Assembly: GCA_017399005.1 (NCBI GenBank)
Contig: JAFQEO010000033.1
Location: forward strand, 1 to 64,000
Length of the DNA stretch: 64,000 nucleotides
DNA from: Peptococcaceae bacterium
GTDB taxonomy: Bacteria; Bacillota; Peptococcia; Peptococcales; Peptococcaceae
Direction: 5' to 3'
Below are positions 1 to 64,000 of this stretch, piece after piece (the first letter of the stretch is position 1; every line of letters begins with the position of its first letter). Below the pieces are notes generated by a model. That model saw only the letters and a program-made list of their open reading frames with translations, did not search any database and was not told the origin of the DNA. A program made the translations under genes and the position numbers.

Positions 1-399
1 AATATAAATACGCCATACAGCCTGCATGATATGAATGTAATTGCCTTTGAAGTGGAGGAGGATACAATCACCATGCGAACCCAGTCCGGTATGATAAAAA
101 CAGAAGGACTTTCCAGCCAGGTGGATGGTTATGTGATATTTAAAAACGTGCAGTGGGATTTCAGTTATGTGTATCTGCTGGATTTTACCGGCAATATCGG
201 TACCTTTACTGGTGAAAAGATGTTTCTGAAAGATTTTATCACAACCTTTCAAAATGCAGGGTTCAGCGTAATGGATGAAACCTTTGGCTATAACCAGAGC
301 CGCTTTACCGGCTATTTATCGATAAACCGGACGGTAAAAGAATGCAGCATCGAAATTTACCACGAAGGCGATATGATTTATGTGGAGAAAAACGAATAG
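1..399 (+). CDS. Conserved hypothetical protein, 5'-truncated by window edge
   Basis: The frame is open from base 1 and reads NINTPYSLHDMNVIAFEVEE before continuing to a TAG at 397-399, so the true start very probably lies upstream of the window and the internal ATG at 31 is not needed as a start. About 132 codons are visible. No signal peptide, membrane segment or recognisable catalytic motif is seen. The sequence alternates short hydrophobic and polar stretches, suggesting a small beta-rich soluble protein. I do not recognise the family. It ends just before a bidirectional terminator shared with the convergent EamA gene. Confidence 0.6.
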   Translation, partial: NINTPYSLHDMNVIAFEVEEDTITMRTQSGMIKTEGLSSQVDGYVIFKNVQWDFSYVYLLDFTGNIGTFTGEKMFLKDFITTFQNAGFSVMDETFGYNQSRFTGYLSINRTVKECSIEIYHEGDMIYVEKNE

Positions 400-405
400 A
401 AATAG

Positions 406-446
406 AAAAATCCTGTAGTCAAACTTGATTGGACTACAGGATTTTT
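406..446. terminator. Bidirectional intrinsic terminator
   Basis: A perfect inverted repeat has arms at 406-420 and 432-446 around an 11-base loop. Both arms carry A/T runs, so each strand ends in a U tract. It lies between two convergent genes and can terminate both. Confidence 0.9.
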
Positions 447-465
447 TGTATATTCTGATTGTTTT

Positions 466-1344
466 TTATTTCTTTTCTCCCAGAAGTTCGCTGACCATAG
501 TGGAACCCAGTACCATAACAGCGCCGATAACGCCCCAGAGACCGATATTTTCCTGCAGAATCAGTGCGGAAAGGATAATGGCCACAACAGGGTCAATGTA
601 GCTGAATAAGGCGATTGTCTGCGCTTTCAGGCCACTCATAGAGCCAAAGTACAGAGTATAGGCGATACCGGTATGCACAATCCCCACAAAAATCAGCATT
701 ATAATGGAAACTGGTGTGAATGTGATATCGGCGAAATTTTCTGTCAGCAATGTGTAAGGCAGCAGTGCGACAGCTGCAGTACCCAGCTGCATAATGGTTT
801 TGTCGTAGGCGGAGATATCTTTGATATACTGGTTCAGAATTACTACAATGGCATAAAAGGTGGCGGCACCCAAGCCCAGCAGAATCCCTTTCAGCTCGCT
901 CATACCGGCAAAACCGCTCTGCGGAATACCGGATACAAACACCATACCTGCAAGTGCTACAGCCACGCAGACGGCTTTTAACGGTGTCAGCCGTTCTTTA
1001 AACAGAAACGGCGAAACCAGTACCACGATGACTGGTGCCATGTAGTAGCACAGGGTGGCGGTTGCCACGGTGGTATACTGATATGCCTCAAACAGCAGAA
1101 TCCAGTTAAAGCCGATTAATGCGCCGGAGATTACCAGAAACACAAGATTACGTCTGATTGCCTCGGTAGAAAGTTTATCCCGTTTGATTACCAGCACAAG
1201 CAGAAGCAGAAACGCAGTGCCGATAATGCCTCGTGCCAGAGCCAGAAGGCTGGAAGGCAGCGGAATATATTTGCGGAAAATGCCGATGGTACCAAAGATG
1301 GTCATAGCGGCAATCATCATCAGTTTGTCTCGATTATTGTTCAA
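466..1344 (-). CDS. EamA/DMT-family metabolite exporter
   Basis: This is a ten-helix integral membrane protein of the drug/metabolite transporter superfamily, with two EamA repeats: roughly residues 8-140 and 150-290. Members export amino acids or other small metabolites, and the substrate cannot be read from sequence. Typical features are the N-terminal AMTIFGTIGIFRKYI segment, the ALARGIIGTAFLLLL helix and YTTVATATLCYYMAPVIVVL at the end of the first repeat. The start is placed at TTG (1344-1342), because AGAGGAG lies eight bases upstream of it. The GTG three codons earlier directly abuts that ribosome binding site and would be badly spaced. It is transcribed alone and convergent with the gene at the window start. 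Confidence 0.88.
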   Translation of the reverse strand: MNNNRDKLMMIAAMTIFGTIGIFRKYIPLPSSLLALARGIIGTAFLLLLVLVIKRDKLSTEAIRRNLVFLVISGALIGFNWILLFEAYQYTTVATATLCYYMAPVIVVLVSPFLFKERLTPLKAVCVAVALAGMVFVSGIPQSGFAGMSELKGILLGLGAATFYAIVVILNQYIKDISAYDKTIMQLGTAAVALLPYTLLTENFADITFTPVSIIMLIFVGIVHTGIAYTLYFGSMSGLKAQTIALFSYIDPVVAIILSALILQENIGLWGVIGAVMVLGSTMVSELLGEKK

Positions 1345-1375
1345 GTGTGTCACTCCTCTGTTACAGTTTCTCTAC

Positions 1376-1405
1376 AGTATAACCTATTGCTTGCAATATG
1401 GTCAA
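1376..1405 (-). promoter_or_regulatory. Sigma-A-type promoter for the EamA gene
   Basis: On the reverse strand TTGACC (1405-1400) and TATACT (1381-1376) are separated by 18 bases, just upstream of the EamA ribosome binding site. Confidence 0.7.
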
Positions 1406-1450
1406 TAAGATGGCGCAATGTATACAGAACAATGCGCAAACAATTCTGCA

Positions 1451-1479
1451 TTGCAGGAAGTGGGCGATATTGTTATAAT
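1451..1479 (+). promoter_or_regulatory. Sigma-A-type promoter for the small unknown gene
   Basis: TTGCAG (1451-1456) and TATAAT (1474-1479) have a 17-base spacer. The predicted transcript begins near 1486. That excludes upstream ATG codons as starts and supports the start at 1514. Confidence 0.75.
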
Positions 1480-1513
1480 GGGAGAAACCGATGAAAGACA
1501 GGAGAGAACAGCT

Positions 1514-1825
1514 ATGGAGTGGGAAGAATATTTTCCGGACGGCATTGCGATGGTGGCCGGTGCGAAGCAGCGTATTGAGGGTGAGGACAAGCCGATTCGC
1601 TATGTAAACGGCCGGTATAAGCTGTGCGGTGAAAAAGAAAGCCGCTGGCTGTATAACATCACCTATCAGGTGGATGGCGATAATCTGCTGATTATTGAGC
1701 AGGAACAGGATAACGAGATTCGTCTGCCGCTTGTGCAGGTGGAATATTTAAAGCTGCGTCCGTTTTATTTTGCGGCTTGTATAGGCTTTAAGGCTTTCGT
1801 TTTTTATAATGACCAGGCGCGTTAA
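1514..1825 (+). CDS. Small hypothetical protein (103 aa)
   Basis: The gene encodes an acidic soluble protein of about 103 residues beginning MEWEEYFPDGIAMVAG. The start is chosen at ATG 1514: AGGAG lies nine bases upstream, and the promoter at 1451-1479 would start transcription near 1486, downstream of the earlier in-frame ATG at 1418. No signal peptide or membrane helix is evident. I see no known catalytic motif and do not recognise the family. It is monocistronic and followed by the promoter of the glutamine synthetase gene. Confidence 0.6.
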   Translation: MEWEEYFPDGIAMVAGAKQRIEGEDKPIRYVNGRYKLCGEKESRWLYNITYQVDGDNLLIIEQEQDNEIRLPLVQVEYLKLRPFYFAACIGFKAFVFYNDQAR

Positions 1826-1885
1826 AATTGCGCAGCACTGTGTCTTTGGATAAAGAAAGGCTCTTAAGCGCTGGAAAATTAATGC

Positions 1886-1914
1886 TTGACAAATAATCAC
1901 AGAATTTATATACT
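1886..1914 (+). promoter_or_regulatory. Strong promoter of the glutamine synthetase transcript
   Basis: TTGACA (1886-1891) and TATACT (1909-1914) are separated by exactly 17 bases. Transcription should begin near 1921, only about a dozen bases before a strong terminator hairpin. Confidence 0.85.
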
Positions 1915-1933
1915 AAGTTTCGTAGAAGACAGC

Positions 1934-1975
1934 AAAGGCGCTGTGAGCGGAGACGCTTGCAGTGCCTTTTTATTT
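1934..1975 (+). terminator. Promoter-proximal terminator/attenuator in the glutamine synthetase leader
   Basis: Arms 1934-1949 and 1954-1969 form a 16-bp stem (G-U pairs included) closed by a GAGA tetraloop and followed by TTTTTATTTTATT. It lies between the promoter and the gene, about 60 bases before the start codon. Transcripts must therefore read through it to express the gene, which implies attenuation control. The factor that would relieve it is not identifiable here. Confidence 0.75.
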
Positions 1976-2033
1976 TATTCCAGAAAGAACTGTGTAAAAA
2001 TTGTGTAACGGATAACACATGGAGGGGTATGAA

Positions 2034-4139
2034 ATGGAAACCGCAGCTATGAATGTGCCTGATATGTTTGGCAGCATGGTATTCAACGATGCAGCGATGA
2101 AAGCCAAACTGCCGAAAGATGTTTATATGAAACTGAAAGAAACAGTTGATTCCGGTGTGGCTCTGGACCCAACAGTAGCCGATGTTGTAGCCAATGCTAT
2201 GATGGACTGGGCAATGGAAAAGGGAGCGACTCATTTTTCACACTGGTTCCAGCCGATGACCGGTATTACTGCTGAAAAACACGACAGTTTTATCACACCG
2301 GTGCCAGGCGGCAAAGTTATGATGGATTTCTCCGGCAAAGAATTAATCAAAGGGGAATCGGATGCATCCAGCTTCCCGTCCGGCGGTTTGCGTGCGACGT
2401 TTGAAGCTCGCGGCTACACTGCATGGGACCCTACTTCCTACGCATTTATCAAAGACCATACGTTATATATTCCAACCGTATTTGCTTCCTACAGCGGCGA
2501 AGCACTGGACAAAAAAACACCGCTTCTGCGTTCGGTAGAACTGGTAAACAGAGAAGCCGTGCGTCTGCTGCATATTCTGGGCAAAACCGATGTTACCCGT
2601 GTAACCACAACAGTTGGTCCAGAACAGGAATATTTTCTGGTGGATCGTGCGCTGTCGTATAAACGCAAAGATATTCTGTTTACCGGCCGCACATTGTTTG
2701 GTGCAAAACCTCCAAAAGGGCAGGAACTGGAAGACCACTATTTTGGTGCTATTAAACCAAGAATCACAGCATTTATGGAAGATTTAAACGAAGAACTTTG
2801 GAAACTGGGGGTTCTGGCAAAAACAGAACACAATGAAGTGGCTCCTGCACAGCACGAACTGGCGCCAATCTTTACTACAACCAATATCGCTACCGACCAC
2901 AATCAGCTGACAATGGAGGCATTAAAAGATGTGGCCCGCAGACACGACTTATCCTGTCTGCTGCACGAAAAACCATTTGCTGGAGTAAACGGTTCCGGGA
3001 AACATAACAACTGGTCTATGTCCACAAATACAGGGGAAAATCTGCTGCGTCCGGGCAAAAAACCAGAAGAGAATATTCAGTTCCTGCTGTTCCTGGTTGC
3101 TATCGTAAAAGCAGTGGATGAGTATCAGGATTTACTGCGTGTATCGGTTGCAACTGCCGGCAATGACCATCGTTTAGGTGCCAACGAAGCTCCTCCGGCT
3201 ATTATTTCCATGTTCCTGGGCGAAGATTTGAGCGATATTCTGGAATCTTATGAAAACGGTCTGGAATATGTGCCGGTTACCCGTCAGCAGATGGAAACCG
3301 GGGTTGCTGCTGTGCCAAGTTTCCAGAAAGATACTAGTGACCGCAACCGTACTTCTCCGTTTGCATTTACCGGGAATAAATTTGAGTTCCGTATGCTGGG
3401 TTCTGCTTCGTCTATTTCCGATACCAATACCGTTATGAATACTATCGCTGCCGATGCTATCGGTTACATTGCCGACCAGCTGGAAGGCGCGGAAGATGTA
3501 ATGGCGAAGGCAAAAGAAATCATCCGCGATATTGTAATCAAACACAAACGGATTATTTTCAACGGCAATAACTATTCGGACGAATGGGTACATGAAGCAG
3601 AAAGAAGAGGTCTGTTGAATCTGAAAAACACTGCCGATGCAATCCCGCATCTGGTAGACGAAAAAAATATTGCCCTGTTCACAAAACATGGCATCTATAC
3701 AGCGGAAGAGGTTCATTCCCGCTGCGAAATCCTGCTGGATAACTACTGCAAAGTTCTGCACATTGAAGCGCTGACCATGCTGGAAATGTCCAAAAAAGAA
3801 ATCATTCCTGCGGTGTCCCGCTATCTGAAAGAAATGAGCACAACTGCTGCATCCATTAAATCGGTAGTTCCAGATGCCGACTGCTCCATGCAGGAAAGCA
3901 TTATTACAAAAGTAGCTGCATTATCCGGTTCTCTGTACAAGAAAACAGAGGCTCTGAATGCAGCGGTTCTGGCAACCAAAGAACACGAGGAAAATATCGA
4001 GGACCGTGCCCAGTATTATAAAAACAGTATTTTCCCAGGTATGCAGGAACTGCGTGCTGTTGCCGATGAACTGGAAACGCTGGTGGGCGAAGAATACTGG
4101 CCGTTCCCTACTTACGGTGATTTATTGTTTAAAATTTAA
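2034..4139 (+). CDS. glnN: Type III glutamine synthetase
   Basis: ATP-dependent ligation of ammonia to glutamate, the entry point of nitrogen assimilation in the cytoplasm. At 701 residues it has the length of GSIII enzymes (about 700) rather than GSI (about 450). The N-terminal GSIII region includes THFSHWFQPMTG, and the catalytic barrel carries GPEQEYFLVDR (metal/substrate glutamates), HNEVAPAQHELAP and NGSGKHNNWSMST (ATP and glutamate binding). The C-terminal 150 residues are helical, as is usual in this class. The start is ATG 2034, preceded at six bases by GGAGGGG. The ATG at 2019 overlaps that site and is rejected. It is monocistronic, with a leader terminator upstream that suggests regulated read-through. 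Confidence 0.96.
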   Translation: METAAMNVPDMFGSMVFNDAAMKAKLPKDVYMKLKETVDSGVALDPTVADVVANAMMDWAMEKGATHFSHWFQPMTGITAEKHDSFITPVPGGKVMMDFSGKELIKGESDASSFPSGGLRATFEARGYTAWDPTSYAFIKDHTLYIPTVFASYSGEALDKKTPLLRSVELVNREAVRLLHILGKTDVTRVTTTVGPEQEYFLVDRALSYKRKDILFTGRTLFGAKPPKGQELEDHYFGAIKPRITAFMEDLNEELWKLGVLAKTEHNEVAPAQHELAPIFTTTNIATDHNQLTMEALKDVARRHDLSCLLHEKPFAGVNGSGKHNNWSMSTNTGENLLRPGKKPEENIQFLLFLVAIVKAVDEYQDLLRVSVATAGNDHRLGANEAPPAIISMFLGEDLSDILESYENGLEYVPVTRQQMETGVAAVPSFQKDTSDRNRTSPFAFTGNKFEFRMLGSASSISDTNTVMNTIAADAIGYIADQLEGAEDVMAKAKEIIRDIVIKHKRIIFNGNNYSDEWVHEAERRGLLNLKNTADAIPHLVDEKNIALFTKHGIYTAEEVHSRCEILLDNYCKVLHIEALTMLEMSKKEIIPAVSRYLKEMSTTAASIKSVVPDADCSMQESIITKVAALSGSLYKKTEALNAAVLATKEHEENIEDRAQYYKNSIFPGMQELRAVADELETLVGEEYWPFPTYGDLLFKI

Positions 4140-4201
4140 AACGACACATTTATTTTTCATAAAGCTGTGTTGTTTTGGTTTTTCTCGTCTTGTGTATTGT
4201 T

Positions 4202-4290
4202 GGGGCGGATGACTACATCCGCCCGTTGCATAAGGAGAAAAAAAGGGTCGATGTGCTGGCGCGTTTTTCTGCGCTGAATCGACCCCTACA
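4202..4290. repeat. Paired-hairpin intergenic repeat-like element
   Basis: Two hairpins lie side by side in non-coding sequence. The first is a perfect 9-bp stem, GGGCGGATG (4203-4211) with CATCCGCCC (4216-4224). The second is an 8-bp stem, GGGTCGAT (4245-4252) with ATCGACCC (4278-4285), with an inner GCGC/GCGC stem. It is GC-rich in an AT-rich spacer, has no U tract after it and looks like a REP- or MITE-like dispersed repeat. No second copy was noticed in this window. Confidence 0.45.
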
Positions 4291-4357
4291 AAATTAAAAA
4301 CCGTCTTGCTATATGAAAAATGTCCAGTGTCGTTAGGGATAGAATAGCAAATAGAAG

Positions 4358-4392
4358 GAGATAATCATAGACAGGTGGTTATCTCTTTTTTG
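4358..4392 (+). terminator. Intrinsic terminator of the glutamine synthetase gene
   Basis: GAGATAATCA (4358-4367) pairs with TGGTTATCTC (4376-4385) and is followed by a run of Ts. It lies about 220 bases beyond the stop codon. Confidence 0.75.
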
Positions 4393-4408
4393 TTGTAGTT
4401 TTCAGACA

Positions 4409-4439
4409 TAAGAAAAGACCACGCATTTCTGCGTGGTCT
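4409..4439 (-). terminator. Intrinsic terminator of the phosphodiester glycosidase gene
   Basis: AGACCACGC (4416-4424) pairs with GCGTGGTCT (4431-4439). On the reverse strand the stem is followed by TTTTCTT. Confidence 0.85.
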
Positions 4440-4461
4440 GGAGATTACTTTATAAAATAAT

Positions 4462-5886
4462 TTACTTGAAAATCAGAATGTTGCTGATTTCCTTGCCTGG
4501 TGTCGGCAGGGTGTGTCCCGGTACATATAAACCGGAAGAGGAGCCGCTATCCATACAGATTGCATGAACAGCCCCCAGCTGACGCATAACCTCTGCCATC
4601 TGGTTCAGCGTGCATTTTACACCAGCCACCAGCAGAATGTCACCGCTGCTGGTAACACCCACTGCACTGCGAGCTACCGCTAAATCAAATCCGGCAGAAT
4701 CACCAAACCCTTCTTTGGCAGGGTTGGCAATATTTTTACCGTCTTTCAGAAGCATTGGCCCGGCACCAACTGCTGTACGCACATCCGACCAGTCCAGTTT
4801 TGCACCGGCCTGATTGGTATAGCCCACATGATAGGACACTTTTGTGCCTTTCTTCAGTGCATCGGCAGAAGCAGCTTTATTACCGGTAAACAGTAATACA
4901 TAACCGTTATCTGGAATATTAGCGGCTTTTTTGCTGATTACCGATACCACTTCCCCATTCTGTACAACCAGGGAAGTTCCTGCCGCATAATCGGTGGATT
5001 TCCCGTAGGCGCTTGTGTAAAGTACAACGGTATTGCTGTCTGCTGCCGGTGTGTGATTTACCAGAGAGACATTATAAACGGTACCGCCTGCTGTAGCGGT
5101 TACTGCGCTGCGAACGATATCCATTTTTACACTGCCGGTTTTGGTGAAACCAATGGTACTGCCGGTACCTTCTGCGTGAATCAGGTTGCCGTTTTTAATC
5201 AGAATCCCGTAAGGGTCCTGCGATTTTGTGCTGTCATAATTCTGGAAGTAGCTGCCGTTTATCGCAGCTTTAGCGGATGTCCGCTGTGCCAGACTTTTCA
5301 TGGCTTCTGTCTGACCGATTGCGTTCTGCGCCAGTACAACATCTGCTTTCAGATTAGAGGATTTCGGCACAAGCACATAATTAACCGGTGTATTTTTACC
5401 ATCGATGGATACAGCCTGACGTTTGGCAAATACCTTCTCGATTTCCGGAACCTGAACAGCTTTGCCGTCTTTCTGGATGTACAGAGCCTGTTCATTGTTT
5501 CCGTAACTTGCATCCCAGATTGCAGATACTGCTTTCACAGGAATGTAGGTTGTGCCGTCTACAATCATTGGCGATGCATCCAGCGAAGCTTTTTTGCCGT
5601 TTACTGTGATATTGCTGGAACCAACGGTAAGAACCGCAGTTGTTTTATTCGATTTCAGTGTCAGCTCTTTTTTCTTTGCGTCATAAGCCAGATTTGCCTC
5701 AAAGGTGCTGGCCATATCGCGTGCCGGCAGGAATACAAGATTGCCGGTGGCTTTTGCTTCTATAGAAGTTGCTTTGCTGTCTACATATACCTGCAGCGTA
5801 TCGTCCGCTGCGAATGCCGGACAGGTAAAGCAGAACAATACAAGAAGAACAACAGCCAGTAATGCGTTCCGTTTCAGGGAACTCAT
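4462..5886 (-). CDS. Secreted phosphodiester glycosidase-like protein with copper-amine-oxidase N-like domain
   Basis: The 474-residue exported protein starts with a clear signal peptide (KRN, then a long hydrophobic core, cleavage near CPAFAADD). Residues about 30-140 form a copper amine oxidase N-terminal-like domain (FLPARDMASTF, then DGTTYIPVKAVS), common in surface proteins of Bacillota. Residues about 190-474 match the NAGPA/phosphodiester glycosidase domain: AAINGSYF, AVGAGPMLLKDG, then RSAVGVTSSGDILLVAG and MDSGSSSGLYVPG near the end. Relatives remove sugar-1-phosphates from phosphodiesters, and the substrate here is unknown. The start is ATG 5886-5884, preceded by AGGAGGAGGG. An upstream in-frame ATG would add 24 residues ahead of the signal peptide and is rejected. 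Confidence 0.88.
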   Translation of the reverse strand: MSSLKRNALLAVVLLVLFCFTCPAFAADDTLQVYVDSKATSIEAKATGNLVFLPARDMASTFEANLAYDAKKKELTLKSNKTTAVLTVGSSNITVNGKKASLDASPMIVDGTTYIPVKAVSAIWDASYGNNEQALYIQKDGKAVQVPEIEKVFAKRQAVSIDGKNTPVNYVLVPKSSNLKADVVLAQNAIGQTEAMKSLAQRTSAKAAINGSYFQNYDSTKSQDPYGILIKNGNLIHAEGTGSTIGFTKTGSVKMDIVRSAVTATAGGTVYNVSLVNHTPAADSNTVVLYTSAYGKSTDYAAGTSLVVQNGEVVSVISKKAANIPDNGYVLLFTGNKAASADALKKGTKVSYHVGYTNQAGAKLDWSDVRTAVGAGPMLLKDGKNIANPAKEGFGDSAGFDLAVARSAVGVTSSGDILLVAGVKCTLNQMAEVMRQLGAVHAICMDSGSSSGLYVPGHTLPTPGKEISNILIFK

Positions 5887-5973
5887 AAAGAAAACCCTCC
5901 TCCTTTCTGAACGAAATAGTTGTAAGGTTATATAAAAAATTAAATTCAAAAGTAACAAAAAAGTTACATTGAT

Positions 5974-6002
5974 AGTATACCTGCTTTTGATGAAAAAGTC
6001 CA
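5974..6002 (-). promoter_or_regulatory. Promoter of the phosphodiester glycosidase gene
   Basis: On the reverse strand TGGACT (6002-5997) and TATACT (5979-5974) have a 17-base spacer. A short inverted repeat, GTAAC with GTTAC (5952-5967), follows in the leader. Confidence 0.65.
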
Positions 6003-6165
6003 GTTTTATTTGAAAATTTGAAGGATAAAATTATGAAAAAAACAAAACCTATTGCATTAGAAAAATGAGTCGTCCCGGATTGACAGTTAACTATATACGG
6101 TATCGTAAATACAAAGGAGAAATATTATTAAAAAAGATATATTTTTCCTTATTAATTGTCGATGC

Positions 6166-6171
6166 TATAAT
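6166..6171 (+). promoter_or_regulatory. Probable -10 element of the amidohydrolase gene
   Basis: TATAAT at 6166-6171 lies 33 bases before the chosen start codon. No good -35 is visible at the right distance. Another promoter-like pair, TTGACA (6082-6087) with TATCGT, has a short 15-base spacer. The rest of 5887-6204 holds only the divergent promoter and AT-rich sequence. Confidence 0.4.
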
Positions 6172-6204
6172 GAACTAACAATGGATATGAAGGGATGCGA
6201 AACA

Positions 6205-7854
6205 ATGGAAACTTTATATTATAACGGTGACATTATCACCATGGAAGGCGAACATGATTATGCAGAGGCAGTGCTGGTAGCCGATGGCAAAATTAAAGCG
6301 ACTGGCAATTATAATGAGGTAGCAGCACAGAAAGCAGATGACTGCGTTCTGTACGACTTACAGGGAAAAACTCTGATGCCTTCTTTTATTGACGGCCATG
6401 GCCATATCACAATGGCAGGACCGCAGTATCTGACCAGAGCTAATCTGGAAGATGCAAAATGCTTTGATGACATTGTAGCAATTCTGAAAAAATATATTGC
6501 GGATAATCAGATTCCGGCCGGGCAGCTGGTTATGGGTTGTCTGTATGACCACAACTATCTGGCGGAAGGAACCCATCCGGATAAAAAAGTGCTGGATCAG
6601 GCTTCTACAGAACATCCGATTGTTATCAATCATGCATCTGGTCATATGGGGTCTGTAAACTCGCTGGTATTAAAACTGGCTGGTGTGGATGAAAACACGG
6701 AGGAAATTCCAGGCGGTCTGATTGACCGTTATCCGGGTACAAAAGAACCTACCGGCTATCTGGAGGAAACAGCCCTGATGGCAGTTGCTGCTATGGGAAA
6801 TAAAGATGCAAGTGTGACCAGTGCCGGGGTGGATGGCGAAGAGGAAGCAGAAGATCTTCTGGTTAAAATTCAGGATTTTTATGCCTCTTACGGTATCACA
6901 ACGGTACAGGATGGCGGCACTTCCGGTGCCGGGCTGAAAGCAATGCGTCATGCCGGGAAAAACGGTCGTCTGAAACTCGATATCGTTACCTATCCTAGCC
7001 CTCTGCCGCAGATGTGTCCGGAAGGTGTTGACAATGTGATGGCAGAAAATCAGGATATCGTAGGTCAGTATGTAGATCATGTGAAAATCGGCGGGTATAA
7101 AATTCTGCTGGATGGTTCTCCACAGGGTAAAACCGCCTGGATGCGGGAACCGTATGAAAATTCCGGCGATTATTGCGGGTATCCATGGCTGCAGGACGAA
7201 CAGGTGCATGAATGTATCCGTAAAGCGCTGGCCGATAATCAGCAGTTACTGACTCACTGCAACGGCGATGCGGCATCACAGCAGCTGCTGGACATTTATG
7301 AACAGGAACTGGCTGCTTCCGATAATCCAAATAAAATGAATCTGCGTCCGGTGATGATTCACTGCCAGACGGTAGGCGATGACCAGTTGGACCGCATGGT
7401 GAATCTGAACATGATTCCATCGATTTTTGTGGGTCATACCTGGTACTGGGGCGATGTACATCTGAAAAACTTCGGGGATACAAGAGGCCGCAGAGTAAGT
7501 CCGGTGAAATCGGCACTGGATAGAGGGCTGGTATACAATTTCCATACCGATACTCCGATTACAAGACCTATCCTGCTGCACAGCGCATGGGCGGCAGCAA
7601 ACCGTATTACCCGCAGTGGTGCAGAAATCGGGCCGGAACAGCGTGTAAGTGCTTATGAAGCGTTAAAAGGCATTACCATCAACTCGGCATATGCTTATTT
7701 TGAGGAAGACAGCAAAGGCTCTATCAAAGCCGGAAAACGCGCCGACCTGGTCATTCTGTCGGATAATCCGCTGAAAGTCGATACTATGGCAATTCGTGAT
7801 ATTCGCGTACTGGAAACCATCAAAGACGGTGAAACCATTTATAAAGCTGAATAA
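6205..7854 (+). CDS. YtcJ-like metal-dependent amidohydrolase
   Basis: A 549-residue member of the amidohydrolase superfamily (Amidohydro_3, YtcJ type), which hydrolyses amide or imine bonds of small molecules in the cytoplasm. The substrate is not known. Visible landmarks are the N-terminal beta-sandwich start METLYYNGDIITMEG, the metal-binding DGHGHITM at about residue 65, INHASGHMG, LLTHCNGDAA, the MIHCQTVGDDQLDRM stretch and the C-terminal GKRADLVILSDNPL. The start is ATG 6205, with AAGGGA nine bases upstream. It aligns exactly with the start of the paralogue at 27030 (MDYVYYNGNIITME). An ATG eight codons earlier lies before the ribosome binding site. It is monocistronic. Confidence 0.9.
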   Translation: METLYYNGDIITMEGEHDYAEAVLVADGKIKATGNYNEVAAQKADDCVLYDLQGKTLMPSFIDGHGHITMAGPQYLTRANLEDAKCFDDIVAILKKYIADNQIPAGQLVMGCLYDHNYLAEGTHPDKKVLDQASTEHPIVINHASGHMGSVNSLVLKLAGVDENTEEIPGGLIDRYPGTKEPTGYLEETALMAVAAMGNKDASVTSAGVDGEEEAEDLLVKIQDFYASYGITTVQDGGTSGAGLKAMRHAGKNGRLKLDIVTYPSPLPQMCPEGVDNVMAENQDIVGQYVDHVKIGGYKILLDGSPQGKTAWMREPYENSGDYCGYPWLQDEQVHECIRKALADNQQLLTHCNGDAASQQLLDIYEQELAASDNPNKMNLRPVMIHCQTVGDDQLDRMVNLNMIPSIFVGHTWYWGDVHLKNFGDTRGRRVSPVKSALDRGLVYNFHTDTPITRPILLHSAWAAANRITRSGAEIGPEQRVSAYEALKGITINSAYAYFEEDSKGSIKAGKRADLVILSDNPLKVDTMAIRDIRVLETIKDGETIYKAE

Positions 7855-7880
7855 AAGAAAAAACAAATCCGAAGCATAAA

Positions 7881-7919
7881 AAAACATCCTGTTCTCCGAA
7901 AAGGGGAGCAGGATGTTTT
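7881..7919. terminator. Bidirectional terminator between amidohydrolase and metQ
   Basis: Arms 7881-7897 and 7903-7919 pair over 17 bp (some G-U) around a short loop. The A-run and T-run at the ends serve both convergent genes. Confidence 0.9.
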
Positions 7920-7950
7920 ATGTTTTTTATAATATTGTTTTAATCAGAAA

Positions 7951-8793
7951 TTAGAAAATTGGAACAACAGCGCCTTCATAGTTTTCGTTGATGAAGGTTT
8001 TTACTTCTTCGCTGGTCAGAGCTTTTACTAAAGCCTGAACTTCTTCAGATTCTTCGTTGCCTTCTTTTACAACCAGAATGTTAGCGAATGTCTGAGCAGC
8101 TTCGGATGCAGCATCTTCACAAGCCAGAGCGTCTTTTGCAACGTTCAGACCAGCTGGAATAGCATAGTTGCCGTTGATTACGGAGAAGTCAGCGCTGTCC
8201 AGTGTTGGAGGCAGAGCAGCAGCTTCGATTTCCTGGATATCTACATTGTATGGGTTTTCAACGATATCCTGTTTGGTAGCGTTCAGGCCAGCACCTTCAG
8301 CCAGTGTGATGATGCCTTCTGCCTGCAGCAGCTGTAATGCACGAGCTTCGTTGGTGGTGTCGTTTGGTACAGTGATGATAGCACCTTCTGCGATTTCATC
8401 CAGAGAAGCATGTTTGGTGGAATAGATACCAAATGGTTCGTAGTGGATAGCAGCTACGCTTACCAGGTGTGTGCCGTTTTCAGCATTGAAATCGGTCAGA
8501 TATGGCTGATGCTGGAAGTAGTTAGCAACGATTTCGTCGTTTTCAACAACATTGTTTGGAACTACATAGTCTGTAAATTCGGTTACTTCCAGTTTGTAAC
8601 CTTCTTCAGCCAGAACTTCACCGGCTACAGCCAGAATTTCAGCATGTGGAGATGGAGAAGCAGCTACAGTGATTACTTTTACTTCAGCGTCATTGTTTGC
8701 ATCTGCGTTGGTGTCACCGCCGCCGCAGCCAGCCAGCAGACCAACAGACAGTGCTGCTGTTAAAGCGATAGATACAGCTTTTTTCAGTTTCAT
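7951..8793 (-). CDS. metQ: Methionine ABC transporter substrate-binding lipoprotein MetQ
   Basis: Extracytoplasmic lipoprotein of the NlpA/MetQ family that captures methionine and delivers it to MetNI. The 280-residue protein begins with a lipoprotein signal ending LLAGC, with Cys23 as the lipidated residue, followed by a Gly/Asp linker. Family landmarks include SPSPHAEIL, VVENDEIVANYFQHQPYL and the later NGNYAIPAGL. The start is ATG 8793-8791, preceded by AAGGGAG at eight bases. The ATG six codons upstream lacks a site. It is the last gene of metN-metI-metQ, read after the SAM-I riboswitch, so expression should fall when SAM is plentiful. Confidence 0.95.
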   Translation of the reverse strand: MKLKKAVSIALTAALSVGLLAGCGGGDTNADANNDAEVKVITVAASPSPHAEILAVAGEVLAEEGYKLEVTEFTDYVVPNNVVENDEIVANYFQHQPYLTDFNAENGTHLVSVAAIHYEPFGIYSTKHASLDEIAEGAIITVPNDTTNEARALQLLQAEGIITLAEGAGLNATKQDIVENPYNVDIQEIEAAALPPTLDSADFSVINGNYAIPAGLNVAKDALACEDAASEAAQTFANILVVKEGNEESEEVQALVKALTSEEVKTFINENYEGAVVPIF

Positions 8794-8860
8794 TGGAAAA
8801 ACTCCCTTCAAAATGTTTAATATATGCTCACAGAAATCATTCTGTAAAAGCCCTGTTAGA

Positions 8861-9550
8861 TTAGTGCAGGCGTTTGTCGGTTTTTGTTGCGATTTTTAAA
8901 CCGGCTTCCTGCAGAATCTGTGTGATGATAACCAGCAGTACGATACATACATACATCAATGGTTTATCGTAACGGTAGTAACCGTAACGGATGGCGATAT
9001 CCCCTAAACCGCCGCCGCCTAATACACCGGCCATAGCGGAATAGCCTAAAATGGTGGTGGCAGCAATTGCAGCCCCTACCAGCAGGGAAGGTTTGGATTC
9101 CGGCAGCATAACTTTGGTGATAATCTGCCAGTTGTTTGCGCCCATAGACTGTGCCGCTTCGATAACGCCAAAGTCGATTTCACGCAGAGAGGATTCGATT
9201 AAGCGGGCAATGTATGGCGCTGCACTGAATACCAGCGGTACGATGGTTGCGTTTGCCCCGAAGCTGGTGCCGGTAATCATGGTGGTAATCGGCATAATCA
9301 TAAAAATCATCAGCAGGAATGGAACCGAACGCAGCAGGTTTACGATAACCCCCAGCACCGAATTTAAAACCGGCATTGGACGAATCCCGTCTTTGGAGGT
9401 GATAACCAGAATAATCCCGATTGGAATCCCGAAGAGATAGCTGAGCAGAGTGGAAGCCAGTACGATATACAGCGAGATACCGGTATTGCTTACAATCATC
9501 TGCCAGTTTTCAGCGGCTGTTGTGAACAGATCTACGATAAGTTCGAGCAT
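8861..9550 (-). CDS. metI: Methionine ABC transporter permease MetI
   Basis: Inner-membrane permease of the methionine importer, 229 residues, close to the usual 215-230. Five or so membrane helices are visible, with the conserved cytoplasmic coupling loop near residues 120-150 (EAAQSMGANNWQIITKVMLP) that docks on MetN. GGGGLGDIAIRYGYYRY near the C-terminus is typical of MetI. The start at 9550 has GAGGAGG seven bases upstream, and the gene overlaps the end of metN by 19 bases, indicating translational coupling. It is followed after 67 bases by metQ. Confidence 0.95.
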   Translation of the reverse strand: MLELIVDLFTTAAENWQMIVSNTGISLYIVLASTLLSYLFGIPIGIILVITSKDGIRPMPVLNSVLGVIVNLLRSVPFLLMIFMIMPITTMITGTSFGANATIVPLVFSAAPYIARLIESSLREIDFGVIEAAQSMGANNWQIITKVMLPESKPSLLVGAAIAATTILGYSAMAGVLGGGGLGDIAIRYGYYRYDKPLMYVCIVLLVIITQILQEAGLKIATKTDKRLH

Positions 9551-10557
9551 CCGGCAACCTCCTCTACAGTAACATGTTTATTTTCCAGATATACCAGAAT
9601 ACGTTCCAGATTTACCTGATTTACGCCTTCCGGAATCTGAATCATCATCTGGCCGAAGGTTTGTCCTTCCATAACACGGGTGTCGGCAGCCAGAATATTT
9701 ACCGGTGTTTTACATTCCATAATCATGTTGGCGATAACCGGTTCCATTGCGGCAGTACCGTCAAAAATCAGACGATAGCACTGAGCTGCGTTGAAGTCAG
9801 GCAGCTTGCGGTCTTCCGGGAATACCAGACGACGGGTTGCCTCGTGTTTCGGGCGGGAGAATACTTCCGATACCGTGCCGGTTTCTGCAATCACGTGGTT
9901 GTCGATGATGGCAACTTTCTGGCAGATTTCCTCGATAACCGCCATTTCATGCGTGATAATAACAACGGTAATGCCCAGACGTTTGCTGATATCTTTCAGC
10001 AGATTTAAGATAGAACGGGTGGTTTTCGGGTCTAAGGCGCTGGTTGCCTCGTCGCACAGCAGAACTTTTGGATTGGTTGCCAGTGCACGGGCAATTGCCA
10101 CACGCTGTTTCTGACCGCCGGATAACTGCGATGGATAGGAATCCTCTTTCGTTTCCATATCAACGATTTTCAGCAGTTCTCTTGCGCGGGCTACCGCTTC
10201 TTCTTTTTTGATGCCGGCAATTTCCATCGGGAAGCAGATATTCTGCAGCGCTGTACGCTGCATCAGCAGGTTAAACTGCTGGAAAATCATCCCCATAGAC
10301 TGACGGGCTTTGCACAGCTCTTTGTGAGACAGTGCGGTTAAATCCTGGCCGTCGAAGATTACAGTACCGGAAGTCGGTTTTTCTAAGAAGTTGATGCAGC
10401 GAACCAGAGTACTTTTCCCTGCGCCGCTTAAACCGATGATACCGAAAATTTCGCCGGGATAAATATCCAGGTTGATATGTTCCAGCGCAACTGCCGGACC
10501 GTTTTTCCCTGGATAGCTTTTATAGAGATCTTTGATCTGTATAATAGGCTGAGTCAT
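9532..10557 (-). CDS. metN: Methionine ABC transporter ATPase MetN with NIL domain
   Basis: The ATP-hydrolysing subunit of the MetNIQ importer, 341 residues. The ABC core shows Walker A GLSGAGKST near residue 45, a Q-loop, the signature LSGGQKQR, and Walker B VLLCDEATSALDP, followed by the H-loop. The C-terminal 75 residues form the NIL (ACT-like) domain that in other MetN proteins binds methionine and shuts down transport. The start at 10557 is supported by AAGGAG six bases upstream. It is first in the operon, about 60 bases downstream of the riboswitch terminator. Confidence 0.96.
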   Translation of the reverse strand: MTQPIIQIKDLYKSYPGKNGPAVALEHINLDIYPGEIFGIIGLSGAGKSTLVRCINFLEKPTSGTVIFDGQDLTALSHKELCKARQSMGMIFQQFNLLMQRTALQNICFPMEIAGIKKEEAVARARELLKIVDMETKEDSYPSQLSGGQKQRVAIARALATNPKVLLCDEATSALDPKTTRSILNLLKDISKRLGITVVIITHEMAVIEEICQKVAIIDNHVIAETGTVSEVFSRPKHEATRRLVFPEDRKLPDFNAAQCYRLIFDGTAAMEPVIANMIMECKTPVNILAADTRVMEGQTFGQMMIQIPEGVNQVNLERILVYLENKHVTVEEVAGCSNLS

Positions 10558-10616
10558 GGATTACTCCTTTCAAATTTGTACCGTATACATGAGCAGGAGA
10601 CAGGAATCAGCAACGG

Positions 10617-10655
10617 ATAAAAAAGAAACCCCTGCTGTCAGCAGACAGAAGGGGG
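10617..10655 (-). terminator. Terminator of the SAM-I riboswitch expression platform
   Basis: On the reverse strand CCCCTTCTGTC pairs with GACAGCAGGGG (one mismatch) around TGCT, followed by TTTCTTTTTT. It lies between the aptamer and metN. Confidence 0.88.
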
Positions 10656-10683
10656 TACATTGCTTTATATAAGCGTGAGCCAT

Positions 10684-10799
10684 TCTTATCTGCCAGATTT
10701 CAATCTGCAGGATTTAGCACAGCACCTTGCAAAAAGTATTTTCACAAGGCCAGTTGCCGGGTTTCATCGGGCCAGTCCCTCCACCTCTCTGGATAAGAG
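10684..10799 (-). promoter_or_regulatory. SAM-I (S-box) riboswitch upstream of metNIQ
   Basis: Read on the reverse strand from 10799, the RNA begins CTCTTATCCAGAGAGG, continues with GGAGGGACTGGCCC and TGAAACCCGGCAAC, and closes P1 with GATAAG at 10690-10685. These are the hallmark sequences of the SAM-I aptamer, including the kink-turn region and conserved P3 core. High SAM is expected to favour the downstream terminator and so reduce expression of the methionine importer. Confidence 0.97.
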
Positions 10800-10825
10800 C
10801 AAATAATATAATATTTGTATTAAAA

Positions 10826-10854
10826 AATATAGCACGAATAGCGGGAGATGTCAA
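10826..10854 (-). promoter_or_regulatory. Promoter of the riboswitch-metNIQ transcript
   Basis: On the reverse strand a perfect TTGACA (10854-10849) and TATATT (10831-10826) are 17 bases apart and end about 27 bases before the aptamer. Confidence 0.88.
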
Positions 10855-11008
10855 TATGTCACAGGGATATTCAGCAATTATTTTTAAATAAAGACAGCGA
10901 AAGCTAACGAAATGTTAATATAGCAAATTATCATTATATCCATGGCAATTAAACGATAACAGTTATGAAAAAGTTTTTATCTGAAAATTATGTTTTTCTG
11001 TTAAAATC

Positions 11009-11037
11009 TTGTCTTTGCATGAAAAAGTTATTATAAT
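11009..11037 (+). promoter_or_regulatory. Promoter of the DtxR-type regulator operon
   Basis: TTGTCT (11009-11014) and TATAAT (11032-11037) have a 17-base spacer. About 85 bases of untranslated leader follow. The preceding 10855-11008 is AT-rich, with nothing else recognised. Confidence 0.75.
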
Positions 11038-11128
11038 AAAGTTGCTGAAATTTGAAATACAACCGTGTAATAACGGTAATCAGAAATACCTGCAGGCATT
11101 GCAGAAACAATAAGGAGGATTTCACATT

Positions 11129-11515
11129 ATGAAAATTCATGAATCCGGCGAAGACTATTTAGAAACGATTTTACTGCTGTATCGCAAACAGGGCTATGTG
11201 CGTTCTACCGACGTTGCCAATGCCATGAACTATACCAAGGCAAGTATCAGCCGTGCCGTAAAAATTCTGAAAGAAGAAGATTACATCTACATGGATCCGA
11301 ATAAAATGATTTTCCTGACCGAAAAAGGGGAAAAGAAAGCACTGGAAATTCATGAGCGTCATGAAGTAATCCGTGAATTTCTGATGGTGGTACTGAATGT
11401 GGATGAAGAAACCGCTGACCACGATGCATGTCATATTGAACACGTAGTAAGTCCGGTGACATTTGAAGGTATCAAAAAACTGCTGCGTGACACAAAGGAA
11501 GCGAAAGCCGAATGA
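11129..11515 (+). CDS. DtxR/MntR-type metal-dependent transcriptional repressor
   Basis: A 128-residue DNA-binding regulator of the iron/manganese-dependent repressor family. Residues about 5-65 form the winged helix (SGEDYLETILLLYRKQGYVR, then TDVANAMNYTKASISRAVKIL). Residues 66-125 form the dimerisation and metal-binding part, with the His/Glu/Cys set in LEIHERHEVIREFL and DHDACHIEHVVS. It lacks the SH3-like third domain, so it is of the short MntR type. AAGGAGGA precedes the ATG. The stop overlaps the start of the next gene (ATGA), so the two are co-translated. Which metal it senses, and its targets, cannot be told here. Confidence 0.88.
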   Translation: MKIHESGEDYLETILLLYRKQGYVRSTDVANAMNYTKASISRAVKILKEEDYIYMDPNKMIFLTEKGEKKALEIHERHEVIREFLMVVLNVDEETADHDACHIEHVVSPVTFEGIKKLLRDTKEAKAE

Positions 11516-12189
11516 AATATTTAACCGAAGAACTCTATCAGAAATCCCAGCTGTTCCGGTTTCCGATGGAGGCCAGTCTGACGCTGGAGGAACTGGCTGA
11601 GGAGTTTGAGCTGGATTTAGAAGAGTTTCTGTATGAGGAACTGATGGCAAACGAAGAAGTCTGTCAGAAATATCTGCCGAAGGATTTGTTAAACCGTCTG
11701 TTTGATGAACACGGGGAAGTATCGCTGCAGGAGATGGACGATACTCTGCTGCAGGAAATTTCCGCATTCCGTCAGGAAACAGAAAAAGCATGGATGAAAA
11801 CAGAAACAAAAATTCAGCAGGAAAAGCAGCAGCTCTGGAAAACAGCACAGCCCGGTGTACGCACTCTGCTGAAAATGAATCTGGCAGAGAGTGAAATCCG
11901 CCGTGTGTCCGGCATCGATACCGATAAAGTGGTTATGAAGCTGTATCCTGCATGGGATATGAGTAAAGTGGTTACCATGACATTTACCGGTGTAAAAGAC
12001 GGCTGGATGCGCAATCTGCATCCCGATGATGCCGACTGGTGGCTGGCGGATGAAATTACAGCCGATGAGGAACGGGAAGGGCGTTATGTGCTGTATGCGC
12101 TGTTTGGCAATGCAGCGTCTGTTGGCGGAATCCAGTTCAGCTTTGCCGATGTGGAGATTCTGGAACAGGATGACCCTCTCGGGTTTTAA
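11512..12189 (+). CDS. DUF4085-like hypothetical protein
   Basis: A 225-residue soluble protein whose opening MKYLTEELYQKSQLFRFPME resembles the start of the DUF4085 family. The middle is acidic and helical (about residues 25-115, many Glu/Gln, likely coiled), and the end carries the beta-rich VTMTFTGVKDGW and GGIQFSFADVEILEQ segments. Function is unknown. It overlaps the DtxR-type gene by four bases and shares its promoter, so a role linked to metal response or simple co-expression is possible, but this is inference. The family call rests on partial resemblance. Confidence 0.65.
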   Translation: MKYLTEELYQKSQLFRFPMEASLTLEELAEEFELDLEEFLYEELMANEEVCQKYLPKDLLNRLFDEHGEVSLQEMDDTLLQEISAFRQETEKAWMKTETKIQQEKQQLWKTAQPGVRTLLKMNLAESEIRRVSGIDTDKVVMKLYPAWDMSKVVTMTFTGVKDGWMRNLHPDDADWWLADEITADEEREGRYVLYALFGNAASVGGIQFSFADVEILEQDDPLGF

Positions 12190-12210
12190 GTTCTGATTTT
12201 AAATTTTTAT

Positions 12211-12250
12211 AAAAAAAGAGGCGAATAACCGCATGAATTCGCCTTTTTTG
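12211..12250 (+). terminator. Intrinsic terminator after the DtxR/DUF4085 pair
   Basis: An A-rich arm with GGCGAAT (12219-12225) pairs with ATTCGCC followed by TTTTTT (12237-12249). Confidence 0.85.
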
Positions 12251-12251
12251 T

Positions 12252-12281
12252 TTGACTTGCCAAATTACTTTGTACTATAAT
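12252..12281 (+). promoter_or_regulatory. Promoter of leuS
   Basis: TTGACT (12252-12257) and TATAAT (12276-12281) have an 18-base spacer. The leader to the start codon is only about 20 bases, so no T-box or other riboswitch can be present. Confidence 0.78.
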
Positions 12282-12308
12282 TGACCTTATATGATAGGGG
12301 GAAGTATC

Positions 12309-14786
12309 ATGAACGAACGTTATGATTTTTCTGCCATTGAAAGCAAATGGCAGGCAAAATGGTCTGAAGAAAAAACTTACGCAGTAACGGAAGACAAAAC
12401 AAAACCAAAATATTATTGTCTGGAAATGTTCCCATATCCATCTGGTAATTTACATATGGGTCACGTGCGCAACTACTCCATCGGTGACGTGGTTGCCCGT
12501 TTTAAAACTATGCACGGCTACAATGTGCTGCATCCAATCGGCTGGGACTCTTTCGGGCTTCCTGCAGAAAATGCAGCGATTAAACACAACACAGCGCCTG
12601 GCAAATGGACCGTTGAAAATATTGCAAATATGAACCGTCAGCTTCATGCGATGGGCTTAAGCTACGACTGGGACAGAGAGGTTACCACCTGTCTGCCGGA
12701 TTACTACAAATGGACTCAGTGGTTCTTCCTGCAGTTTTATAAAAAAGGTCTGGCTTATAAAAAAGGCGCATCGGTAAACTGGTGCCCGGGCTGTCAGACA
12801 GTACTGGCAAACGAACAGGTTGTTGACGGCCAGTGCGAACGCTGCGACAGCGTTGTTGAAAAAAAATCTCTGGAACAGTGGTTCTTTAAAATCACCGATT
12901 ACGCAGAGCGTCTGCTGAAAGATTTAGACAAACTGGAAGGATGGCCAAACAAAGTACGTATCATGCAGGAAAACTGGATTGGCCGCAGTGAAGGTGCTCT
13001 GTTACGTTTCCAGGTTCAGGAGACCGGTGACTATGTAGAAGTATTCACTACCCGTCCGGATACTACCTTTGGTGTAAGCTATCTGGTACTGGCTCCGGAA
13101 CATCCTCTGGTGCAGAAACTGGTTGCAGGTACCGAATACGAAGCTGCAGCCGATGCATTTATCAAAGAAGTACAGCAGCTGAGCGAAGTTGACCGTTCCT
13201 CCACCGAACTGGAGAAAAAAGGCTTATACATCGGTGCCCATGTTATTAACCCTGCAAACGGACAGGCTGTGCCAGTATTAATTGGTAACTATGTTATCTA
13301 TGAATATGGTACCGGTGCCGTTATGGGGGTACCTGCCCATGATGAACGTGACTTCTTCTTTGCAAAAAAATATGACCTGCCAATCACCATCGTCGTGCAG
13401 CCGGAAGGCGAAGAACTGCGTGTGGAAGATATGGAAGGTGCTTATACCGATGCCGGTATTATGGTGAACTCCGGTAAATTTGACGGCATGAAAAATACCG
13501 ATGCCAAAAAAGCAATCGTGGATTTCCTGGCCGAAGCAGGCAACGGTGAGTTAAAAGTAAACTTCCGTCTGCGTGACTGGCTGATTTCCCGTCAGCGTTT
13601 CTGGGGTGCTCCAATCCCAATCATCTACTGTGACCACTGCGGCACGGTTCCGGTTCCGGAAGACCAGCTGCCGGTATTACTGCCACAGGATGTAGACTTT
13701 AAACCAAGCGGCGAATCTCCGCTGAAATATATGGACGAGTTTGTAAACACCACCTGCCCGATCTGCGGCAAACCTGCCCGCCGTGAAACCGATACCATGG
13801 ATACCTTCGTGTGCTCCAGCTGGTACTACCTGCGTTATACCGACGCACACAACGCGGAACAGGCATTTGCAAAAGAAAATGCAGACCACTGGATGAATGT
13901 TGACCAGTATATCGGCGGTGTAGAACATGCTATCCTGCATCTGCTGTACGCTCGTTTCTTCACCAAAGTTCTGTATGATATGGGTCTGGTAAGTGTGGAT
14001 GAACCGTTCCAGAACCTGCTGACACAGGGTATGGTGCTGATGAACGGCAGCAAAATGTCCAAATCCAAAGGCAACATTGTAAGCCCGGAAACTATCATTG
14101 GCAAATTCGGTGCCGATACTGCCCGTCTGTTCATTCTGTTTGCTGCTCCGCCGGAACGCGACCTGGAATGGAACGACTCCGCAGTAGAAGGCTGTTACCG
14201 TTTCATCAACCGTGTATGGCGTTTTGTATACGACTATGTACAGAACAGCGAAGGCAAACTGGTGGATTACACAAGCTTTGGCGAATTAAACGGCAAAGAC
14301 AAAGATATGCGCCGTTTAACCCATACCACCATCAAACGTGTAACCGATGATGCCGGCAGCCGTTTCAACTTCAACACTGCAATCAGTGCTATCATGGAAC
14401 TGGTGAACGGTCTGTATCAGTACAAAGAACAGGAATACAACAAAGCCGTTATGGCAGAGGCTGTTGACAGCCTGGTATTACTGCTGGCTCCATTTATTCC
14501 GCATGTAACCGAAGAACTGTGGCAGGAAATCGGCCACGAAGGCAGCGTTCACAAACAGAGCTGGCCAAACGTGGACGAAAAAGCTCTGGTTGCCGAAGAA
14601 GCAACGGTAATCGTACAGATTAACGGCAAAGTGCGTGACAAAGTGGTAATGCCAATGAATCTGGATAAAACAGAAGCTGAAAAACTGGCAATGGAACAGC
14701 CGAAAATTGCAGAAGCAATCGCAGGCAAAGACATCAAAAAAGTCGTTGTAGTTCCAAACAAACTGGTAAACATCGTAGTTGGGTAA
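12309..14786 (+). CDS. leuS: Leucyl-tRNA synthetase
   Basis: Charges tRNA-Leu with leucine in the cytoplasm. The 825-residue length is normal for bacterial LeuRS. Class I signatures are present: the HIGH equivalent HMGH in [16 protein letters not shown] (about residue 50) and KMSKS in [14 protein letters not shown] (about residue 580). The CP1 editing domain (about 225-420) contains [20 protein letters not shown] and the GVPAHDERD stretch typical of post-transfer editing. A zinc-type cysteine pair, CPGC with CERC (about residues 155-180), lies before it. The start is ATG 12309, with GGGGGAAG about five bases upstream. The in-frame ATG at 12291 is before that site. It is monocistronic. Confidence 0.98.
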
Positions 14787-14817
14787 GAAACGCGAAAACA
14801 AAAATATAAACGCTTAG

Positions 14818-14860
14818 ATGGATGCTATCCTGTACAGAACAGGACGGCATCCATTTTTTT
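14818..14860 (+). terminator. Intrinsic terminator of leuS
   Basis: ATGGATGC (14818-14825) pairs with GCATCCAT (14847-14854), with an inner CCTGT/ACAGG stem, followed by a T run. Confidence 0.9.
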
Positions 14861-14912
14861 AGTTCAGATTCCGAAATATTGTTTGCTGAAGGCGGATATT
14901 TTGAATATAGCT

Positions 14913-14941
14913 GAGGCGGGAGAAATCCCGCTTCGTTTTGT
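14913..14941 (+). terminator. Second terminator-like hairpin downstream of leuS
   Basis: GAGGCGGGA (14913-14921) pairs fully with TCCCGCTTC (14926-14934) around a GAAA loop, followed by GTTTTGTTTG. No gene lies between it and the first terminator, so it is probably a back-up or the relic of a lost gene. Confidence 0.5.
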
Positions 14942-15010
14942 TTGTATGTGAGAGCCGGATTTTATGCGGAGAAGCTATGGAAAGGAAGAAGTATAAACGG
15001 GCTTTAAGAC

Positions 15011-15044
15011 AGAAAGAAAACCCGTAAGCGGGTTCGCTTACGGG
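15011..15044 (-). terminator. Terminator of the amino acid ABC operon
   Basis: CCCGTAAGC (15021-15029) pairs with GCTTACGGG (15036-15044). The reverse-strand transcript continues TTTTCTTTC. Confidence 0.88.
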
Positions 15045-15057
15045 CAGGAGTAATGCT

Positions 15058-15795
15058 TTATTTGTCCAGAGCTCTTGTTAAGAATGCTTTGGTGCGTTCG
15101 TGTTTTGGATTATTGAACAGTTCTTCCGGAGTGGAATCTTCCAGAATGATGCCGTCTGCCATAAATACGATACGGTCGGAAATATCGCGGGCAAAGCCCA
15201 TTTCGTGGGTAACTACCAGCATGGTTAAGCCGCTGGCAGCTAAATCTTTCATAACTTTTAATACTTCGCCTACCATTTCAGGGTCAAGCGCAGAGGTAGG
15301 TTCGTCAAATAACAATACATCCGGTTCCATGGATAAGGCGCGGGCAATAGCCACACGCTGTTTCTGGCCGCCGGATAACTGGCGTGGACGAGCGTTGATA
15401 TACTGCAGCATTCCTACATGGTCCAGATATTTTTTAGCGCGTTCTTCGGCTTCCTGACGGTTGCATTTTAACACTTTCATCTGGCCCACAACACAGTTTT
15501 CCAGTACGTTCATGTTGTTGAACAGGTTGAACTGCTGGAATACCATGCCTACTTTTGCACAGTACTGATGCACTTTGCCGCCGTCCAGAATGTTTTTGCC
15601 ATTGTAGAGAATCTGACCACCGTTTGGAGTTTCCAGCAGGTTGATGCAGCGCAGCAGTGTGGATTTCCCGGAACCGGAGGAACCGATAATGGTTACTACT
15701 TCGCCTTTGTGTACATCAAAGTTGATATCTTTTAATACGACACGTTCGCCGAATGCTTTTTTCAGATTTTTAATTTGAATGATTGGCTGGTCCAT
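15058..15795 (-). CDS. Polar amino acid ABC transporter ATPase (GlnQ/ArtP type)
   Basis: A 245-residue ATP-binding subunit that powers amino acid import. The ABC motifs are complete: Walker [10 protein letters not shown] near residue 35, a Q-loop at VFQQFNLF, the signature LSGGQKQR, Walker [14 protein letters not shown] and the H-loop VVTHEMGFA. The C-terminal [12 protein letters not shown] is typical of the PAAT family. The start overlaps the stop of the permease by one base (TAATG), so translation is coupled. Sequence does not fix the amino acid specificity. It is the last gene of the operon. Confidence 0.95.
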
Positions 15796-16565
15796 TATTT
15801 GTCACCTCGTTTTAAGGTATCGGCACCATTGATAACCGGTTCGGTACCGTAAATGGTGTAGGTGTCTGCACCGTCCATTTTTGTTTCCAGATAGCGCAGA
15901 ATCTGTGTGATGCTGAAGCACAGCACAAAGTAGATTACGCAGGCGATGAAGAATGCCGGGAAGCTCTGGAAGGTTGCACCGGCTGCCGATTTTGTCTGGA
16001 AGAACAGGTCGGTTACACTGATAACGCTCAGTACGCAACTGTCTTTGATGTTGATAATGAACTGGTTACCGGTTGCAGGCAGGATATTGCGAATTGCCTG
16101 CGGCAGTACAACATACAGCATGGACTGAAAGTGGGTCATCCCGATGGAATGGGTTGCTTCAAACTGCCCTTTATCAACGGAGATGATACCGCCGCGCACG
16201 ATTTCCGCCATGTAGGCACCGGTGTTGATGGAGATGATAAACATACCGGCGGTTACCGGGTTTAAACGCAGAGAGAACAGGAACCCGGCACCGTAATAGA
16301 TAACCATAGCCTGTACCATCATTGGTGTGCTGCGGAACAGCTCAATATAAGCCGAAAGCAGGAAGTTCACCACTTTATATAACACACGTTTTACCAGAGG
16401 GTCTTCGGGACGAATCGGAATGGTTTTATAAATCCCGATTAACAGACCGATTACAAAGCCGACTGCAGTACCGACAATCGCCAGCAGGATGGTAACCCCG
16501 GTACCTTTTAATAACAGGGCACCGTAATTATTTAAAATAACCTGCACCCAATGAAAAAATTCCAA
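15795..16565 (-). CDS. Polar amino acid ABC transporter permease (HisM/GlnP type)
   Basis: Integral membrane permease of about 256 residues. Membrane helices are visible near the N-terminus ([20 protein letters not shown]), through [20 protein letters not shown], and in the second half. The coupling motif is [20 protein letters not shown], which contacts the ATPase. The start is placed at TTG 16565-16563, preceded by GAGGAGG at six bases. An ATG 24 codons upstream would run through the ribosome binding site and give a poor N-terminus. It follows the binding protein after a terminator-like hairpin and overlaps the ATPase start by one base. Confidence 0.92.
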
Positions 16566-16645
16566 AATAAGTCCTCCTCTCGGAAATGAAAACACAATAC
16601 TTCCTACATTATAATACAGAACGATAGCAGGATACAAGAATAAAA

Positions 16646-16677
16646 AAAAGAAATTGCCGAAAACGACAATTTCTTTT
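16646..16677 (-). terminator. Intra-operon hairpin between binding protein and permease
   Basis: AAAAGAAATTG (16646-16656) pairs with CAATTTCTTTT (16667-16677), giving a U-tailed hairpin on the reverse strand. Partial termination here would leave the binding protein in excess over the membrane subunits. Confidence 0.7.
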
Positions 16678-16721
16678 AATATTTTTATTTTAAACTGAGT
16701 ATTAGAATAAGTTATTTTATC

Positions 16722-17564
16722 TTATTCTGCAGCTGGCTGCTGAGCAATAGCGTCAGCCATCAGAGCGTCACGGTCATCCTGGGAGATACCAGCCAGAATT
16801 TCGTTAACCTGAGCAGTCAGTTCGGAATCTTTTGCTAAGCCCATAGCGATAGCTGCATCGTTGATTTCGTACTGGAAGCCGTTTTCTACTTCAAAGCCAA
16901 CATATACGAATGCATCGTTGGCAGCTGCTGCGGAGATACCTTCTGGACGTTCGGATACATAACCGTCGATGATACCGCTTTCCAGAGCTACACGCATGGA
17001 TGGGAAGTCGGTCATAGCGGTCACATGTTCAACGCCTTCAATCTGGTCGATTACAGTGTCGTGGAAGGTGTTCAGCTGTGCAGTTAATGCAGCGCCGGCG
17101 AAATCCTGAATGGAGGTAGCGTTTGCATATTCGCTGTCAGCGCGAACAACGATTACCAGGTCGGATACATAGTAGTTATCGGAGAAGTCGATGCTCTGTT
17201 TACGTTCTTCTGTTGGAGACATACCAGCGATGATACCGTCAATTACGCCGGACTGAACAGCTGGTACCAGACCATCCCATTCAGTTTTCACGATTACCAG
17301 GTCTTTGCCTAAGCCTTCCGCAACTTTTTTTGCAATCTGTACGTCGTAGCCGTTTGCATAGCCGCCGCCTTCAATTGCTACAGCGCCGTTGGAATCATCC
17401 TGCTGTGTCCAGTTGAATGGAGCGTAGCCGCATTCCATACCGATGCGCAGTTCGGTGCTTTCTTCTGCACCCTGTTCCGCATTGTTGTCGCCGCCGCCGC
17501 AGCCGAATGCGGTCAGAGCCATAGCGCCAATCAGAGTTGCTGCTAATAATTTTTTCAGTTTCAT
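16722..17564 (-). CDS. Polar amino acid ABC transporter substrate-binding lipoprotein
   Basis: A family 3 solute-binding protein of 280 residues, anchored by lipid outside the membrane. The signal ends TAFGC, with Cys22 as the modified residue, then GGG and an acidic linker. Binding-domain landmarks are LRIGMECGYAPFNW, ANGYDVQIAKKVAEGL, VQSGVIDGIIAGMSPTEERK and SGIIDGYVSERPEG, which are typical of cystine/glutamine/arginine binders. The ligand is not decidable by eye. The start is ATG 17564-17562, with AGGGGGA nine bases upstream. The earlier in-frame ATG lies before the ribosome binding site. First gene of the operon. Confidence 0.94.
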   Translation of the reverse strand: MKLKKLLAATLIGAMALTAFGCGGGDNNAEQGAEESTELRIGMECGYAPFNWTQQDDSNGAVAIEGGGYANGYDVQIAKKVAEGLGKDLVIVKTEWDGLVPAVQSGVIDGIIAGMSPTEERKQSIDFSDNYYVSDLVIVVRADSEYANATSIQDFAGAALTAQLNTFHDTVIDQIEGVEHVTAMTDFPSMRVALESGIIDGYVSERPEGISAAAANDAFVYVGFEVENGFQYEINDAAIAMGLAKDSELTAQVNEILAGISQDDRDALMADAIAQQPAAE

Positions 17565-17611
17565 TGTAAAAAATCCCCCTTGATTTACAAGTAATATTAT
17601 TGGATATTGAA

Positions 17612-17640
17612 AAGATAGCATAAAAAAAGAATTTTAGCAA
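17612..17640 (-). promoter_or_regulatory. Promoter of the amino acid ABC operon
   Basis: On the reverse strand TTGCTA (17640-17635) and TATCTT (17617-17612) are 17 bases apart. The remaining 17641-17850 is AT-rich, with no gene recognised. Confidence 0.65.
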
Positions 17641-17859
17641 GAAGGATACACAAAAAGAGAGAATGTATAGGAATTATTTATCATAAAAAGAAATACTGTA
17701 TACATAATTGTTTGCGATGGCTGTAAAAAGCCGAAAATGTTTGTGTTTTTTTCTGTTAGCGGGATTGTTAATATGGCTTATTGATGTGCGCTTTCGTGAT
17801 GTATGACACAGTGTGTGATTTCATAATGACATTTTGCTTTTCTTCTGCCGGTTTTGTGT

Positions 17860-17865
17860 TATAAT
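17860..17865 (+). promoter_or_regulatory. Probable -10 element for ruvCAB
   Basis: TATAAT at 17860-17865 is about 128 bases before ruvC. Upstream TTGCTT is 20 bases away, which is longer than ideal. No LexA/SOS box was recognised between it and the gene. Confidence 0.45.
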
Positions 17866-17992
17866 AAAAAGCAAACATACTTTCTCTAAAGATATTAAAG
17901 AAATAGAAAGATATAACAATTCCGTTTTTATTTCGTGTCGGGCATAGGCAGTGCTATGCAAATGGCTGCGAACAGCAAGGAGTAAAAATATT

Positions 17993-18487
17993 ATGATTAT
18001 ACTGGGTATTGACCCTGGAACGGCAACTACCGGTTTTGGAATTATCCGTGTGGTCGGCAATTCTATTAAACCGGTGGATTACGGCGTTATCAGCACACCT
18101 GCCGGTGTTCCCATGGAGCAGAGGCTTGTGATGATTTACGAGCAGATGAATCAGATTATTGAGAAATGGAAGCCGGAGCAGGTGGCCATTGAAGAACTGT
18201 TTTTTAACAAAAACATTACAACCGGAATTACCGTTGGCCAGGCCCGCGGTGTGTTGCTGTTATCCTGTGCTCAAAAGGGGCTGGAGGTGCATGAGTATAC
18301 ACCGCTGCAGGTAAAACAGGCACTGGTGGGAAACGGCAGAGCCGAAAAAAAACAGGTGCAGTTTATGGTAAAAACATTTCTCGGTCTGCGTGAGGTTCCC
18401 AGACCCGATGACGCTGCCGATGCACTGGCCATTGCCATCTGCCACACCCATCATCATCAGACTAAGACAAGGAGTATCAAACGATGA
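17993..18487 (+). CDS. ruvC: Holliday junction resolvase RuvC
   Basis: Endonuclease that cuts four-way DNA junctions during recombinational repair, acting with RuvAB. The 164-residue length is standard. The RNase H-like active site is visible: Asp in ILGIDPGTATTGFGII at the N-terminus, Glu in VAIEELFFNKN, and the acidic pair in PRPDDAADALAIAICH near the C-terminus. The start is ATG 17993, with AAGGAG ten bases upstream. The earlier ATG at 17951 lies before the site. The stop overlaps ruvA by four bases (ATGA). Confidence 0.97.
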   Translation: MIILGIDPGTATTGFGIIRVVGNSIKPVDYGVISTPAGVPMEQRLVMIYEQMNQIIEKWKPEQVAIEELFFNKNITTGITVGQARGVLLLSCAQKGLEVHEYTPLQVKQALVGNGRAEKKQVQFMVKTFLGLREVPRPDDAADALAIAICHTHHHQTKTRSIKR

Positions 18488-19095
18488 TCAGTTATCTGAA
18501 AGGTACCGTTCTGCATAAAACTGCCGGCAGCGTTATGGTGCTGTGCGGTTCGGTGGGCTATGAGGTGCAGGTTCCGGCCAGTCGGATTCTGCGTTACAGC
18601 CAGCAGCAGAATTGCGAATTTTATATTTATTATCACCAGCGGGAGGATGCGGTGCAGTTGTTTGGCTTTGAAAGCTGGGCAGAACGCGAATTTTTTATGA
18701 CGCTGCTGAATGTATCCGGTATCGGGCCGAAAAGTGCCCTTGCCATGATTGGCCAGACAACGCTAAGCGGTCTGTATCAGGCCATTGCCGGTGAAAATGT
18801 GGAGTTTTTAACAAAAGTGCCGGGTATCGGTAAAAAAACAGCGCAGCGTCTGGTTCTGGAGCTGAAAGACAAGCTGCCGGCATCAGCACTGGAGGAATTT
18901 GCAGCTGCCGGAATGGAACTGCCGGAAGTGGCGATAGCTCCGGCTGCAATGAATGATGATATCACTGATGTTCTGCTGAGCCTGGGGTATCATGAAAGCG
19001 AGATTCGAAAAATTTATCCGGAACTGAAAAAACTGCAGGGTGCGGATGAACAGACCATTATCAGGAAAGCGCTGCAGATGCTGGCGCGGATTTAG
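18484..19095 (+). CDS. ruvA: Holliday junction branch migration protein RuvA
   Basis: Junction-binding subunit that loads the RuvB motor. At 203 residues it has the usual three domains: an OB-fold at residues 1-62 (MISYLKGTVLHKTAG, FYIYYHQREDA), tandem helix-hairpin-helix motifs at 65-140 (LLNVSGIGPKSALAMIG and KVPGIGKKTAQRLVLELKDK), and a small helical domain III at 150-203 (DVLLSLGYHESEIRK) that contacts RuvB. Its start overlaps the ruvC stop, and ruvB begins nine bases after its stop. Confidence 0.97.
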   Translation: MISYLKGTVLHKTAGSVMVLCGSVGYEVQVPASRILRYSQQQNCEFYIYYHQREDAVQLFGFESWAEREFFMTLLNVSGIGPKSALAMIGQTTLSGLYQAIAGENVEFLTKVPGIGKKTAQRLVLELKDKLPASALEEFAAAGMELPEVAIAPAAMNDDITDVLLSLGYHESEIRKIYPELKKLQGADEQTIIRKALQMLARI

Positions 19096-19104
19096 GAGGC
19101 TCAT

Positions 19105-20154
19105 ATGGATTTTGGAGATGAACGCCTGATTACGCCTCATGCCATGTTTGACGACAACGTGGAAGGGAATAAGGTGCGGCCGAAACGGTTAAGCGATTAT
19201 ATCGGCCAGAGCAAAGTAAAAGAAAATATGAGTATCTATGTGGAAGCAGCAAAAGCCCGCGGCGAGGCACTGGACCATGTTCTGCTGTACGGGCCTCCGG
19301 GGCTTGGCAAAACTACACTGGCCAATATTATTGCCAATGAGCTGAATGTGCAGATTAAAATCACATCCGGCCCAGCCATTGAACGTGCCGGGGATTTAGC
19401 GGCTATTTTAACCAATCTGGAACCGCACGATGTGCTGTTTATCGATGAGATTCACCGCATTAACCGGACGGTGGAAGAAGTATTATATCCGGCAATCGAG
19501 GATTTTGCACTGGATATTATGATTGGCAAAGGCCCTGCAGCCCGTTCGCTTCGCATTGATTTGCCGCCGTTTACCTTAATCGGTGCCACTACAAAAGCCG
19601 GTATGTTAACCGGCCCTCTGCGTGACCGTTTTGGTGTGATTGAACGGCTGGAGTTTTATACGGTGGAGGAATTAAAACAGATTGTCACCCGCAGTGCCGA
19701 TATTCTGGCAGTGCCAATCGAGGAAAAAGGTGCTCTGGAAATTGCCCGTCGTTCCCGCGGGACACCGCGTATTGCAAACCGTCTCCTGCGCCGTGTGCGT
19801 GATTTTGCACAGGTGAAAGGCGATGGCCTGATTACCGAAGAAATTGCCGACAAAGCCTTAACTATGCAGGAAATCGATAACGAAGGGCTGGATAAAATTG
19901 ACCATCGGGTATTATCCACTATTATCCGCAATTTCAACGGCGGTCCGGTAGGGCTGGAAACCCTGGCTGCCACCATCAATGAAGACAGCGGCACCATCGA
20001 GGATGTATGCGAGCCGTATTTATTACAGCGTGGATTTATCAGCCGTACACCACGTGGCCGCATTGCCACACCAATGGCCTATCAGCATCTTGGAATCCCG
20101 ATGCAGCAGAAGAACGCAGCACCGGCAGAATCCTTATGGGGGGAAGAAGTATGA
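19105..20154 (+). CDS. ruvB: Holliday junction branch migration ATPase RuvB
   Basis: Hexameric AAA+ motor that drives branch migration. The 349 residues show the N-terminal [18 protein letters not shown], Walker [10 protein letters not shown] near residue 63, Walker [11 protein letters not shown], sensor 1 [20 protein letters not shown] with the arginine finger, and sensor 2 in [20 protein letters not shown]. The winged-helix end contains [20 protein letters not shown] and TPRGR. GGAGG precedes the ATG. The last codons overlap the DUF2905 gene by four bases, completing a tightly coupled cluster. Confidence 0.98.
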
Positions 20155-20372
20155 ACGGAACCGAATTAGGGAAAATGTTGATTATGCTTGGTCTTGGAGC
20201 CATTTTAATCGGTGCAGTGCTGATTATTCTGAGCCGGTTTATCAGTTTAGGCAATCTGCCCGGCGATATTGTAATCAAAGGCGAAAACGGCGGAGGCTTT
20301 TACTTCCCGATTGTGAGCTGTATTGTAATGAGTATTGTGCTGAGTGTGATTATGAATTTATTCAGCAGATAA
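20151..20372 (+). CDS. DUF2905 small membrane protein
   Basis: A 73-residue protein with two membrane helices: residues about 8-28 ([19 protein letters not shown]) and 50-70. The intervening loop, [20 protein letters not shown], is the conserved core of DUF2905. Genes of this family often sit next to ruvB in Bacillota, as here, but no function is established. The start is the ATG at 20151, overlapping the ruvB stop, with GGGGGAAG upstream. Longer forms starting inside ruvB are rejected. Confidence 0.9.
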
Positions 20373-20492
20373 GGCTTGGCAAATTTTCCGACGCGCGATT
20401 TTCTGCGCTAGTAACTGCGTTGTTTTAAAATTTTCCTGCGCCTTTCGATTTATAGCTGTAGAGACTGGATTTTAAAGCTTTGAGGTGAAAAA

Positions 20493-20762
20493 ATGACAAT
20501 GAAAGATATGATTTTCAGAGCGTTTCGCGGGTCTATGCCAATCGCACTGGGGATTACCGTTGTGAATGTAATCATGATGCTGGTTATGGGAGAACCGGTC
20601 GGGTCGGATTATTTTAATTCGATGGTGAGCGGAGCTCTGGCAGGTGGCTGGGTTGGCGGCTTTGCATTCTGTATGATAATGGAAGTCATGAAAAAGAAAC
20701 AGTATGATGAATATATGAAGCAGAATGCTGGTAAAAAATCTGCAAAAAAACGAAAAAAATAA
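20493..20762 (+). CDS. Small two-helix membrane protein with basic tail
   Basis: 89 residues with hydrophobic segments at about 15-35 (MPIALGITVVNVIMMLVMG) and 45-66, ending in a strongly basic tail (KKSAKKRKK). GAGGTG precedes the ATG. I do not recognise a named family. A glycine-rich second helix (GALAGGWVGGFAF) recalls the small protein at 22356 (LGGIVGGIIFY), but the similarity is weak. It lies 120 bases after DUF2905 and is followed by a strong terminator. Confidence 0.7.
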   Translation: MTMKDMIFRAFRGSMPIALGITVVNVIMMLVMGEPVGSDYFNSMVSGALAGGWVGGFAFCMIMEVMKKKQYDEYMKQNAGKKSAKKRKK

Positions 20763-20774
20763 TATGTGAACCAG

Positions 20775-20845
20775 AAAAAGAGCCCTGTGACACGGCTGTC
20801 AGAATGATTCATGTTTCTGACGGATATCGCAGAGGCTCTTTTTAT
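20775..20845 (+). terminator. Branched intrinsic terminator
   Basis: The outer stem AAAAAGAGCC (20775-20784) pairs with GGCTCTTTTT (20834-20843). An internal stem-loop GTCAGAA/TTTCTGAC makes it branched. Confidence 0.8.
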
Positions 20846-20904
20846 TGTTTCTGGCAACTTTTGGCGAAGAATTTCGTCTATAAATCGTAAAGGAGGTTGT
20901 TGTC

Positions 20905-21732
20905 ATGAAGAAATATTTGATTGCGATAATTCTGTGTCTGCTTGTGTTCTGCGGCTGTCAGCCGAAAGAAGCAGGGGAACCGGTAACGCTGCGTATTGTG
21001 GATGGAGCAGAAACGGGTAATCTGGTGCTGGCAGGAGAAACAGCCAGTGATGTATATACACTTTCTGTTGAAGGTATTACCGTTTATCTGGATGGCGAAA
21101 AAGCCGATGCGTCTGTTCTGGAGGATGGCATGAAAATAGACATTGTGCACAGCGGCGAGATTCTGGAAACGTATCCGGCCTCTTTTGGAGATATAAAATG
21201 GATTGACGCTTACAGCCTTGGTACAGAGAAGAATCCGGGCGGGAGTTATTATGATTTATGCGGTTTATACTTAAAAGTGCTGGATGATTTGTGGGAGAAG
21301 GATTCAGGCTTAAACGGTGAAATAAACTATGTGAGTGTGGATTTGAGCAAAGCGCCGGGCAATCTGACCGATGGTGAAAAAGCAGCCATCGCGTGGATTT
21401 TTGGCGGAAACCACAATGTAACAGCACTTACATTACCATCAGACGAACTGGCAGAGCAGGGTTATTTTACAGAAATTTCGCTCTCCTATATGGGGAAAGG
21501 CGATGGCGCTGATGAAAAGGAACGTAAAATCTACCAGTGGGATGACGGAGTATTATTTACTATCGTCGATAACCGCAGCGCAGAAGAAATCTATTCGCTG
21601 CCGGTGATAAAATTTGATGCCATGAAATGGCGAACACCGCTAGGTGCCTATTACTTCTCCGATTGCTCGGCAGTGTGGCCGCAGATGGGCACATGGAGCA
21701 GTTATAATGTGGAACATGAAATGATATCGTAG
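20905..21732 (+). CDS. Uncharacterised lipoprotein
   Basis: 275 residues with a lipoprotein signal (KKYLIAIILCLLVFCGC, Cys about 18). The first part (about 30-100) reads as a beta-rich domain with YTLSVEGITVYLDGEKAD and GEILETYPASFG, a motif I associate with uncharacterised exported proteins of anaerobic Bacillota. The second part (100-275) contains YYDLCGLYLKVLDDLWEKD and seems alpha/beta. No enzymatic motif is visible. AAAGGAGG precedes the ATG. No function can be given. A single gene with its own upstream terminator. Confidence 0.75.
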   Translation: MKKYLIAIILCLLVFCGCQPKEAGEPVTLRIVDGAETGNLVLAGETASDVYTLSVEGITVYLDGEKADASVLEDGMKIDIVHSGEILETYPASFGDIKWIDAYSLGTEKNPGGSYYDLCGLYLKVLDDLWEKDSGLNGEINYVSVDLSKAPGNLTDGEKAAIAWIFGGNHNVTALTLPSDELAEQGYFTEISLSYMGKGDGADEKERKIYQWDDGVLFTIVDNRSAEEIYSLPVIKFDAMKWRTPLGAYYFSDCSAVWPQMGTWSSYNVEHEMIS

Positions 21733-21786
21733 ACAGGTGAATCTGCACTATAATAATGTCTGTGAGTATTGTTTTCACATTATAGA

Positions 21787-21815
21787 TTGACATTCTGCCA
21801 GATGTATAGTATATT
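21787..21815 (+). promoter_or_regulatory. Promoter of the 21870-22541 pair
   Basis: A perfect TTGACA (21787-21792) and TATATT (21810-21815) have a 17-base spacer. Confidence 0.88.
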
Positions 21816-21869
21816 GGTTCGCACAAGCAGAATAAAACTATTGTGTATAGTAGCAGGGAGGGTTTGACC

Positions 21870-22331
21870 ATGAAAACACGAAATAAAGTGGCAGTTACAG
21901 TTCTGATTATTGTGCTGATAATCGGGCTTGTATGGAATGTGTTCGGGCCGTTTTTAGTGAATCAGACGCTGATTACCGGCTATGTGAAAAACCATGCCGA
22001 TGAACTGGAACAGATAGCGCTGGGCACGATGACATTGGAACGGGATGAGTTCGGAAATTCCTGGAGGAAAGAGGCTCCGTTTCGTATCTTGAATCGTGAA
22101 GCCGCTCCGGATTTGGTTGAGTTTGATTGCTGGGGATGGGGTCTGGCACCATCCAGCACATATATTGGCTTTTACTATTCTGCCAATGATATTCCAATGG
22201 CTTATTGCGGTGTGAAATATGAATTGGTTGCGGATGGCGATGGCTGGTCGTGGCAGGAGCCGAAAAGTGATAATCACGGCTATACGGAAAAAATTATGGA
22301 TAAGTGGTACTATTACGAGGCAAGTTTCTGA
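21870..22331 (+). CDS. Membrane-anchored hypothetical protein
   Basis: 153 residues: a basic N-terminus, one membrane helix at about 7-27 (VAVTVLIIVLIIGLVWNVFG), then an extracytoplasmic domain rich in Trp/Tyr (FDCWGWGLAPSSTYIGFYYS). The start is ATG 21870, with AGGGAGGG seven bases upstream. An in-frame ATG nine codons earlier precedes that site. The family is not recognised. It is followed at 24 bases by another small membrane protein and probably co-transcribed with it. Confidence 0.72.
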   Translation: MKTRNKVAVTVLIIVLIIGLVWNVFGPFLVNQTLITGYVKNHADELEQIALGTMTLERDEFGNSWRKEAPFRILNREAAPDLVEFDCWGWGLAPSSTYIGFYYSANDIPMAYCGVKYELVADGDGWSWQEPKSDNHGYTEKIMDKWYYYEASF

Positions 22332-22355
22332 TAAGACTACAAGGAGGCGGTTATT

Positions 22356-22541
22356 ATGAAACAGCAGGTAACAGAAGCATTGAAAAACTCGGTACCGATA
22401 GCAGTGGGGATGGCAACGGGTACTGCACTGGCACCTATACAGAAGGGGTCATTTCCAATGCGGATTCTGACCACATTTTTAGGCGGCATTGTCGGGGGCA
22501 TTATTTTTTATCTTGGCATTGCAAGAGAAAAAACCAGATAA
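22356..22541 (+). CDS. Small hydrophobic protein (61 aa)
   Basis: A 61-residue protein with two hydrophobic stretches (VPIAVGMATGTALAPI and ILTTFLGGIVGGIIFYLGIA) and a basic C-terminus. AAGGAGGCGG lies just before the ATG, which strongly supports translation. The family is not recognised. It shares the promoter at 21787 with the preceding gene and ends before a clear terminator. Confidence 0.7.
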   Translation: MKQQVTEALKNSVPIAVGMATGTALAPIQKGSFPMRILTTFLGGIVGGIIFYLGIAREKTR

Positions 22542-22565
22542 TATCCAGTAATATCTAGCAGCCGG

Positions 22566-22594
22566 AAGAGCTCGTTTATCGGGCTCTTTTTCTT
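22566..22594 (+). terminator. Intrinsic terminator
   Basis: AAGAGCTCG (22566-22574) pairs with CGGGCTCTT (22580-22588) and runs into a T tract. Confidence 0.85.
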
Positions 22595-22690
22595 TATGTA
22601 AGCTGCAAAAATCACGGATAGTATTTTATGCCTGCGTGTGCTATACTAAATTGTTAAACAAATATGAATGTAATGATTGGAGATATAAAA

Positions 22691-23731
22691 ATGCGTACCG
22701 ATGATTTTAATTTTGACCTGCCGGAGGAACTGATTGCCCAGCATCCGCTGGAGCAGCGTGACCATTCCCGTCTGCTGGTGCTGGATAAACACAGCGGCAG
22801 TATTGCTCATAAACGATTTGATAATATTCTGGATTATCTGGTGCCTGGCGATGTGCTGGTTCTCAATAATACCCGTGTTATTCCGGCACGGCTGTACGGC
22901 ATGAAGGCTGGTGGTACTGCACAGATTGAAGTACTGCTGTTAAAACCGGTGGAAAATCAGCCGGACTGCTGGGAGGTGCTGGTTCGTCCGGGGAAACGGG
23001 TGAAAACCGGAGCGCAGGTAATCTTTGGCGAAGGCAGGATGACTGGTACGGTAATCGGCGATACCGATACAGGTCGCATTATGAAATTTGAATACGATGG
23101 TATTTTTAACGAGATTCTAGATGAACTGGGCACAATGCCGCTGCCTCCGTATATCAAGGCAAAACTGGACGACCAGGAGCGTTACCAGACGGTTTACGCA
23201 AAAGAACGGGGTTCTGCAGCAGCGCCGACTGCCGGGCTGCATTTTACAGAGGAACTGCTGAAAGAAGTAAAAGCAAGAGGCATTGAGGTTGCAGAAGTTC
23301 TGCTGCATGTGGGGCTTGGCACATTCCGTCCGGTACAGGTGGATGATGTGCTGAATCACAAAATGCACAGCGAACATTACCGCATTACACAGGATGCAGC
23401 TGATACCATCAACAAAGCGCTGGATGAAGGCCGCAGGGTAATCTCTGTGGGCACCACATCCACCCGCACACTGGAAAGTTCGGCAAAAGACGGCCGTGTT
23501 GTGGCTGGCGAAGGCGATACCGAAATCTTTATTTATCCGGGGTATCAGTTCCAGATTATCAGCGGTCTGATTACCAATTTCCATCTGCCGAAATCTACAC
23601 TGGTTATGCTGGTAAGTGCTCTGGCAGGAAAAGACCACATTCTTCATGCCTATGAGGAAGCGGTAAAAGAACGCTACCGGTTCTTCTCTTTTGGTGATGC
23701 TATGTTCATCGCTGACGTGGACGGAAAATAG
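22691..23731 (+). CDS. queA: S-adenosylmethionine:tRNA ribosyltransferase-isomerase
   Basis: Transfers and isomerises the ribosyl group of SAM onto 7-aminomethyl-7-deazaguanine in tRNA, forming epoxyqueuosine. The 346-residue length is normal. Family landmarks: [25 protein letters not shown] at the start (parts), [55 protein letters not shown] and [19 protein letters not shown]. The start is ATG 22691, with GGAG eight bases upstream. An ATG nine codons earlier precedes the site. It stands alone, without tgt next to it. Confidence 0.97.
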
Positions 23732-23746
23732 AATAGTTATGAATGA

Positions 23747-23781
23747 AAGCGACGGGAATTAATCACCTGTCGCTTATTTTA
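23747..23781 (+). terminator. Intrinsic terminator of queA
   Basis: AAGCGACGGG (23747-23756) pairs with CCTGTCGCTT (23766-23775), followed by ATTTTAT. Confidence 0.75.
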
Positions 23782-23811
23782 TACACAGCTTTCGTTATAC
23801 TGTATTCATAC

Positions 23812-23840
23812 TGGACAAGCCATAGGAATCTTGCTATTAT
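23812..23840 (+). promoter_or_regulatory. Promoter of the aminotransferase gene
   Basis: TGGACA (23812-23817) and TATTAT (23835-23840) have a 17-base spacer. Confidence 0.7.
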
Positions 23841-23901
23841 ATATAAGATGAAAATTTTAATCATTATTATATAACTATTATAATTATGGAAGGTGAATGA
23901 T

Positions 23902-25086
23902 ATGGGTATTCCATCTTATGCAGACAGAATGGCAGGCGTTTCCGGCAGCGCTGTTCGTGAAATTTTAAAACTGACACAGCAGCCGGATATTATTTCTTTT
24001 GGCGGCGGGTTACCGTCGGCAGATTCTTTCCCGATGGAAGATCTGAAATCGATTTTAAAAGAACTGACAGACAATCTGACTCCAGGGCTGCTTCAGTACG
24101 GTGAAACAGAAGGTTACCGGCCTCTGCGCGAGGAAGTTGTGAAACTGATGGCGACAAAGGGTGTCAATGTTGCGGTAGATGATGTGCTGATTACATCCGG
24201 TTCTCAGCAGGGTCTGGATTTAGTGGCAAAATCGTTCATCAATCCTGGCGATAAAATTATTGTGGAAAGTCCTACTTATCTGGCGGCTCTGCAGACATTC
24301 CGCATGTACGGTGCTGAATTTATTGAAGCGCCTGTAGATGCAGACGGTGTTATGGCAGAAGAACTGGATAAAATTCTGGCTTCTGAAGAAAATGTAAAAC
24401 TGATTTACATGATTCCTAGTTTCCAGAATCCAAGCGGTCGTACAGTAAGCACCGAACGCCGTCAGGCAATCATGGAAGTGGTAAGAAAATACGATGTGGT
24501 TTTAATTGAAGATGCTCCATACGAAGATTTAAAATATACCGATGCGGTTTATCCTTGCATGAAATCTATGGATACCACCGGTCAGGTATTATATTTCGGC
24601 AGCTTCTCCAAAGTTATCACACCTGGTTTCCGTCTGGGTTACTCTATTGCATCGGAACCAATTCTGTCCCGCATGATTATCGGCAAACAGACCTGTGACC
24701 TGAACTGCTCTGTATTCAGCCAGGCGGTACTGGCAGAATTTTTAAAACGCGGGTTACTGCCGGATCATCTGAAAAAAATCAATGCCGAATATAAAGCAAA
24801 ACGCGATTTAATGCTGAAAACACTGGAGGAAACCATGCCGGAAGGTATTACATGGACCCATCCGGAAGGTGGTCTGTTCCTGTGGCTGGAACTGCCGGCT
24901 CATATGAGTACCAACGATTTATTCCTGAAAGCTGTTGAGAAAAAAGTTGCCTACGTTGCAGGGGATTCTTTCTATGCAGCAGGGGAACCGCACAATGCGA
25001 TGCGTATTAACTTCTCCAATGCGACACCGGATAAGATTGTGCTGGGTGTGGAAAAACTGGCGGAAGTTATTAAAGAGAACATGTAA
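23902..25086 (+). CDS. PLP-dependent aminotransferase, fold type I (2-aminoadipate/aromatic type)
   Basis: Cytoplasmic pyridoxal-phosphate aminotransferase of 394 residues. Landmarks are PDIISFGGGLPSADSFP, LLQYGETEGYRPLREEV, VLITSGSQQGLDLVAKSF (cofactor phosphate site), PSFQNPSGRT, EDAPYEDLKY (Asp/Tyr contacts to PLP) and YFGSFSKVITPGFRLGY, where the lysine forms the Schiff base. It resembles the LysN/MocR-catalytic-domain subgroup acting on 2-aminoadipate, aromatic or branched amino acids, and the substrate is not decidable here. The start is ATG 23902, preceded by GGAAGGTG. The GTG at 23893 is inside that site. Confidence 0.93.
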   Translation: MGIPSYADRMAGVSGSAVREILKLTQQPDIISFGGGLPSADSFPMEDLKSILKELTDNLTPGLLQYGETEGYRPLREEVVKLMATKGVNVAVDDVLITSGSQQGLDLVAKSFINPGDKIIVESPTYLAALQTFRMYGAEFIEAPVDADGVMAEELDKILASEENVKLIYMIPSFQNPSGRTVSTERRQAIMEVVRKYDVVLIEDAPYEDLKYTDAVYPCMKSMDTTGQVLYFGSFSKVITPGFRLGYSIASEPILSRMIIGKQTCDLNCSVFSQAVLAEFLKRGLLPDHLKKINAEYKAKRDLMLKTLEETMPEGITWTHPEGGLFLWLELPAHMSTNDLFLKAVEKKVAYVAGDSFYAAGEPHNAMRINFSNATPDKIVLGVEKLAEVIKENM

Positions 25087-25092
25087 ATTTTT

Positions 25093-25119
25093 AAGGGACG
25101 GTTTTCCGTCCCTTTTTTG
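25093..25119 (+). terminator. Intrinsic terminator of the aminotransferase gene
   Basis: AAGGGACGG (25093-25101) pairs with CCGTCCCTT (25106-25114) and runs into TTTT. Confidence 0.92.
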
Positions 25120-25125
25120 CTGCAT

Positions 25126-25154
25126 TTGTGTTTCCTGCTGAAACGCTGTATAAT
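25126..25154 (+). promoter_or_regulatory. Promoter of the radical-SAM gene
   Basis: TTGTGT (25126-25131) and TATAAT (25149-25154) have a 17-base spacer. Confidence 0.68.
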
Positions 25155-25198
25155 AAAAAGCAGAATGATAAGAATGTATGCAAATGAGGGGTTATGCA

Positions 25199-26944
25199 AT
25201 GAAAAAAATTGTTCTTGCAGCGTTGAGTGCCAAGTTTATTCATTCCAGTCTGGCACTGCGTTATCTGACAAAATTTAATCATAATAAAGAGAAACACAAT
25301 CTTCAGACCATGGAGTTTACCATTAATCAGCGGCTGGATTATATTGCCGATGAGATTTACCGGCAAGAGCCAGATGTGATTCTGTTTTCCTGTTACATCT
25401 GGAACGTGGAAATGCTTCGGCAGCTCTGTCCGCTTCTGAAAAAAATCCTTCCGGATTGTGTGATTGGTTTTGGAGGGCCGGAAGTCAGTTATGAAAGTGA
25501 TACATTTCTGATGGAGAATCCGGCGGTGGATTTTGTGATGCGCGGGGAAGGGGAGCTGGTATTTACAGAATATCTGAATTATCTGGATGGCGGCAATCCG
25601 GCATCGCTGTATGAAATTAAAAGTCTGACCTTCCGCGATGGGGAGAAGATTGTTTCCACACCGCAGCAGGAACCGCTGGATTTAGCGCTGCTGCCGTTCC
25701 CGTATGAGGAAGATTTCAGCGATGTGCAGAATCAGATTATTTATTATGAATCGTCCAGAGGATGTCCGTACAGCTGCGGCTACTGCCTGTCTTCCATTGA
25801 AAAAGGGGTGCGTTTTGTACCGCTGGATAAGGTGCTGCCGGATTTACAGAAGTTTCTGGATAAAAAGGTGAAGCAGGTCAAGTTTATCGACCGCACGTTC
25901 AACTGCAAGAAAAGTCATGCCATGGGAATCTGGCGCTATCTGCATGAGCACGATAACGGCGTGACCAATTTCCATTTTGAGATTACAGCGGATTTGATTG
26001 ACCAGGAAACCATCGATTTTCTGAAAACCGTTCGCAAGGGTTTATTCCAGTTTGAAATCGGGGTGCAATCCACCAATCCGCAGACCATTGAAGCGATTAA
26101 CCGCAATGTGGATTTTGAAAAGCTCTCTGGTATTGTGAAACAGATTAAAGCCGGCGGTAATATTCATCAGCATCTGGACCTGATTGCCGGACTGCCTTAT
26201 GAGGATTATGAATCTTTTGGCCGTTCTTTCAACGATGTGTATGCGCTTCAGCCGGAACAGCTTCAGCTTGGTTTCCTGAAAGTGCTGAAAGGCTCTATGA
26301 TTTATCATCGTCAGCATGATTATGATATCGTATATCACGATACAGCACCGTATGAGGTTTTAACCACGCATAAACTGCCGTATGATGATACACTGCGGCT
26401 CAAATATATTGAGGAAATGGTGGAAACTTATTATAACAGCGGCAAATTTCTGAATACGCTGGATTATCTGGTGCCGCTTTACGATACACCGTTTGCTTTT
26501 TTTGAACAGCTGTCACAGTACTGGATTGCACAGAACTGTCATCATCAGTCGCTGTCAAAAATCGGGCTGTGTGATGTTTTATGGGAGTTTGTGCAGCAGA
26601 ATCCGGCGGTGAATCTGCGAAAATTCCAGTGGCTGCTGAAATTTGACCTGGCACTGCACGAAAAACCAAAGAAACTGCCGGTATGGCTTACGGTCAGCAA
26701 CGATAAACAGTGGCATCAGCAGATTTTTAGTTTTTACTGCTCGTCGGAACAGATTCAGAAATATCTGCCTCATTATGCCGGGACGGAGAATAAAGTGGTG
26801 GCTCGAATCAGCCATCTGGAAGTGTTCGGTGATGAACAGCCAACGGCCATTCTGTTTGATTATGACCACCGGGATTTATTAAGCAATGCGGCTTATCAGA
26901 TGCTTCCGCTGGATGAATTAAAAAATCCGGCAGAAGAATCGTAA
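25199..26944 (+). CDS. B12-binding/radical-SAM protein with DUF4080 C-terminus
   Basis: A 581-residue enzyme. Residues about 1-140 form a B12-binding-like Rossmann domain (VILFSCYIWNVEMLRQLCP, GFGGPEVSYESD). The radical-SAM core follows, with the cluster motif in SSRGCPYSCGYCLSS (CxxxCxxC, about residue 190) and later FDFEIGVQSTNP-like signals (FQFEIGVQSTNPQTIEAI). The C-terminal 200 residues match DUF4080 in character. Related proteins use cobalamin and SAM in methylation or other radical reactions, but the substrate of this subgroup is not known to me. The start is ATG 25199, with GAGGGG upstream. It may be co-transcribed with the amidohydrolase 85 bases downstream. Confidence 0.88.
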   Translation: MKKIVLAALSAKFIHSSLALRYLTKFNHNKEKHNLQTMEFTINQRLDYIADEIYRQEPDVILFSCYIWNVEMLRQLCPLLKKILPDCVIGFGGPEVSYESDTFLMENPAVDFVMRGEGELVFTEYLNYLDGGNPASLYEIKSLTFRDGEKIVSTPQQEPLDLALLPFPYEEDFSDVQNQIIYYESSRGCPYSCGYCLSSIEKGVRFVPLDKVLPDLQKFLDKKVKQVKFIDRTFNCKKSHAMGIWRYLHEHDNGVTNFHFEITADLIDQETIDFLKTVRKGLFQFEIGVQSTNPQTIEAINRNVDFEKLSGIVKQIKAGGNIHQHLDLIAGLPYEDYESFGRSFNDVYALQPEQLQLGFLKVLKGSMIYHRQHDYDIVYHDTAPYEVLTTHKLPYDDTLRLKYIEEMVETYYNSGKFLNTLDYLVPLYDTPFAFFEQLSQYWIAQNCHHQSLSKIGLCDVLWEFVQQNPAVNLRKFQWLLKFDLALHEKPKKLPVWLTVSNDKQWHQQIFSFYCSSEQIQKYLPHYAGTENKVVARISHLEVFGDEQPTAILFDYDHRDLLSNAAYQMLPLDELKNPAEES

Positions 26945-27029
26945 ACAATAAAACGGGCAGGACATCTGAGGCGATACGACCGAAACATGATGAAAATACA
27001 ACGGAATAAAACTTTCAGGAGGCGATTGT

Positions 27030-28640
27030 ATGGATTACGTTTATTACAACGGGAACATTATCACAATGGAAAAACAGGATGAACAGTTTTCGGCGATGCT
27101 GGTCTGCGGTGACCGCATTGTGCTGCTGGGTACTGATGAAGAAGTGCTGCGCCGTAAAACAGCATCTACCGAGTGCGTTGATTTACAAGGAAAAACGATT
27201 CTTCCGGGCTTTATCGATGCACACGGGCATTTTCTGATTAATGCGCTGACAAGTCATATGTTTGTAGATGTATCCTGTGCACCTGCCGGGAATATCCGCT
27301 GTATGGATGATTTAATCCAGATTCTGAAAAAAGCGGATGAGGAGCAGCCGGGCAAACATATGCTGATTGGTTTTGGCTTTGACGATACACTGATTGAAGA
27401 ATATCGTATGCCGGAAACAAAAGATCTGGATCAGGTATCGACTGAACGAGGAATTATAATTCTGCATCCATCGCTGCATATGATGTCAGCAAACACAAAA
27501 GCCATTGAACTGGCTGGTGTTGCATCACCGGATTTTCACCCGGAAGGGGCAACCATTTATCGTGATGCGGAAGGCAAACCGACTGGTGTATTTGAAGAAA
27601 TGGGGGCGATGGGGCCATTTCTGAAAAAAGCAGCCAGTGCAAAAATGATTTCGCAGCTGCCGGCAGCTATCGGGAAAACATGTCAGCAGTATATGGAAAA
27701 AGGAGTTACGACTGTTTGTGAAGGTGCCGGAGGCAATGCCATGGCGACACTGACAAACGCAGCTGAAAAAGTGGGGAAATTCCCGGTGCGTTATATTGTG
27801 TGTCCGTCTATGGGGAAAAAGGTTCCGAAAAAAATGAACCGAAAAGACCCGCTGAAATATATCGATGGGCCGGTAAAACTGATTCAGGACGGCAGTATTC
27901 AGATTTACACCGCCGGGCTTAGTGAGCCGTATACGGTGCAGCATGCGGGACGTGCAAAATCCGATGATTATAAAGGATTCCAGATTCGAGATATGGCTTC
28001 TTTACGGAAACTGTTTGAGGAAATAATTGTGGCAGGACGTACTTTTGCGATTCATGGCAACGGTGACGGTACTATCGATACGATTATCGAGGCGTTATCG
28101 GGCTGCAGAAATCTGAGTGAGATTCAGCCCCGCAATCTGTTGATTCACAGCCAGATGATTCGGGAAGATCAGCTGGATAAACTGCACGAACTGCATCTGT
28201 ATCCATCGTTCTTCCCGTCCCATGTATATGTATGGGGAGATCGCCACAAGAGTTCGTTTATTGGTGAAGAACGGGCCAATCGCATCAACCCGTGCGGTTC
28301 TGCGTTAAAACGCAGTATTCCGTTTTCGCTTCACAATGACCCTCCGGTAACAAAGGTGAATCCACTCAGTTCCGTGTGGAGTGCGGTTACCCGCCAGACA
28401 TCCAGTGGTGAAATTCTGGGTGCCGAACAGTGCATTCCGGTTTACGATGCCTTGAAAGCGGTAACGATTGATGCGGCATGGCAGTATGGTCTGGATGATA
28501 TGCTTGGTTCTCTGGCACCGGGCAAAAAAGCTGACTTTATTCTGCTGGATAGCAATCCGTTAACCTGTGAGGCAGACAAGCTGCCTCAGATTCAGGTGGA
28601 AAAAGTGTGGATTGACGGGAAAACGGTCTGGAATGTATAA
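27030..28640 (+). CDS. YtcJ-like amidohydrolase (second copy)
   Basis: A 536-residue metal-dependent hydrolase, clearly homologous to the product at 6205. Both begin with the same YYNG-ITME pattern, have DAHGHFL or DGHGHIT metal sites, IHGNGDG or THCNGDA, and end with GKKADFILLDSNPL or GKRADLVILSDNPL. Differences in the middle (MFVDVSCAPAGN, VTTVCEGAGGNAM) suggest another substrate. CAGGAGG precedes the ATG. No terminator separates it from the radical-SAM gene, so they probably share a transcript. Exact reaction unknown. Confidence 0.9.
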   Translation: MDYVYYNGNIITMEKQDEQFSAMLVCGDRIVLLGTDEEVLRRKTASTECVDLQGKTILPGFIDAHGHFLINALTSHMFVDVSCAPAGNIRCMDDLIQILKKADEEQPGKHMLIGFGFDDTLIEEYRMPETKDLDQVSTERGIIILHPSLHMMSANTKAIELAGVASPDFHPEGATIYRDAEGKPTGVFEEMGAMGPFLKKAASAKMISQLPAAIGKTCQQYMEKGVTTVCEGAGGNAMATLTNAAEKVGKFPVRYIVCPSMGKKVPKKMNRKDPLKYIDGPVKLIQDGSIQIYTAGLSEPYTVQHAGRAKSDDYKGFQIRDMASLRKLFEEIIVAGRTFAIHGNGDGTIDTIIEALSGCRNLSEIQPRNLLIHSQMIREDQLDKLHELHLYPSFFPSHVYVWGDRHKSSFIGEERANRINPCGSALKRSIPFSLHNDPPVTKVNPLSSVWSAVTRQTSSGEILGAEQCIPVYDALKAVTIDAAWQYGLDDMLGSLAPGKKADFILLDSNPLTCEADKLPQIQVEKVWIDGKTVWNV

Positions 28641-28716
28641 CCTTTGCCAATCTGTTATGGAAAATCTGTATTCAATAAAAAAGTAAACGATAAAATGTAA
28701 ATACAAATAAACATAA

Positions 28717-28770
28717 AAACCTTCCTACGGGCGTAAACATAGGCAACGACCATTGCAGGGAGGTTTTTTG
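28717..28770 (+). terminator. Hairpin that combines a terminator and a ribosome binding site
   Basis: AAACCTTCCT (28717-28726) pairs with AGGGAGGTTT (28757-28766), followed by TTT. The loop is about 30 bases. The 3' arm contains the GGGAGG used by the TTG start at 28772. It may end the upstream transcript, hide the ribosome binding site of the next gene, or both. The other bases of 28641-28716 hold nothing recognised. Confidence 0.6.
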
Positions 28771-28771
28771 T

Positions 28772-29491
28772 TTGAACAGAATCGGAGAATGGATAAAAAG
28801 TTTGCTGAGCGGTAAAATCAGATATCTGCTGTTGCTGATTCTGCTGGTTACGGCAGGTGTATGCGGTATTTCGGCTGGTATGGATGTCTGGCAGGAGTGG
28901 TGCACACCGCCGGAGCAGATTGTGGGAGAGGCTATGATGTATGCAGCCGAGGCACCGGTATATTGCTATACCAGTGAGGCCGTTCGCATTTCAGACGGCG
29001 AGGAAACGGTCATCAGCCGGATGAACGGACAGAAAAACGGGGAAAATGTGCATCTGTTTGGCAGTGTGGATGTGATAGACAGCCAGGTGGATGTCTATCA
29101 GATTGGAGATACGTTTTACCGGCAGGATATTGTAAGTGGAAGCTGGCTGAAAATGACCGGGCAGAATCTGGAGGCTACCGCCTACCTGCTGCAGGAAATC
29201 AATCCGCTTGGGTGTCTGATTCTGCATGCTGATTCTGATGTGACGGAACTGGAAAAAGAAAAAGTGAACCAGGTAAAATGCAAAAAGTTTCAGGTGCGAA
29301 GCAGCGGGGAGAAAACCTTCCTGACATCGGTCTGGAATGAATATTACTACACACTCTGGATTGATAAACAGCACCGGCTGCAGAAGGCGGAAATGATTGC
29401 CGGTGACCATGAACATCAGGGCGAACAGCTGAAACTGACCGTTCTGTTTGACTGGGAAACACCGCAGGAGGAAATACAGGCACCTGTGTAA
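28772..29491 (+). CDS. Membrane-anchored hypothetical protein
   Basis: 239 residues: an N-terminal membrane helix at about 18-37 (YLLLLILLVTAGVCGISAG), then an extracytoplasmic beta-rich domain with paired strands (VDVYQIGDTFYRQDIVSGSW) and a C-terminal region ending ETPQEEIQAPV. The layout recalls LolA/LppX-like lipid- or sterol-binding folds, but I cannot assign it. The start is TTG 28772, supported by GGGAGG eight bases upstream. That site lies in the 3' arm of a hairpin, so translation may be regulated or poor. No other start is as well placed. Confidence 0.65.
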   Translation: MNRIGEWIKSLLSGKIRYLLLLILLVTAGVCGISAGMDVWQEWCTPPEQIVGEAMMYAAEAPVYCYTSEAVRISDGEETVISRMNGQKNGENVHLFGSVDVIDSQVDVYQIGDTFYRQDIVSGSWLKMTGQNLEATAYLLQEINPLGCLILHADSDVTELEKEKVNQVKCKKFQVRSSGEKTFLTSVWNEYYYTLWIDKQHRLQKAEMIAGDHEHQGEQLKLTVLFDWETPQEEIQAPV

Positions 29492-29565
29492 ATAATTAAA
29501 GGAAAATCGCATCAATATGGCGAATTAATCGGTTCCACCAAAAACAGAAAAAGGAGCGAATAGCA

Positions 29566-30276
29566 ATGCATTATGTAATGAGCGATTTGCACGGCTGTTA
29601 TGAGGAGTATCTGGAACTTTTGAGGAAAATCCGGTTTTCGGATGAGGATGTGCTGTATGTGCTGGGAGATGTGATTGACCGTGGACCGGAGCCTGTAACA
29701 CTTCTTCAGGACATGATGATGCGTTCAAATGTGATACCGTTAATCGGAAACCATGAGTATATGGCAATGCGTGTTCTGCGGAAACTCTGTGTGGAGATTA
29801 CAGAAGAAACCTCTGATGGCGAATATCTGAATATGGATGATATGACATCGTATCTAAACTGGAGTATGGACGGCGGACAGATTACCATGGAACAGTTCCG
29901 CAAACTGAACGCAGAGGAAAAAACAGATATGTTAGAGTATCTGGAAGAGTTTTCACTGTACGAGGAAGTAACAGCAGGCGGCAGAGATTATGTTCTGGTA
30001 CATGCGGGGCTGGAGCCTTTTGTGCCGGGTAAACACCTGAAAGATTATACGCTGGCTGAAATGATTTTTCGGTTGCCGGATTATAATCGTGTTTATTTTG
30101 AAAATCGCTATCTGGTAACCGGTCATACACCGACTATTACACAGGAGAACCCGGAAGAAGCAAAGGTGCTGGAGCAGAATCATCATATCGCTATCGACTG
30201 CGGCTGTGTGTTTGGAGGACGGCTGGCAGTGTATTGTCTGGATACCGGAGAGGCTGTTTATGCAGACAGAAAATAG
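29566..30276 (+). CDS. Metallophosphoesterase (serine/threonine protein phosphatase type)
   Basis: A 236-residue calcineurin-like phosphoesterase. The metal-ligand motifs are in order: MSDLHGCYEE (D-x-H), YVLGDVIDRGPEP (GDxxDRG) and PLIGNHEYMAMR (GNHE), with later histidines in VLVHAGLEP and LVTGHTPT. This set is that of PPP-type protein phosphatases and diadenosine tetraphosphatases. Which substrate it uses cannot be told. AAAGGAG precedes the ATG. A single gene, upstream of the thiamine operon. Confidence 0.9.
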   Translation: MHYVMSDLHGCYEEYLELLRKIRFSDEDVLYVLGDVIDRGPEPVTLLQDMMMRSNVIPLIGNHEYMAMRVLRKLCVEITEETSDGEYLNMDDMTSYLNWSMDGGQITMEQFRKLNAEEKTDMLEYLEEFSLYEEVTAGGRDYVLVHAGLEPFVPGKHLKDYTLAEMIFRLPDYNRVYFENRYLVTGHTPTITQENPEEAKVLEQNHHIAIDCGCVFGGRLAVYCLDTGEAVYADRK

Positions 30277-30289
30277 ATAAAAACCAGAA

Positions 30290-30318
30290 ATCCCGTCTCT
30301 GTTTATTGGAGACGGGAT
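30290..30318 (+). terminator. Hairpin downstream of the phosphatase gene
   Basis: ATCCCGTCTC (30290-30299) pairs with GAGACGGGAT (30309-30318). There is no good T tract, so it could be a weak terminator or an mRNA-stabilising hairpin. Confidence 0.5.
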
Positions 30319-30371
30319 AGTGCTATTTATGCTGCGCCAATCTGTAATGCTGTATACAAAGGCAGAAACTA

Positions 30372-30400
30372 TTGCATAATCAAAAATCGGACGCTATAAT
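30372..30400 (+). promoter_or_regulatory. Promoter of the thiamine operon
   Basis: TTGCAT (30372-30377) and TATAAT (30395-30400) have a 17-base spacer. The transcript would start near 30407, just before the first TPP aptamer. Confidence 0.82.
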
Positions 30401-30422
30401 AAAGTCACAATATAACAGCAGT

Positions 30423-30515
30423 GGGGAGCTTGCAGGGTTTTGCAAAACCGGACAGGCTGAGAGGAAGGTATGCCCTTCGACCCGTGAACCTGATTTGGGT
30501 AATGCCAACGTAGGA
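30423..30515 (+). promoter_or_regulatory. TPP riboswitch aptamer, copy 1
   Basis: THI-box signatures appear in order: GGGGAGC, CAGGCTGAGAGG, TTCGACCCGTGAACCTGAT, and GGTAATGCCAACGTAGGAA. The variable P3 extension contains GGGTTTTGCAAAACC. It is followed by its own terminator at 30541. Binding of thiamine pyrophosphate should favour termination. Confidence 0.97.
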
Positions 30516-30540
30516 AAATGATTCTGTATCGATTTAACAG

Positions 30541-30569
30541 GAGGCATCTCAAAAAGGTGCCTCTTTTTT
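30541..30569 (+). terminator. Terminator of TPP riboswitch copy 1
   Basis: GAGGCATC (30541-30548) pairs with GGTGCCTC (30556-30563), followed by TTTTTT. Confidence 0.9.
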
Positions 30570-30601
30570 GTTGTGCCAAATGAATCAAAATTGAATATGC
30601 A

Positions 30602-30697
30602 GGGGAGCTTGCAGGGTTTGGTAATAAAACCGGACAGGCTGAGAGGAAGGTATGCCCTTCGACCCGTGAACCTGATTTGGATAATGCCAACGTAGGA
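30602..30697 (+). promoter_or_regulatory. TPP riboswitch aptamer, copy 2
   Basis: A second full THI-box nearly identical to copy 1. The differences are mainly in the P3 loop (TTTGGTAATAAAACC instead of GGGTTTTGCAAAACC) and one base in GGATAATGCC. It precedes its own terminator at 30714, so two switches act in series on one transcript. Confidence 0.97.
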
Positions 30698-30713
30698 ACT
30701 ATGCAGTGTGTAT

Positions 30714-30748
30714 AACGGGAAACATCCAGCGGGTGGTTTCCCGTTTTT
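30714..30748 (+). terminator. Terminator of TPP riboswitch copy 2
   Basis: AACGGGAAAC (30714-30723) pairs with GTTTCCCGTT (30736-30745), followed by more Ts, 21 bases before thiS. Confidence 0.9.
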
Positions 30749-30768
30749 ACTTTTTAGGAGGTGTGTGC

Positions 30769-30963
30769 ATGGTAAAAATAAATGGGGCTGAAGTAGATAT
30801 GGCAGGAAAAACAATTGCTGAATATCTGGAATCGGCAGATTATGACACCAGAAGGGTGGCAGTGGAACGAAACGGCGATATTGTACCAAAAGCAGAGTAT
30901 AGCCAGACGGTTTTATCAGAAAATGATACTCTGGAGGTTGTCAGCTTTGTGGGGGGTGGCTGA
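30769..30963 (+). CDS. thiS: Thiamine sulfur-carrier protein ThiS
   Basis: A 64-residue ubiquitin-fold carrier that brings sulfur, as a C-terminal thiocarboxylate, to thiazole synthase. The protein begins [20 protein letters not shown] and ends VVSFVGGG, so the essential C-terminal Gly-Gly is present. The start is ATG 30769, with AGGAGG eight bases upstream. Longer forms would begin inside the riboswitch terminator. First gene of the thiamine operon, and thiF starts immediately after its stop codon. Confidence 0.96.
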
Positions 30964-31599
30964 ATGATTCCGTCACAGGAGGAATGGAATAATGCGCTGA
31001 AGCAGCGGCATGGAGAAGTGCTGTTTCAGAAATTTTCGACAGCCTCGGTTGCTGTCTGCGGGCTTGGCGGGCTTGGTTCACATATTGCTGTAGCGTTGGC
31101 AAGAGCCGGGGTAGGTCGCCTGATTCTGATTGACTTTGACCGGGTGGATGTATCCAATCTTCACCGGCAGCAATATAAGGCCAGTCAGACTGGCCGGTAC
31201 AAGACAGAGGCACTTACGGAAAACCTGAAAGAGATTGCTCCGTATCTTCAGGTGCATGCAGTTACGGAGCGTATCTGTGAAGAAAATCTGGTATCTCTTT
31301 TAAGCGGAGCTGATGTAGTCTGTGAGGCATTTGACGATGCAGAAGCCAAGGCCATGCTGGTAAACGGCGTAATGGGGTATATGCCAGGTGTTTATCTGGT
31401 TGCGGCTTCCGGTATGGCAGGCATGGGAACACCAAATACGATTCATACACGAAAAATTACAGGCCGGTTCTATCTCTGCGGCGATGAGACAAGCGAGGTG
31501 TCGGAAAATATATCTCTGGTAGCACCTCGTGTAATGCTTTGCGCGGCACATCAGGCACATACCACTTTGCGGATTCTCGCAGGAGAGTATGAAGTTTAG
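30964..31599 (+). CDS. thiF: ThiS adenylyltransferase ThiF
   Basis: Adenylates the C-terminal glycine of ThiS, preparing it for sulfur transfer. The 211-residue E1-like protein shows the nucleotide-binding AVCGLGGLGSHIAVALARAG and the acidic LIDFDRVDVSNLHRQQY patch. It is the short type without the CxxC zinc pairs found in longer ThiF/MoeB proteins. The start ATG follows the thiS TGA directly. A G-rich stretch in the last thiS codons (GGGGGGTGG) can serve as its ribosome binding site. Co-translation with ThiS fits their direct interaction. Confidence 0.93.
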   Translation: MIPSQEEWNNALKQRHGEVLFQKFSTASVAVCGLGGLGSHIAVALARAGVGRLILIDFDRVDVSNLHRQQYKASQTGRYKTEALTENLKEIAPYLQVHAVTERICEENLVSLLSGADVVCEAFDDAEAKAMLVNGVMGYMPGVYLVAASGMAGMGTPNTIHTRKITGRFYLCGDETSEVSENISLVAPRVMLCAAHQAHTTLRILAGEYEV

Positions 31600-31620
31600 A
31601 AAAAGAAAGAGGGTAACATT

Positions 31621-32394
31621 ATGCTAAATGACGATAAATTAATAATTGGCGGTCATGAGTTTCAGTCCCGTTTTATTCTGGGTTCCGGAAAATATTCGAT
31701 GAAACTGATTGAATCAGCGATTCGGGATGCCGGTGCAGAAATTATCACGCTGGCTGTTCGCCGTGCCAATACAAAGGAGCAGGAAAATATTCTGGATTAT
31801 ATTCCGGAAGGGGTTACGCTTCTGCCGAATACTTCCGGCGCCCGCAATGCGGAAGAGGCTGTCCGGATTGCAAGACTGGCACGGGAGCTGGGCTGCGGAA
31901 ATTTTGTAAAAATCGAAATTATGCGCGATACAAAATATCTTCTGCCTGATAATCAGGAAACCATTAAAGCGACAGAAATTCTGGCAAGGGAAGGCTTTGT
32001 GGTTATGCCGTATATGTATCCTGACCTGAATGCAGCAAGGGATATGGTCAATGCCGGGGCGGCAACCATTATGCCTCTGGCATCTCCAATCGGTTCCAAC
32101 AAGGGGCTGGCTACCAGAGATTTTATTCAGATTCTCATTGATGAAATTGATTTGCCGATTATTGTGGATGCAGGAATCGGTCGTCCGTCACAGGCCTGTG
32201 AGGCAATGGAAATGGGGGCAGCTGCTATTATGGCTAATACAGCGCTGGCTACTGCCGGTGATCTCCCGTTAATGGCATCGGCATTTCGCCAGGCTATTGA
32301 GGCGGGTCGCAAGGCTTATCTGTCCGGGCTGGGCCGGGTACTGACCCGGGGAGCAGCGGCATCTGATCCGCTCACAGGTTTTTTAAGAGATTAA
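31621..32394 (+). CDS. thiG: Thiazole synthase ThiG
   Basis: Builds the thiazole ring from deoxyxylulose phosphate, dehydroglycine and the ThiS thiocarboxylate. At 257 residues it has the usual length. Landmarks are [18 protein letters not shown], the FVKIEIMRD strand with the Schiff-base lysine, [39 protein letters not shown] and [10 protein letters not shown]. The ribosome binding site is a modest AAAGAGGG. thiH follows after 13 bases. In this operon dehydroglycine would come from tyrosine through ThiH. Confidence 0.97.
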
Positions 32395-32407
32395 CGAGGT
32401 GGCCATT

Positions 32408-33661
32408 ATGGAAAATCAGTTTTTTGTAGATTCTGAGTTTCTCTCGCCGGCGGCATTGGAAAAAAAGCACCGGCTGGAAACGGACCCGTCCAGTCGGACA
32501 AATCATATGGAATATATGCCCGGTATGGAAGTAATTGAATCGGATATCTGCAGCAAAGTAATGAGCCAGATGGATAATTACGATTATACAATTTATACAG
32601 CCAGAGATGTTCGGGCGGCACTTGATCATGATGTCTGTACGATTGAGGATTTTAAGGCGCTGCTTTCACCGGCGGCAGAACCTTTCCTTGAGGAGATGGC
32701 GCAGAGAGCCCAGAGAGAAACAGGAAAACATTTCGGCAACACGGTGTATCTGTTTACACCGCTGTATATTGCCAACTATTGTGAAAATTACTGTGTGTAC
32801 TGCGGATTTAACTGCTATAACCATATTAACCGGATGAAACTCAGCATGGAACAGATTGAGCACGAAATGAAAGTGATTGCTGATTCGGGCATGGAGGAGA
32901 TTCTTATTCTGACCGGTGAGAGCCGGGCACAGAGCGATGTGCAGTATATCGGCGAGGCCTGCAGACTGGCCAGAAAGTATTTCCGTATGGTAGGGCTTGA
33001 AATATATCCGGTAAATACAGATGAATACCGGTATCTGCATGAGTGCGGGGCAGATTATGTGACAGTGTTTCAGGAAACCTACGATACCGATAAATACGAA
33101 TCGCTGCATCTTCTGGGACATAAGCGAATCTGGCCGTACCGTTTTGATGCTCAGGAGAGAGCTCTGCGGGGAGGCATGCGCGGCGTAGCCTTCTCTGCAT
33201 TGCTGGGACTGTCGGATTTTCGCCGGGATGCGCTGGCCAGCGCCCTTCATGTGTTTTATCTGCAGCGGAAATATCCTCATGCGGAAATGTCTTTATCCTG
33301 CCCGCGGCTTCGTCCGATTATCAATAATGACAAAATCAGCCCGATGGATGTAGGGGAAAAACAGCTTTGTCAGGTAATCTGTGCATACCGGATTTTCCTG
33401 CCGTTTGTAGGTATCACCGTTTCTTCCAGAGAAAGCGCTTCGTTTCGGAACGGTATTGTGAAAATTGCGGCTACAAAAGTATCTGCCGGAGTTTCCACCG
33501 GGATTGGTGACCATGAGAGTAAATACAGCGGAAAGGAAACAGACGGCGTAAAAGGCGATGAGCAGTTTGAGATTGATGATGGCCGAAGCCTGGATACCAT
33601 GTATCAGGACATGGCGGATGAAGGGCTGCAGCCTGTTCTGAATGATTATGTCTATGTCTGA
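32408..33661 (+). CDS. thiH: 2-iminoacetate synthase ThiH
   Basis: A radical-SAM enzyme that cleaves tyrosine to dehydroglycine and p-cresol, the anaerobic route for thiazole formation. The cluster motif CENYCVYCGF (CxxxCxxC) is at about residues 125-135, preceded by LFTPLYIANY, which is typical of the ThiH/HydG family. The 417 residues are a normal ThiH length, and it lacks HydG's extra C-terminal domain. The start is ATG 32408, with GAGGTGG five bases upstream. The GTG within that site is rejected. It overlaps the next gene by 20 bases. Confidence 0.96.
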   Translation: MENQFFVDSEFLSPAALEKKHRLETDPSSRTNHMEYMPGMEVIESDICSKVMSQMDNYDYTIYTARDVRAALDHDVCTIEDFKALLSPAAEPFLEEMAQRAQRETGKHFGNTVYLFTPLYIANYCENYCVYCGFNCYNHINRMKLSMEQIEHEMKVIADSGMEEILILTGESRAQSDVQYIGEACRLARKYFRMVGLEIYPVNTDEYRYLHECGADYVTVFQETYDTDKYESLHLLGHKRIWPYRFDAQERALRGGMRGVAFSALLGLSDFRRDALASALHVFYLQRKYPHAEMSLSCPRLRPIINNDKISPMDVGEKQLCQVICAYRIFLPFVGITVSSRESASFRNGIVKIAATKVSAGVSTGIGDHESKYSGKETDGVKGDEQFEIDDGRSLDTMYQDMADEGLQPVLNDYVYV

Positions 33662-34253
33662 TATTTATTGTGTGACCAGCCGCAGCTTATGCGGTGAAAA
33701 CTTTCTGAAACAGATTGAAATGATTGCGTCGTGTCATCCGGCTGGAATTATCCTGCGTGAGAAGGATTTGCCGAAAGAAGAATATAAAATACTTGCTGAA
33801 CAGGTGATGCTGATTTGCAGACGTTATCAGGTTTCCTGCATTCTGCACAGTTTTGCAGATATTGCTCTGGAACTGGGAGCAGAAGCCATTCATTTTCCTC
33901 TTTCGATTCTCCGTACAATGCCTTCAGAGATAAAAGAAAAATTCAGCATTATCGGTGCATCCTGTCACAGTGTTGAGGAAGCTGTGGAAGCACAGGCACT
34001 GGGATGCAGTTACATTACAGCAGGTCATGTGTTTAACACTGCCTGCAAAGAAGGTGTACCGGGCCGAGGCATTGCCTTTTTGCAGGAGGTTTCTTCTGCT
34101 GTACAGATTCCGGTTTATGCCATTGGAGGAATCCATCCAGCGAATGCGGCACAGGTTCGTCAGGCGGGAGCAGACGGAATATGCCTTATGAGCAGCTTGA
34201 TGTTAAGTGAAAATATCCCGGAATTATTCCGGCAGATGGAGGAGACATTATGA
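33642..34253 (+). CDS. tenI: TenI-type thiamine phosphate synthase-like protein
   Basis: A 203-residue TIM barrel of the ThiE/TenI superfamily. It keeps LREKDLP and the phosphate-binding AIGGIHP, but where ThiE has the conserved INDN, this protein has LHSFA. That points to TenI, an aromatase that tautomerises the thiazole product of ThiG, rather than a second synthase. The position after thiH and before true thiE fits. Three in-frame ATGs (33642, 33648, 33654) all lie within the end of thiH, and the exact start is unsure. Translation is probably coupled. Confidence 0.8.
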   Translation: MIMSMSDIYCVTSRSLCGENFLKQIEMIASCHPAGIILREKDLPKEEYKILAEQVMLICRRYQVSCILHSFADIALELGAEAIHFPLSILRTMPSEIKEKFSIIGASCHSVEEAVEAQALGCSYITAGHVFNTACKEGVPGRGIAFLQEVSSAVQIPVYAIGGIHPANAAQVRQAGADGICLMSSLMLSENIPELFRQMEETL

Positions 34254-34894
34254 AATTCCAGAAAGAGATGCTGCATCTGTATGCAGTAACTGACCGTGCA
34301 TGGACAGGAAGCCGGACCATTGAGGAGCAGATTGAGCAGGCACTGAAGGGTGGCGTTACCATGGTGCAGCTGCGGGAAAAAAATCTGGATGGCGCAAGCT
34401 TTTTGCAGGAGGCAATTCGGGTTCAGCAGCTGTGCAGCCGCTATGGAGTACCGCTGATTATCAATGACAATGTGGATGTTGCACTGAAATGCGGTGCCGA
34501 TGGTGTGCATGTGGGCGCAGAGGACCAGCCGGTTGAAGAAATCCGTAAACGGGTTCCGGCAGACTTTATTATCGGTGCTACCTGTAAAACTGTGGCACAG
34601 GCAAAAAAAGCGGAACAGGCGGGAGCTGATTATATGGGTGTAGGTGCGGTCTTTCCATCCTCCACAAAGAAAAATGCCGTACGAATTACAAAAGAACAGC
34701 TCTGCGAAATCTGTTCCAGTGTGGACATTCCGGCGGTTGCTATCGGTGGTATCAGCAGGGAAAATCTGATGCAGCTGGCGGGTACCGGCATTGCCGGTGT
34801 GGCTCTGGTTTCTGCCATTTTTGCTGCAGAGGACATTGAGAAAGAATGCATTGTTTTGCACGAAAGTGCTGTTGCAATGCTGGCACAGAACTAA
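34250..34894 (+). CDS. thiE: Thiamine phosphate synthase ThiE
   Basis: Joins the pyrimidine diphosphate and the thiazole phosphate to give thiamine phosphate. The 214-residue barrel has the full set of ThiE motifs: MVQLREKNLDG, VPLIINDNVDVALKCGADG, VHVGAEDQPVE, IIGATCKTVAQA, YMGVGAVFPSSTKKNA and VAIGGIS. The ATG overlaps the stop of the TenI gene (ATGA). thiD begins 80 bases after its stop. In this spacer nothing else was recognised. Confidence 0.96.
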   Translation: MKFQKEMLHLYAVTDRAWTGSRTIEEQIEQALKGGVTMVQLREKNLDGASFLQEAIRVQQLCSRYGVPLIINDNVDVALKCGADGVHVGAEDQPVEEIRKRVPADFIIGATCKTVAQAKKAEQAGADYMGVGAVFPSSTKKNAVRITKEQLCEICSSVDIPAVAIGGISRENLMQLAGTGIAGVALVSAIFAAEDIEKECIVLHESAVAMLAQN

Positions 34895-34974
34895 TTTTAT
34901 AAAAGGCGGCAGACCGGGGGCACCACTCTCTGTCGCGGTAGAAAAATAATGTGATGTCTGAGAGGAGAAAAACT

Positions 34975-35772
34975 ATGAGAACAGCATTATCAATCGCTGG
35001 AAGTGATTCCAGCGGAGGCGCCGGGATTCAGGCAGATTTAAAAACAATAACTCTGCATGGTGTATTTGCTATGAGTGCCGTCACGGCACTGACAGCCCAG
35101 AATACAACCGGCGTTCGGGCAATTCTGGAGGTTTCTCCGGATTTTTTAAAACAGCAGATAGATGCAGTATTTGAAGATATTTTTCCCGATGCGGTGAAAA
35201 TCGGCATGGTGGCATCGTCTGAACTGATTGCTGTAATTGCGGAACGGCTGCGGTATTTCAAGGCTCGCAATATTGTTGTGGATCCTGTAATGGTTTCCAC
35301 CAGCGGGTCCCGGCTGTTAAAAAACGATGCGGTAGAAGTTCTGCAGCGTGAGCTGTTACCGCTTGCCGCTCTGGTTACACCAAATATTCCGGAAGCAGAG
35401 GTTCTGTCTGGTATGACCATTCTGAACAAAGAGGATATGATGCAGGCGGCAGAAAAAATCAGCAGCAGTTATGGCTGTGCAGTATTGCTTAAAGGCGGGC
35501 ACAGCGTCAGCGATGCAGATGATTTGCTGTATCATAACGGCAAATGCCGGTGGTTTGAAGGAAAACGAATCGATAACCCCAATACGCATGGCACAGGCTG
35601 CACATTATCCAGTGCAATTGCAGCCAATCTGGCAAAGGGGCATGATATGGAAACGGCAATTTTGCTTGCAAAAGAATATATTTCCGGTGCATTAGCTGCG
35701 ATGCTGGATTTAGGAAACGGCAGCGGTCCGATGAATCATGCATTTGATTTAAACAGTCGCTTTGCAGAATAA
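34975..35772 (+). CDS. thiD: Hydroxymethylpyrimidine (phosphate) kinase ThiD
   Basis: Phosphorylates HMP and HMP-phosphate to the pyrophosphate used by ThiE. The 265-residue ribokinase-fold enzyme has the N-terminal [57 protein letters not shown] and the anion-hole [18 protein letters not shown] with its catalytic cysteine/aspartate region. The start is ATG 34975, with GAGAGGAG upstream. An ATG eight codons earlier precedes that site. Followed closely by thiC. Confidence 0.97.
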
Positions 35773-35800
35773 CCATTGTTTTCAGAAAGGGATAAATACA

Positions 35801-37105
35801 ATGCGAAATTATACAACACAGATGGATGCGGCAAAACGCGGTATTATTACACCGGAAATGGAGGCCGTAGCCGCAAAAGAATACCGTACAGCAGAAGAAA
35901 TTCGAGATCTGGTGGCAAAGGGGCAAGTGGCGATTTGTGCCAACAGGCTACATACCTGTATTGAACCGAGTGGTGTCGGCTCTATGCTGCGCACAAAAAT
36001 TAATGTAAATCTGGGAGTATCCCGTGATTGTAAAGATTATGATATTGAAATGCAGAAAGTTATGGCAGCAGTGGAACTAGGTGCAGATGCCATTATGGAT
36101 CTGTCATCTCACGGGAATACACAGCCGTTTCGTCAGAAGCTGACAGCGGAATGTCCGGTTATGATTGGAACCGTGCCGGTGTACGACAGTGTGATTCACT
36201 ATCAGCGTGATCTGGCGACTCTTACTGCGAAAGATTTTATTGATGTGATTCGTCTGCATGCGCAGGACGGAGTAGATTTTGTGACAGTGCACTGTGGAAT
36301 TACACGTAAAACGATTGAACAGATTCGTCAGCATAAACGCAAAATGAACATTGTATCAAGAGGCGGGTCACTGGTGTTTGCCTGGATGAGTATGACTGGC
36401 GAAGAAAATCCGTTTTATGAATACTACGATGAAATTCTGGACATCTGCCGGGAGTATGATGTGACGATTTCTCTAGGGGATGCATGCCGGCCGGGCTGTC
36501 TGGCCGATGCCAGCGATGTATGCCAGATTGAGGAACTGGTACGGCTTGGAGAACTGACAAAACGGGCATGGGAGAAAGATGTACAGGTGATGGTGGAAGG
36601 CCCTGGACATATGCCGATGGATCAGATTGCAGCTAATATGAAGCTGCAGCAGACAATCTGCATGGGGGCACCGTTCTATGTGCTCGGCCCGCTGGTAACC
36701 GACATTGCACCGGGTTATGACCACATCACATCTGCTATTGGCGGCGCTATTGCTGCAGCCAGCGGCGCAGCGTTTCTGTGCTATGTAACACCGGCAGAAC
36801 ATCTGGCTCTGCCGAATGTAGAGGATGTGAAACAGGGAATTATCGCATCAAAAATTGCGGCACACGCTGCTGACATTGCCAAGGGGATTCCTCATGCCAG
36901 AGACATCGACGATCAGATGGCAGATGCTCGCCGTACCTTTGACTGGGAAAAACAGTGGGTGTGTTCTATTGATCCGGAAACTGCAAAACAGATTCGGGAT
37001 GACCGCAAACCGGAACACGATGACAGCTGCTCTATGTGCGGAAAATTCTGTGCGGTACGCAGTATGAACAAAGCATTAAATGGAGAATATATTGATATTC
37101 TGTAA
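35801..37105 (+). CDS. thiC: Phosphomethylpyrimidine synthase ThiC
   Basis: A radical-SAM enzyme that rearranges aminoimidazole ribotide into the HMP phosphate moiety of thiamine. At 434 residues it is the compact type without the N-terminal extension of proteobacterial ThiC. Visible signals are ALVICANRLH-like [61 protein letters not shown] and the C-terminal cluster motif CSMCGKFC (CxxCxxxC pattern typical of ThiC). The start is ATG 35801, with AAAGGGA eight bases upstream. Last gene of the operon. Confidence 0.97.
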
Positions 37106-37117
37106 ACGATAACAGAA

Positions 37118-37176
37118 AGAGGCTGATACAAAACCAGTTTTGACTTGCCCAGGGTTTTGTTTCAGCCTCTGTTTTT
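37118..37176 (+). terminator. Intrinsic terminator of the thiamine operon
   Basis: Long arms at 37118-37135 and 37153-37170 (AGAGGCTGA with TCAGCCTCT and ACAAAACC with GGTTTTGT) are followed by GTTTTTGTTTT. The reverse strand is also A/T-rich and could serve the convergent gene. Confidence 0.88.
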
Positions 37177-37194
37177 GTTTTAATTTTATGTGCG

Positions 37195-38049
37195 TTATCG
37201 TTTTCCCAACTGCCAGAATGCTACTGCGCTGGCTGCTGCCACGTTTAGAGAATCTACACCGTGGGTCATAGGAATTTTTACCGTGTAGTCGCAGTCGGCA
37301 ATGGTGCTTTGTGCGAGGCCATCCCCTTCGGTACCAAGAATAATTGCCAGTTTTTCTTCTGCCATAAGCTGCGGGTCATCAATAGAAACCGAATTGTCGC
37401 TCAGTGCCATGGCAGCTGTTTTAAAGCCCAGATTCTGCAGTTCAGAGATAACCGGCTGCGGCCAGTTATCGGCAAAGGTCCATGGAATCTGAAAAACGGT
37501 ACCCATACTTACCCTGCTGGCTCTGCGGTAAAGCGGGTCGCTGCAGCCCGGTGTGAGAATTATGGCATCCATATTCAGAGCTGCTGCGGAACGGAAAATA
37601 GCACCGATGTTAGTCGGGTTCATAACCTGCTCCAGAATTGCAATGCGGCGGCTGTTTGCGCACAGTTCCGCCACAGATGGCAAAGCCCGGCGACGCATCA
37701 CGCAGAGAGCACCGCGAGTCAGCTGAAAGCCGGTAAGCTGTGTCAGTACATCAAACGGAGCAGTATAAACCGGAATATCTGCACACCGTGCAATAATATC
37801 GTTTGCTTCACCGGTGATATGTTTCTGTTCTACCAGAAGAGATACTGGCTCATAACCGGCATTCAGTGCCCGTTCGATAACTTTTGGGCTCTCGGCAATA
37901 AACAGACCGTGCGATGGCTCATAATAATGCAGAAGCTGGTTTTCCGTCAATCGTGCGTAAAAATCCAGTTCCGGTGCAGAAAAGTCTGTGATTTCATGTA
38001 TGTGCGATGGATAAATGGAAGTTGCTGCTGAAATTTTGTAATCTGGCAT
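37195..38049 (-). CDS. TrmH/SpoU-family RNA 2'-O-methyltransferase
   Basis: A 284-residue RNA methyltransferase that uses SAM bound in a trefoil knot. An N-terminal substrate-recruitment domain (about 30-110, with LFIAESPKVIERALNAGYEP) precedes the SpoU core: VMNPTNIGAIFRSAAALNMD, MGTVFQIPW, IILGTEGDGLA and KIPMTHGVDSLNVAAASAVAFW at the end. The target, rRNA or tRNA, is not fixed by sequence. The start is ATG 38049-38047, with GGGAGGGG upstream. The much longer reading frame would run through the promoter at 38116-38144 and is rejected. A single gene. Confidence 0.92.
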   Translation of the reverse strand: MPDYKISAATSIYPSHIHEITDFSAPELDFYARLTENQLLHYYEPSHGLFIAESPKVIERALNAGYEPVSLLVEQKHITGEANDIIARCADIPVYTAPFDVLTQLTGFQLTRGALCVMRRRALPSVAELCANSRRIAILEQVMNPTNIGAIFRSAAALNMDAIILTPGCSDPLYRRASRVSMGTVFQIPWTFADNWPQPVISELQNLGFKTAAMALSDNSVSIDDPQLMAEEKLAIILGTEGDGLAQSTIADCDYTVKIPMTHGVDSLNVAAASAVAFWQLGKR

Positions 38050-38115
38050 AAACGTGATACCCCTCCCGAAAGAGAAAACAGATTGCAAACAGAATGTTAC
38101 TGCAAATAATATAAC

Positions 38116-38144
38116 ATTATAGCCACAGGGCGCAGGACTGTCAA
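38116..38144 (-). promoter_or_regulatory. Consensus promoter of the SpoU methyltransferase gene
   Basis: On the reverse strand a perfect TTGACA (38144-38139) and a perfect TATAAT (38121-38116) are 17 bases apart. Confidence 0.92.
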
Positions 38145-38176
38145 ATGTGGATTTTAACGGATTCTTGATATAAATA

Positions 38177-38208
38177 AAACACCTGCAAGGTTTCAATTGC
38201 AGGTGTTT
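38177..38208 (-). terminator. Terminator-like hairpin between divergent promoters
   Basis: AAACACCTGCAA (38177-38188) pairs perfectly with TTGCAGGTGTTT (38197-38208). Only the reverse strand has a T-rich tail (TTTTATTTAT). It overlaps the -35 of the rightward promoter, so it could also act as an operator. Role uncertain. Confidence 0.5.
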
Positions 38209-38224
38209 CGTGGTAAGATATAAT
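38197..38224 (+). promoter_or_regulatory. Promoter of the AI-2E/YtvI permease gene
   Basis: TTGCAG (38197-38202) and TATAAT (38219-38224) have a 16-base spacer. The -35 lies inside the 3' arm of the hairpin above. Confidence 0.65.
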
Positions 38225-38261
38225 AAATTTGTTTTCTGAAAAGACGGAAGGGGCTTGCATT

Positions 38262-39335
38262 ATGATTACCGAAAAGCGTAAAAATTTTCTCATAAACTTT
38301 GCCTATTTTACAGTGATTGCGGTGCTTGCCGCGGTGCTGATACTTTATATTATGCCTCTGGCATCGCCGTTTGTGATTGGCTTTGTGATTGCCTGGGCAC
38401 TACAGAAACCGATTCGATTTCTGCGGGGCAGAATTCCGCTGCCAGATAAACTGATTGCAATGGGCTCTGTGCTGCTGTTTTACGCAACCATTGGTTTTTT
38501 GATTTCGCTGGCCGGAATCAAGGCATTTTCTGAGATTGCATCGCTGATTGCCAGCCTGCCGCGGATATACAGTGTTCATGTACAGCCGTTTTTGTGGGAT
38601 GTGCTGGTGGGCGTGGAAAACATTTTTATGGATATGGACCCTGCACTGGTAGCAGCAATTAATGATATGAGCCGTCAGTTTTTACAGTCGATTGGTGAAC
38701 TGGTAACCGGCTGGTCTGTGACTACAATGAGTATTCTCTCCAGTCTGGCATCGTCACTGCCAGCTCTGTTTATTAAAATTGTGCTGATGATTATCTCTAC
38801 ATTCTTTATTGCGATCGATTATGATAAACTGACCGGGTTCTGTATGCGGCAGCTCAGTGACCGTGGCAAAAATCTGTTTGTGCAGATTAAAGAATATCTG
38901 GTTGGCACCTTGTGGGTATGTGTGCGTTCTTATGTGCTCATTATGTCCATTACCTTTGTGGAGCTTTCTATTCTGCTGACGTTTATCGGCATTGAACATT
39001 CGGTGATTGTAGCATTCTGTACAGCCATTTTTGATATTCTGCCGGTACTCGGCACCGGCGGGATTATGATTCCGTGGGCGGTGCTGACAGCCGTTGGAGG
39101 AAATTATATCCTTGGGCTGAAACTGTTTGTTGTATATATTGTGGTAACCGTGGTGCGTAATATTATTGAGCCGAAAATCGTAGGCGGGCAGCTTGGGCTG
39201 CATCCAATTGTCACTCTGACCAGCATGTTTGTAGGGGTACAGCTGCTGGGTGTTGTGGGGCTGTTCGGGTTCCCGATTGGCTTGTCGCTGCTGCGCTATC
39301 TGAATGACCACGGTGTAATTAAAATTTTAAAATAA
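38262..39335 (+). CDS. AI-2E family / YtvI-like membrane permease
   Basis: A 357-residue polytopic protein of the AI-2E transporter superfamily, with about eight membrane helices: two N-terminal helices (FAYFTVIAVLAAVLILYIM, LASPFVIGFVIAWAL), a long amphipathic middle region, and a final helical bundle with the family's IFDILPVLGTGGIMIPWAVL and EPKIVGGQLGLHPIVTLTSM. Within the family it is most like YtvI proteins of spore-forming Bacillota, but that label does not prove sporulation here. The substrate is unknown. The start is ATG 38262, with GGAAGGGG upstream. Monocistronic. Confidence 0.88.
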   Translation: MITEKRKNFLINFAYFTVIAVLAAVLILYIMPLASPFVIGFVIAWALQKPIRFLRGRIPLPDKLIAMGSVLLFYATIGFLISLAGIKAFSEIASLIASLPRIYSVHVQPFLWDVLVGVENIFMDMDPALVAAINDMSRQFLQSIGELVTGWSVTTMSILSSLASSLPALFIKIVLMIISTFFIAIDYDKLTGFCMRQLSDRGKNLFVQIKEYLVGTLWVCVRSYVLIMSITFVELSILLTFIGIEHSVIVAFCTAIFDILPVLGTGGIMIPWAVLTAVGGNYILGLKLFVVYIVVTVVRNIIEPKIVGGQLGLHPIVTLTSMFVGVQLLGVVGLFGFPIGLSLLRYLNDHGVIKILK

Positions 39336-39347
39336 TTTCGTAACGGG

Positions 39348-39394
39348 ATCCCGGTTTTATTCTGTGGATAGCAGACTAAAACCGGGATTTTTTT
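39348..39394 (+). terminator. Intrinsic terminator of the YtvI-like gene
   Basis: ATCCCGGTTTTA (39348-39359) pairs with TAAAACCGGGAT (39377-39388), followed by TTTTTT. Confidence 0.92.
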
Positions 39395-39457
39395 CGTGCT
39401 GGATTCTGTATAATCATGCAGAAACAGCAAGATTATTGCGCCGTGACACGGTGAATA

Positions 39458-39466
39458 TGGTATAAT
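39458..39466 (+). promoter_or_regulatory. Extended -10 promoter of the DUF2804 gene
   Basis: TGGTATAAT (39458-39466) is an extended -10 element. No good -35 is visible at 16-18 bases. Confidence 0.55.
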
Positions 39467-39501
39467 ACAATCAGAAAAATTATAGATGAGGGGGCTTGTT
39501 T

Positions 39502-40533
39502 ATGCAGTATGAGATTACAGAAGCTATTCCGCTTCTGGATGAGAAGGGTAATTTAACAAAAGCCGGTTATGCAAAAAAACTGCTGCCGGTTTATGACCGC
39601 ACAAAAGTAAAAGGCGGTAAAACCCGTCTGAAAGAATGGGATTATTATTATGTAGGCAATGACCAGTTTGGCGTGGCTTTGACGATTGCAGACAACAGCT
39701 ATATGGGGCTGGATTCTATTTCGTTTCTCTGGTTTGGAGACGAACCGTGGGAAATCACCAAAGGGCCAATTCGCCTCTTTCCGATGGGAAAAACAAATCT
39801 GCCTTCCACCTCAAAAGAAGGGGTTACCTCTATTTTCGGCAAAGGCTATGAAATGGTATTTCGCGTGGAAGAAGGCAAACGTATCCTGACAGCGCATATG
39901 GATGATTTTAAAGACGGACAGCCCATTGACATTCATATTACACTGACAGATGAACCGGAAGAATCCATGGTAATCTGTACACCGTTTGAAAAAGAAGCGC
40001 ATTTTTATTACAATCAGAAAATTAACTGTATGCGTGCAAAAGGCAGTGTAAAACTGGCTGGGAAACTGTACACCATGGAGCCGGAAACATCTTTTGGTGT
40101 GCTGGACTGGGGCCGCGGTGTGTGGACATATCATAATACCTGGTACTGGGGTTCGGCTTCGGGGCTGGTGGACGGTGTGGATTTCGGGTTTAATATCGGC
40201 TACGGTTTTGGTGATACCAGTGCTGCCAGCGAGAATATGCTGTTCTATAATGGAAAGGCACATAAATTATCGCAGGTAACATTCCAGATCCCTATGAAAA
40301 ACGGAAAAGAAGATTACCTCAAACCGTGGAAATTTACCAGTGATGACGGCCGTTTTGAAATGGATTTTGAACCGATTATCAACCGTCAGTCCAATACCGA
40401 TTTAAAACTGCTGAAAAGCTTGCAGAATCAGGTGTTTGGGCGCTTCAACGGCAAGGCCGTACTGGATGACGGAACTGTGCTGAACATCGAAAATCTCATC
40501 GGTTTTGCGGAAAAAGTAGAAAATGCATGGTAA
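39502..40533 (+). CDS. DUF2804 family protein
   Basis: A 343-residue soluble, beta-rich protein. It opens QYEITEAIPLLDEKGNL and contains RLKEWDYYYVGNDQFGVALTI, the FGVLDWGRGVWTYHNTWYWG stretch and GFNIGYGFGDTSAASENM, which are the conserved parts of DUF2804. No biochemical function is established, although the fold is thought to resemble lipocalin-like hydroxysteroid/carotenoid proteins. The start is ATG 39502, with GAGGGGGC six bases upstream. A single gene with its own promoter. Confidence 0.88.
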   Translation: MQYEITEAIPLLDEKGNLTKAGYAKKLLPVYDRTKVKGGKTRLKEWDYYYVGNDQFGVALTIADNSYMGLDSISFLWFGDEPWEITKGPIRLFPMGKTNLPSTSKEGVTSIFGKGYEMVFRVEEGKRILTAHMDDFKDGQPIDIHITLTDEPEESMVICTPFEKEAHFYYNQKINCMRAKGSVKLAGKLYTMEPETSFGVLDWGRGVWTYHNTWYWGSASGLVDGVDFGFNIGYGFGDTSAASENMLFYNGKAHKLSQVTFQIPMKNGKEDYLKPWKFTSDDGRFEMDFEPIINRQSNTDLKLLKSLQNQVFGRFNGKAVLDDGTVLNIENLIGFAEKVENAW

Positions 40534-40547
40534 TCAATAATTTTTAG

Positions 40548-40576
40548 TTGCAAAAGGAAAAAAATTGCTTTAATAT
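40548..40576 (+). promoter_or_regulatory. Promoter of guaA
   Basis: TTGCAA (40548-40553) and TAATAT (40571-40576) have a 17-base spacer. No purine riboswitch signature is visible in the 70-base leader. Confidence 0.65.
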
Positions 40577-40648
40577 AATAAACATGAAAATAAATTGTTT
40601 CATACAAGGACTCAGTTTATTGAATTTAAATCAAAGGAGATCGTAATT

Positions 40649-41941
40649 ATGAAACAGGACATGATTGTTGTTCTTGACCTGGGCAGCACTGAAAATACCG
40701 TTGTTGCTCGCCAGATTCGTGATTTAGGGGTGTACAGTGAAATTCATCCTCATGACATCACCGTAGAAGAATTAAACAAACTGGAAAACGTAAAAGGGAT
40801 TATCTTAAACGGCGGTGCAAACCGTGTTGTTGACGGCGTTGCTGTTGATGTAGCACCAGAAATCTACACCTGCGGTTATCCAGTGATCTCGATTGACCAT
40901 CCAACCGCAAAATGCGAAAAACAGTATGCAGCACTGCTGGACGAAGCAGAAATGAAAGCATTCCTCTTTGATGTATGTAAAGCAGAAGCAAACTGGAATA
41001 TGAAAAACTTTATTGAAGACCAGGTAGAACTGGTGCGTCGTCAGGTTGGCGATAAAAAAGTTCTGCTGGCATTATCCGGCGGGGTAGACTCCTCCGTAGT
41101 AGCAGCTCTGCTGTTAAAAGCTATCGGCGATCAGCTGACATGCGTACATGTAAACCACGGTTTAATGCGTAAAGATGAATCCGAAAGCGTTGTAGACGTA
41201 TTCCGCAACCAGCTGAACGCAAACCTGATTTACGTAGACGCTACCGAACGTTTCCTGGGCAAACTGGAAAACGTGGCTGATCCAGAACAGAAACGTAAAA
41301 TCATCGGCGGCGAATTTATCCGCGTATTTGAAGAAGAAGCAAGAAAACTGGAAGGCATCGATTTCCTGGGGCAGGGTACTATTTATCCTGACATCATTGA
41401 AAGCGGTACCAAAACAGCAAAAATGGTAAAATCTCACCACAACGTAGGCGGTCTGCCTGAAGACCTGCAGTTTGAACTGGTTGAACCATTAAAACAGCTG
41501 TTCAAGGACGAAGTTCGCGCAGCAGGTGTTGAACTGGGTCTGCCAGCACACATGGTATATCGTCAGCCATTCCCTGGACCAGGTTTAGGCGTACGCTGCC
41601 TGGGCGCTATCACCCGTGACCGTCTGGAAGCAGTGCGTGAATCCGACGCAATTCTGCGTGAAGAATTTGCAAAAGCCGGCCTGGACAAAAAAGTATGGCA
41701 GTACTTCACCGTAGTGCCTGACTTCAAATCTGTTGGTATGAAAAACCACCAGAGAAGCTTCGACTACACTGTTATCATCCGTGCAATCAATACCATCGAT
41801 GCTATGACAGCAACCATCGAACGCTTAGACTGGGATATCTTAGAAGTAATCACCAACAGAATTCTGGCAGAAGTTCCAAACGTAAACCGCGTTTGCTACG
41901 ACATGTCTCCAAAACCACCAGCAACCATCGAATTCGAATAA
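40649..41941 (+). CDS. guaA: GMP synthase with truncated, cysteine-less glutaminase domain
   Basis: Aminates XMP to GMP with ATP. The synthetase half is complete: P-loop LALSGGVDSSVVAALL (SGGVDSS at residues 143-149), VHVNHGLMR, GQGTIYPDIIES, HHNVGGLPE, RQPFPGPGLGVRC and the dimerisation end. The amidotransferase half is abnormal. It starts normally (VVLDLGSTENTVVARQIRDL) but jumps from YPVISIDHP near residue 85 to the linker, lacking the GxCxG nucleophile segment and the His/Glu pair. The protein is 430 residues instead of about 510-525. It probably uses free ammonia or a separate glutaminase. The reading frame is intact and the start (ATG 40649) has AAAGGAGA upstream, so it is not a pseudogene. 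Confidence 0.95.
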   Translation: MKQDMIVVLDLGSTENTVVARQIRDLGVYSEIHPHDITVEELNKLENVKGIILNGGANRVVDGVAVDVAPEIYTCGYPVISIDHPTAKCEKQYAALLDEAEMKAFLFDVCKAEANWNMKNFIEDQVELVRRQVGDKKVLLALSGGVDSSVVAALLLKAIGDQLTCVHVNHGLMRKDESESVVDVFRNQLNANLIYVDATERFLGKLENVADPEQKRKIIGGEFIRVFEEEARKLEGIDFLGQGTIYPDIIESGTKTAKMVKSHHNVGGLPEDLQFELVEPLKQLFKDEVRAAGVELGLPAHMVYRQPFPGPGLGVRCLGAITRDRLEAVRESDAILREEFAKAGLDKKVWQYFTVVPDFKSVGMKNHQRSFDYTVIIRAINTIDAMTATIERLDWDILEVITNRILAEVPNVNRVCYDMSPKPPATIEFE

Positions 41942-41959
41942 GATATATTGAATCCACAT

Positions 41960-42001
41960 ATAACCTCATCTGCAATTATCCGCAGATGGGGTTATTTTTA
42001 T
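41960..42001 (+). terminator. Intrinsic terminator of guaA
   Basis: ATAACCTCATCTGC (41960-41973) pairs with GCAGATGGGGTTAT (41982-41995), then TTTTTA. Confidence 0.92.
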
Positions 42002-42059
42002 ATACGGCATGAAAAAAATATGTTATACTAATATAGAATGAAAACCAAGGAGGCAGCTT

Positions 42060-42929
42060 ATGGAACAGCATGATAAAATACAGATTTTTGAAGAGAAGCG
42101 CATCCGAACCGCGTGGGACGAAGAAAAAGAAGAATGGTACTTTTCTATCGTTGATGTGGTGGCAGTACTGACCGACCAGCCTGATCAACGTCGGGCGGCA
42201 AAGTATTGGAGTGTATTAAAAACCCGTCTTAAAAAAGAGGGCAGTGAACTGACTACAAATTGTAGTCAGTTGAAAATGACTGCGTTAGACGGGAAAAAGC
42301 GTATGACAGATGTTGCGGATACCGAACAGCTTTTGCGAATCATTCAGTCCATTCCTTCGCCTAAGGCAGAGCCGTTTAAACTGTGGCTGGCACAGGTTGG
42401 CCGGGAGCGAATCGAGGAAACCATCGACCCGGAACTGACCATTGAGCGTGCGCTGGAAACCTATCTCAAAAAGGGATATACCCGTGAATGGATTAATCAG
42501 CGACTTCAGGCAATTCAGGTTCGCAAAGAACTGACTGACGAGTGGGATGCCCGCGGAGTGCAAAAAGGCGTAGAATATGCTATTCTCACCGATGAAATAT
42601 CCCGTGCGTGGTCTGGAATGTCAACACGGCAGTATAAAAACTTTAAAGGATTGAAAAAAGAAAATCTGCGTGACAATATGACGACGCTGGAGCTTGTACT
42701 GAATATGCTGGCAGAAGCCACTACCACTGAGATTTCAAAGCAAAAAGCTCCAGAAACCTTTTCCGATAATATCGAGGTTGCCCGTGCAGGCGGCAAAGTA
42801 GCCGGTGATGCCCGCAGAGCGATTGAAGTGCAAACAGGAACCCCAGTTATTACATCGAAGAATGCCGCTCAGTTAAATCAGATTGTTACCCGGTTGATTG
42901 AGGGCACTGTTGTGGAAGATAACAGCTAG
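42060..42929 (+). CDS. BRO-N domain antirepressor-like protein
   Basis: A 289-residue protein. Residues about 5-110 match the BRO-N/DinD-like domain found in phage antirepressors and DNA-damage-inducible proteins (IRTAWDEEKEEWYFSIVDVV, YWSVLKTRLKKEG, MTDVADTEQLLRIIQSIPSP, AEPFKLWLAQVGRERIEE). The rest is helical, with GYTREWINQRLQAIQVRKEL and a C-terminal SDNIEVARAGGKVAGDARRA stretch. Related proteins bind DNA or repressors. A stand-alone copy outside a prophage often marks an accessory region, and here it is the left edge of one. AAGGAGG precedes the ATG. Confidence 0.85.
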   Translation: MEQHDKIQIFEEKRIRTAWDEEKEEWYFSIVDVVAVLTDQPDQRRAAKYWSVLKTRLKKEGSELTTNCSQLKMTALDGKKRMTDVADTEQLLRIIQSIPSPKAEPFKLWLAQVGRERIEETIDPELTIERALETYLKKGYTREWINQRLQAIQVRKELTDEWDARGVQKGVEYAILTDEISRAWSGMSTRQYKNFKGLKKENLRDNMTTLELVLNMLAEATTTEISKQKAPETFSDNIEVARAGGKVAGDARRAIEVQTGTPVITSKNAAQLNQIVTRLIEGTVVEDNS

Positions 42930-42943
42930 GAATAGAGTATATG

Positions 42944-42978
42944 GCAGTGGTTATTGTGATGTGACCACTGCTTTTTTG
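42944..42978 (+). terminator. Intrinsic terminator of the BRO-N gene
   Basis: GCAGTGGT (42944-42951) pairs with ACCACTGC (42964-42971), then TTTTTTG. Confidence 0.9.
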
Positions 42979-43003
42979 TTCTTATGCTGAAATATGTTAC
43001 AAT
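42976..43003 (+). promoter_or_regulatory. Possible promoter upstream of the MerR-type gene
   Basis: TTGTTC (42976-42981) and TACAAT (42998-43003) have a 16-base spacer. It partly overlaps the preceding terminator's T tract. Confidence 0.45.
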
Positions 43004-43019
43004 AAAATAGAAAAAATGC

Positions 43020-43051
43020 TTGACGGGGAGATTGTCCCCGCCCTGTATGAT
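43020..43051 (+). promoter_or_regulatory. MerR-style promoter with long spacer and dyad
   Basis: TTGACG (43020-43025) and TATGAT (43046-43051) are 20 bases apart. The spacer region carries the perfect dyad CGGGGA (43024-43029) and TCCCCG (43035-43040). A 19-20 base spacer containing a dyad is the classic arrangement activated by MerR regulators. It precedes a MerR-type gene and may be autoregulated. Confidence 0.55.
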
Positions 43052-43075
43052 AGTGTCAGAGAGGAGGTAATCGAT

Positions 43076-43777
43076 ATGATTTCAACAAAAGAAGTTACTG
43101 AACAGCTTGGAATTGATAAGGAACGCATTAAATATTATAAAAGAATGAATGTGTTTTGTGCGGAAAGTGAACGTTCCGGGTATTATACGGAAAATGATGT
43201 TAAGAATTTAAGAAAACTTGTTATGCTGGGAAAAGCCGGACTTACCTGTGACGATATAAAAAAAGCACAGTCTGGAGAGACAACTTTAATGGAAGTGCTT
43301 ACAGAACGCAGACAGAAAATTAAAGAAAAGATGGAACGGATGCTGGGCTCTCTATGCTTATCACAGGACCTGCTTGCAAATGATGTACAGTATGAATCGC
43401 TGGAAATAGATCGATTCTGGAAGATTGTTAATCAGCGTGAAGATGAAGGGAAAGAGTTTATGGAATTTGAGGAAGAGGATATTCCTCTCTGCCTCATTCG
43501 AACTGTGCAGTGCCCGTATTGCGATGCGGAACAGGACATTGATTTAGAGGAATATGTATATGATGAAAATCCTGAAGATGAAAATGATGCGGATTCTGAC
43601 ATTATATACAGCGTAGACAGTGAAGAAAATTATGATTGTGAATGTTGCGGAGAAACATTCCGTGTGATGGGATGGACAAGGGAATATCCGGTTAATCCGT
43701 ATTATCCAGAAGACATTTCTGTTTTAAATATAAGAGAGATTGAGGATGGCGAGGAGGAAGAGGATGATTATGAATAA
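43076..43777 (+). CDS. MerR-type regulator with zinc-ribbon C-terminus
   Basis: A 233-residue protein. Residues 1-70 form a MerR winged helix (STKEVTEQLGIDKERIKYYK, then YYTENDVKNLRKLVMLGKAG). Residues 75-120 are a helical dimerisation segment. The C-terminal half carries paired cysteines, CPYC and CECC, about 45 residues apart, likely a zinc ribbon, and ends in an acidic tail (EDGEEEEDDYE). This combination suggests a regulator or DNA/protein-binding factor rather than a standard metal sensor. The start is ATG 43076, with GAGGAGG eight bases upstream. A longer frame from 43016 would begin inside the promoter. Confidence 0.78.
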   Translation: MISTKEVTEQLGIDKERIKYYKRMNVFCAESERSGYYTENDVKNLRKLVMLGKAGLTCDDIKKAQSGETTLMEVLTERRQKIKEKMERMLGSLCLSQDLLANDVQYESLEIDRFWKIVNQREDEGKEFMEFEEEDIPLCLIRTVQCPYCDAEQDIDLEEYVYDENPEDENDADSDIIYSVDSEENYDCECCGETFRVMGWTREYPVNPYYPEDISVLNIREIEDGEEEEDDYE

Positions 43778-43834
43778 AAATATCTGTACTTTATTCATAA
43801 GCTGCTTACAACCAATATAGAATTTAAATTCTTA

Positions 43835-43863
43835 TTGACCTGCACCTGATAAAATGATATAGT
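43835..43863 (+). promoter_or_regulatory. Promoter of the 44032 gene leader
   Basis: TTGACC (43835-43840) and TATAGT (43858-43863) have a 17-base spacer. Transcription from it gives a leader of about 160 bases. Confidence 0.75.
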
Positions 43864-43919
43864 ACTAAATGTAAAGCTGAATAACATGCTGGTTGTCTTA
43901 CAAATCGGGGGCAATTGGA

Positions 43920-44005
43920 TTTACAAGAGTACTAGAGGTCGAGTTGTAAATAAGTATATTACATTTATAGGGTGTAGTGTGTTTATTTACAGCTCGACTT
44001 TTTTG
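43920..44005 (+). promoter_or_regulatory. Putative attenuator: terminator with competing antiterminator
   Basis: A 16-bp terminator stem (43938-43953 with 43983-43998) is followed by TTTTTTG. Its 5' arm contains TTGTAAA (43944-43950), which can instead pair with TTTACAA (43920-43926). The two structures exclude each other, as expected for a regulated leader. The signal is unknown and matches no riboswitch class I recognise. Confidence 0.6.
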
Positions 44006-44031
44006 TTTGCGCGAATAAGGAGGTACTTAAA

Positions 44032-44508
44032 ATGGGTTACGGAACAAAACCAAAAGCAAAACCAAAAGCAGAAAATTTAACATTTAATAAAGCCAAAAAC
44101 AGCTGGCTGGATTACTGGCGGGGAAAAGTGGGATATCCAAAGGCAAAGAAATTAATTGATATGATACGCAATGATTCTCTGGCAGGGGATAATGAAAAAT
44201 GGGAACAGTGGAAGGCTACACCATTAAAAGAAATGGATGAGGAGTTTGTAAAGTTTACTGTTGAATGTATCAATAACGTGGAAGACGAGGAACTGCGCTC
44301 TGATTTGCTGTTTATGATGAATTCATTTGCATCGTATGTGAATCATAACCTGGTAAAAAATACTACAATTTATTCAATGCTTTTAAAACAGACAATTTTA
44401 ACAGAAATGAGTATTCGTACAGGGTACTATGGTCACGAAGATGACTATGATGAGTACGATCTGGATGAATTGGAGTTTGATGAAACAGAGCCGGAAGATC
44501 AAGGTTAA
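44032..44508 (+). CDS. Hypothetical protein with acidic C-terminal tail
   Basis: 158 residues: a basic, lysine/proline-rich start (GYGTKPKAKPKAEN), a helical middle (about 20-125) and a very acidic C-terminus rich in Asp, Glu and Tyr (HEDDYDEYDLDELEF). No signal peptide or membrane helix. The family is not recognised. AAGGAGG precedes the ATG and the gene is controlled by the leader attenuator described at 43920-44005. The acidic tail recalls those of two other proteins of this island, at 43076 and 50381. Confidence 0.7.
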   Translation: MGYGTKPKAKPKAENLTFNKAKNSWLDYWRGKVGYPKAKKLIDMIRNDSLAGDNEKWEQWKATPLKEMDEEFVKFTVECINNVEDEELRSDLLFMMNSFASYVNHNLVKNTTIYSMLLKQTILTEMSIRTGYYGHEDDYDEYDLDELEFDETEPEDQG

Positions 44509-44637
44509 AGGAGGTACTTGTTATCTGCATTGAGTTCTTTCTGAATTATTCCGGGTTTGGCGGAAGCCTTTTAAAATAATTATATGATTTTTTTAGAGAT
44601 ATGTGATATTTATTAAAGAAATGGAGCGGTGAATGCT

Positions 44638-44718
44638 ATGGAATTTTTATTATACTTTGTGGTTGGTTTTGTTACTACTTCGATTTTATATCCACTGTTT
44701 TTTGGAAGTGGAAAGTAA
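44638..44718 (+). CDS. Possible small membrane peptide (26 aa)
   Basis: An ATG at 44638 opens a 26-codon frame, MEFLLYFVVGFVTTSILYPL and six more residues, which would be a single membrane helix. GGAG lies 11 bases upstream, somewhat far. A competing ATG at 44633 in another frame is nearer (six bases) and also gives a hydrophobic peptide. The rest of 44509-44749 holds no other gene. AAGGAGGTACTT at 44510 repeats the sequence before the 44032 start and may mark a decayed gene. Confidence 0.35.
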   Translation: MEFLLYFVVGFVTTSILYPLFFGSGK

Positions 44719-44749
44719 TTTATTACAATATAATTATTAACAAAATGAC

Positions 44750-44788
44750 TTGCATTGCAAACTGTGGTACAATAAATTTACAATGCAA
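44750..44788 (+). promoter_or_regulatory. Extended -10 promoter framed by inverted repeats
   Basis: TGGTACAAT (44765-44773) is an extended -10. It is flanked by TTGCATTG (44750-44757) and its complement CAATGCAA (44781-44788). The left side itself is a short palindrome, TTGCATTGCAA (44750-44760). The arrangement looks like an operator controlling the three-gene HelD-like cluster. Confidence 0.5.
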
Positions 44789-44815
44789 ATAAATGAAAAA
44801 AAAGGCGGTGATATT

Positions 44816-45427
44816 ATGGCAGTCACAAAAAAATCAATTGAATATGAGATTAAAGAAATAAAAGATATGATTGAATATTATGAGCGGCAGATTGTGGGAT
44901 TAAATGAGCGAATTATTGAGAAAAAAGGGTTACTGAACTTATTAAATCAACATGAAAAAAGACCAGTGTCAGAGAAAACGCTATACAAATATATTTCTGA
45001 CAAGACGCATTCGGTGCCATTAATGGATGAGTTTGAAAGTTTGACGGAAGATGGATTTCGTAAGTACGAACGGATAGTAATCAAAAATACGATATGGGGC
45101 AAATTAGGTCGATATCACTTGATTTTAGCGCGAATGAGCGCATTAGAATATGTAGGCGATATAACAATGACTGATTTTAAAAATCAACGTGGAAATTATG
45201 GACTACTGATGGAACATGTCGAATCTGAAGTTGCCAAAGCAAAAGAAAAAACGGCACTTACTAAAGATAGCGAAGTTGTTTTTGAAACACCATTTTTGTT
45301 ACGTGCACAAAATAGTTCCAACAGAACCGGATATGGCAATGAGTATAATGGATATGATTTGGTTCATGAAGGAACTCTTTATGGCGAAACAACAAAATAT
45401 GCTTTTATAGGGGTTGTTATAGATTAA
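44816..45427 (+). CDS. Coiled-coil protein with shared TGYG/GTLYGE C-terminal domain (gene A)
   Basis: 203 residues. Residues about 5-45 are a charged coiled coil (EYEIKEIKDMIEYYERQIVG). A central helical region follows (50-150). The last 50 residues end with SNRTGYGNEYNGYDLVHEGT and then LYGETTKYAFIGVVID. The same ending occurs in the product at 48044 (NQTGYGSIYHRGVLCSQGT, LYGEVTDFLVVGVKVE), so the two proteins share a C-terminal domain. No known family recognised. The start is ATG 44816, with AAAGGCGG upstream. It lies 102 bases before the HelD-like ATPase. Codons favour A/T more than the core genes do. Confidence 0.78.
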   Translation: MAVTKKSIEYEIKEIKDMIEYYERQIVGLNERIIEKKGLLNLLNQHEKRPVSEKTLYKYISDKTHSVPLMDEFESLTEDGFRKYERIVIKNTIWGKLGRYHLILARMSALEYVGDITMTDFKNQRGNYGLLMEHVESEVAKAKEKTALTKDSEVVFETPFLLRAQNSSNRTGYGNEYNGYDLVHEGTLYGETTKYAFIGVVID

Positions 45428-45529
45428 GATAATGCATTGCGGCAGAATAAGATATATTTTGCCGTATGCGATACATAGTAAAGAATATAACATTATAAGT
45501 TTAATGAATATAATTAGGATGAGGAAAAT

Positions 45530-48019
45530 ATGAAAAATGGCAAAATGAATTTTGAAAATCCTATAGACCAAGAAGAATACAACCATTTTGAAAGTATAAA
45601 GCGTTGGCTGGAAAGAGGTATTGAGGCTGCTTCAAAGACATCTGTACAAGCATCTGACCAACGAAAACGATATAATGGTAATGATAAAAATGATATTCCG
45701 CCAATTCTTGAAGCTAATGGAGCTAGGAATGTGTCACAAGAAGATATCGCAATATATCGTAAAGTTTTGTCAGAACCTTATTTTGCTAGATTGGCATATA
45801 GGGAGGTTTATTCAGAGTATACTTTGGATGAAGATATTTATATTGGGAAAGAGATGATACGTGATGATTCTAGCTATGGTTCGGACATATTGATACATTC
45901 ATGGACAAGTGATATTGCCAATGAGCTTTTATATGATAAACGGACGAAGCCTTATGAAAAAATGTTAAAAAAACGTAAAGACCGCCCGTTTGATGACGAC
46001 GAAAAATATATTCTGTATCCAGATTTGCGCCGTATGGTCTTGTCGGAAAAAGGCCGATACATTAGACATATTAATGAATATGTTTCGGACGAGTATGTAA
46101 GACACTATAATTATGGCAATTGGCTAGAAGCCGGGGAACAAATAGCAGATAAATTTTTATTGGATGTTCTAGAACAGAAGAAGAATGAAAATCAAATTAC
46201 AAATATTATTAGGACAATTCAGCAAAACCAGAATACTGTTATTCGATTACCTTTTGCCGAAAACTTTATTGTAGAAGGTTGCGCTGGTTCAGGAAAGACT
46301 ATGATCATGTTACATAGGCTTTCCTATCTGCAGGAAAGAAATTTTATTGCGGATAATAGTACGGTAGTGGTATTGACTCCAAGCGAGGATTTTAATTTAC
46401 AGTTACATTCTCTGATGAAAGACTTGGAAATAGAGAAAATGAATATTAGTAATATGGAGCAATACTATCGTATTCTTTTGAAAGATGTGGATTGGGATGA
46501 GACTGGTAGAGCCAAATTGCATAATGATAATACTTTACCGGATTCATTTGTGAAAGAGATGTATTCTGAAGAAATGCTGGAAAGAATGCAACGAGTACAC
46601 GCTCAGACAGTGGGAAATGTAATTCATGGGAAATTTGCTATTCCGAAAAATGAGATTGAAGTATATGCGGAAAGATTGAGGGTGAAGGCCAGAGTAATTA
46701 ATTATGGCCAGGTGGAAGATTTAATTGCAATATTGGACAGTATTTTACTTGAGCAAATGAATCTGCAGAACTGGATTGATGAGAAAAAACTATTAATTGC
46801 TAATCTGCAACAGACAATTGACAAAGAATATGATGTGAAGAATGAATTACAAACAACGCTGGATAATAATAAAGAAAAGTTTTCCGTATATTTGATAAAA
46901 CTTAAAGAAAAGTTAAAAAAACAATATGAAAAAGAAAAAATAATGGCTAATAGAGGCCGCTTAAAAAGTTTTTTGGATATTGTTTTATCTGCACAGATAG
47001 AAATACAACTTGATGATGAGGACTATGTAGAGTTGGTTAAAGAATGTGCGGCAGCGGCAAATAAAGATAAAGAAGATTCTGAACTGAAGTCCTTATTAGA
47101 TGGTTATTATAAGGCTGTTAATAGGTTACGTAATAGTGAAATGCAAATTGCAAATAATACAAAATATATTGCTGAACAAAGGCAGAGTATTGCAGAAAGG
47201 TCGAAAAACTTATTATCGGATGCTGAAGAAGAACGCGTTGAACGTTACTTTTCTGAGCTGAAAGAAAAAAAGGAACAGTTGCGTGATTACAAACAGCTTT
47301 TTGATACAGAGATTCAGCCGTTTATTAAGAATAAGTGTGAGGAATACGGGGTTAAGCCGATTTTAAATCAGAAATACTATTTGTATTTGAAATTATGTTG
47401 GTATAGTATTAACGGGGGAAAATTACTTGGCAATTATTTAATGTGCATTGATGAAGCACAGAATTTATCAGTGAACGAATATAAACTTTTACAGACGTTA
47501 CACGGCAAACATACAGTTTTTAATTTGTATGGAGATTTATTACAGAACACAAGAGTTGGTTTAGGCATTTCTGATTGGAATGAACTGCAAAAAGCATTAT
47601 TTGTAGATAGTAATGTAAAAATATATACGTTTGCAGAAAATTATAGAAATACCAACCAGATAACAACATTTGTGAATGAAAGACTGAAACTAAAAAATCC
47701 AATGAAAATAATCGGATATGATGGTGCAGATGTGCTAATACGACCAGGAACGATATCTTCGGCATTGGCGGAGGCACGATATGAAAGAGGAAAGACGGCG
47801 GTAATTGTTTCTGAAATTACTAAGGAAATAAAAAAAGAAGCAGAATTACGCGATTTTTCTGTAGGTAAGGTTGATGATGAAGGTGTTGCGGTATTATCTA
47901 TTAATGATGTAAAGGGGTTAGAGTTTAAAACAGTATTTGTTGTGGATGAAGGATTGTCGTATAACGAGAAATATATTGCATATACACGAGCGTTAAATAG
48001 ACTTATTGTTATAACGTAA
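45530..48019 (+). CDS. HelD-like superfamily 1 (UvrD/Rep type) ATPase (gene B)
   Basis: 829 residues. The N-terminal part resembles HelD, the RNA polymerase-recycling motor: IYIGKEMIRDD, then ILIHSWTSDIANELLYD, and later RTIQQNQNTVIRL just before Walker A GCAGSGKT (residues 250-257). Two long coiled coils follow (about 405-480 and 535-590), then Walker B CIDEAQNLS (640), GDLLQ (668), AENYRNTNQ and the closing VKGLEFKTVFVVDEG and YTRALNRL motifs. It is diverged from housekeeping HelD. GAGG precedes the ATG. It sits between two proteins with a shared C-terminal domain, suggesting a three-part complex. A role in transcription control or phage defence is inference. Confidence 0.85.
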   Translation: MKNGKMNFENPIDQEEYNHFESIKRWLERGIEAASKTSVQASDQRKRYNGNDKNDIPPILEANGARNVSQEDIAIYRKVLSEPYFARLAYREVYSEYTLDEDIYIGKEMIRDDSSYGSDILIHSWTSDIANELLYDKRTKPYEKMLKKRKDRPFDDDEKYILYPDLRRMVLSEKGRYIRHINEYVSDEYVRHYNYGNWLEAGEQIADKFLLDVLEQKKNENQITNIIRTIQQNQNTVIRLPFAENFIVEGCAGSGKTMIMLHRLSYLQERNFIADNSTVVVLTPSEDFNLQLHSLMKDLEIEKMNISNMEQYYRILLKDVDWDETGRAKLHNDNTLPDSFVKEMYSEEMLERMQRVHAQTVGNVIHGKFAIPKNEIEVYAERLRVKARVINYGQVEDLIAILDSILLEQMNLQNWIDEKKLLIANLQQTIDKEYDVKNELQTTLDNNKEKFSVYLIKLKEKLKKQYEKEKIMANRGRLKSFLDIVLSAQIEIQLDDEDYVELVKECAAAANKDKEDSELKSLLDGYYKAVNRLRNSEMQIANNTKYIAEQRQSIAERSKNLLSDAEEERVERYFSELKEKKEQLRDYKQLFDTEIQPFIKNKCEEYGVKPILNQKYYLYLKLCWYSINGGKLLGNYLMCIDEAQNLSVNEYKLLQTLHGKHTVFNLYGDLLQNTRVGLGISDWNELQKALFVDSNVKIYTFAENYRNTNQITTFVNERLKLKNPMKIIGYDGADVLIRPGTISSALAEARYERGKTAVIVSEITKEIKKEAELRDFSVGKVDDEGVAVLSINDVKGLEFKTVFVVDEGLSYNEKYIAYTRALNRLIVIT

Positions 48020-48043
48020 TGAAATGTTTGAGAGGTGGCGTAA

Positions 48044-48931
48044 TTGAAAAAAAGAGAGGTTTTATCAAGTGAGGAAACAAAAGCTTTATCGTTGAAGCTA
48101 GAAAATGCTGAAGTAGCGTATAAACAGGCAAAAGAATTATATTATGAAATTAATAATAATGTGTATTCACTAGAATGCGATGTAGAAGAGACACAGGAAG
48201 AAATTGATTCGTTACAAACTCAAATAGAAGAACTAGAACGGAAAAGCCAAGAACTCATGGAAAAGTCCGAAAAACAAAAAATTTTATTGGAAAGCCAACG
48301 TTTTGAATTAGCGCTACAAGAACAAAGACAAAAACAATTGGAAGAAGATAGAGATAGGTTAGAGGAAGCATATGAACAGGCAAAAAAAGATTATGAAAAA
48401 AGTTTTACCAAAGATTTTTTGAATCAAGTTTTTTTATTATCAAACAAAAATTCTATGCAAGTAAATTTGTATGCTGATACGAAGACTACACAGATAATGA
48501 CAGATTTTGAGAAATCGAAAAAAGAGTTTTTATATCTTTATCTTGGTGAACCGAGATTTCTTGTTGAACGGGATAATAAAAAATATTCTGTAAAATGCGG
48601 TTTGATTGTAACTAGAAACTGTGGGGACGTTATTAGAGAAGGCTTGCAACCAACCATGACAAATATAAAAAAATGGGAGGATGATGGAAGGCTTCAGCCC
48701 TTGACAAATGCGATTATATGGGCGTTAGAAGAACAAGAAACAGTGATAGAAGGCGGTGTTTATCCTTTAGGACAACCACACCAAATTGGAGGACAAACAA
48801 AAAGAAACCAAACAGGTTATGGCAGCATTTATCATAGGGGAGTGTTATGTAGTCAGGGTACGTTATACGGAGAGGTAACGGACTTTTTGGTAGTTGGGGT
48901 AAAAGTTGAAAGTATATATGAAACCTGGTAA
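48044..48931 (+). CDS. Coiled-coil protein with shared TGYG/GTLYGE C-terminal domain (gene C)
   Basis: 295 residues. Residues about 10-120 are a long continuous coiled coil (EELERKSQELMEKSEKQKIL and neighbours). The middle (125-235) is alpha/beta with KCGLIVTRNCGDVIREGLQP. The end (about 250-290) repeats the motif of gene A: TGYG, then Tyr, then GTLYGE followed by a hydrophobic VGV strand. The start is TTG 48044, with AGAGGTGG upstream. It begins 24 bases after the HelD-like gene, so it is co-transcribed. No known family recognised. Together with genes A and B it forms the candidate system of this island. Confidence 0.8.
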   Translation: MKKREVLSSEETKALSLKLENAEVAYKQAKELYYEINNNVYSLECDVEETQEEIDSLQTQIEELERKSQELMEKSEKQKILLESQRFELALQEQRQKQLEEDRDRLEEAYEQAKKDYEKSFTKDFLNQVFLLSNKNSMQVNLYADTKTTQIMTDFEKSKKEFLYLYLGEPRFLVERDNKKYSVKCGLIVTRNCGDVIREGLQPTMTNIKKWEDDGRLQPLTNAIIWALEEQETVIEGGVYPLGQPHQIGGQTKRNQTGYGSIYHRGVLCSQGTLYGEVTDFLVVGVKVESIYETW

Positions 48932-49122
48932 GTGATGGTAACAAATAATAAGGCGGACCTAAAGAGTATAATGATGCGATGCTGAAAAAAGATGCTAATT
49001 AAATTTTAGTTGCAACAAAAAGCGGGAGAATTATTAGTTAGATGCTTTAAAGTTGCTGAGTAGAGTTCTCGGCTGGCGAAAAAATATTTGGAGAAATAAA
49101 ACAACAAATATAGTTAATTTCT

Positions 49123-49416
49123 ATGCAAAAATGGAACAGATACGGAAAACATGATCTATTTGATGACACTATGTTTATGGCTCTGTTAGAGGATGATTCA
49201 GAGTGCTGGTCTCCATGAAAGAAATCCTATAGAAGCCGTTATTCGTCATCTTCTTCCGAAGGGTCAAATTGTTTGCAAAATAATGCGGCTCCAAAGTTTG
49301 ATATTCGCAGCTGGGATGAGAATCATGAGAAAATGGGCAAAGGCGTTACTTTGACTCGTGATGAAGCGGAAGAATTATATGAACTGCTGGGACAGGCTCT
49401 GAAAAAGTGGCTGTAG
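49123..49416 (+). pseudogene. Broken gene: WNxxGKHD N-terminus fused to PC4/YdbC-like end, with in-frame stop
   Basis: From ATG 49123 the frame reads MQKWNRYGKHDLFDDTMF and continues MALLEDDSECWSP before a TGA at 49216-49218. Reading through, it continues to KFDIRSWDENHEKMGKGVTL and stops at TAG 49414. The first 25 residues match the intact neighbour at 50381 (MYDWNGNGKHDSFDDAMFMA). The last part resembles PC4/YdbC-type single-strand DNA binders. There is no ribosome binding site. It is most likely the remnant of a duplicated gene. The preceding 48932-49122 is non-coding apart from a 15-codon open tail near 48955-49002. Confidence 0.65.
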
Positions 49417-49498
49417 TTCAGGCCGTATAATGTAATGTGTGCTGGTAGAAATAAATTGACATGACTGATTTTGTCTGGCTGAATAGTGGGGTGATTGT

Positions 49499-50347
49499 AT
49501 GGGCTGTGTTACAGTAATAGGTGCAGTATTGGGTGTTATATTGGGGATATGGTTTATATCATTTTTAGAATCGCTAAACCTTGTACAGTGGCTGGTAATT
49601 CTGATGCTGTTTGGTTTAGGGGCAATAGCGTTATATGTTCTGCTAAAACCATCTTCAGGAACTTCTGTTTCTAATACGGCTTCAGAACCTGTTTCTGCGG
49701 GTGATTACAAAATCATTGTGAAAAATGGACGGGTAACAATTGTGCGATTTATCAGTGTCGATTCCGGCACGATTGAAATTCCATCCATGATTAATAATAT
49801 GCCGGTAAGAGTAATTGGTGCAGGTGCATTTAAAGATTGTAAGCAGATGGAAAAAGTAATGATTCCGGGAAGTGTTATAGAAATTCAGGATAATGCGTTT
49901 CAGAATTGTTCAGGTTTGCGCGAAGTGGTGATGCCTTCTACGGTAAAAAAACTGGGGAAGGCTGTGTTTAGTGATTGCAGAAATTTAAGTAACATTAATC
50001 TGCCGGATAGTATAACAAACATTCCGGAGAAGTGTTTTTATTATTGCAAGGAGCTTCATGCGCTGAGTTTTCCGGCTAGTGTAAAATGGATAGATGGGCA
50101 GGCGTTTGCCGAGAGCGGTCTGCGAAATGTATCTTTGCCAGAGGGAATACAGAAAATTGGTTCGGAAGCATTTGGCTATTGCAGGTCATTGAGATCTATT
50201 TTAATTCCAAAAGAACTCAAGGATATTGCTGATGATGCGTTCCGTTCCACATGGTCTTTTACAATCTATTGTTATGGAAATAGCTATGGGCTGGAATATG
50301 CGCGTAAACATAATATCAATTATAAAAATGCAGAAGAATGGTCGTAA
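49499..50347 (+). CDS. Membrane-anchored leucine-rich-repeat (LRR_5/BspA-like) protein
   Basis: 282 residues. Two hydrophobic segments at the N-terminus (about 3-24 and 29-48) are followed by a short Ser/Thr linker. From about residue 100 there are six or so repeats of the BspA/LRR_5 type, with the pattern I-G-x-x-A-F-x-x-C-x-x-L-x-x-V-x-x-P: VIGAGAFKDCKQMEKVMIPG, IQDNAFQNCSGLREVVMPST and so on. The end, IYCYGNSYGLEYARKHNINY, is the usual cap. Such proteins are often on the cell surface and bind host or other proteins. Here the topology is not certain. GGGGTGATT precedes the ATG. Confidence 0.85.
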   Translation: MGCVTVIGAVLGVILGIWFISFLESLNLVQWLVILMLFGLGAIALYVLLKPSSGTSVSNTASEPVSAGDYKIIVKNGRVTIVRFISVDSGTIEIPSMINNMPVRVIGAGAFKDCKQMEKVMIPGSVIEIQDNAFQNCSGLREVVMPSTVKKLGKAVFSDCRNLSNINLPDSITNIPEKCFYYCKELHALSFPASVKWIDGQAFAESGLRNVSLPEGIQKIGSEAFGYCRSLRSILIPKELKDIADDAFRSTWSFTIYCYGNSYGLEYARKHNINYKNAEEWS

Positions 50348-50380
50348 CGAAAAAACACGCAGTGAGGAGAGTGACTGTTC

Positions 50381-51490
50381 ATGTACGACTGGAATGGAAA
50401 CGGAAAACATGATTCCTTTGACGATGCTATGTTTATGGCATTGTTGGAAGATGATTTAGAGCGTCATCCGCCAAAAACGGGTAAAAAAACGAGTACAGCG
50501 AAGAAAGTTGCAGACATGAGTCTGGGAGATGTGCTTGTAACAGGTGTAATAGGAGGGCTGATTGCAATACTCTTTATGAGTATTGCCTATGGTTATGCAC
50601 TTGTGGGTATAGGGATAATCATAATTGCAGTTGTGGCAGTTTTTTTGATTGTGGGTGAGCCCGTTAGCAATACATCATCTTCCAGCACATCGTCACAGAG
50701 GCAATATCCACAGACGAATAATGAGCGCGTGCGGGAACGCATGAAAACGATACAGCAGGAAACATCGTACGGGAAAATCATAAAGACCTACGACAAAACT
50801 CTGGTTTTTCAGTTGACTGAGCGATGGAAAAAGCTCGGTGAGGCTTGCCTGTATTATTGTAACTATGAAAAAGAGTATTATATTCAAAAAGTGGATTTTG
50901 CTAAAATTGGAGCCTGTGAGGTCTACTGGGCTGGACGGATTAAAAAAAGTTTTGCAAAAACAGATTTTAAAATTCCTTATGTTGAAAAAGTTCCGAATAA
51001 TGGTCTGGTAATTTATCCGGATGATATGCGTGAGCCGCTGGTAATGGAGATGTATGACACGGAAGAAGTTTATAAAATCGTGTTGTTTATTATTCAGCAT
51101 CCGGAATTGTGGCGTAAGGATACAGCATGGGAAACCATTCTGGAGTTAGAGGTATTTGGAAATACGAAGTCAGATTTTAAAACAGATGTGAAAGCTGCAC
51201 CAAAACCGGAGGCGAAACCGGAATCAAAACAGGTTTCTACACCTGCGAGAAGTACGCATAGTTCTTCTTATACATCAGGGTATATCCCGGTGTATACACC
51301 GAGCTATACATCCAGTTCAATATTGGATGATGAACCGGACGAAACTGTTCGGGAGCGTCTGGACTATGATTTAAGCGGTACAGGCTACGACAGCTATGAT
51401 TTAGAGTGGATGGATGAGGAGGAACGCAACCAGGTTTTAGAGGATAATTTTCTGGATCCGTATGATTATGACTTTGATGATTTGGACTGA
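50381..51490 (+). CDS. Membrane protein with EF-hand-like N-terminus and acidic tail
   Basis: 369 residues. The start, DWNGNGKHDSFDDAMF, resembles a calcium-binding loop (Asp-x-Asn-x-Asn-Gly). Two adjacent membrane helices follow at about 48-90. A soluble domain (about 115-250) contains QLTERWKKLGEACLYYCNYE and PYVEKVPNNGLVIYPDDM. Then comes a Lys/Pro linker and a Ser/Tyr-rich, finally very acidic end (DPYDYDFDDLD). Not recognised as a family. The first 25 residues are repeated in the broken gene at 49123. GAGGAGAG precedes the ATG. It starts 33 bases after the LRR gene and nine bases before the next, so the three are co-transcribed. Confidence 0.75.
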   Translation: MYDWNGNGKHDSFDDAMFMALLEDDLERHPPKTGKKTSTAKKVADMSLGDVLVTGVIGGLIAILFMSIAYGYALVGIGIIIIAVVAVFLIVGEPVSNTSSSSTSSQRQYPQTNNERVRERMKTIQQETSYGKIIKTYDKTLVFQLTERWKKLGEACLYYCNYEKEYYIQKVDFAKIGACEVYWAGRIKKSFAKTDFKIPYVEKVPNNGLVIYPDDMREPLVMEMYDTEEVYKIVLFIIQHPELWRKDTAWETILELEVFGNTKSDFKTDVKAAPKPEAKPESKQVSTPARSTHSSSYTSGYIPVYTPSYTSSSILDDEPDETVRERLDYDLSGTGYDSYDLEWMDEEERNQVLEDNFLDPYDYDFDDLD

Positions 51491-51499
51491 GGTGAGTGA

Positions 51500-51913
51500 A
51501 TGGGCTGTTTTGGCACAGTAATTTGTGCATTGATAAGCACGATATTCATTATTTATATAACGGAAATAAACCCGGATATGATGTTTCTTCTGGCGGCATT
51601 GCCGTTTATTACCCTCACGATTCTTGCTGCGTATGGTGCGGCAAACACTCCAACCAGATATGCTGACCAGTCAGCTGTGCGGAAAAAAATGAAATCAAAC
51701 AGCCTGAAGGCTGAAGTGAAACCGGAACCGCAGGAGGAAGAAATTCCTGAATGGAAACTGGAGGCGGAACGCATTAAAAAGCAGATGCTACTGGAATCGT
51801 ATGAGGAGCGAGCGGAAATCATTCGCCGGAGGGAAGAAAAAGCACGTCTGGAACAGCAGCGCATCGCCAGAGAACAGGAATCGGCCCAAAAAGAACAGAA
51901 GGATATGGAATGA
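51500..51913 (+). CDS. Small membrane protein with charged coiled-coil tail
   Basis: 137 residues. It has two membrane helices (about 3-20 and 28-48) and a long charged helix from about residue 75 to the end (EAERIKKQMLLESYEERAEI and RREEKARLEQQRIAREQES). The first residues, MGCFGTVICALISTIF, recall those of the LRR protein at 49499 (MGCVTVIGAVLGVILG), hinting at a common anchoring module. The family is unknown. GAGGTGAGTGA precedes the ATG. Last gene of the accessory island. Confidence 0.72.
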   Translation: MGCFGTVICALISTIFIIYITEINPDMMFLLAALPFITLTILAAYGAANTPTRYADQSAVRKKMKSNSLKAEVKPEPQEEEIPEWKLEAERIKKQMLLESYEERAEIIRRREEKARLEQQRIAREQESAQKEQKDME

Positions 51914-52032
51914 TGTAAAATGGTTCTACTATGTTGATTTTATACTGCTGTCTAAAAAAACACTATGATTTTCCGCCACTATAGATTACAATTAGCTCAA
52001 TGAAAAAATAAATCTAATGGAGGATTATACTT

Positions 52033-52626
52033 ATGGAACTGAATTTTACAAGGGAGCAGGCGCTGGAGCTGCTGAAAAAATATAACAAAGAGCCGTTTCA
52101 TCTGGAACATGCATATACTCTGGAAGGGGTAATGGGCTGGTATGCGCGTGAGCTGGGTTATGGCGACGAGGAAGCGTTCTGGCGTATGGCAGGGCTTTTG
52201 CATGATATCGATTTTGAAGTGTATCCGGATGAACACTGCAAAAAAGCGCCGGAACTGCTGCAGGAACTGAATGCCAGTGATGCGCTGGTGCATGCGGTTT
52301 GCAGTCATGCGTACGGTATCTGCAGTGATGTGGAACCGGTTCATCAGATGGAAAAAGTGCTGTTTGCAGTGGATGAACTGACTGGTTTAATTGGTGCCGG
52401 TGTGCTGATGCGTCCGTCTAAAACGGTAATGGATATGGAAGCAGACAGTGTAAAACGCAAATTTAAAGACAAACATTTTGCTGCAGGCTGTTCCCGTGAT
52501 ATTATTCGCACCGGTGCAGAGCGTCTGGGCTGGGAGTTAAATGACCTGTTTGCAAAAACGATTTTAGCAATGCGTGACTGTGAAGCCAGCGTGCGTGAAC
52601 AGATGGCTGCGCTGAAAGGTGAATAA
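52033..52626 (+). CDS. HD-domain hydrolase-like protein
   Basis: A 197-residue HD-superfamily protein. The metal-binding motifs are FHLEHAYTLEGVMGWYA (first His), GLLHDIDFEVYP (the His-Asp pair) and HAVCSHAYGI, with a later Asp in VLFAVDELTGLIGA. These proteins are usually phosphohydrolases acting on nucleotides or cyclic dinucleotides. The substrate is not known for this subgroup. GGAGG precedes the ATG at nine bases. Monocistronic with its own terminator. Codon use is back to the core style. Confidence 0.88.
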   Translation: MELNFTREQALELLKKYNKEPFHLEHAYTLEGVMGWYARELGYGDEEAFWRMAGLLHDIDFEVYPDEHCKKAPELLQELNASDALVHAVCSHAYGICSDVEPVHQMEKVLFAVDELTGLIGAGVLMRPSKTVMDMEADSVKRKFKDKHFAAGCSRDIIRTGAERLGWELNDLFAKTILAMRDCEASVREQMAALKGE

Positions 52627-52641
52627 GAATAAAATTCTGAG

Positions 52642-52673
52642 AGGCTGTTTCTGAAAAGAAGCAGTCTTTTTTG
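52642..52673 (+). terminator. Intrinsic terminator of the HD gene
   Basis: AGGCTGTTTC (52642-52651) pairs with GAAGCAGTCT (52658-52667), including two G-U pairs, then TTTTT. Confidence 0.85.
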
Positions 52674-52736
52674 TGTGAAAAGACGCAGCAATTCGGCAAA
52701 ATGTATGATTTTATCTGGCGAGAAAACCGGCAGATA

Positions 52737-52745
52737 TGGTATAAT
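52737..52745 (+). promoter_or_regulatory. Extended -10 promoter of the priA operon
   Basis: TGGTATAAT (52737-52745) is an extended -10 element about 36 bases before the priA start. No good -35 is seen. Confidence 0.55.
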
Positions 52746-52780
52746 ATAATATCTATGCACTAATAGAAAGGGGGATGTAC

Positions 52781-55228
<2,448 letters not shown>

Positions 55229-55252
55229 TATAAGCAGGAGGAGAAGAACAAG

Positions 55253-55717
55253 ATGGCTATTTATAATATTGTAACAAAAGAAGATAAATTATTACGGAAA
55301 AAATCTCAGGTAGTACCGGAAATTACACCAAATGTTATTAAACTGTTAGACCGTATGCAGGAAACCATGTATGCGGCAAACGGTGTTGGTCTGGCTGCAC
55401 CGCAGGTTGGCATTCTGAAACGGGTTGTGGTAATCGATATCGGCGAAGATGGCCCGGGCGCATTACGTTTAATCAATCCGGAAATTCTGGAACGCTCCGG
55501 CTGGCAGAACGGGCCGGAAGGCTGTCTGAGCTGCCCAGGGATGTATGGCGATGTAAAACGCAGCCAGTATGTAAAAGTAAAAGCACTGAACGAACAGGGT
55601 GAAGAAATTATTATTGAGGCAGAAGATTTTCTGGCAAGAGCATTACAGCATGAAATCGATCATCTGGAAGGCATTCTGTTTATCGACACTGCTACCAATA
55701 TCGAGTACGAGAAATAG
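55253..55717 (+). CDS. def: Peptide deformylase
   Basis: Removes the formyl group from the N-terminal methionine of new proteins. The 154-residue metalloenzyme has all three motifs: [18 protein letters not shown] (metal-binding cysteine) and QHEIDHLEG (two histidines and the catalytic glutamate). CAGGAGGAGAAG precedes the ATG. fmt, encoding the opposite activity, begins 12 bases after its stop. Confidence 0.98.
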
Positions 55718-55729
55718 GAGGTGGTTCCC

Positions 55730-56671
55730 GTGAGAATCGTATTTATGGGAACACCGGATTTTGCGGTGCAGTCGCTGAATGCACTGGTGGAGGCAGGCCA
55801 TGATGTGGCTGCGGTTATCACCCAGCCCGACCGTCCAAAAGGCCGAGGCAACAAACTGGCTTTTCCGGAAGTAAAAATCAGAGCGCTGGAACTGAATCTG
55901 CCGGTTCATCAGCCGGCCAGTGTAAAAGACGAAGCATTTCTGGAGCTGCTGCAGGGTTATCAGCCCGATGTAATTGTGGTTGTGGCATATGGCCGCATTC
56001 TGCCGCAGGCGGTACTGGAACTGCCGGAGTATGGCTGTATTAATGTGCATGGTTCTCTGCTGCCTGCTTATCGCGGTGCGGCACCGATTCAGCGTGCTGT
56101 GCTGGATGGCTGCAAAGAGAGCGGTGTTACCATCATGCAGATGGACACCGGCATGGATACCGGCGATATGCTGCTGCAGGGCAGTCTGCCGATTACCGAT
56201 GAGGACAATACCGGCACCATGTTTGATAAGCTGGCTGTGCTGGGCGGCAGATTACTGGTGGAAACACTGGAAGGTTTGCAGCAGGGAACCATTCAGCCGC
56301 AGAAACAGAACGAGGCTGAAGCGACTCACGCTGCTCGTATTCTGAAAGAGGACGAAGTCATTGACTGGAACAGACCGGCGCAGACTATTTTCTGTCAGAT
56401 TCGCGGCCTGGCTCCGGCTCCGGGTGCTTATACCCTGTGGAACGACCAGCGTCTGAAAATCTGGAAGAGCCGTGTAAACAGCAAAGAAACCGGAAAAGCT
56501 CCGGGTACCGTGGTGGAAATCGGCAAAGACTATCTGATGGTACAGACCGGCGAAGGCTGTCTGGAAATTCTGGAGCTGCAGCCGGCAGGTAAAAAAGCAA
56601 TGCCTGCAAAAGCATTCTGCAACGGAACCGGTGTGGAAACAGGCGTGCAGTTTGGAGAAATTCATGGATAA
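55730..56671 (+). CDS. fmt: Methionyl-tRNA formyltransferase
   Basis: Formylates initiator Met-tRNA using 10-formyltetrahydrofolate. The 313 residues show the N-terminal RIVFMGTPDFAVQSLNAL, ITQPDRPKGRG, the catalytic INVHGSLLPAYRGAAPIQRA (Asn-His) and MQMDTGMDTGDML, then the C-terminal OB-like domain. The start is GTG 55730, with GGAGG eight bases upstream. A GTG three codons earlier lies within that site. Its end overlaps the DUF116 gene by eight bases. Confidence 0.97.
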   Translation: MRIVFMGTPDFAVQSLNALVEAGHDVAAVITQPDRPKGRGNKLAFPEVKIRALELNLPVHQPASVKDEAFLELLQGYQPDVIVVVAYGRILPQAVLELPEYGCINVHGSLLPAYRGAAPIQRAVLDGCKESGVTIMQMDTGMDTGDMLLQGSLPITDEDNTGTMFDKLAVLGGRLLVETLEGLQQGTIQPQKQNEAEATHAARILKEDEVIDWNRPAQTIFCQIRGLAPAPGAYTLWNDQRLKIWKSRVNSKETGKAPGTVVEIGKDYLMVQTGEGCLEILELQPAGKKAMPAKAFCNGTGVETGVQFGEIHG

Positions 56672-57422
56672 AGGCAAAAAACGATTATTTATTCTGCTGG
56701 GGATGGCCAGTCTGCTTGTGTATGGAGCAGTGTTTGGTGCAATCTGGTTTGTAATGACCAGTGCATCCCCGGCGGTGCGCCATATAGCAGTAACGGCACT
56801 GGCAGCAGGTTTTGTAATGCTGATGATTGCCATGGCTGCCGGGTTGGGCAGTCTGGTGTTAGGGCTGTTGTTCGGCAGCGGTGCGCTGTGGACACAGAAA
56901 CTGGGCCGTGGTGTTGTAGAGCTGTTTTATCCAATGGTGCTGCGGGTCGGGCAGTTTATAGGAATATCAAAAGAAGAAATTGAAGACTCCTATATTAAAA
57001 TTAATAACCAGATGACTGTGGCTGCCGGCAACAGATTCCGGCCGGAGGATGTTCTGGTGCTGGCACCGCACTGTCTGCAGAATACCGGCTGCCCGCATAA
57101 AATTACGATTGATGTACATAACTGTCATCGCTGCGGAAAATGCAGCATTGACGGTCTGCTGACCATTGCCGAAGACACCGGCGTTAATTTTGTAGTGGCC
57201 AGCGGCGGTACCTTTGCCCGCAAATTTGCAAAGGAATACAGTCCGAAAGCGATTGTGGCAATCGCCTGTGAGAGAGACCTGACCAGTGGTATCAAAGACA
57301 TGAATGTGCAGCAGATTCCCGTTGTGGGTGTGCTGAACGAGCGGCCAAACGGGCCGTGTCATAATACCAGTGTGCAGCTGTGCAAGGTGCGTCAGGCAAT
57401 TTCTTACTTTACAGAGGCGTGA
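56664..57422 (+). CDS. DUF116 cysteine-rich membrane protein
   Basis: 252 residues: two or three N-terminal membrane helices (about 8-28 and 40-75), then a cytoplasmic domain with clustered cysteines, CLQNTGCPHK and HNCHRCGKCSIDG, typical of DUF116. The pattern suggests a metal or iron-sulfur site. Function is not established, although the gene is regularly found between fmt and rsmB in anaerobes. The start is ATG 56664, inside the end of fmt, with GGAG upstream. An earlier ATG deep in fmt is rejected. Confidence 0.9.
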   Translation: MDKGKKRLFILLGMASLLVYGAVFGAIWFVMTSASPAVRHIAVTALAAGFVMLMIAMAAGLGSLVLGLLFGSGALWTQKLGRGVVELFYPMVLRVGQFIGISKEEIEDSYIKINNQMTVAAGNRFRPEDVLVLAPHCLQNTGCPHKITIDVHNCHRCGKCSIDGLLTIAEDTGVNFVVASGGTFARKFAKEYSPKAIVAIACERDLTSGIKDMNVQQIPVVGVLNERPNGPCHNTSVQLCKVRQAISYFTEA

Positions 57423-57441
57423 TATTTAGGAGGTTTTTATT

Positions 57442-58131
57442 ATGTTTTTTGGCTATTGGGATTTACTCCTGATTCCGGCGTTTTTAGTTACGCTTTATGC
57501 GCAGCAGAAGGTGAACAGCACCTATAAGCGCTATTCGCAGGTGCCGTCTAAACGGGGCTTTACCGGTGCCGATGTGGCTCGTTTTATTTTAAATCAGAAC
57601 GGCCTGCACGATGTACCGATTGAGGTAACCGGCGGTCATTTAAGCGACCACTATGATCCGCGCAGCCGTGTAGTGCGTCTGTCGCAGGATGTGTACTACG
57701 GTTCTTCTCTGGCATCTTTAGGTGTGGCAGCCCACGAGGTTGGCCATGCGGTACAGCACGATACCGGCTATCTGCCGCTGTATGTGCGCAATACCGTAAT
57801 TCCGGTTACGCAGTTTGGTTCTACTGCGGCAATTCCGCTGTTTATTCTGGGGATTGTTGTAAGCAGTGAAACTCTGATTGGTCTGGGCATTATGCTGTTC
57901 AGCGCTATCGTATTCTTCCAGATGGTAACTCTGCCGGTGGAATTTAACGCAAGCTCCCGCGCTCTGGCAACACTGGGCGGCGAAGGCTTTTTAGATGCGG
58001 AAGAATTAAAAGGCACTTCCAAAGTGCTGCAGGCAGCTGCATTAACCTATGTGGCAGCAGCTCTGATGTCAGTGATGGAATTACTGCGTCTGCTGCTGAT
58101 GTCCGGTATTCTGGGTGGCAGCGATGACTAA
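57442..58131 (+). CDS. Zinc metallopeptidase of the YugP family
   Basis: A 229-residue membrane protease of the Zn_peptidase_2 family. The zinc motif is AAHEVGHAVQH (HExxH) near residue 97, with the membrane helices before it (YWDLLLIPAFLVTLYA) and after it (QFGSTAAIPLFILGIVVSSE and LGIMLFSAIVFFQMVTLP). The conserved VEFNASSRAL follows. The physiological substrate is unknown. AGGAGG precedes the ATG. The stop overlaps rsmB by eight bases. Confidence 0.93.
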   Translation: MFFGYWDLLLIPAFLVTLYAQQKVNSTYKRYSQVPSKRGFTGADVARFILNQNGLHDVPIEVTGGHLSDHYDPRSRVVRLSQDVYYGSSLASLGVAAHEVGHAVQHDTGYLPLYVRNTVIPVTQFGSTAAIPLFILGIVVSSETLIGLGIMLFSAIVFFQMVTLPVEFNASSRALATLGGEGFLDAEELKGTSKVLQAAALTYVAAALMSVMELLRLLLMSGILGGSDD

Positions 58132-59479
58132 AAAACAGCCTGGAAGCCGTGAACTGGCATTGCAAATCTTATATCAGGTGAACGAGGAAGGGGCTTATGC
58201 TAATCTGGCTTTAGACAAAGCCCTTTTTCCATGCACCTGGCTGGACCCTCGCGACAGAGGGCTGATTACCGAAATCGTGTACGGTTCGGTAAAAAACAGA
58301 GGGAAACTGGATTATGTGTTAAATCAGTTTGCCAGCACAAAAGTAAAGAAAATGGATAAATGGACCCGCAATATTCTGCGGATGTCGCTGTATCAGATTT
58401 TATTTTTAGACAAGGTGCCCGATTCTGCAGCCGTTAATGAGGCTGTAAAACTGGCAAAACATTACGGCCATGTGGACAAGTTTGTCAATGCGGTGCTGCG
58501 CAACATTCTGCGCGGCATGGATACCATCCAGTGGCCGGATAAAACAAAAGACCCGGTACAGTATCTGATGGTGGAATACTCCTTTCCGCAGTGGATGGTG
58601 GAACGGTTTATCCGCCAGTACGGCGTGGAAGATGCTGAAAAACTCTGTGCCTGGTATAATCAGCCGGCGGCTATGTGGATTCGCACCAATACGTTAAAGA
58701 CAACCCGTGCAGAATTAAAACAGCTGCTGGAGGCAGAAGGACTCACGGTTACCGAGAGCCGCCACACACCGGAAGGGCTGAAAATTGAAAATGCAGTGAA
58801 CCTGCATCAGCTGAAAGCCTTTCGGCAGGGGCTGTTTACCGTGCAGGACGAAAGCTCTATGCTGGTGGCGCTGGCAGCCGAACCGATGCCGGGGCAGCGT
58901 GTGCTGGATGTATGCAGTGCACCTGGCGGCAAAGCCACTCATATGGCGCAGCTGATGAAAAACACAGGCACTATCTATGCCTGTGATATCCACCAGCACC
59001 GTTTAGATTTGATTGCCGAAAACTGCAAACGTCTGGGTATCAGCAATGTGGAGCTGGTTCAGCAGGACGGCACAAAGCTGACAAAACGCTGGCAGGAGCC
59101 ATTTGATGTGATACTGTGTGATGTGCCATGCTCCGGGCTGGGGGTATTAGGCCGCAGAGCCGATGCCCGCTGGGCAAAAGAATCAGAAGATATTGAAGGG
59201 CTCTGCAGAATCCAGAAAAAAATTCTGGAAGAGGCTGCACAGCTGGTAGTGCCGGGCGGTACACTGATTTACAGTACCTGTACCATTGCGCCGGAGGAAA
59301 ATCAGCAGATGGTAGAGCAGTTCCTGAAAGAACACCCGGAATATGAACTGGATGAAACTCTGATTGACTGCTGGCTCGATATGGATAAAGAAGAGGCCGG
59401 ATATGTACAGTTCCTGCCTTTTGTGGATGATATGGATGGATTCTTCATCGCACGGATGATGCGCAGGGAGGAAGCATAA
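58124..59479 (+). CDS. rsmB: 16S rRNA (cytosine-967-C5)-methyltransferase RsmB
   Basis: A SAM-dependent methyltransferase for C967 of 16S rRNA. Of its 451 residues, the first 140 form a NusB-like RNA-binding domain (SRELALQILYQVNEEGAY, AVNEAVKLAKHYG). The catalytic part has VLDVCSAPGGKATHMAQLM, YACDIHQHRLD, CDVPCSGLGVLGRR (one catalytic cysteine) and YSTCTIAPEENQQMV (the other). The start is taken as ATG 58124, overlapping the YugP gene. A GTG three codons earlier is within the likely ribosome binding site. Followed directly by rlmN. Confidence 0.96.
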   Translation: MTKKQPGSRELALQILYQVNEEGAYANLALDKALFPCTWLDPRDRGLITEIVYGSVKNRGKLDYVLNQFASTKVKKMDKWTRNILRMSLYQILFLDKVPDSAAVNEAVKLAKHYGHVDKFVNAVLRNILRGMDTIQWPDKTKDPVQYLMVEYSFPQWMVERFIRQYGVEDAEKLCAWYNQPAAMWIRTNTLKTTRAELKQLLEAEGLTVTESRHTPEGLKIENAVNLHQLKAFRQGLFTVQDESSMLVALAAEPMPGQRVLDVCSAPGGKATHMAQLMKNTGTIYACDIHQHRLDLIAENCKRLGISNVELVQQDGTKLTKRWQEPFDVILCDVPCSGLGVLGRRADARWAKESEDIEGLCRIQKKILEEAAQLVVPGGTLIYSTCTIAPEENQQMVEQFLKEHPEYELDETLIDCWLDMDKEEAGYVQFLPFVDDMDGFFIARMMRREEA

Positions 59480-60543
59480 TGGAGAAACAGGATTTACGAA
59501 GCCTGCATCTGGACGAAATGACAGCCCTGTTAAAAGAGCTTGGGCAGCCGGCATTTCGTGCAAAACAGCTTTTCAGCTGGATTCACGAAAAACAGGTGCG
59601 TGAAATCAGCCAGATGCACAATCTGGGAAAAAATCTGCTGGAACAGCTGGAACAACACTGCACCATTACCTCCATGCGCCTGGAGCGCAAACAGGTATCC
59701 AGTGACGGTACCGAGAAATTCTTATTTCAGCTGGATGATGGAAACTATATTGAATGTGTGCTGATGCGCTATCGCGGTGACATGAGCAAACAGCGCAACA
59801 CACTGTGCATTTCCAGCCAGGTAGGCTGTGCCATGGGCTGTACCTTCTGCGCTACCGGGCAGGGTGGCTTTGTGCGCAATCTGACCACCGGCGAAATTTT
59901 AAGCCAGGTGTATGAGGTAAACCATCTGCTGCAGGAGGAAGGCGACAGCCTGCCTGTGGGCAATGTGGTATTCATGGGTATGGGGGAACCGCTGCATAAC
60001 CTGAACAATGTGCGCAAAACCATCAGTCTGCTGAACGACCCGCAGGGTCAGCAGATTGGCATTCGCCGCATGACGGTATCCACCTGCGGTGTGGTGCCCA
60101 AAATGCATGAACTGGCCGATGAAAAACTGGATATTGTGCTGGCTGTATCGCTGCATGCGCCAAACGATGAACAGCGCTCCAGCGTGATGCCGGTGAACAA
60201 TTCCTGGCCGCTGGCAAAACTGATGGAAGCCTGCCGCTATTATCAGAAGCAGACCAAAAACCGCATTACATTTGAATATGCGCTGATTGCCGGTTTTAAC
60301 GACCAGCCGGAACATGTGCAGCAGCTGAAACATCTGCTGAAAAATCTGGACTGCCATCTGAACATCATTCCGGTAAATCCGGTGGCAAATACAGCACAAT
60401 TCAGCCGACCAGATAAAAAACAGGTTGCAGCTTTTGTAAAAGCATTGCAGCAGGCCGGATTAAAAGCCAGCGTTCGTGAAGAAAAAGGCACCGACATCGA
60501 CGGAGCCTGCGGACAGCTGCGCGGCAAAATGCTGAAAAAATAA
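59479..60543 (+). CDS. rlmN: Dual-specificity 23S rRNA/tRNA (adenine-C2)-methyltransferase RlmN
   Basis: A radical-SAM enzyme that methylates C2 of A2503 in 23S rRNA and A37 in some tRNAs. The 354 residues include the N-terminal FRAKQLFSWIHEKQVREI, the cluster motif CAMGCTFCATGQGGF (CxxxCxxC, about residue 117-124), VFMGMGEPLHN, RRMTVSTCGVVP and the C-terminal DIDGACGQLRGK with the second catalytic cysteine. It overlaps rsmB by one base (TAATG). Last gene of the priA-to-rlmN operon. Confidence 0.98.
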   Translation: MEKQDLRSLHLDEMTALLKELGQPAFRAKQLFSWIHEKQVREISQMHNLGKNLLEQLEQHCTITSMRLERKQVSSDGTEKFLFQLDDGNYIECVLMRYRGDMSKQRNTLCISSQVGCAMGCTFCATGQGGFVRNLTTGEILSQVYEVNHLLQEEGDSLPVGNVVFMGMGEPLHNLNNVRKTISLLNDPQGQQIGIRRMTVSTCGVVPKMHELADEKLDIVLAVSLHAPNDEQRSSVMPVNNSWPLAKLMEACRYYQKQTKNRITFEYALIAGFNDQPEHVQQLKHLLKNLDCHLNIIPVNPVANTAQFSRPDKKQVAAFVKALQQAGLKASVREEKGTDIDGACGQLRGKMLKK

Positions 60544-60566
60544 TCTGCAAAATATAATATTTATCG

Positions 60567-60617
60567 AAAGCACAGATTATCTCTGCAAAAGAGCCGAGAA
60601 AATCCGTGCTTTTTTAT
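60567..60617 (+). terminator. Intrinsic terminator of the priA-rlmN operon
   Basis: AAAGCAC-A-GATT (60567-60578) pairs with AATC-C-GTGCTTT (60601-60612), then TTTTATT. Confidence 0.8.
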
Positions 60618-60634
60618 TTGCAATAATATCATCA

Positions 60635-60810
60635 TACAGAGAAGGGCATGCCTTTGTCGCTGGCCGCCTTCCGACTATAGATGGACACGATTTCGTCTGT
60701 CATATGTGCAACGGACAGCACTTGTGCTGTTCCGGAAGCACAGGACAGGCGAAAGGCAGTGTCCAGGTATGGAGGGAAAGGACAAAAGACAAAGCCATCC
60801 CTTCTCTGTA
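60635..60810. ncRNA. ssrS: Rod-shaped structured RNA candidate, 6S RNA-like
   Basis: The 176-base segment folds back on itself over its whole length. The closing stem is 12 perfect bp (60635-60646 with 60799-60810), then ATG/CAT and CTTTGTC/GACAAAG. An internal bubble follows (60659-60666 and 60777-60787). Then come CCTTCC/GGAGGG, GGACAC/GTGTCC, a stem of about 11 bp at 60691-60701 with 60744-60754, and the terminal hairpin ACAGCAC/GTGCTGT. Length and shape fit 6S RNA, the regulator of RNA polymerase. Strand is undecided: the reverse strand has a better -10 (TATATA at 60820-60815). Neither side ends in a U tract. Confidence 0.4.
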
Positions 60811-60903
60811 AACATATATACGAAAAAATCATGACATGAACAGAATTATAAATATTTTTGCAAAAAAATTCAGGAAAACTATAGATTTCAGGGGCGAATA
60901 TAG

Positions 60904-60909
60904 TATAAT
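60904..60909 (+). promoter_or_regulatory. Probable -10 element of potABC
   Basis: TATAAT at 60904-60909 is about 79 bases before potA. No convincing -35 is seen. The rest of 60811-60987 is AT-rich and holds nothing else recognised. Confidence 0.5.
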
Positions 60910-60987
60910 TATCTTAATTTATCATGGGGGTTTCTGTTCCAGACAGCACCCGGATAAAAATCTGCCATAAGGAATGGGGAGGAGACA

Positions 60988-62562
60988 ATGAAGAAGCTGA
61001 TTCAATTTAAAAACATCGTAAAAGAATTCGATGGGAATCTGGTTTTAAAAGGAATTAATTTAGACATTTACGAAAACGAGTTCGTAACACTGCTGGGTCC
61101 AAGCGGCTGCGGGAAAACAACCCTGCTGCGTATACTGGGTGGCTTCCTGACGCCCGACAAAGGTCAGGTTATGTTTGACGGCGTGGATATCTGTGAACTG
61201 CCGCCATATAAACGGGAAATCAATACGGTATTCCAGAAGTATGCCCTGTTTCCTCACATGAATGTATATGATAATGTAGCTTTTGGTTTGAAAATTAAAA
61301 AAGAACCGAAAGATGTAATAGAACAGAAAGTTAAGCGTATGCTGAAACTGGTTGGTCTGGAAGACTTCGGCCCTCGCCGTGTCAACGAAATGTCCGGCGG
61401 GCAGCAGCAGCGTGTGGCCATTGCCCGCGCACTGGTAAATGAGCCGTCGGTACTGCTGCTGGACGAACCGCTGGGGGCGCTTGACTTAAAGCTGCGTAAA
61501 GAAATGCAGCATGAACTGAAAAAAATTCAGCAGGAGGTTGGCATTACCTTCGTGTTTGTTACACACGACCAGGAGGAAGCGCTGACCATGTCCGATAAAA
61601 TTGTTGTTATGAAAGAGGGTACCATTCAGCAGATTGGTTCCCCGACCGACATCTACAACGAACCGGCCAACGAATTTGTTGCACGCTTTATCGGTGAAAG
61701 TAACATCATTGACGGCATTATGATTCAGGACAAGGAAGTTATGTTTGAAGACAAAAAATTTGCCTGCCTGGATGCCGGCTTTGCGCCAAATGAAAAAGTT
61801 GACGTGGTAATCCGTCCGGAAGACCTGGATATCGTTCCAAAAGACCAGGGGAAACTGAAAGGTGTTGTCAAATCAGTACTGTTCAAAGGGGTACACTACG
61901 AAACCATCGTGGAAACCCGCTCCGGTACCAGTATTACAGTAACTATGCACGTGTCTGAGGACAAGCCTGTGGTGAATACCGAGGCAAAAGAAAAAATGAG
62001 CGCCAACGACTTTTATCTGGATTTAGAGGATATTGCCGAACTGACTGAGGCAGATATCATTGCCCGTGCCGATGCGCAGGCGTGGGATTCGGAAAGCGAA
62101 GACTGGATTTCCATCAACAAGGTGGAATACGAAATCGAGCCGAAAATCGGCACATATCCGGTAACCTTCTCTACAAAAGCTGGGACCATGGTGTCGGCGC
62201 ATATGTTTGTGCGTGAAGCAAACCGTATTGCCAGCAAAGAATATGAAGAAGAAATCTATGCAGTGAACTTCTTCAAAAAAGTAGACGAAATCAAAGAAAG
62301 TATGGCACTGGATACCGACCTGAAAACCTGGGCCAATGCATCCGCATGGAGCCTGGAGGACGGTGTTATGGTAGAAATTACCGACGTGGTTTATGATTTC
62401 GACCCGGAAAACATTGTGCCTGGCGACTATCAGGTAACCTTTAAGACAGAAGGTTATGAATATATGATTGATACAACAGATAAACATGAAGTGGGTGAAG
62501 AAGTAGGGCTGCTGTTTGGCCCTGAAGATATCCACATCATGTCGCGGAAGGGGAGTTACTGA
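60988..62562 (+). CDS. potA: Spermidine/putrescine ABC transporter ATPase PotA with two-repeat insertion
   Basis: ATPase of the polyamine importer. The ABC core (about 1-240) is standard: Walker [10 protein letters not shown] (37-45), [10 protein letters not shown], signature MSGGQQQR (135-142), Walker [12 protein letters not shown] (157-167). The C-terminal TOBE region starts normally ([13 protein letters not shown], 271-283) and ends normally ([15 protein letters not shown], 504-518). Between them lie about 165 extra residues with two repeats (about 338-410 and 423-493), each with a LTEADI-type helix, AxAW and YPVTF or YQVTF strands, like bacterial Ig-type surface modules. Total length is 524 against about 350-380 in typical PotA. 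AATGGGGAGG precedes the ATG. Confidence 0.93.
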
Positions 62563-62564
62563 TT

Positions 62565-63401
62565 ATGAAACAGTTCCGCCGTATGGCCTACCCTTACATC
62601 GCCTGGAGTATTGTCATGATTATCCTGCCGATGCTGCTGATTGTGATGTATGCATTCACTCAGAAAGGCAACGATGTATTAACCTTTAAAGTAACACTGG
62701 ACAACTTTTTCCGCTTCTTCAGCGACCCGATTTTTATGGACGTGCTGAAACGCTCCATGTGGGTGGCTGTGCTTACCACCGTGCTGTGCCTGCTGCTGGG
62801 ATATCCGGTAGCCTATATTATTGCACAGTCCAGCGGGCGTAAAAAAGTGATGCTGGTGCTGCTGATTACCATTCCAATGTGGATTAACATGCTGGTGCGC
62901 ACCTATGCATGGGTGGGCATCCTGCAGGATAAAGGGCTGATTAACACCATTCTGGGGTTCTTTGGCATCGGGCCAATCAGCCTGATTTACACCGACTTTG
63001 CCGTAGTGCTGGGTATGGTGTACAACTTTATTCCGTTTATGATTCTGCAGATTTACACCGCGCTGAGCAAACTGGATAAAAGCTATCTGGAAGCTGCCAG
63101 CGATTTAGGTGCCAATAAAGTGCAGTCCTTCCTGAATGTAACCCTGCCGCTGTCGCTGCCGGGTGTTATCAGCGGTATTACGCTGGTATTCCTGCCTGCG
63201 GTATCCAGCTTCTTTATTCCAAAAATGCTGGGCGGCGGCCAGTACGTATTAATCGGTAACGTTATCGAATCCCAGTTCCTGACTTCCGGCAACTGGAACT
63301 TCGGTAGTGCTATCTCGCTGATTATGGCGGTTATCATTCTGATTTCCATGTACATTACCAAAAAACTGGACAAAACCGGTTTGAATGAAGGGGGGAAATA
63401 G
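62565..63401 (+). CDS. potB: Spermidine/putrescine ABC transporter permease PotB
   Basis: A 278-residue membrane permease with six helices, beginning RRMAYPYIAWSIVMIILPML. The coupling motif YLEAASDLGANKVQSFLNVT, followed by LPLSLPG, contacts PotA. PAVSSFFIPKMLGGG is typical of PotB. GGAAGGGGAG upstream of the ATG lies within the last potA codons, and the gap to potA is two bases. It works with PotC to form the channel. Confidence 0.95.
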   Translation: MKQFRRMAYPYIAWSIVMIILPMLLIVMYAFTQKGNDVLTFKVTLDNFFRFFSDPIFMDVLKRSMWVAVLTTVLCLLLGYPVAYIIAQSSGRKKVMLVLLITIPMWINMLVRTYAWVGILQDKGLINTILGFFGIGPISLIYTDFAVVLGMVYNFIPFMILQIYTALSKLDKSYLEAASDLGANKVQSFLNVTLPLSLPGVISGITLVFLPAVSSFFIPKMLGGGQYVLIGNVIESQFLTSGNWNFGSAISLIMAVIILISMYITKKLDKTGLNEGGK

Positions 63402-63404
63402 CAG

Positions 63405-64000
63405 ATGAAAGAATCCAGAAAAATTCTCTCTAAAATCTACATGGTGCTGATTATGGCGTTCTTCTATCTGCCGATTCTGTACACCGTGGTGTTCTCCTTC
63501 AACTCGGGCCGTTCGCTGACCCGCTTTGACGGATTCTCCCTGCGCTGGTATGAAAAAATGTTCAGCGACTCCAACATGATGAAGGCTATTTTCTATACCA
63601 TCATCATTGCGCTGCTGGCAACGGCTATCTCCACAGTGGTAGGTACCATTGCAGCCATCGGGTTATCCAACTGCAAAAAACTGGTGCGCGGTACCATGGA
63701 ACAGGTAAACAACCTGCCGTTAACCAACCCGGATATCGTAACCGCTATCGGGCTTTTAATGTTCTTCAGCATGCTGGGGCTGGAAAAAGGCTTTACCACC
63801 ATGCTGCTGGCACATGTGATGTTCTGTATCCCGTATGTAATGCTGAGTGTTATGCCGAAACTGCGCTCACTGGATCCAAACCTGGCCGATGCCGCGCTGG
63901 ATTTAGGCGCAACACCGTGGCAGGCACTTACAAAAGTTATCGTGCCGCAGATTATGCCGGGCATTGTGTCCGGGGCACTGGTGGCATTCACCATGTCCTT
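63405..64000 (+). CDS. potC: Spermidine/putrescine ABC transporter permease PotC (3'-truncated by window edge)
   Basis: Second permease subunit. About 198 codons are present before the window ends without a stop. It starts MKESRKILSKIYMVLIMAFF, and contains YLPILYTVVFSFNSGRS, NNLPLTNPDIVTAIGLML and the coupling motif ADAALDLGATPWQALTKVIV with PQIMPG. GGGGGAAA precedes the ATG, three bases after potB. A potD substrate-binding gene is expected beyond the window. Confidence 0.93.
   Translation, partial: MKESRKILSKIYMVLIMAFFYLPILYTVVFSFNSGRSLTRFDGFSLRWYEKMFSDSNMMKAIFYTIIIALLATAISTVVGTIAAIGLSNCKKLVRGTMEQVNNLPLTNPDIVTAIGLLMFFSMLGLEKGFTTMLLAHVMFCIPYVMLSVMPKLRSLDPNLADAALDLGATPWQALTKVIVPQIMPGIVSGALVAFTMS

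Follow-up and report, generated by a model that had tools for sequence, protein, structure and literature searches.

A HelD-like ATPase between two genes of a new domain family: a putative accessory unit in a Peptococcaceae genome

The 64,000 nucleotides analysed here from a Peptococcaceae bacterium (positions 1 to 64,000 of contig JAFQEO010000033.1, hereafter the window) encode what is, as judged from its sequence, a full-length HelD-like superfamily 1 (SF1) ATPase, B, between two genes, A and C, whose products have a C-terminal domain in common (Table 1). The firm result is that this A-domain defines a new family, by which accessory genes in several clostridial defence and mobile loci can be recognised. 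More tentatively, and with somewhat less than even confidence, we read A-B-C as an acquired accessory unit, most likely anti-phage, in which the motor B and the two A-domain proteins would act jointly. The parts recur separately in other genomes, and we hypothesize a single A-B-C system by guilt by association.

Table 1. Features of the A-B-C region and A-domain loci in other genomes
Feature	Position	Strand	Description	Basis
BRO/DinD-like gene	42060..42929	+		PADLOC PDC-S13 1e-137; Bro-N 8e-11; phrog_15286
Gene A	44816..45427	+	203 aa, ATG start, N-terminal helix then A-domain	ORF; AlphaFold2 model
A-domain of gene A	44978..45424	+	residues 55-203	8-member family alignment; model
Gene B	45530..48019	+	829 aa, HelD-like SF1 ATPase	NCBIfam, PDB, clade
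B, putative equivalent of HelD secondary-channel arm	45530..46129	+	residues 1-200	alignment with HelD-like proteins
B, SWT replacing HelD DWR	45899..45907	+	residues 124-126	alignment
B, Walker A	46274..46300	+	EGCAGSGKT	alignment
B, insertion between Walker A and Walker B	46472..47374	+	about 300 aa	alignment
B, Walker B and motifs III-VI	47435..48016	+	CIDEAQN; GDLLQ, ENYRNT, KGLEF, YTRALNRL	alignment
Gene C	48044..48931	+	295 aa, long N-terminal predicted coiled coil then A-domain	ORF
A-domain of gene C	48467..48910	+	residues 142-289	profile of 7 relatives without C, 59.5 bits
G428 (L060) A-domain locus			three-Cys-like gene, HKD-SNF2 helicase, DUF4391, A-domain protein, type III Mod and Res, GmrSD_N gene	
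G671 A-domain locus			hsdM, hsdS, hsdR, then 260-aa A-domain protein, same strand; another PADLOC candidate nearby	
G531 A-domain locus	L066 6420-7809	-	CarD-like gene, A-domain gene, small gene with weak UvrD-tudor match	CarD: PF02559, 5e-12
G430 (Roseburia porci) A-domain locus			prophage; terminase and portal genes before, opposite-strand integrase after	
G431 (Falcatimonas) A-domain locus			region with Rhs-like fragment	
G429 A-domain locus			near AraC-type gene and weak DUF2325 match	

The three genes lie on one strand with gaps of 102 bases (A-B) and 24 bases (B-C), and an ORF check found the positions, lengths and spacing given in an earlier note on this DNA to be correct. The open reading frame of gene A has a formal TTG start at 44750, the ATG at 44816 being preferred; gene C begins with TTG, has GAGGTGG upstream and shows weak SMC/Rad50 coil matches over residues ~10-120. 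All three genes have a GC content of 0.336-0.340 and a GC3 of 0.26-0.29, against a GC content of 0.37-0.54 in the flanking genes, and across the region GC falls to 0.33 at A-B-C from 0.45-0.50 elsewhere. What the earlier note had called a shared A/T-rich style is thus a common foreign-looking composition, which fits joint acquisition; composition alone is no proof of it. At the edge of the low-GC region, 1.9 kb upstream of A, lies the candidate phage-defence gene PDC-S13, the BRO/DinD-like gene of Table 1, a neighbour that is not counted as part of the unit. The promoter and operator previously ascribed to the three genes did not hold up: 30 promoter-like sites were counted against 22.5 +/- 4.5 in shuffles, which is not clearly above chance, and the candidate operator motif TGCATTGC occurs at chance frequency. 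An Rfam RNA search likewise gave results at or near chance. In a look for an empty site, the 1.9-4.5 kb of sequence at hand around priA in three genus relatives contained none of the genes that lie upstream in the window.

Several other elements of the region were recorded in passing. A long and very stable hairpin with a T-run after it (43934-44002, + strand; -36.7 kcal/mol, z -9.0) sits between a MerR-like gene and a 158-aa ORF at 44032; it belongs to no Rfam family and is possibly a terminator or small RNA. A second hairpin, in the A-B gap (45434-45470, + strand), has no T-run after it (-18.8 kcal/mol, z -3.8, for the whole gap stretch) and might tune expression of B. Directly upstream of A is a tiny hydrophobic ORF (44639-44719, + strand; MEFLLYFVVGFVTTSILYPLFFGSGK). 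A GMP synthase at 40652-41941 (+) has a glutaminase part that matches positions 1-78 of the 190-position GATase profile and nothing beyond, possibly reflecting an ammonia-dependent or split GuaA, and the stretch at 49130-49240 (+) looks like a degraded version of the beginning of the gene at 50381 (GKHDxFDDxMFMALLEDD).

HelD drives nucleic acids out of RNA polymerase by means of two arms, of which one occupies the secondary and the other the main channel (PMC7749165, PMC7749167). The proposal that a HelD-like ATPase lies between A and C was confirmed by matches of B to HelD of B. subtilis (PDB 6wvk, 4.5e-14), spanning the N-terminal region and the SF1 core, and to the NCBIfam HelD model at 3.2e-17, the latter below cut-off (61.7 bits versus a curated 419; NF041464). 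The N-terminal region of B aligns over a similar length with the part of HelD that holds the coiled-coil secondary-channel arm, and is a candidate equivalent of it. The insertion between the Walker motifs is placed where HelD has its clamp arm or bumper instead of domain 1B (arm position from PMC7749167), and has no recognisable similarity to that arm. All SF1 ATPase motifs (Walker A, Walker B and III-VI) are intact, and the protein ends right after motif VI. In HelD, the DWR residues anchor the arm and couple it to the ATPase core. According to PMC8655204 the motif is absolutely conserved in HelD; 14/14 other HelD-like proteins have it, while B reads SWT there. Since this defining feature was tested and is missing, B is classed here as HelD-like, short of HelD proper.

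The source genome encodes no HelD-like protein other than B. A HelD profile run against seven other genomes of the genus recovered no HelD; the weak matches cover the C-terminal half only and fall in ORFs of 641-765 and 1184-1230 aa, which we read as probable UvrD and AddA types. A housekeeping HelD was therefore rejected as an identity for B, given the genus genomes searched and the SWT in place of DWR, in agreement with the expectation that the ATPase is not simply the genome's housekeeping copy. Phylogenetically, B forms a clade with two proteins on long branches, from loci L030 (genome G243) and L031 (genome G357), with support of 100/99. The former adjoins a type IV-like PLD-SF2 restriction-type helicase and WYL-type regulators; the latter has a NERD gene with a PADLOC C3a193 helicase on one side and DUF499-DUF3780 genes on the other. 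In L031 (5646-8380, +), the HelD-like ORF appears to have its expected N-terminal arm in the 158-aa ORF before it, with a stop or frameshift between the two. Neither A nor C has a counterpart beside these relatives of B, and degenerate peptide scans for B found nothing. Relatives of A, B and C were also sought in plasmid and phage records (plasmids for A), where a single phage record matched, through its SF1 core (E 3e-7). The earlier note had expected the trio to be found together in other genomes; within the sampling done, including 46 class and 398 phylum genomes for B, it occurs in the source genome only. Its parts do have relatives in defence loci, as anticipated: restriction-modification (R-M) operons for the A-domain and defence islands for the two nearest relatives of B.

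The C-terminal segment claimed to be common to A and C is real and longer than first seen. The two ends align with a BLASTP E of 5e-9 (18/45 identical), and A versus C has a Smith-Waterman score of 101, while none of 5000 shuffles scored above 66. With the last 50 residues left out, direct alignment of the two proteins gave no signal (26, versus a shuffle mean of 28.9). The profile comparison proposed in the earlier note, using seven relatives with C excluded, nevertheless recovered the shared ending and matched C over residues 142-289 (59.5 bits); its N-terminal part, before the last 50 residues, scored 18 bits on C, above the maximum of 5 in 300 shuffles. The unit common to A and C is hence a domain of ~150 aa. 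In the 8-member family alignment it opens with a [ST]-[VIL]-x-x-[LIM]-[MLD] segment (LMDEFE in A), carries TMTxFK mid-domain and ends with N-x-T-G-Y-G-N-x-Y ... E-G-T-x-Y-G-E, a conserved polar face that looks like a putative binding site. The motif TGYG...GTLYG has a look-alike in M23 (lysostaphin-type) peptidases, seen in an M23 contig (L035), and this assignment was rejected; in the family alignment A and C carry E where M23 peptidases have the metal-binding H of YGH.

No fitting family for the A-domain was found in Pfam, NCBIfam, PHROG or PADLOC. An AlphaFold2 model of A (pLDDT 83) comprises a single helix of 43 residues (5-47) followed by an alpha/beta domain, and the family member from G428, modelled alone, reached a pLDDT of 85 and a pTM of 0.82. 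Foldseek searches against PDB and BFVD returned no significant match, and the best VIA-align rows were phage tail terminators with Z of 3.5 or less, within noise; the absence of a significant structural match does not establish a new fold. A clusters with the type I R-M member, the hsdMSR-linked protein of G671 (41% identity, support 85/91), and not with C (23%). Its next closest relative is the type III R-M operon protein of G428 (39%). A and C are thus not the product of a recent local duplication, and the idea that A is a recent copy of C is unsupported.

A strict DNA pattern, TGYG-x2-Y-x8-GTxYGE, run over species-genome and viral collections of about 85,000 species gave true relatives in four genomes (L042, L045, L048 and L049), L036 and L055 being repeat hits of the Roseburia prophage. 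Profile searches covering roughly 1,100 genomes added G531 and G671, for a total of six genomes besides the source. The domain is rare: among 397 other phylum genomes there was no confident match and a single weak one (0.0056), sets of 216 and 348 genomes gave one new case each, and a further 160 genomes gave none. R-M operons account for 2 of the 6 other contexts, a share that appears far above random-gene expectation in a sample that is small and opportunistically found. In G428 the start of the A-domain gene overlaps the end of DUF4391. CarD proteins are a family of RNA-polymerase binders, and the row of CarD-like, A-domain and UvrD-tudor-like genes in G531 is a possible separate RNA-polymerase-linked cluster. 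Small UvrD-tudor-like proteins occur in two A-domain loci, but one lies 7 kb off and Pfam support is weak (0.034). Copies in a prophage, in an Rhs-like region and beside an AraC gene indicate that the A-domain is not confined to defence. Within the stretches read, B-like genes are absent from these loci.

The reading that we favour casts B as an ATP-driven motor on the HelD plan that, once the unit is switched on, would attack and disrupt a nucleoprotein complex, most likely DNA-bound RNA polymerase. The coiled coils of A and C could mediate assembly with each other or with B, and the A-domain would recognise a trigger or target. Because the HelD plan is kept in outline, action on RNA polymerase or another nucleoprotein complex is the most economical guess; RNA polymerase itself is a plausible target, suggested by the architecture of B and by the CarD/A-domain pair in G531. 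From the company that the A-domain keeps (HsdR, Res, SNF2, B and a CarD-like factor) and its fusion to coiled coils here, we infer an adaptor or sensor role. Joint action of the three proteins and their service in defence are likewise what we infer. Since the trio is unique in everything searched, defence is held at moderate confidence and RNA polymerase as the target at a lower one; a conserved system would normally be expected to turn up again, so a single trio counts against a recurring one.

Loss of DWR could also mean that the target of B has changed. If coupling to RNA polymerase was lost with it, the three genes could be a defence unit whose motor works on DNA, B being a translocase or helicase like GajB or the R-M motors and the A-domain proteins recognising DNA or damage. 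The A-domain partners in two other loci are indeed DNA translocases (HsdR, type III Res and HKD-SNF2), and B has weak PADLOC GajB hits (4e-8) confined to its SF1 core. The N-terminal third of B, however, matches HelD and not UvrD or GajB, HelD is reported to be without helicase activity (PMC8655204) and the unit has no nuclease; we consider this reading rather unlikely. It is decidedly unlikely that there is no unit at all, that is, that a stray HelD-like gene and two A-domain genes merely travel together in islands, the A-domain being mobile-element cargo such as an anti-restriction, immunity or phage structural protein. The lack of recurrence, the A-domain copies between terminase/portal and integrase genes of a prophage and near an Rhs fragment, and the very weak likeness to tail terminators are what one would then expect, but the two A-domain genes, which diverged independently, lie on either side of B on one strand, at short distances and with the same composition. 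Next in order, we would give little credence to the boldest form of the favoured reading, a new anti-phage class in which a HelD-type motor strips RNA polymerase off invader DNA under the control of two coiled-coil A-domain sensors, the A-domain serving also as an R-M or CarD-type accessory. Least probable is a housekeeping-like or stress role outside defence, with B recycling stalled RNA polymerase or shielding it from antibiotic and A and C as regulators: HelD and HelR do these jobs (PMC7749165, PMC10719064), and the CarD/A-domain pairing and the standing of B as sole HelD-like protein would suit it, but the foreign composition of A-B-C, the lack of HelD in the other genus genomes searched, the loss of DWR and the defence loci around the relatives in B's clade speak against it.

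If the favoured reading of A-B-C as an anti-phage unit is true, a motor that clears RNA polymerase would be linked to bacterial immunity, a connection that we did not find in the literature searched; nor did that search find a HelD-based defence system. On that reading the A-domain is also a new and testable marker of defence operons that differ in biochemistry (type I and type III R-M and a HelD-like motor), and its presence across them would suggest that they have a recognition or regulatory step in common. Should the trio prove a one-off, the A-domain still offers a new handle on accessory genes in clostridial defence islands.

Among known systems, Gabija (GajA and GajB) likewise places an SF1 ATPase in a defence context. 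GajA is a TOPRIM nuclease encoded next to GajB; in contrast, neither neighbour of B matches GajA, and only the core motifs of B match GajB. The G428 locus, with its HKD-SNF2, DUF4391 and type III R-M genes, resembles A-B-C in having an A-domain protein, but that protein is without a long coiled coil and the 19.8-kb contig has no HelD-like gene. The L030 and L031 proteins share with B a GKTM in Walker A, an end at motif VI and defence-island surroundings; unlike B, they keep DWR and have no A-domain neighbours. HelD class I (B. subtilis YvgS/HelD; PDB 6wvk, 6zca) is a further close parallel. It has in common with B the N-terminal region, the SF1 motifs, a large insert separating Walker A from Walker B and a 2A domain in which no inserted 2B is evident; B differs from it in its sub-threshold profile score, SWT for DWR, a longer insertion, its end right after motif VI and its place in an island between two A-domain genes.
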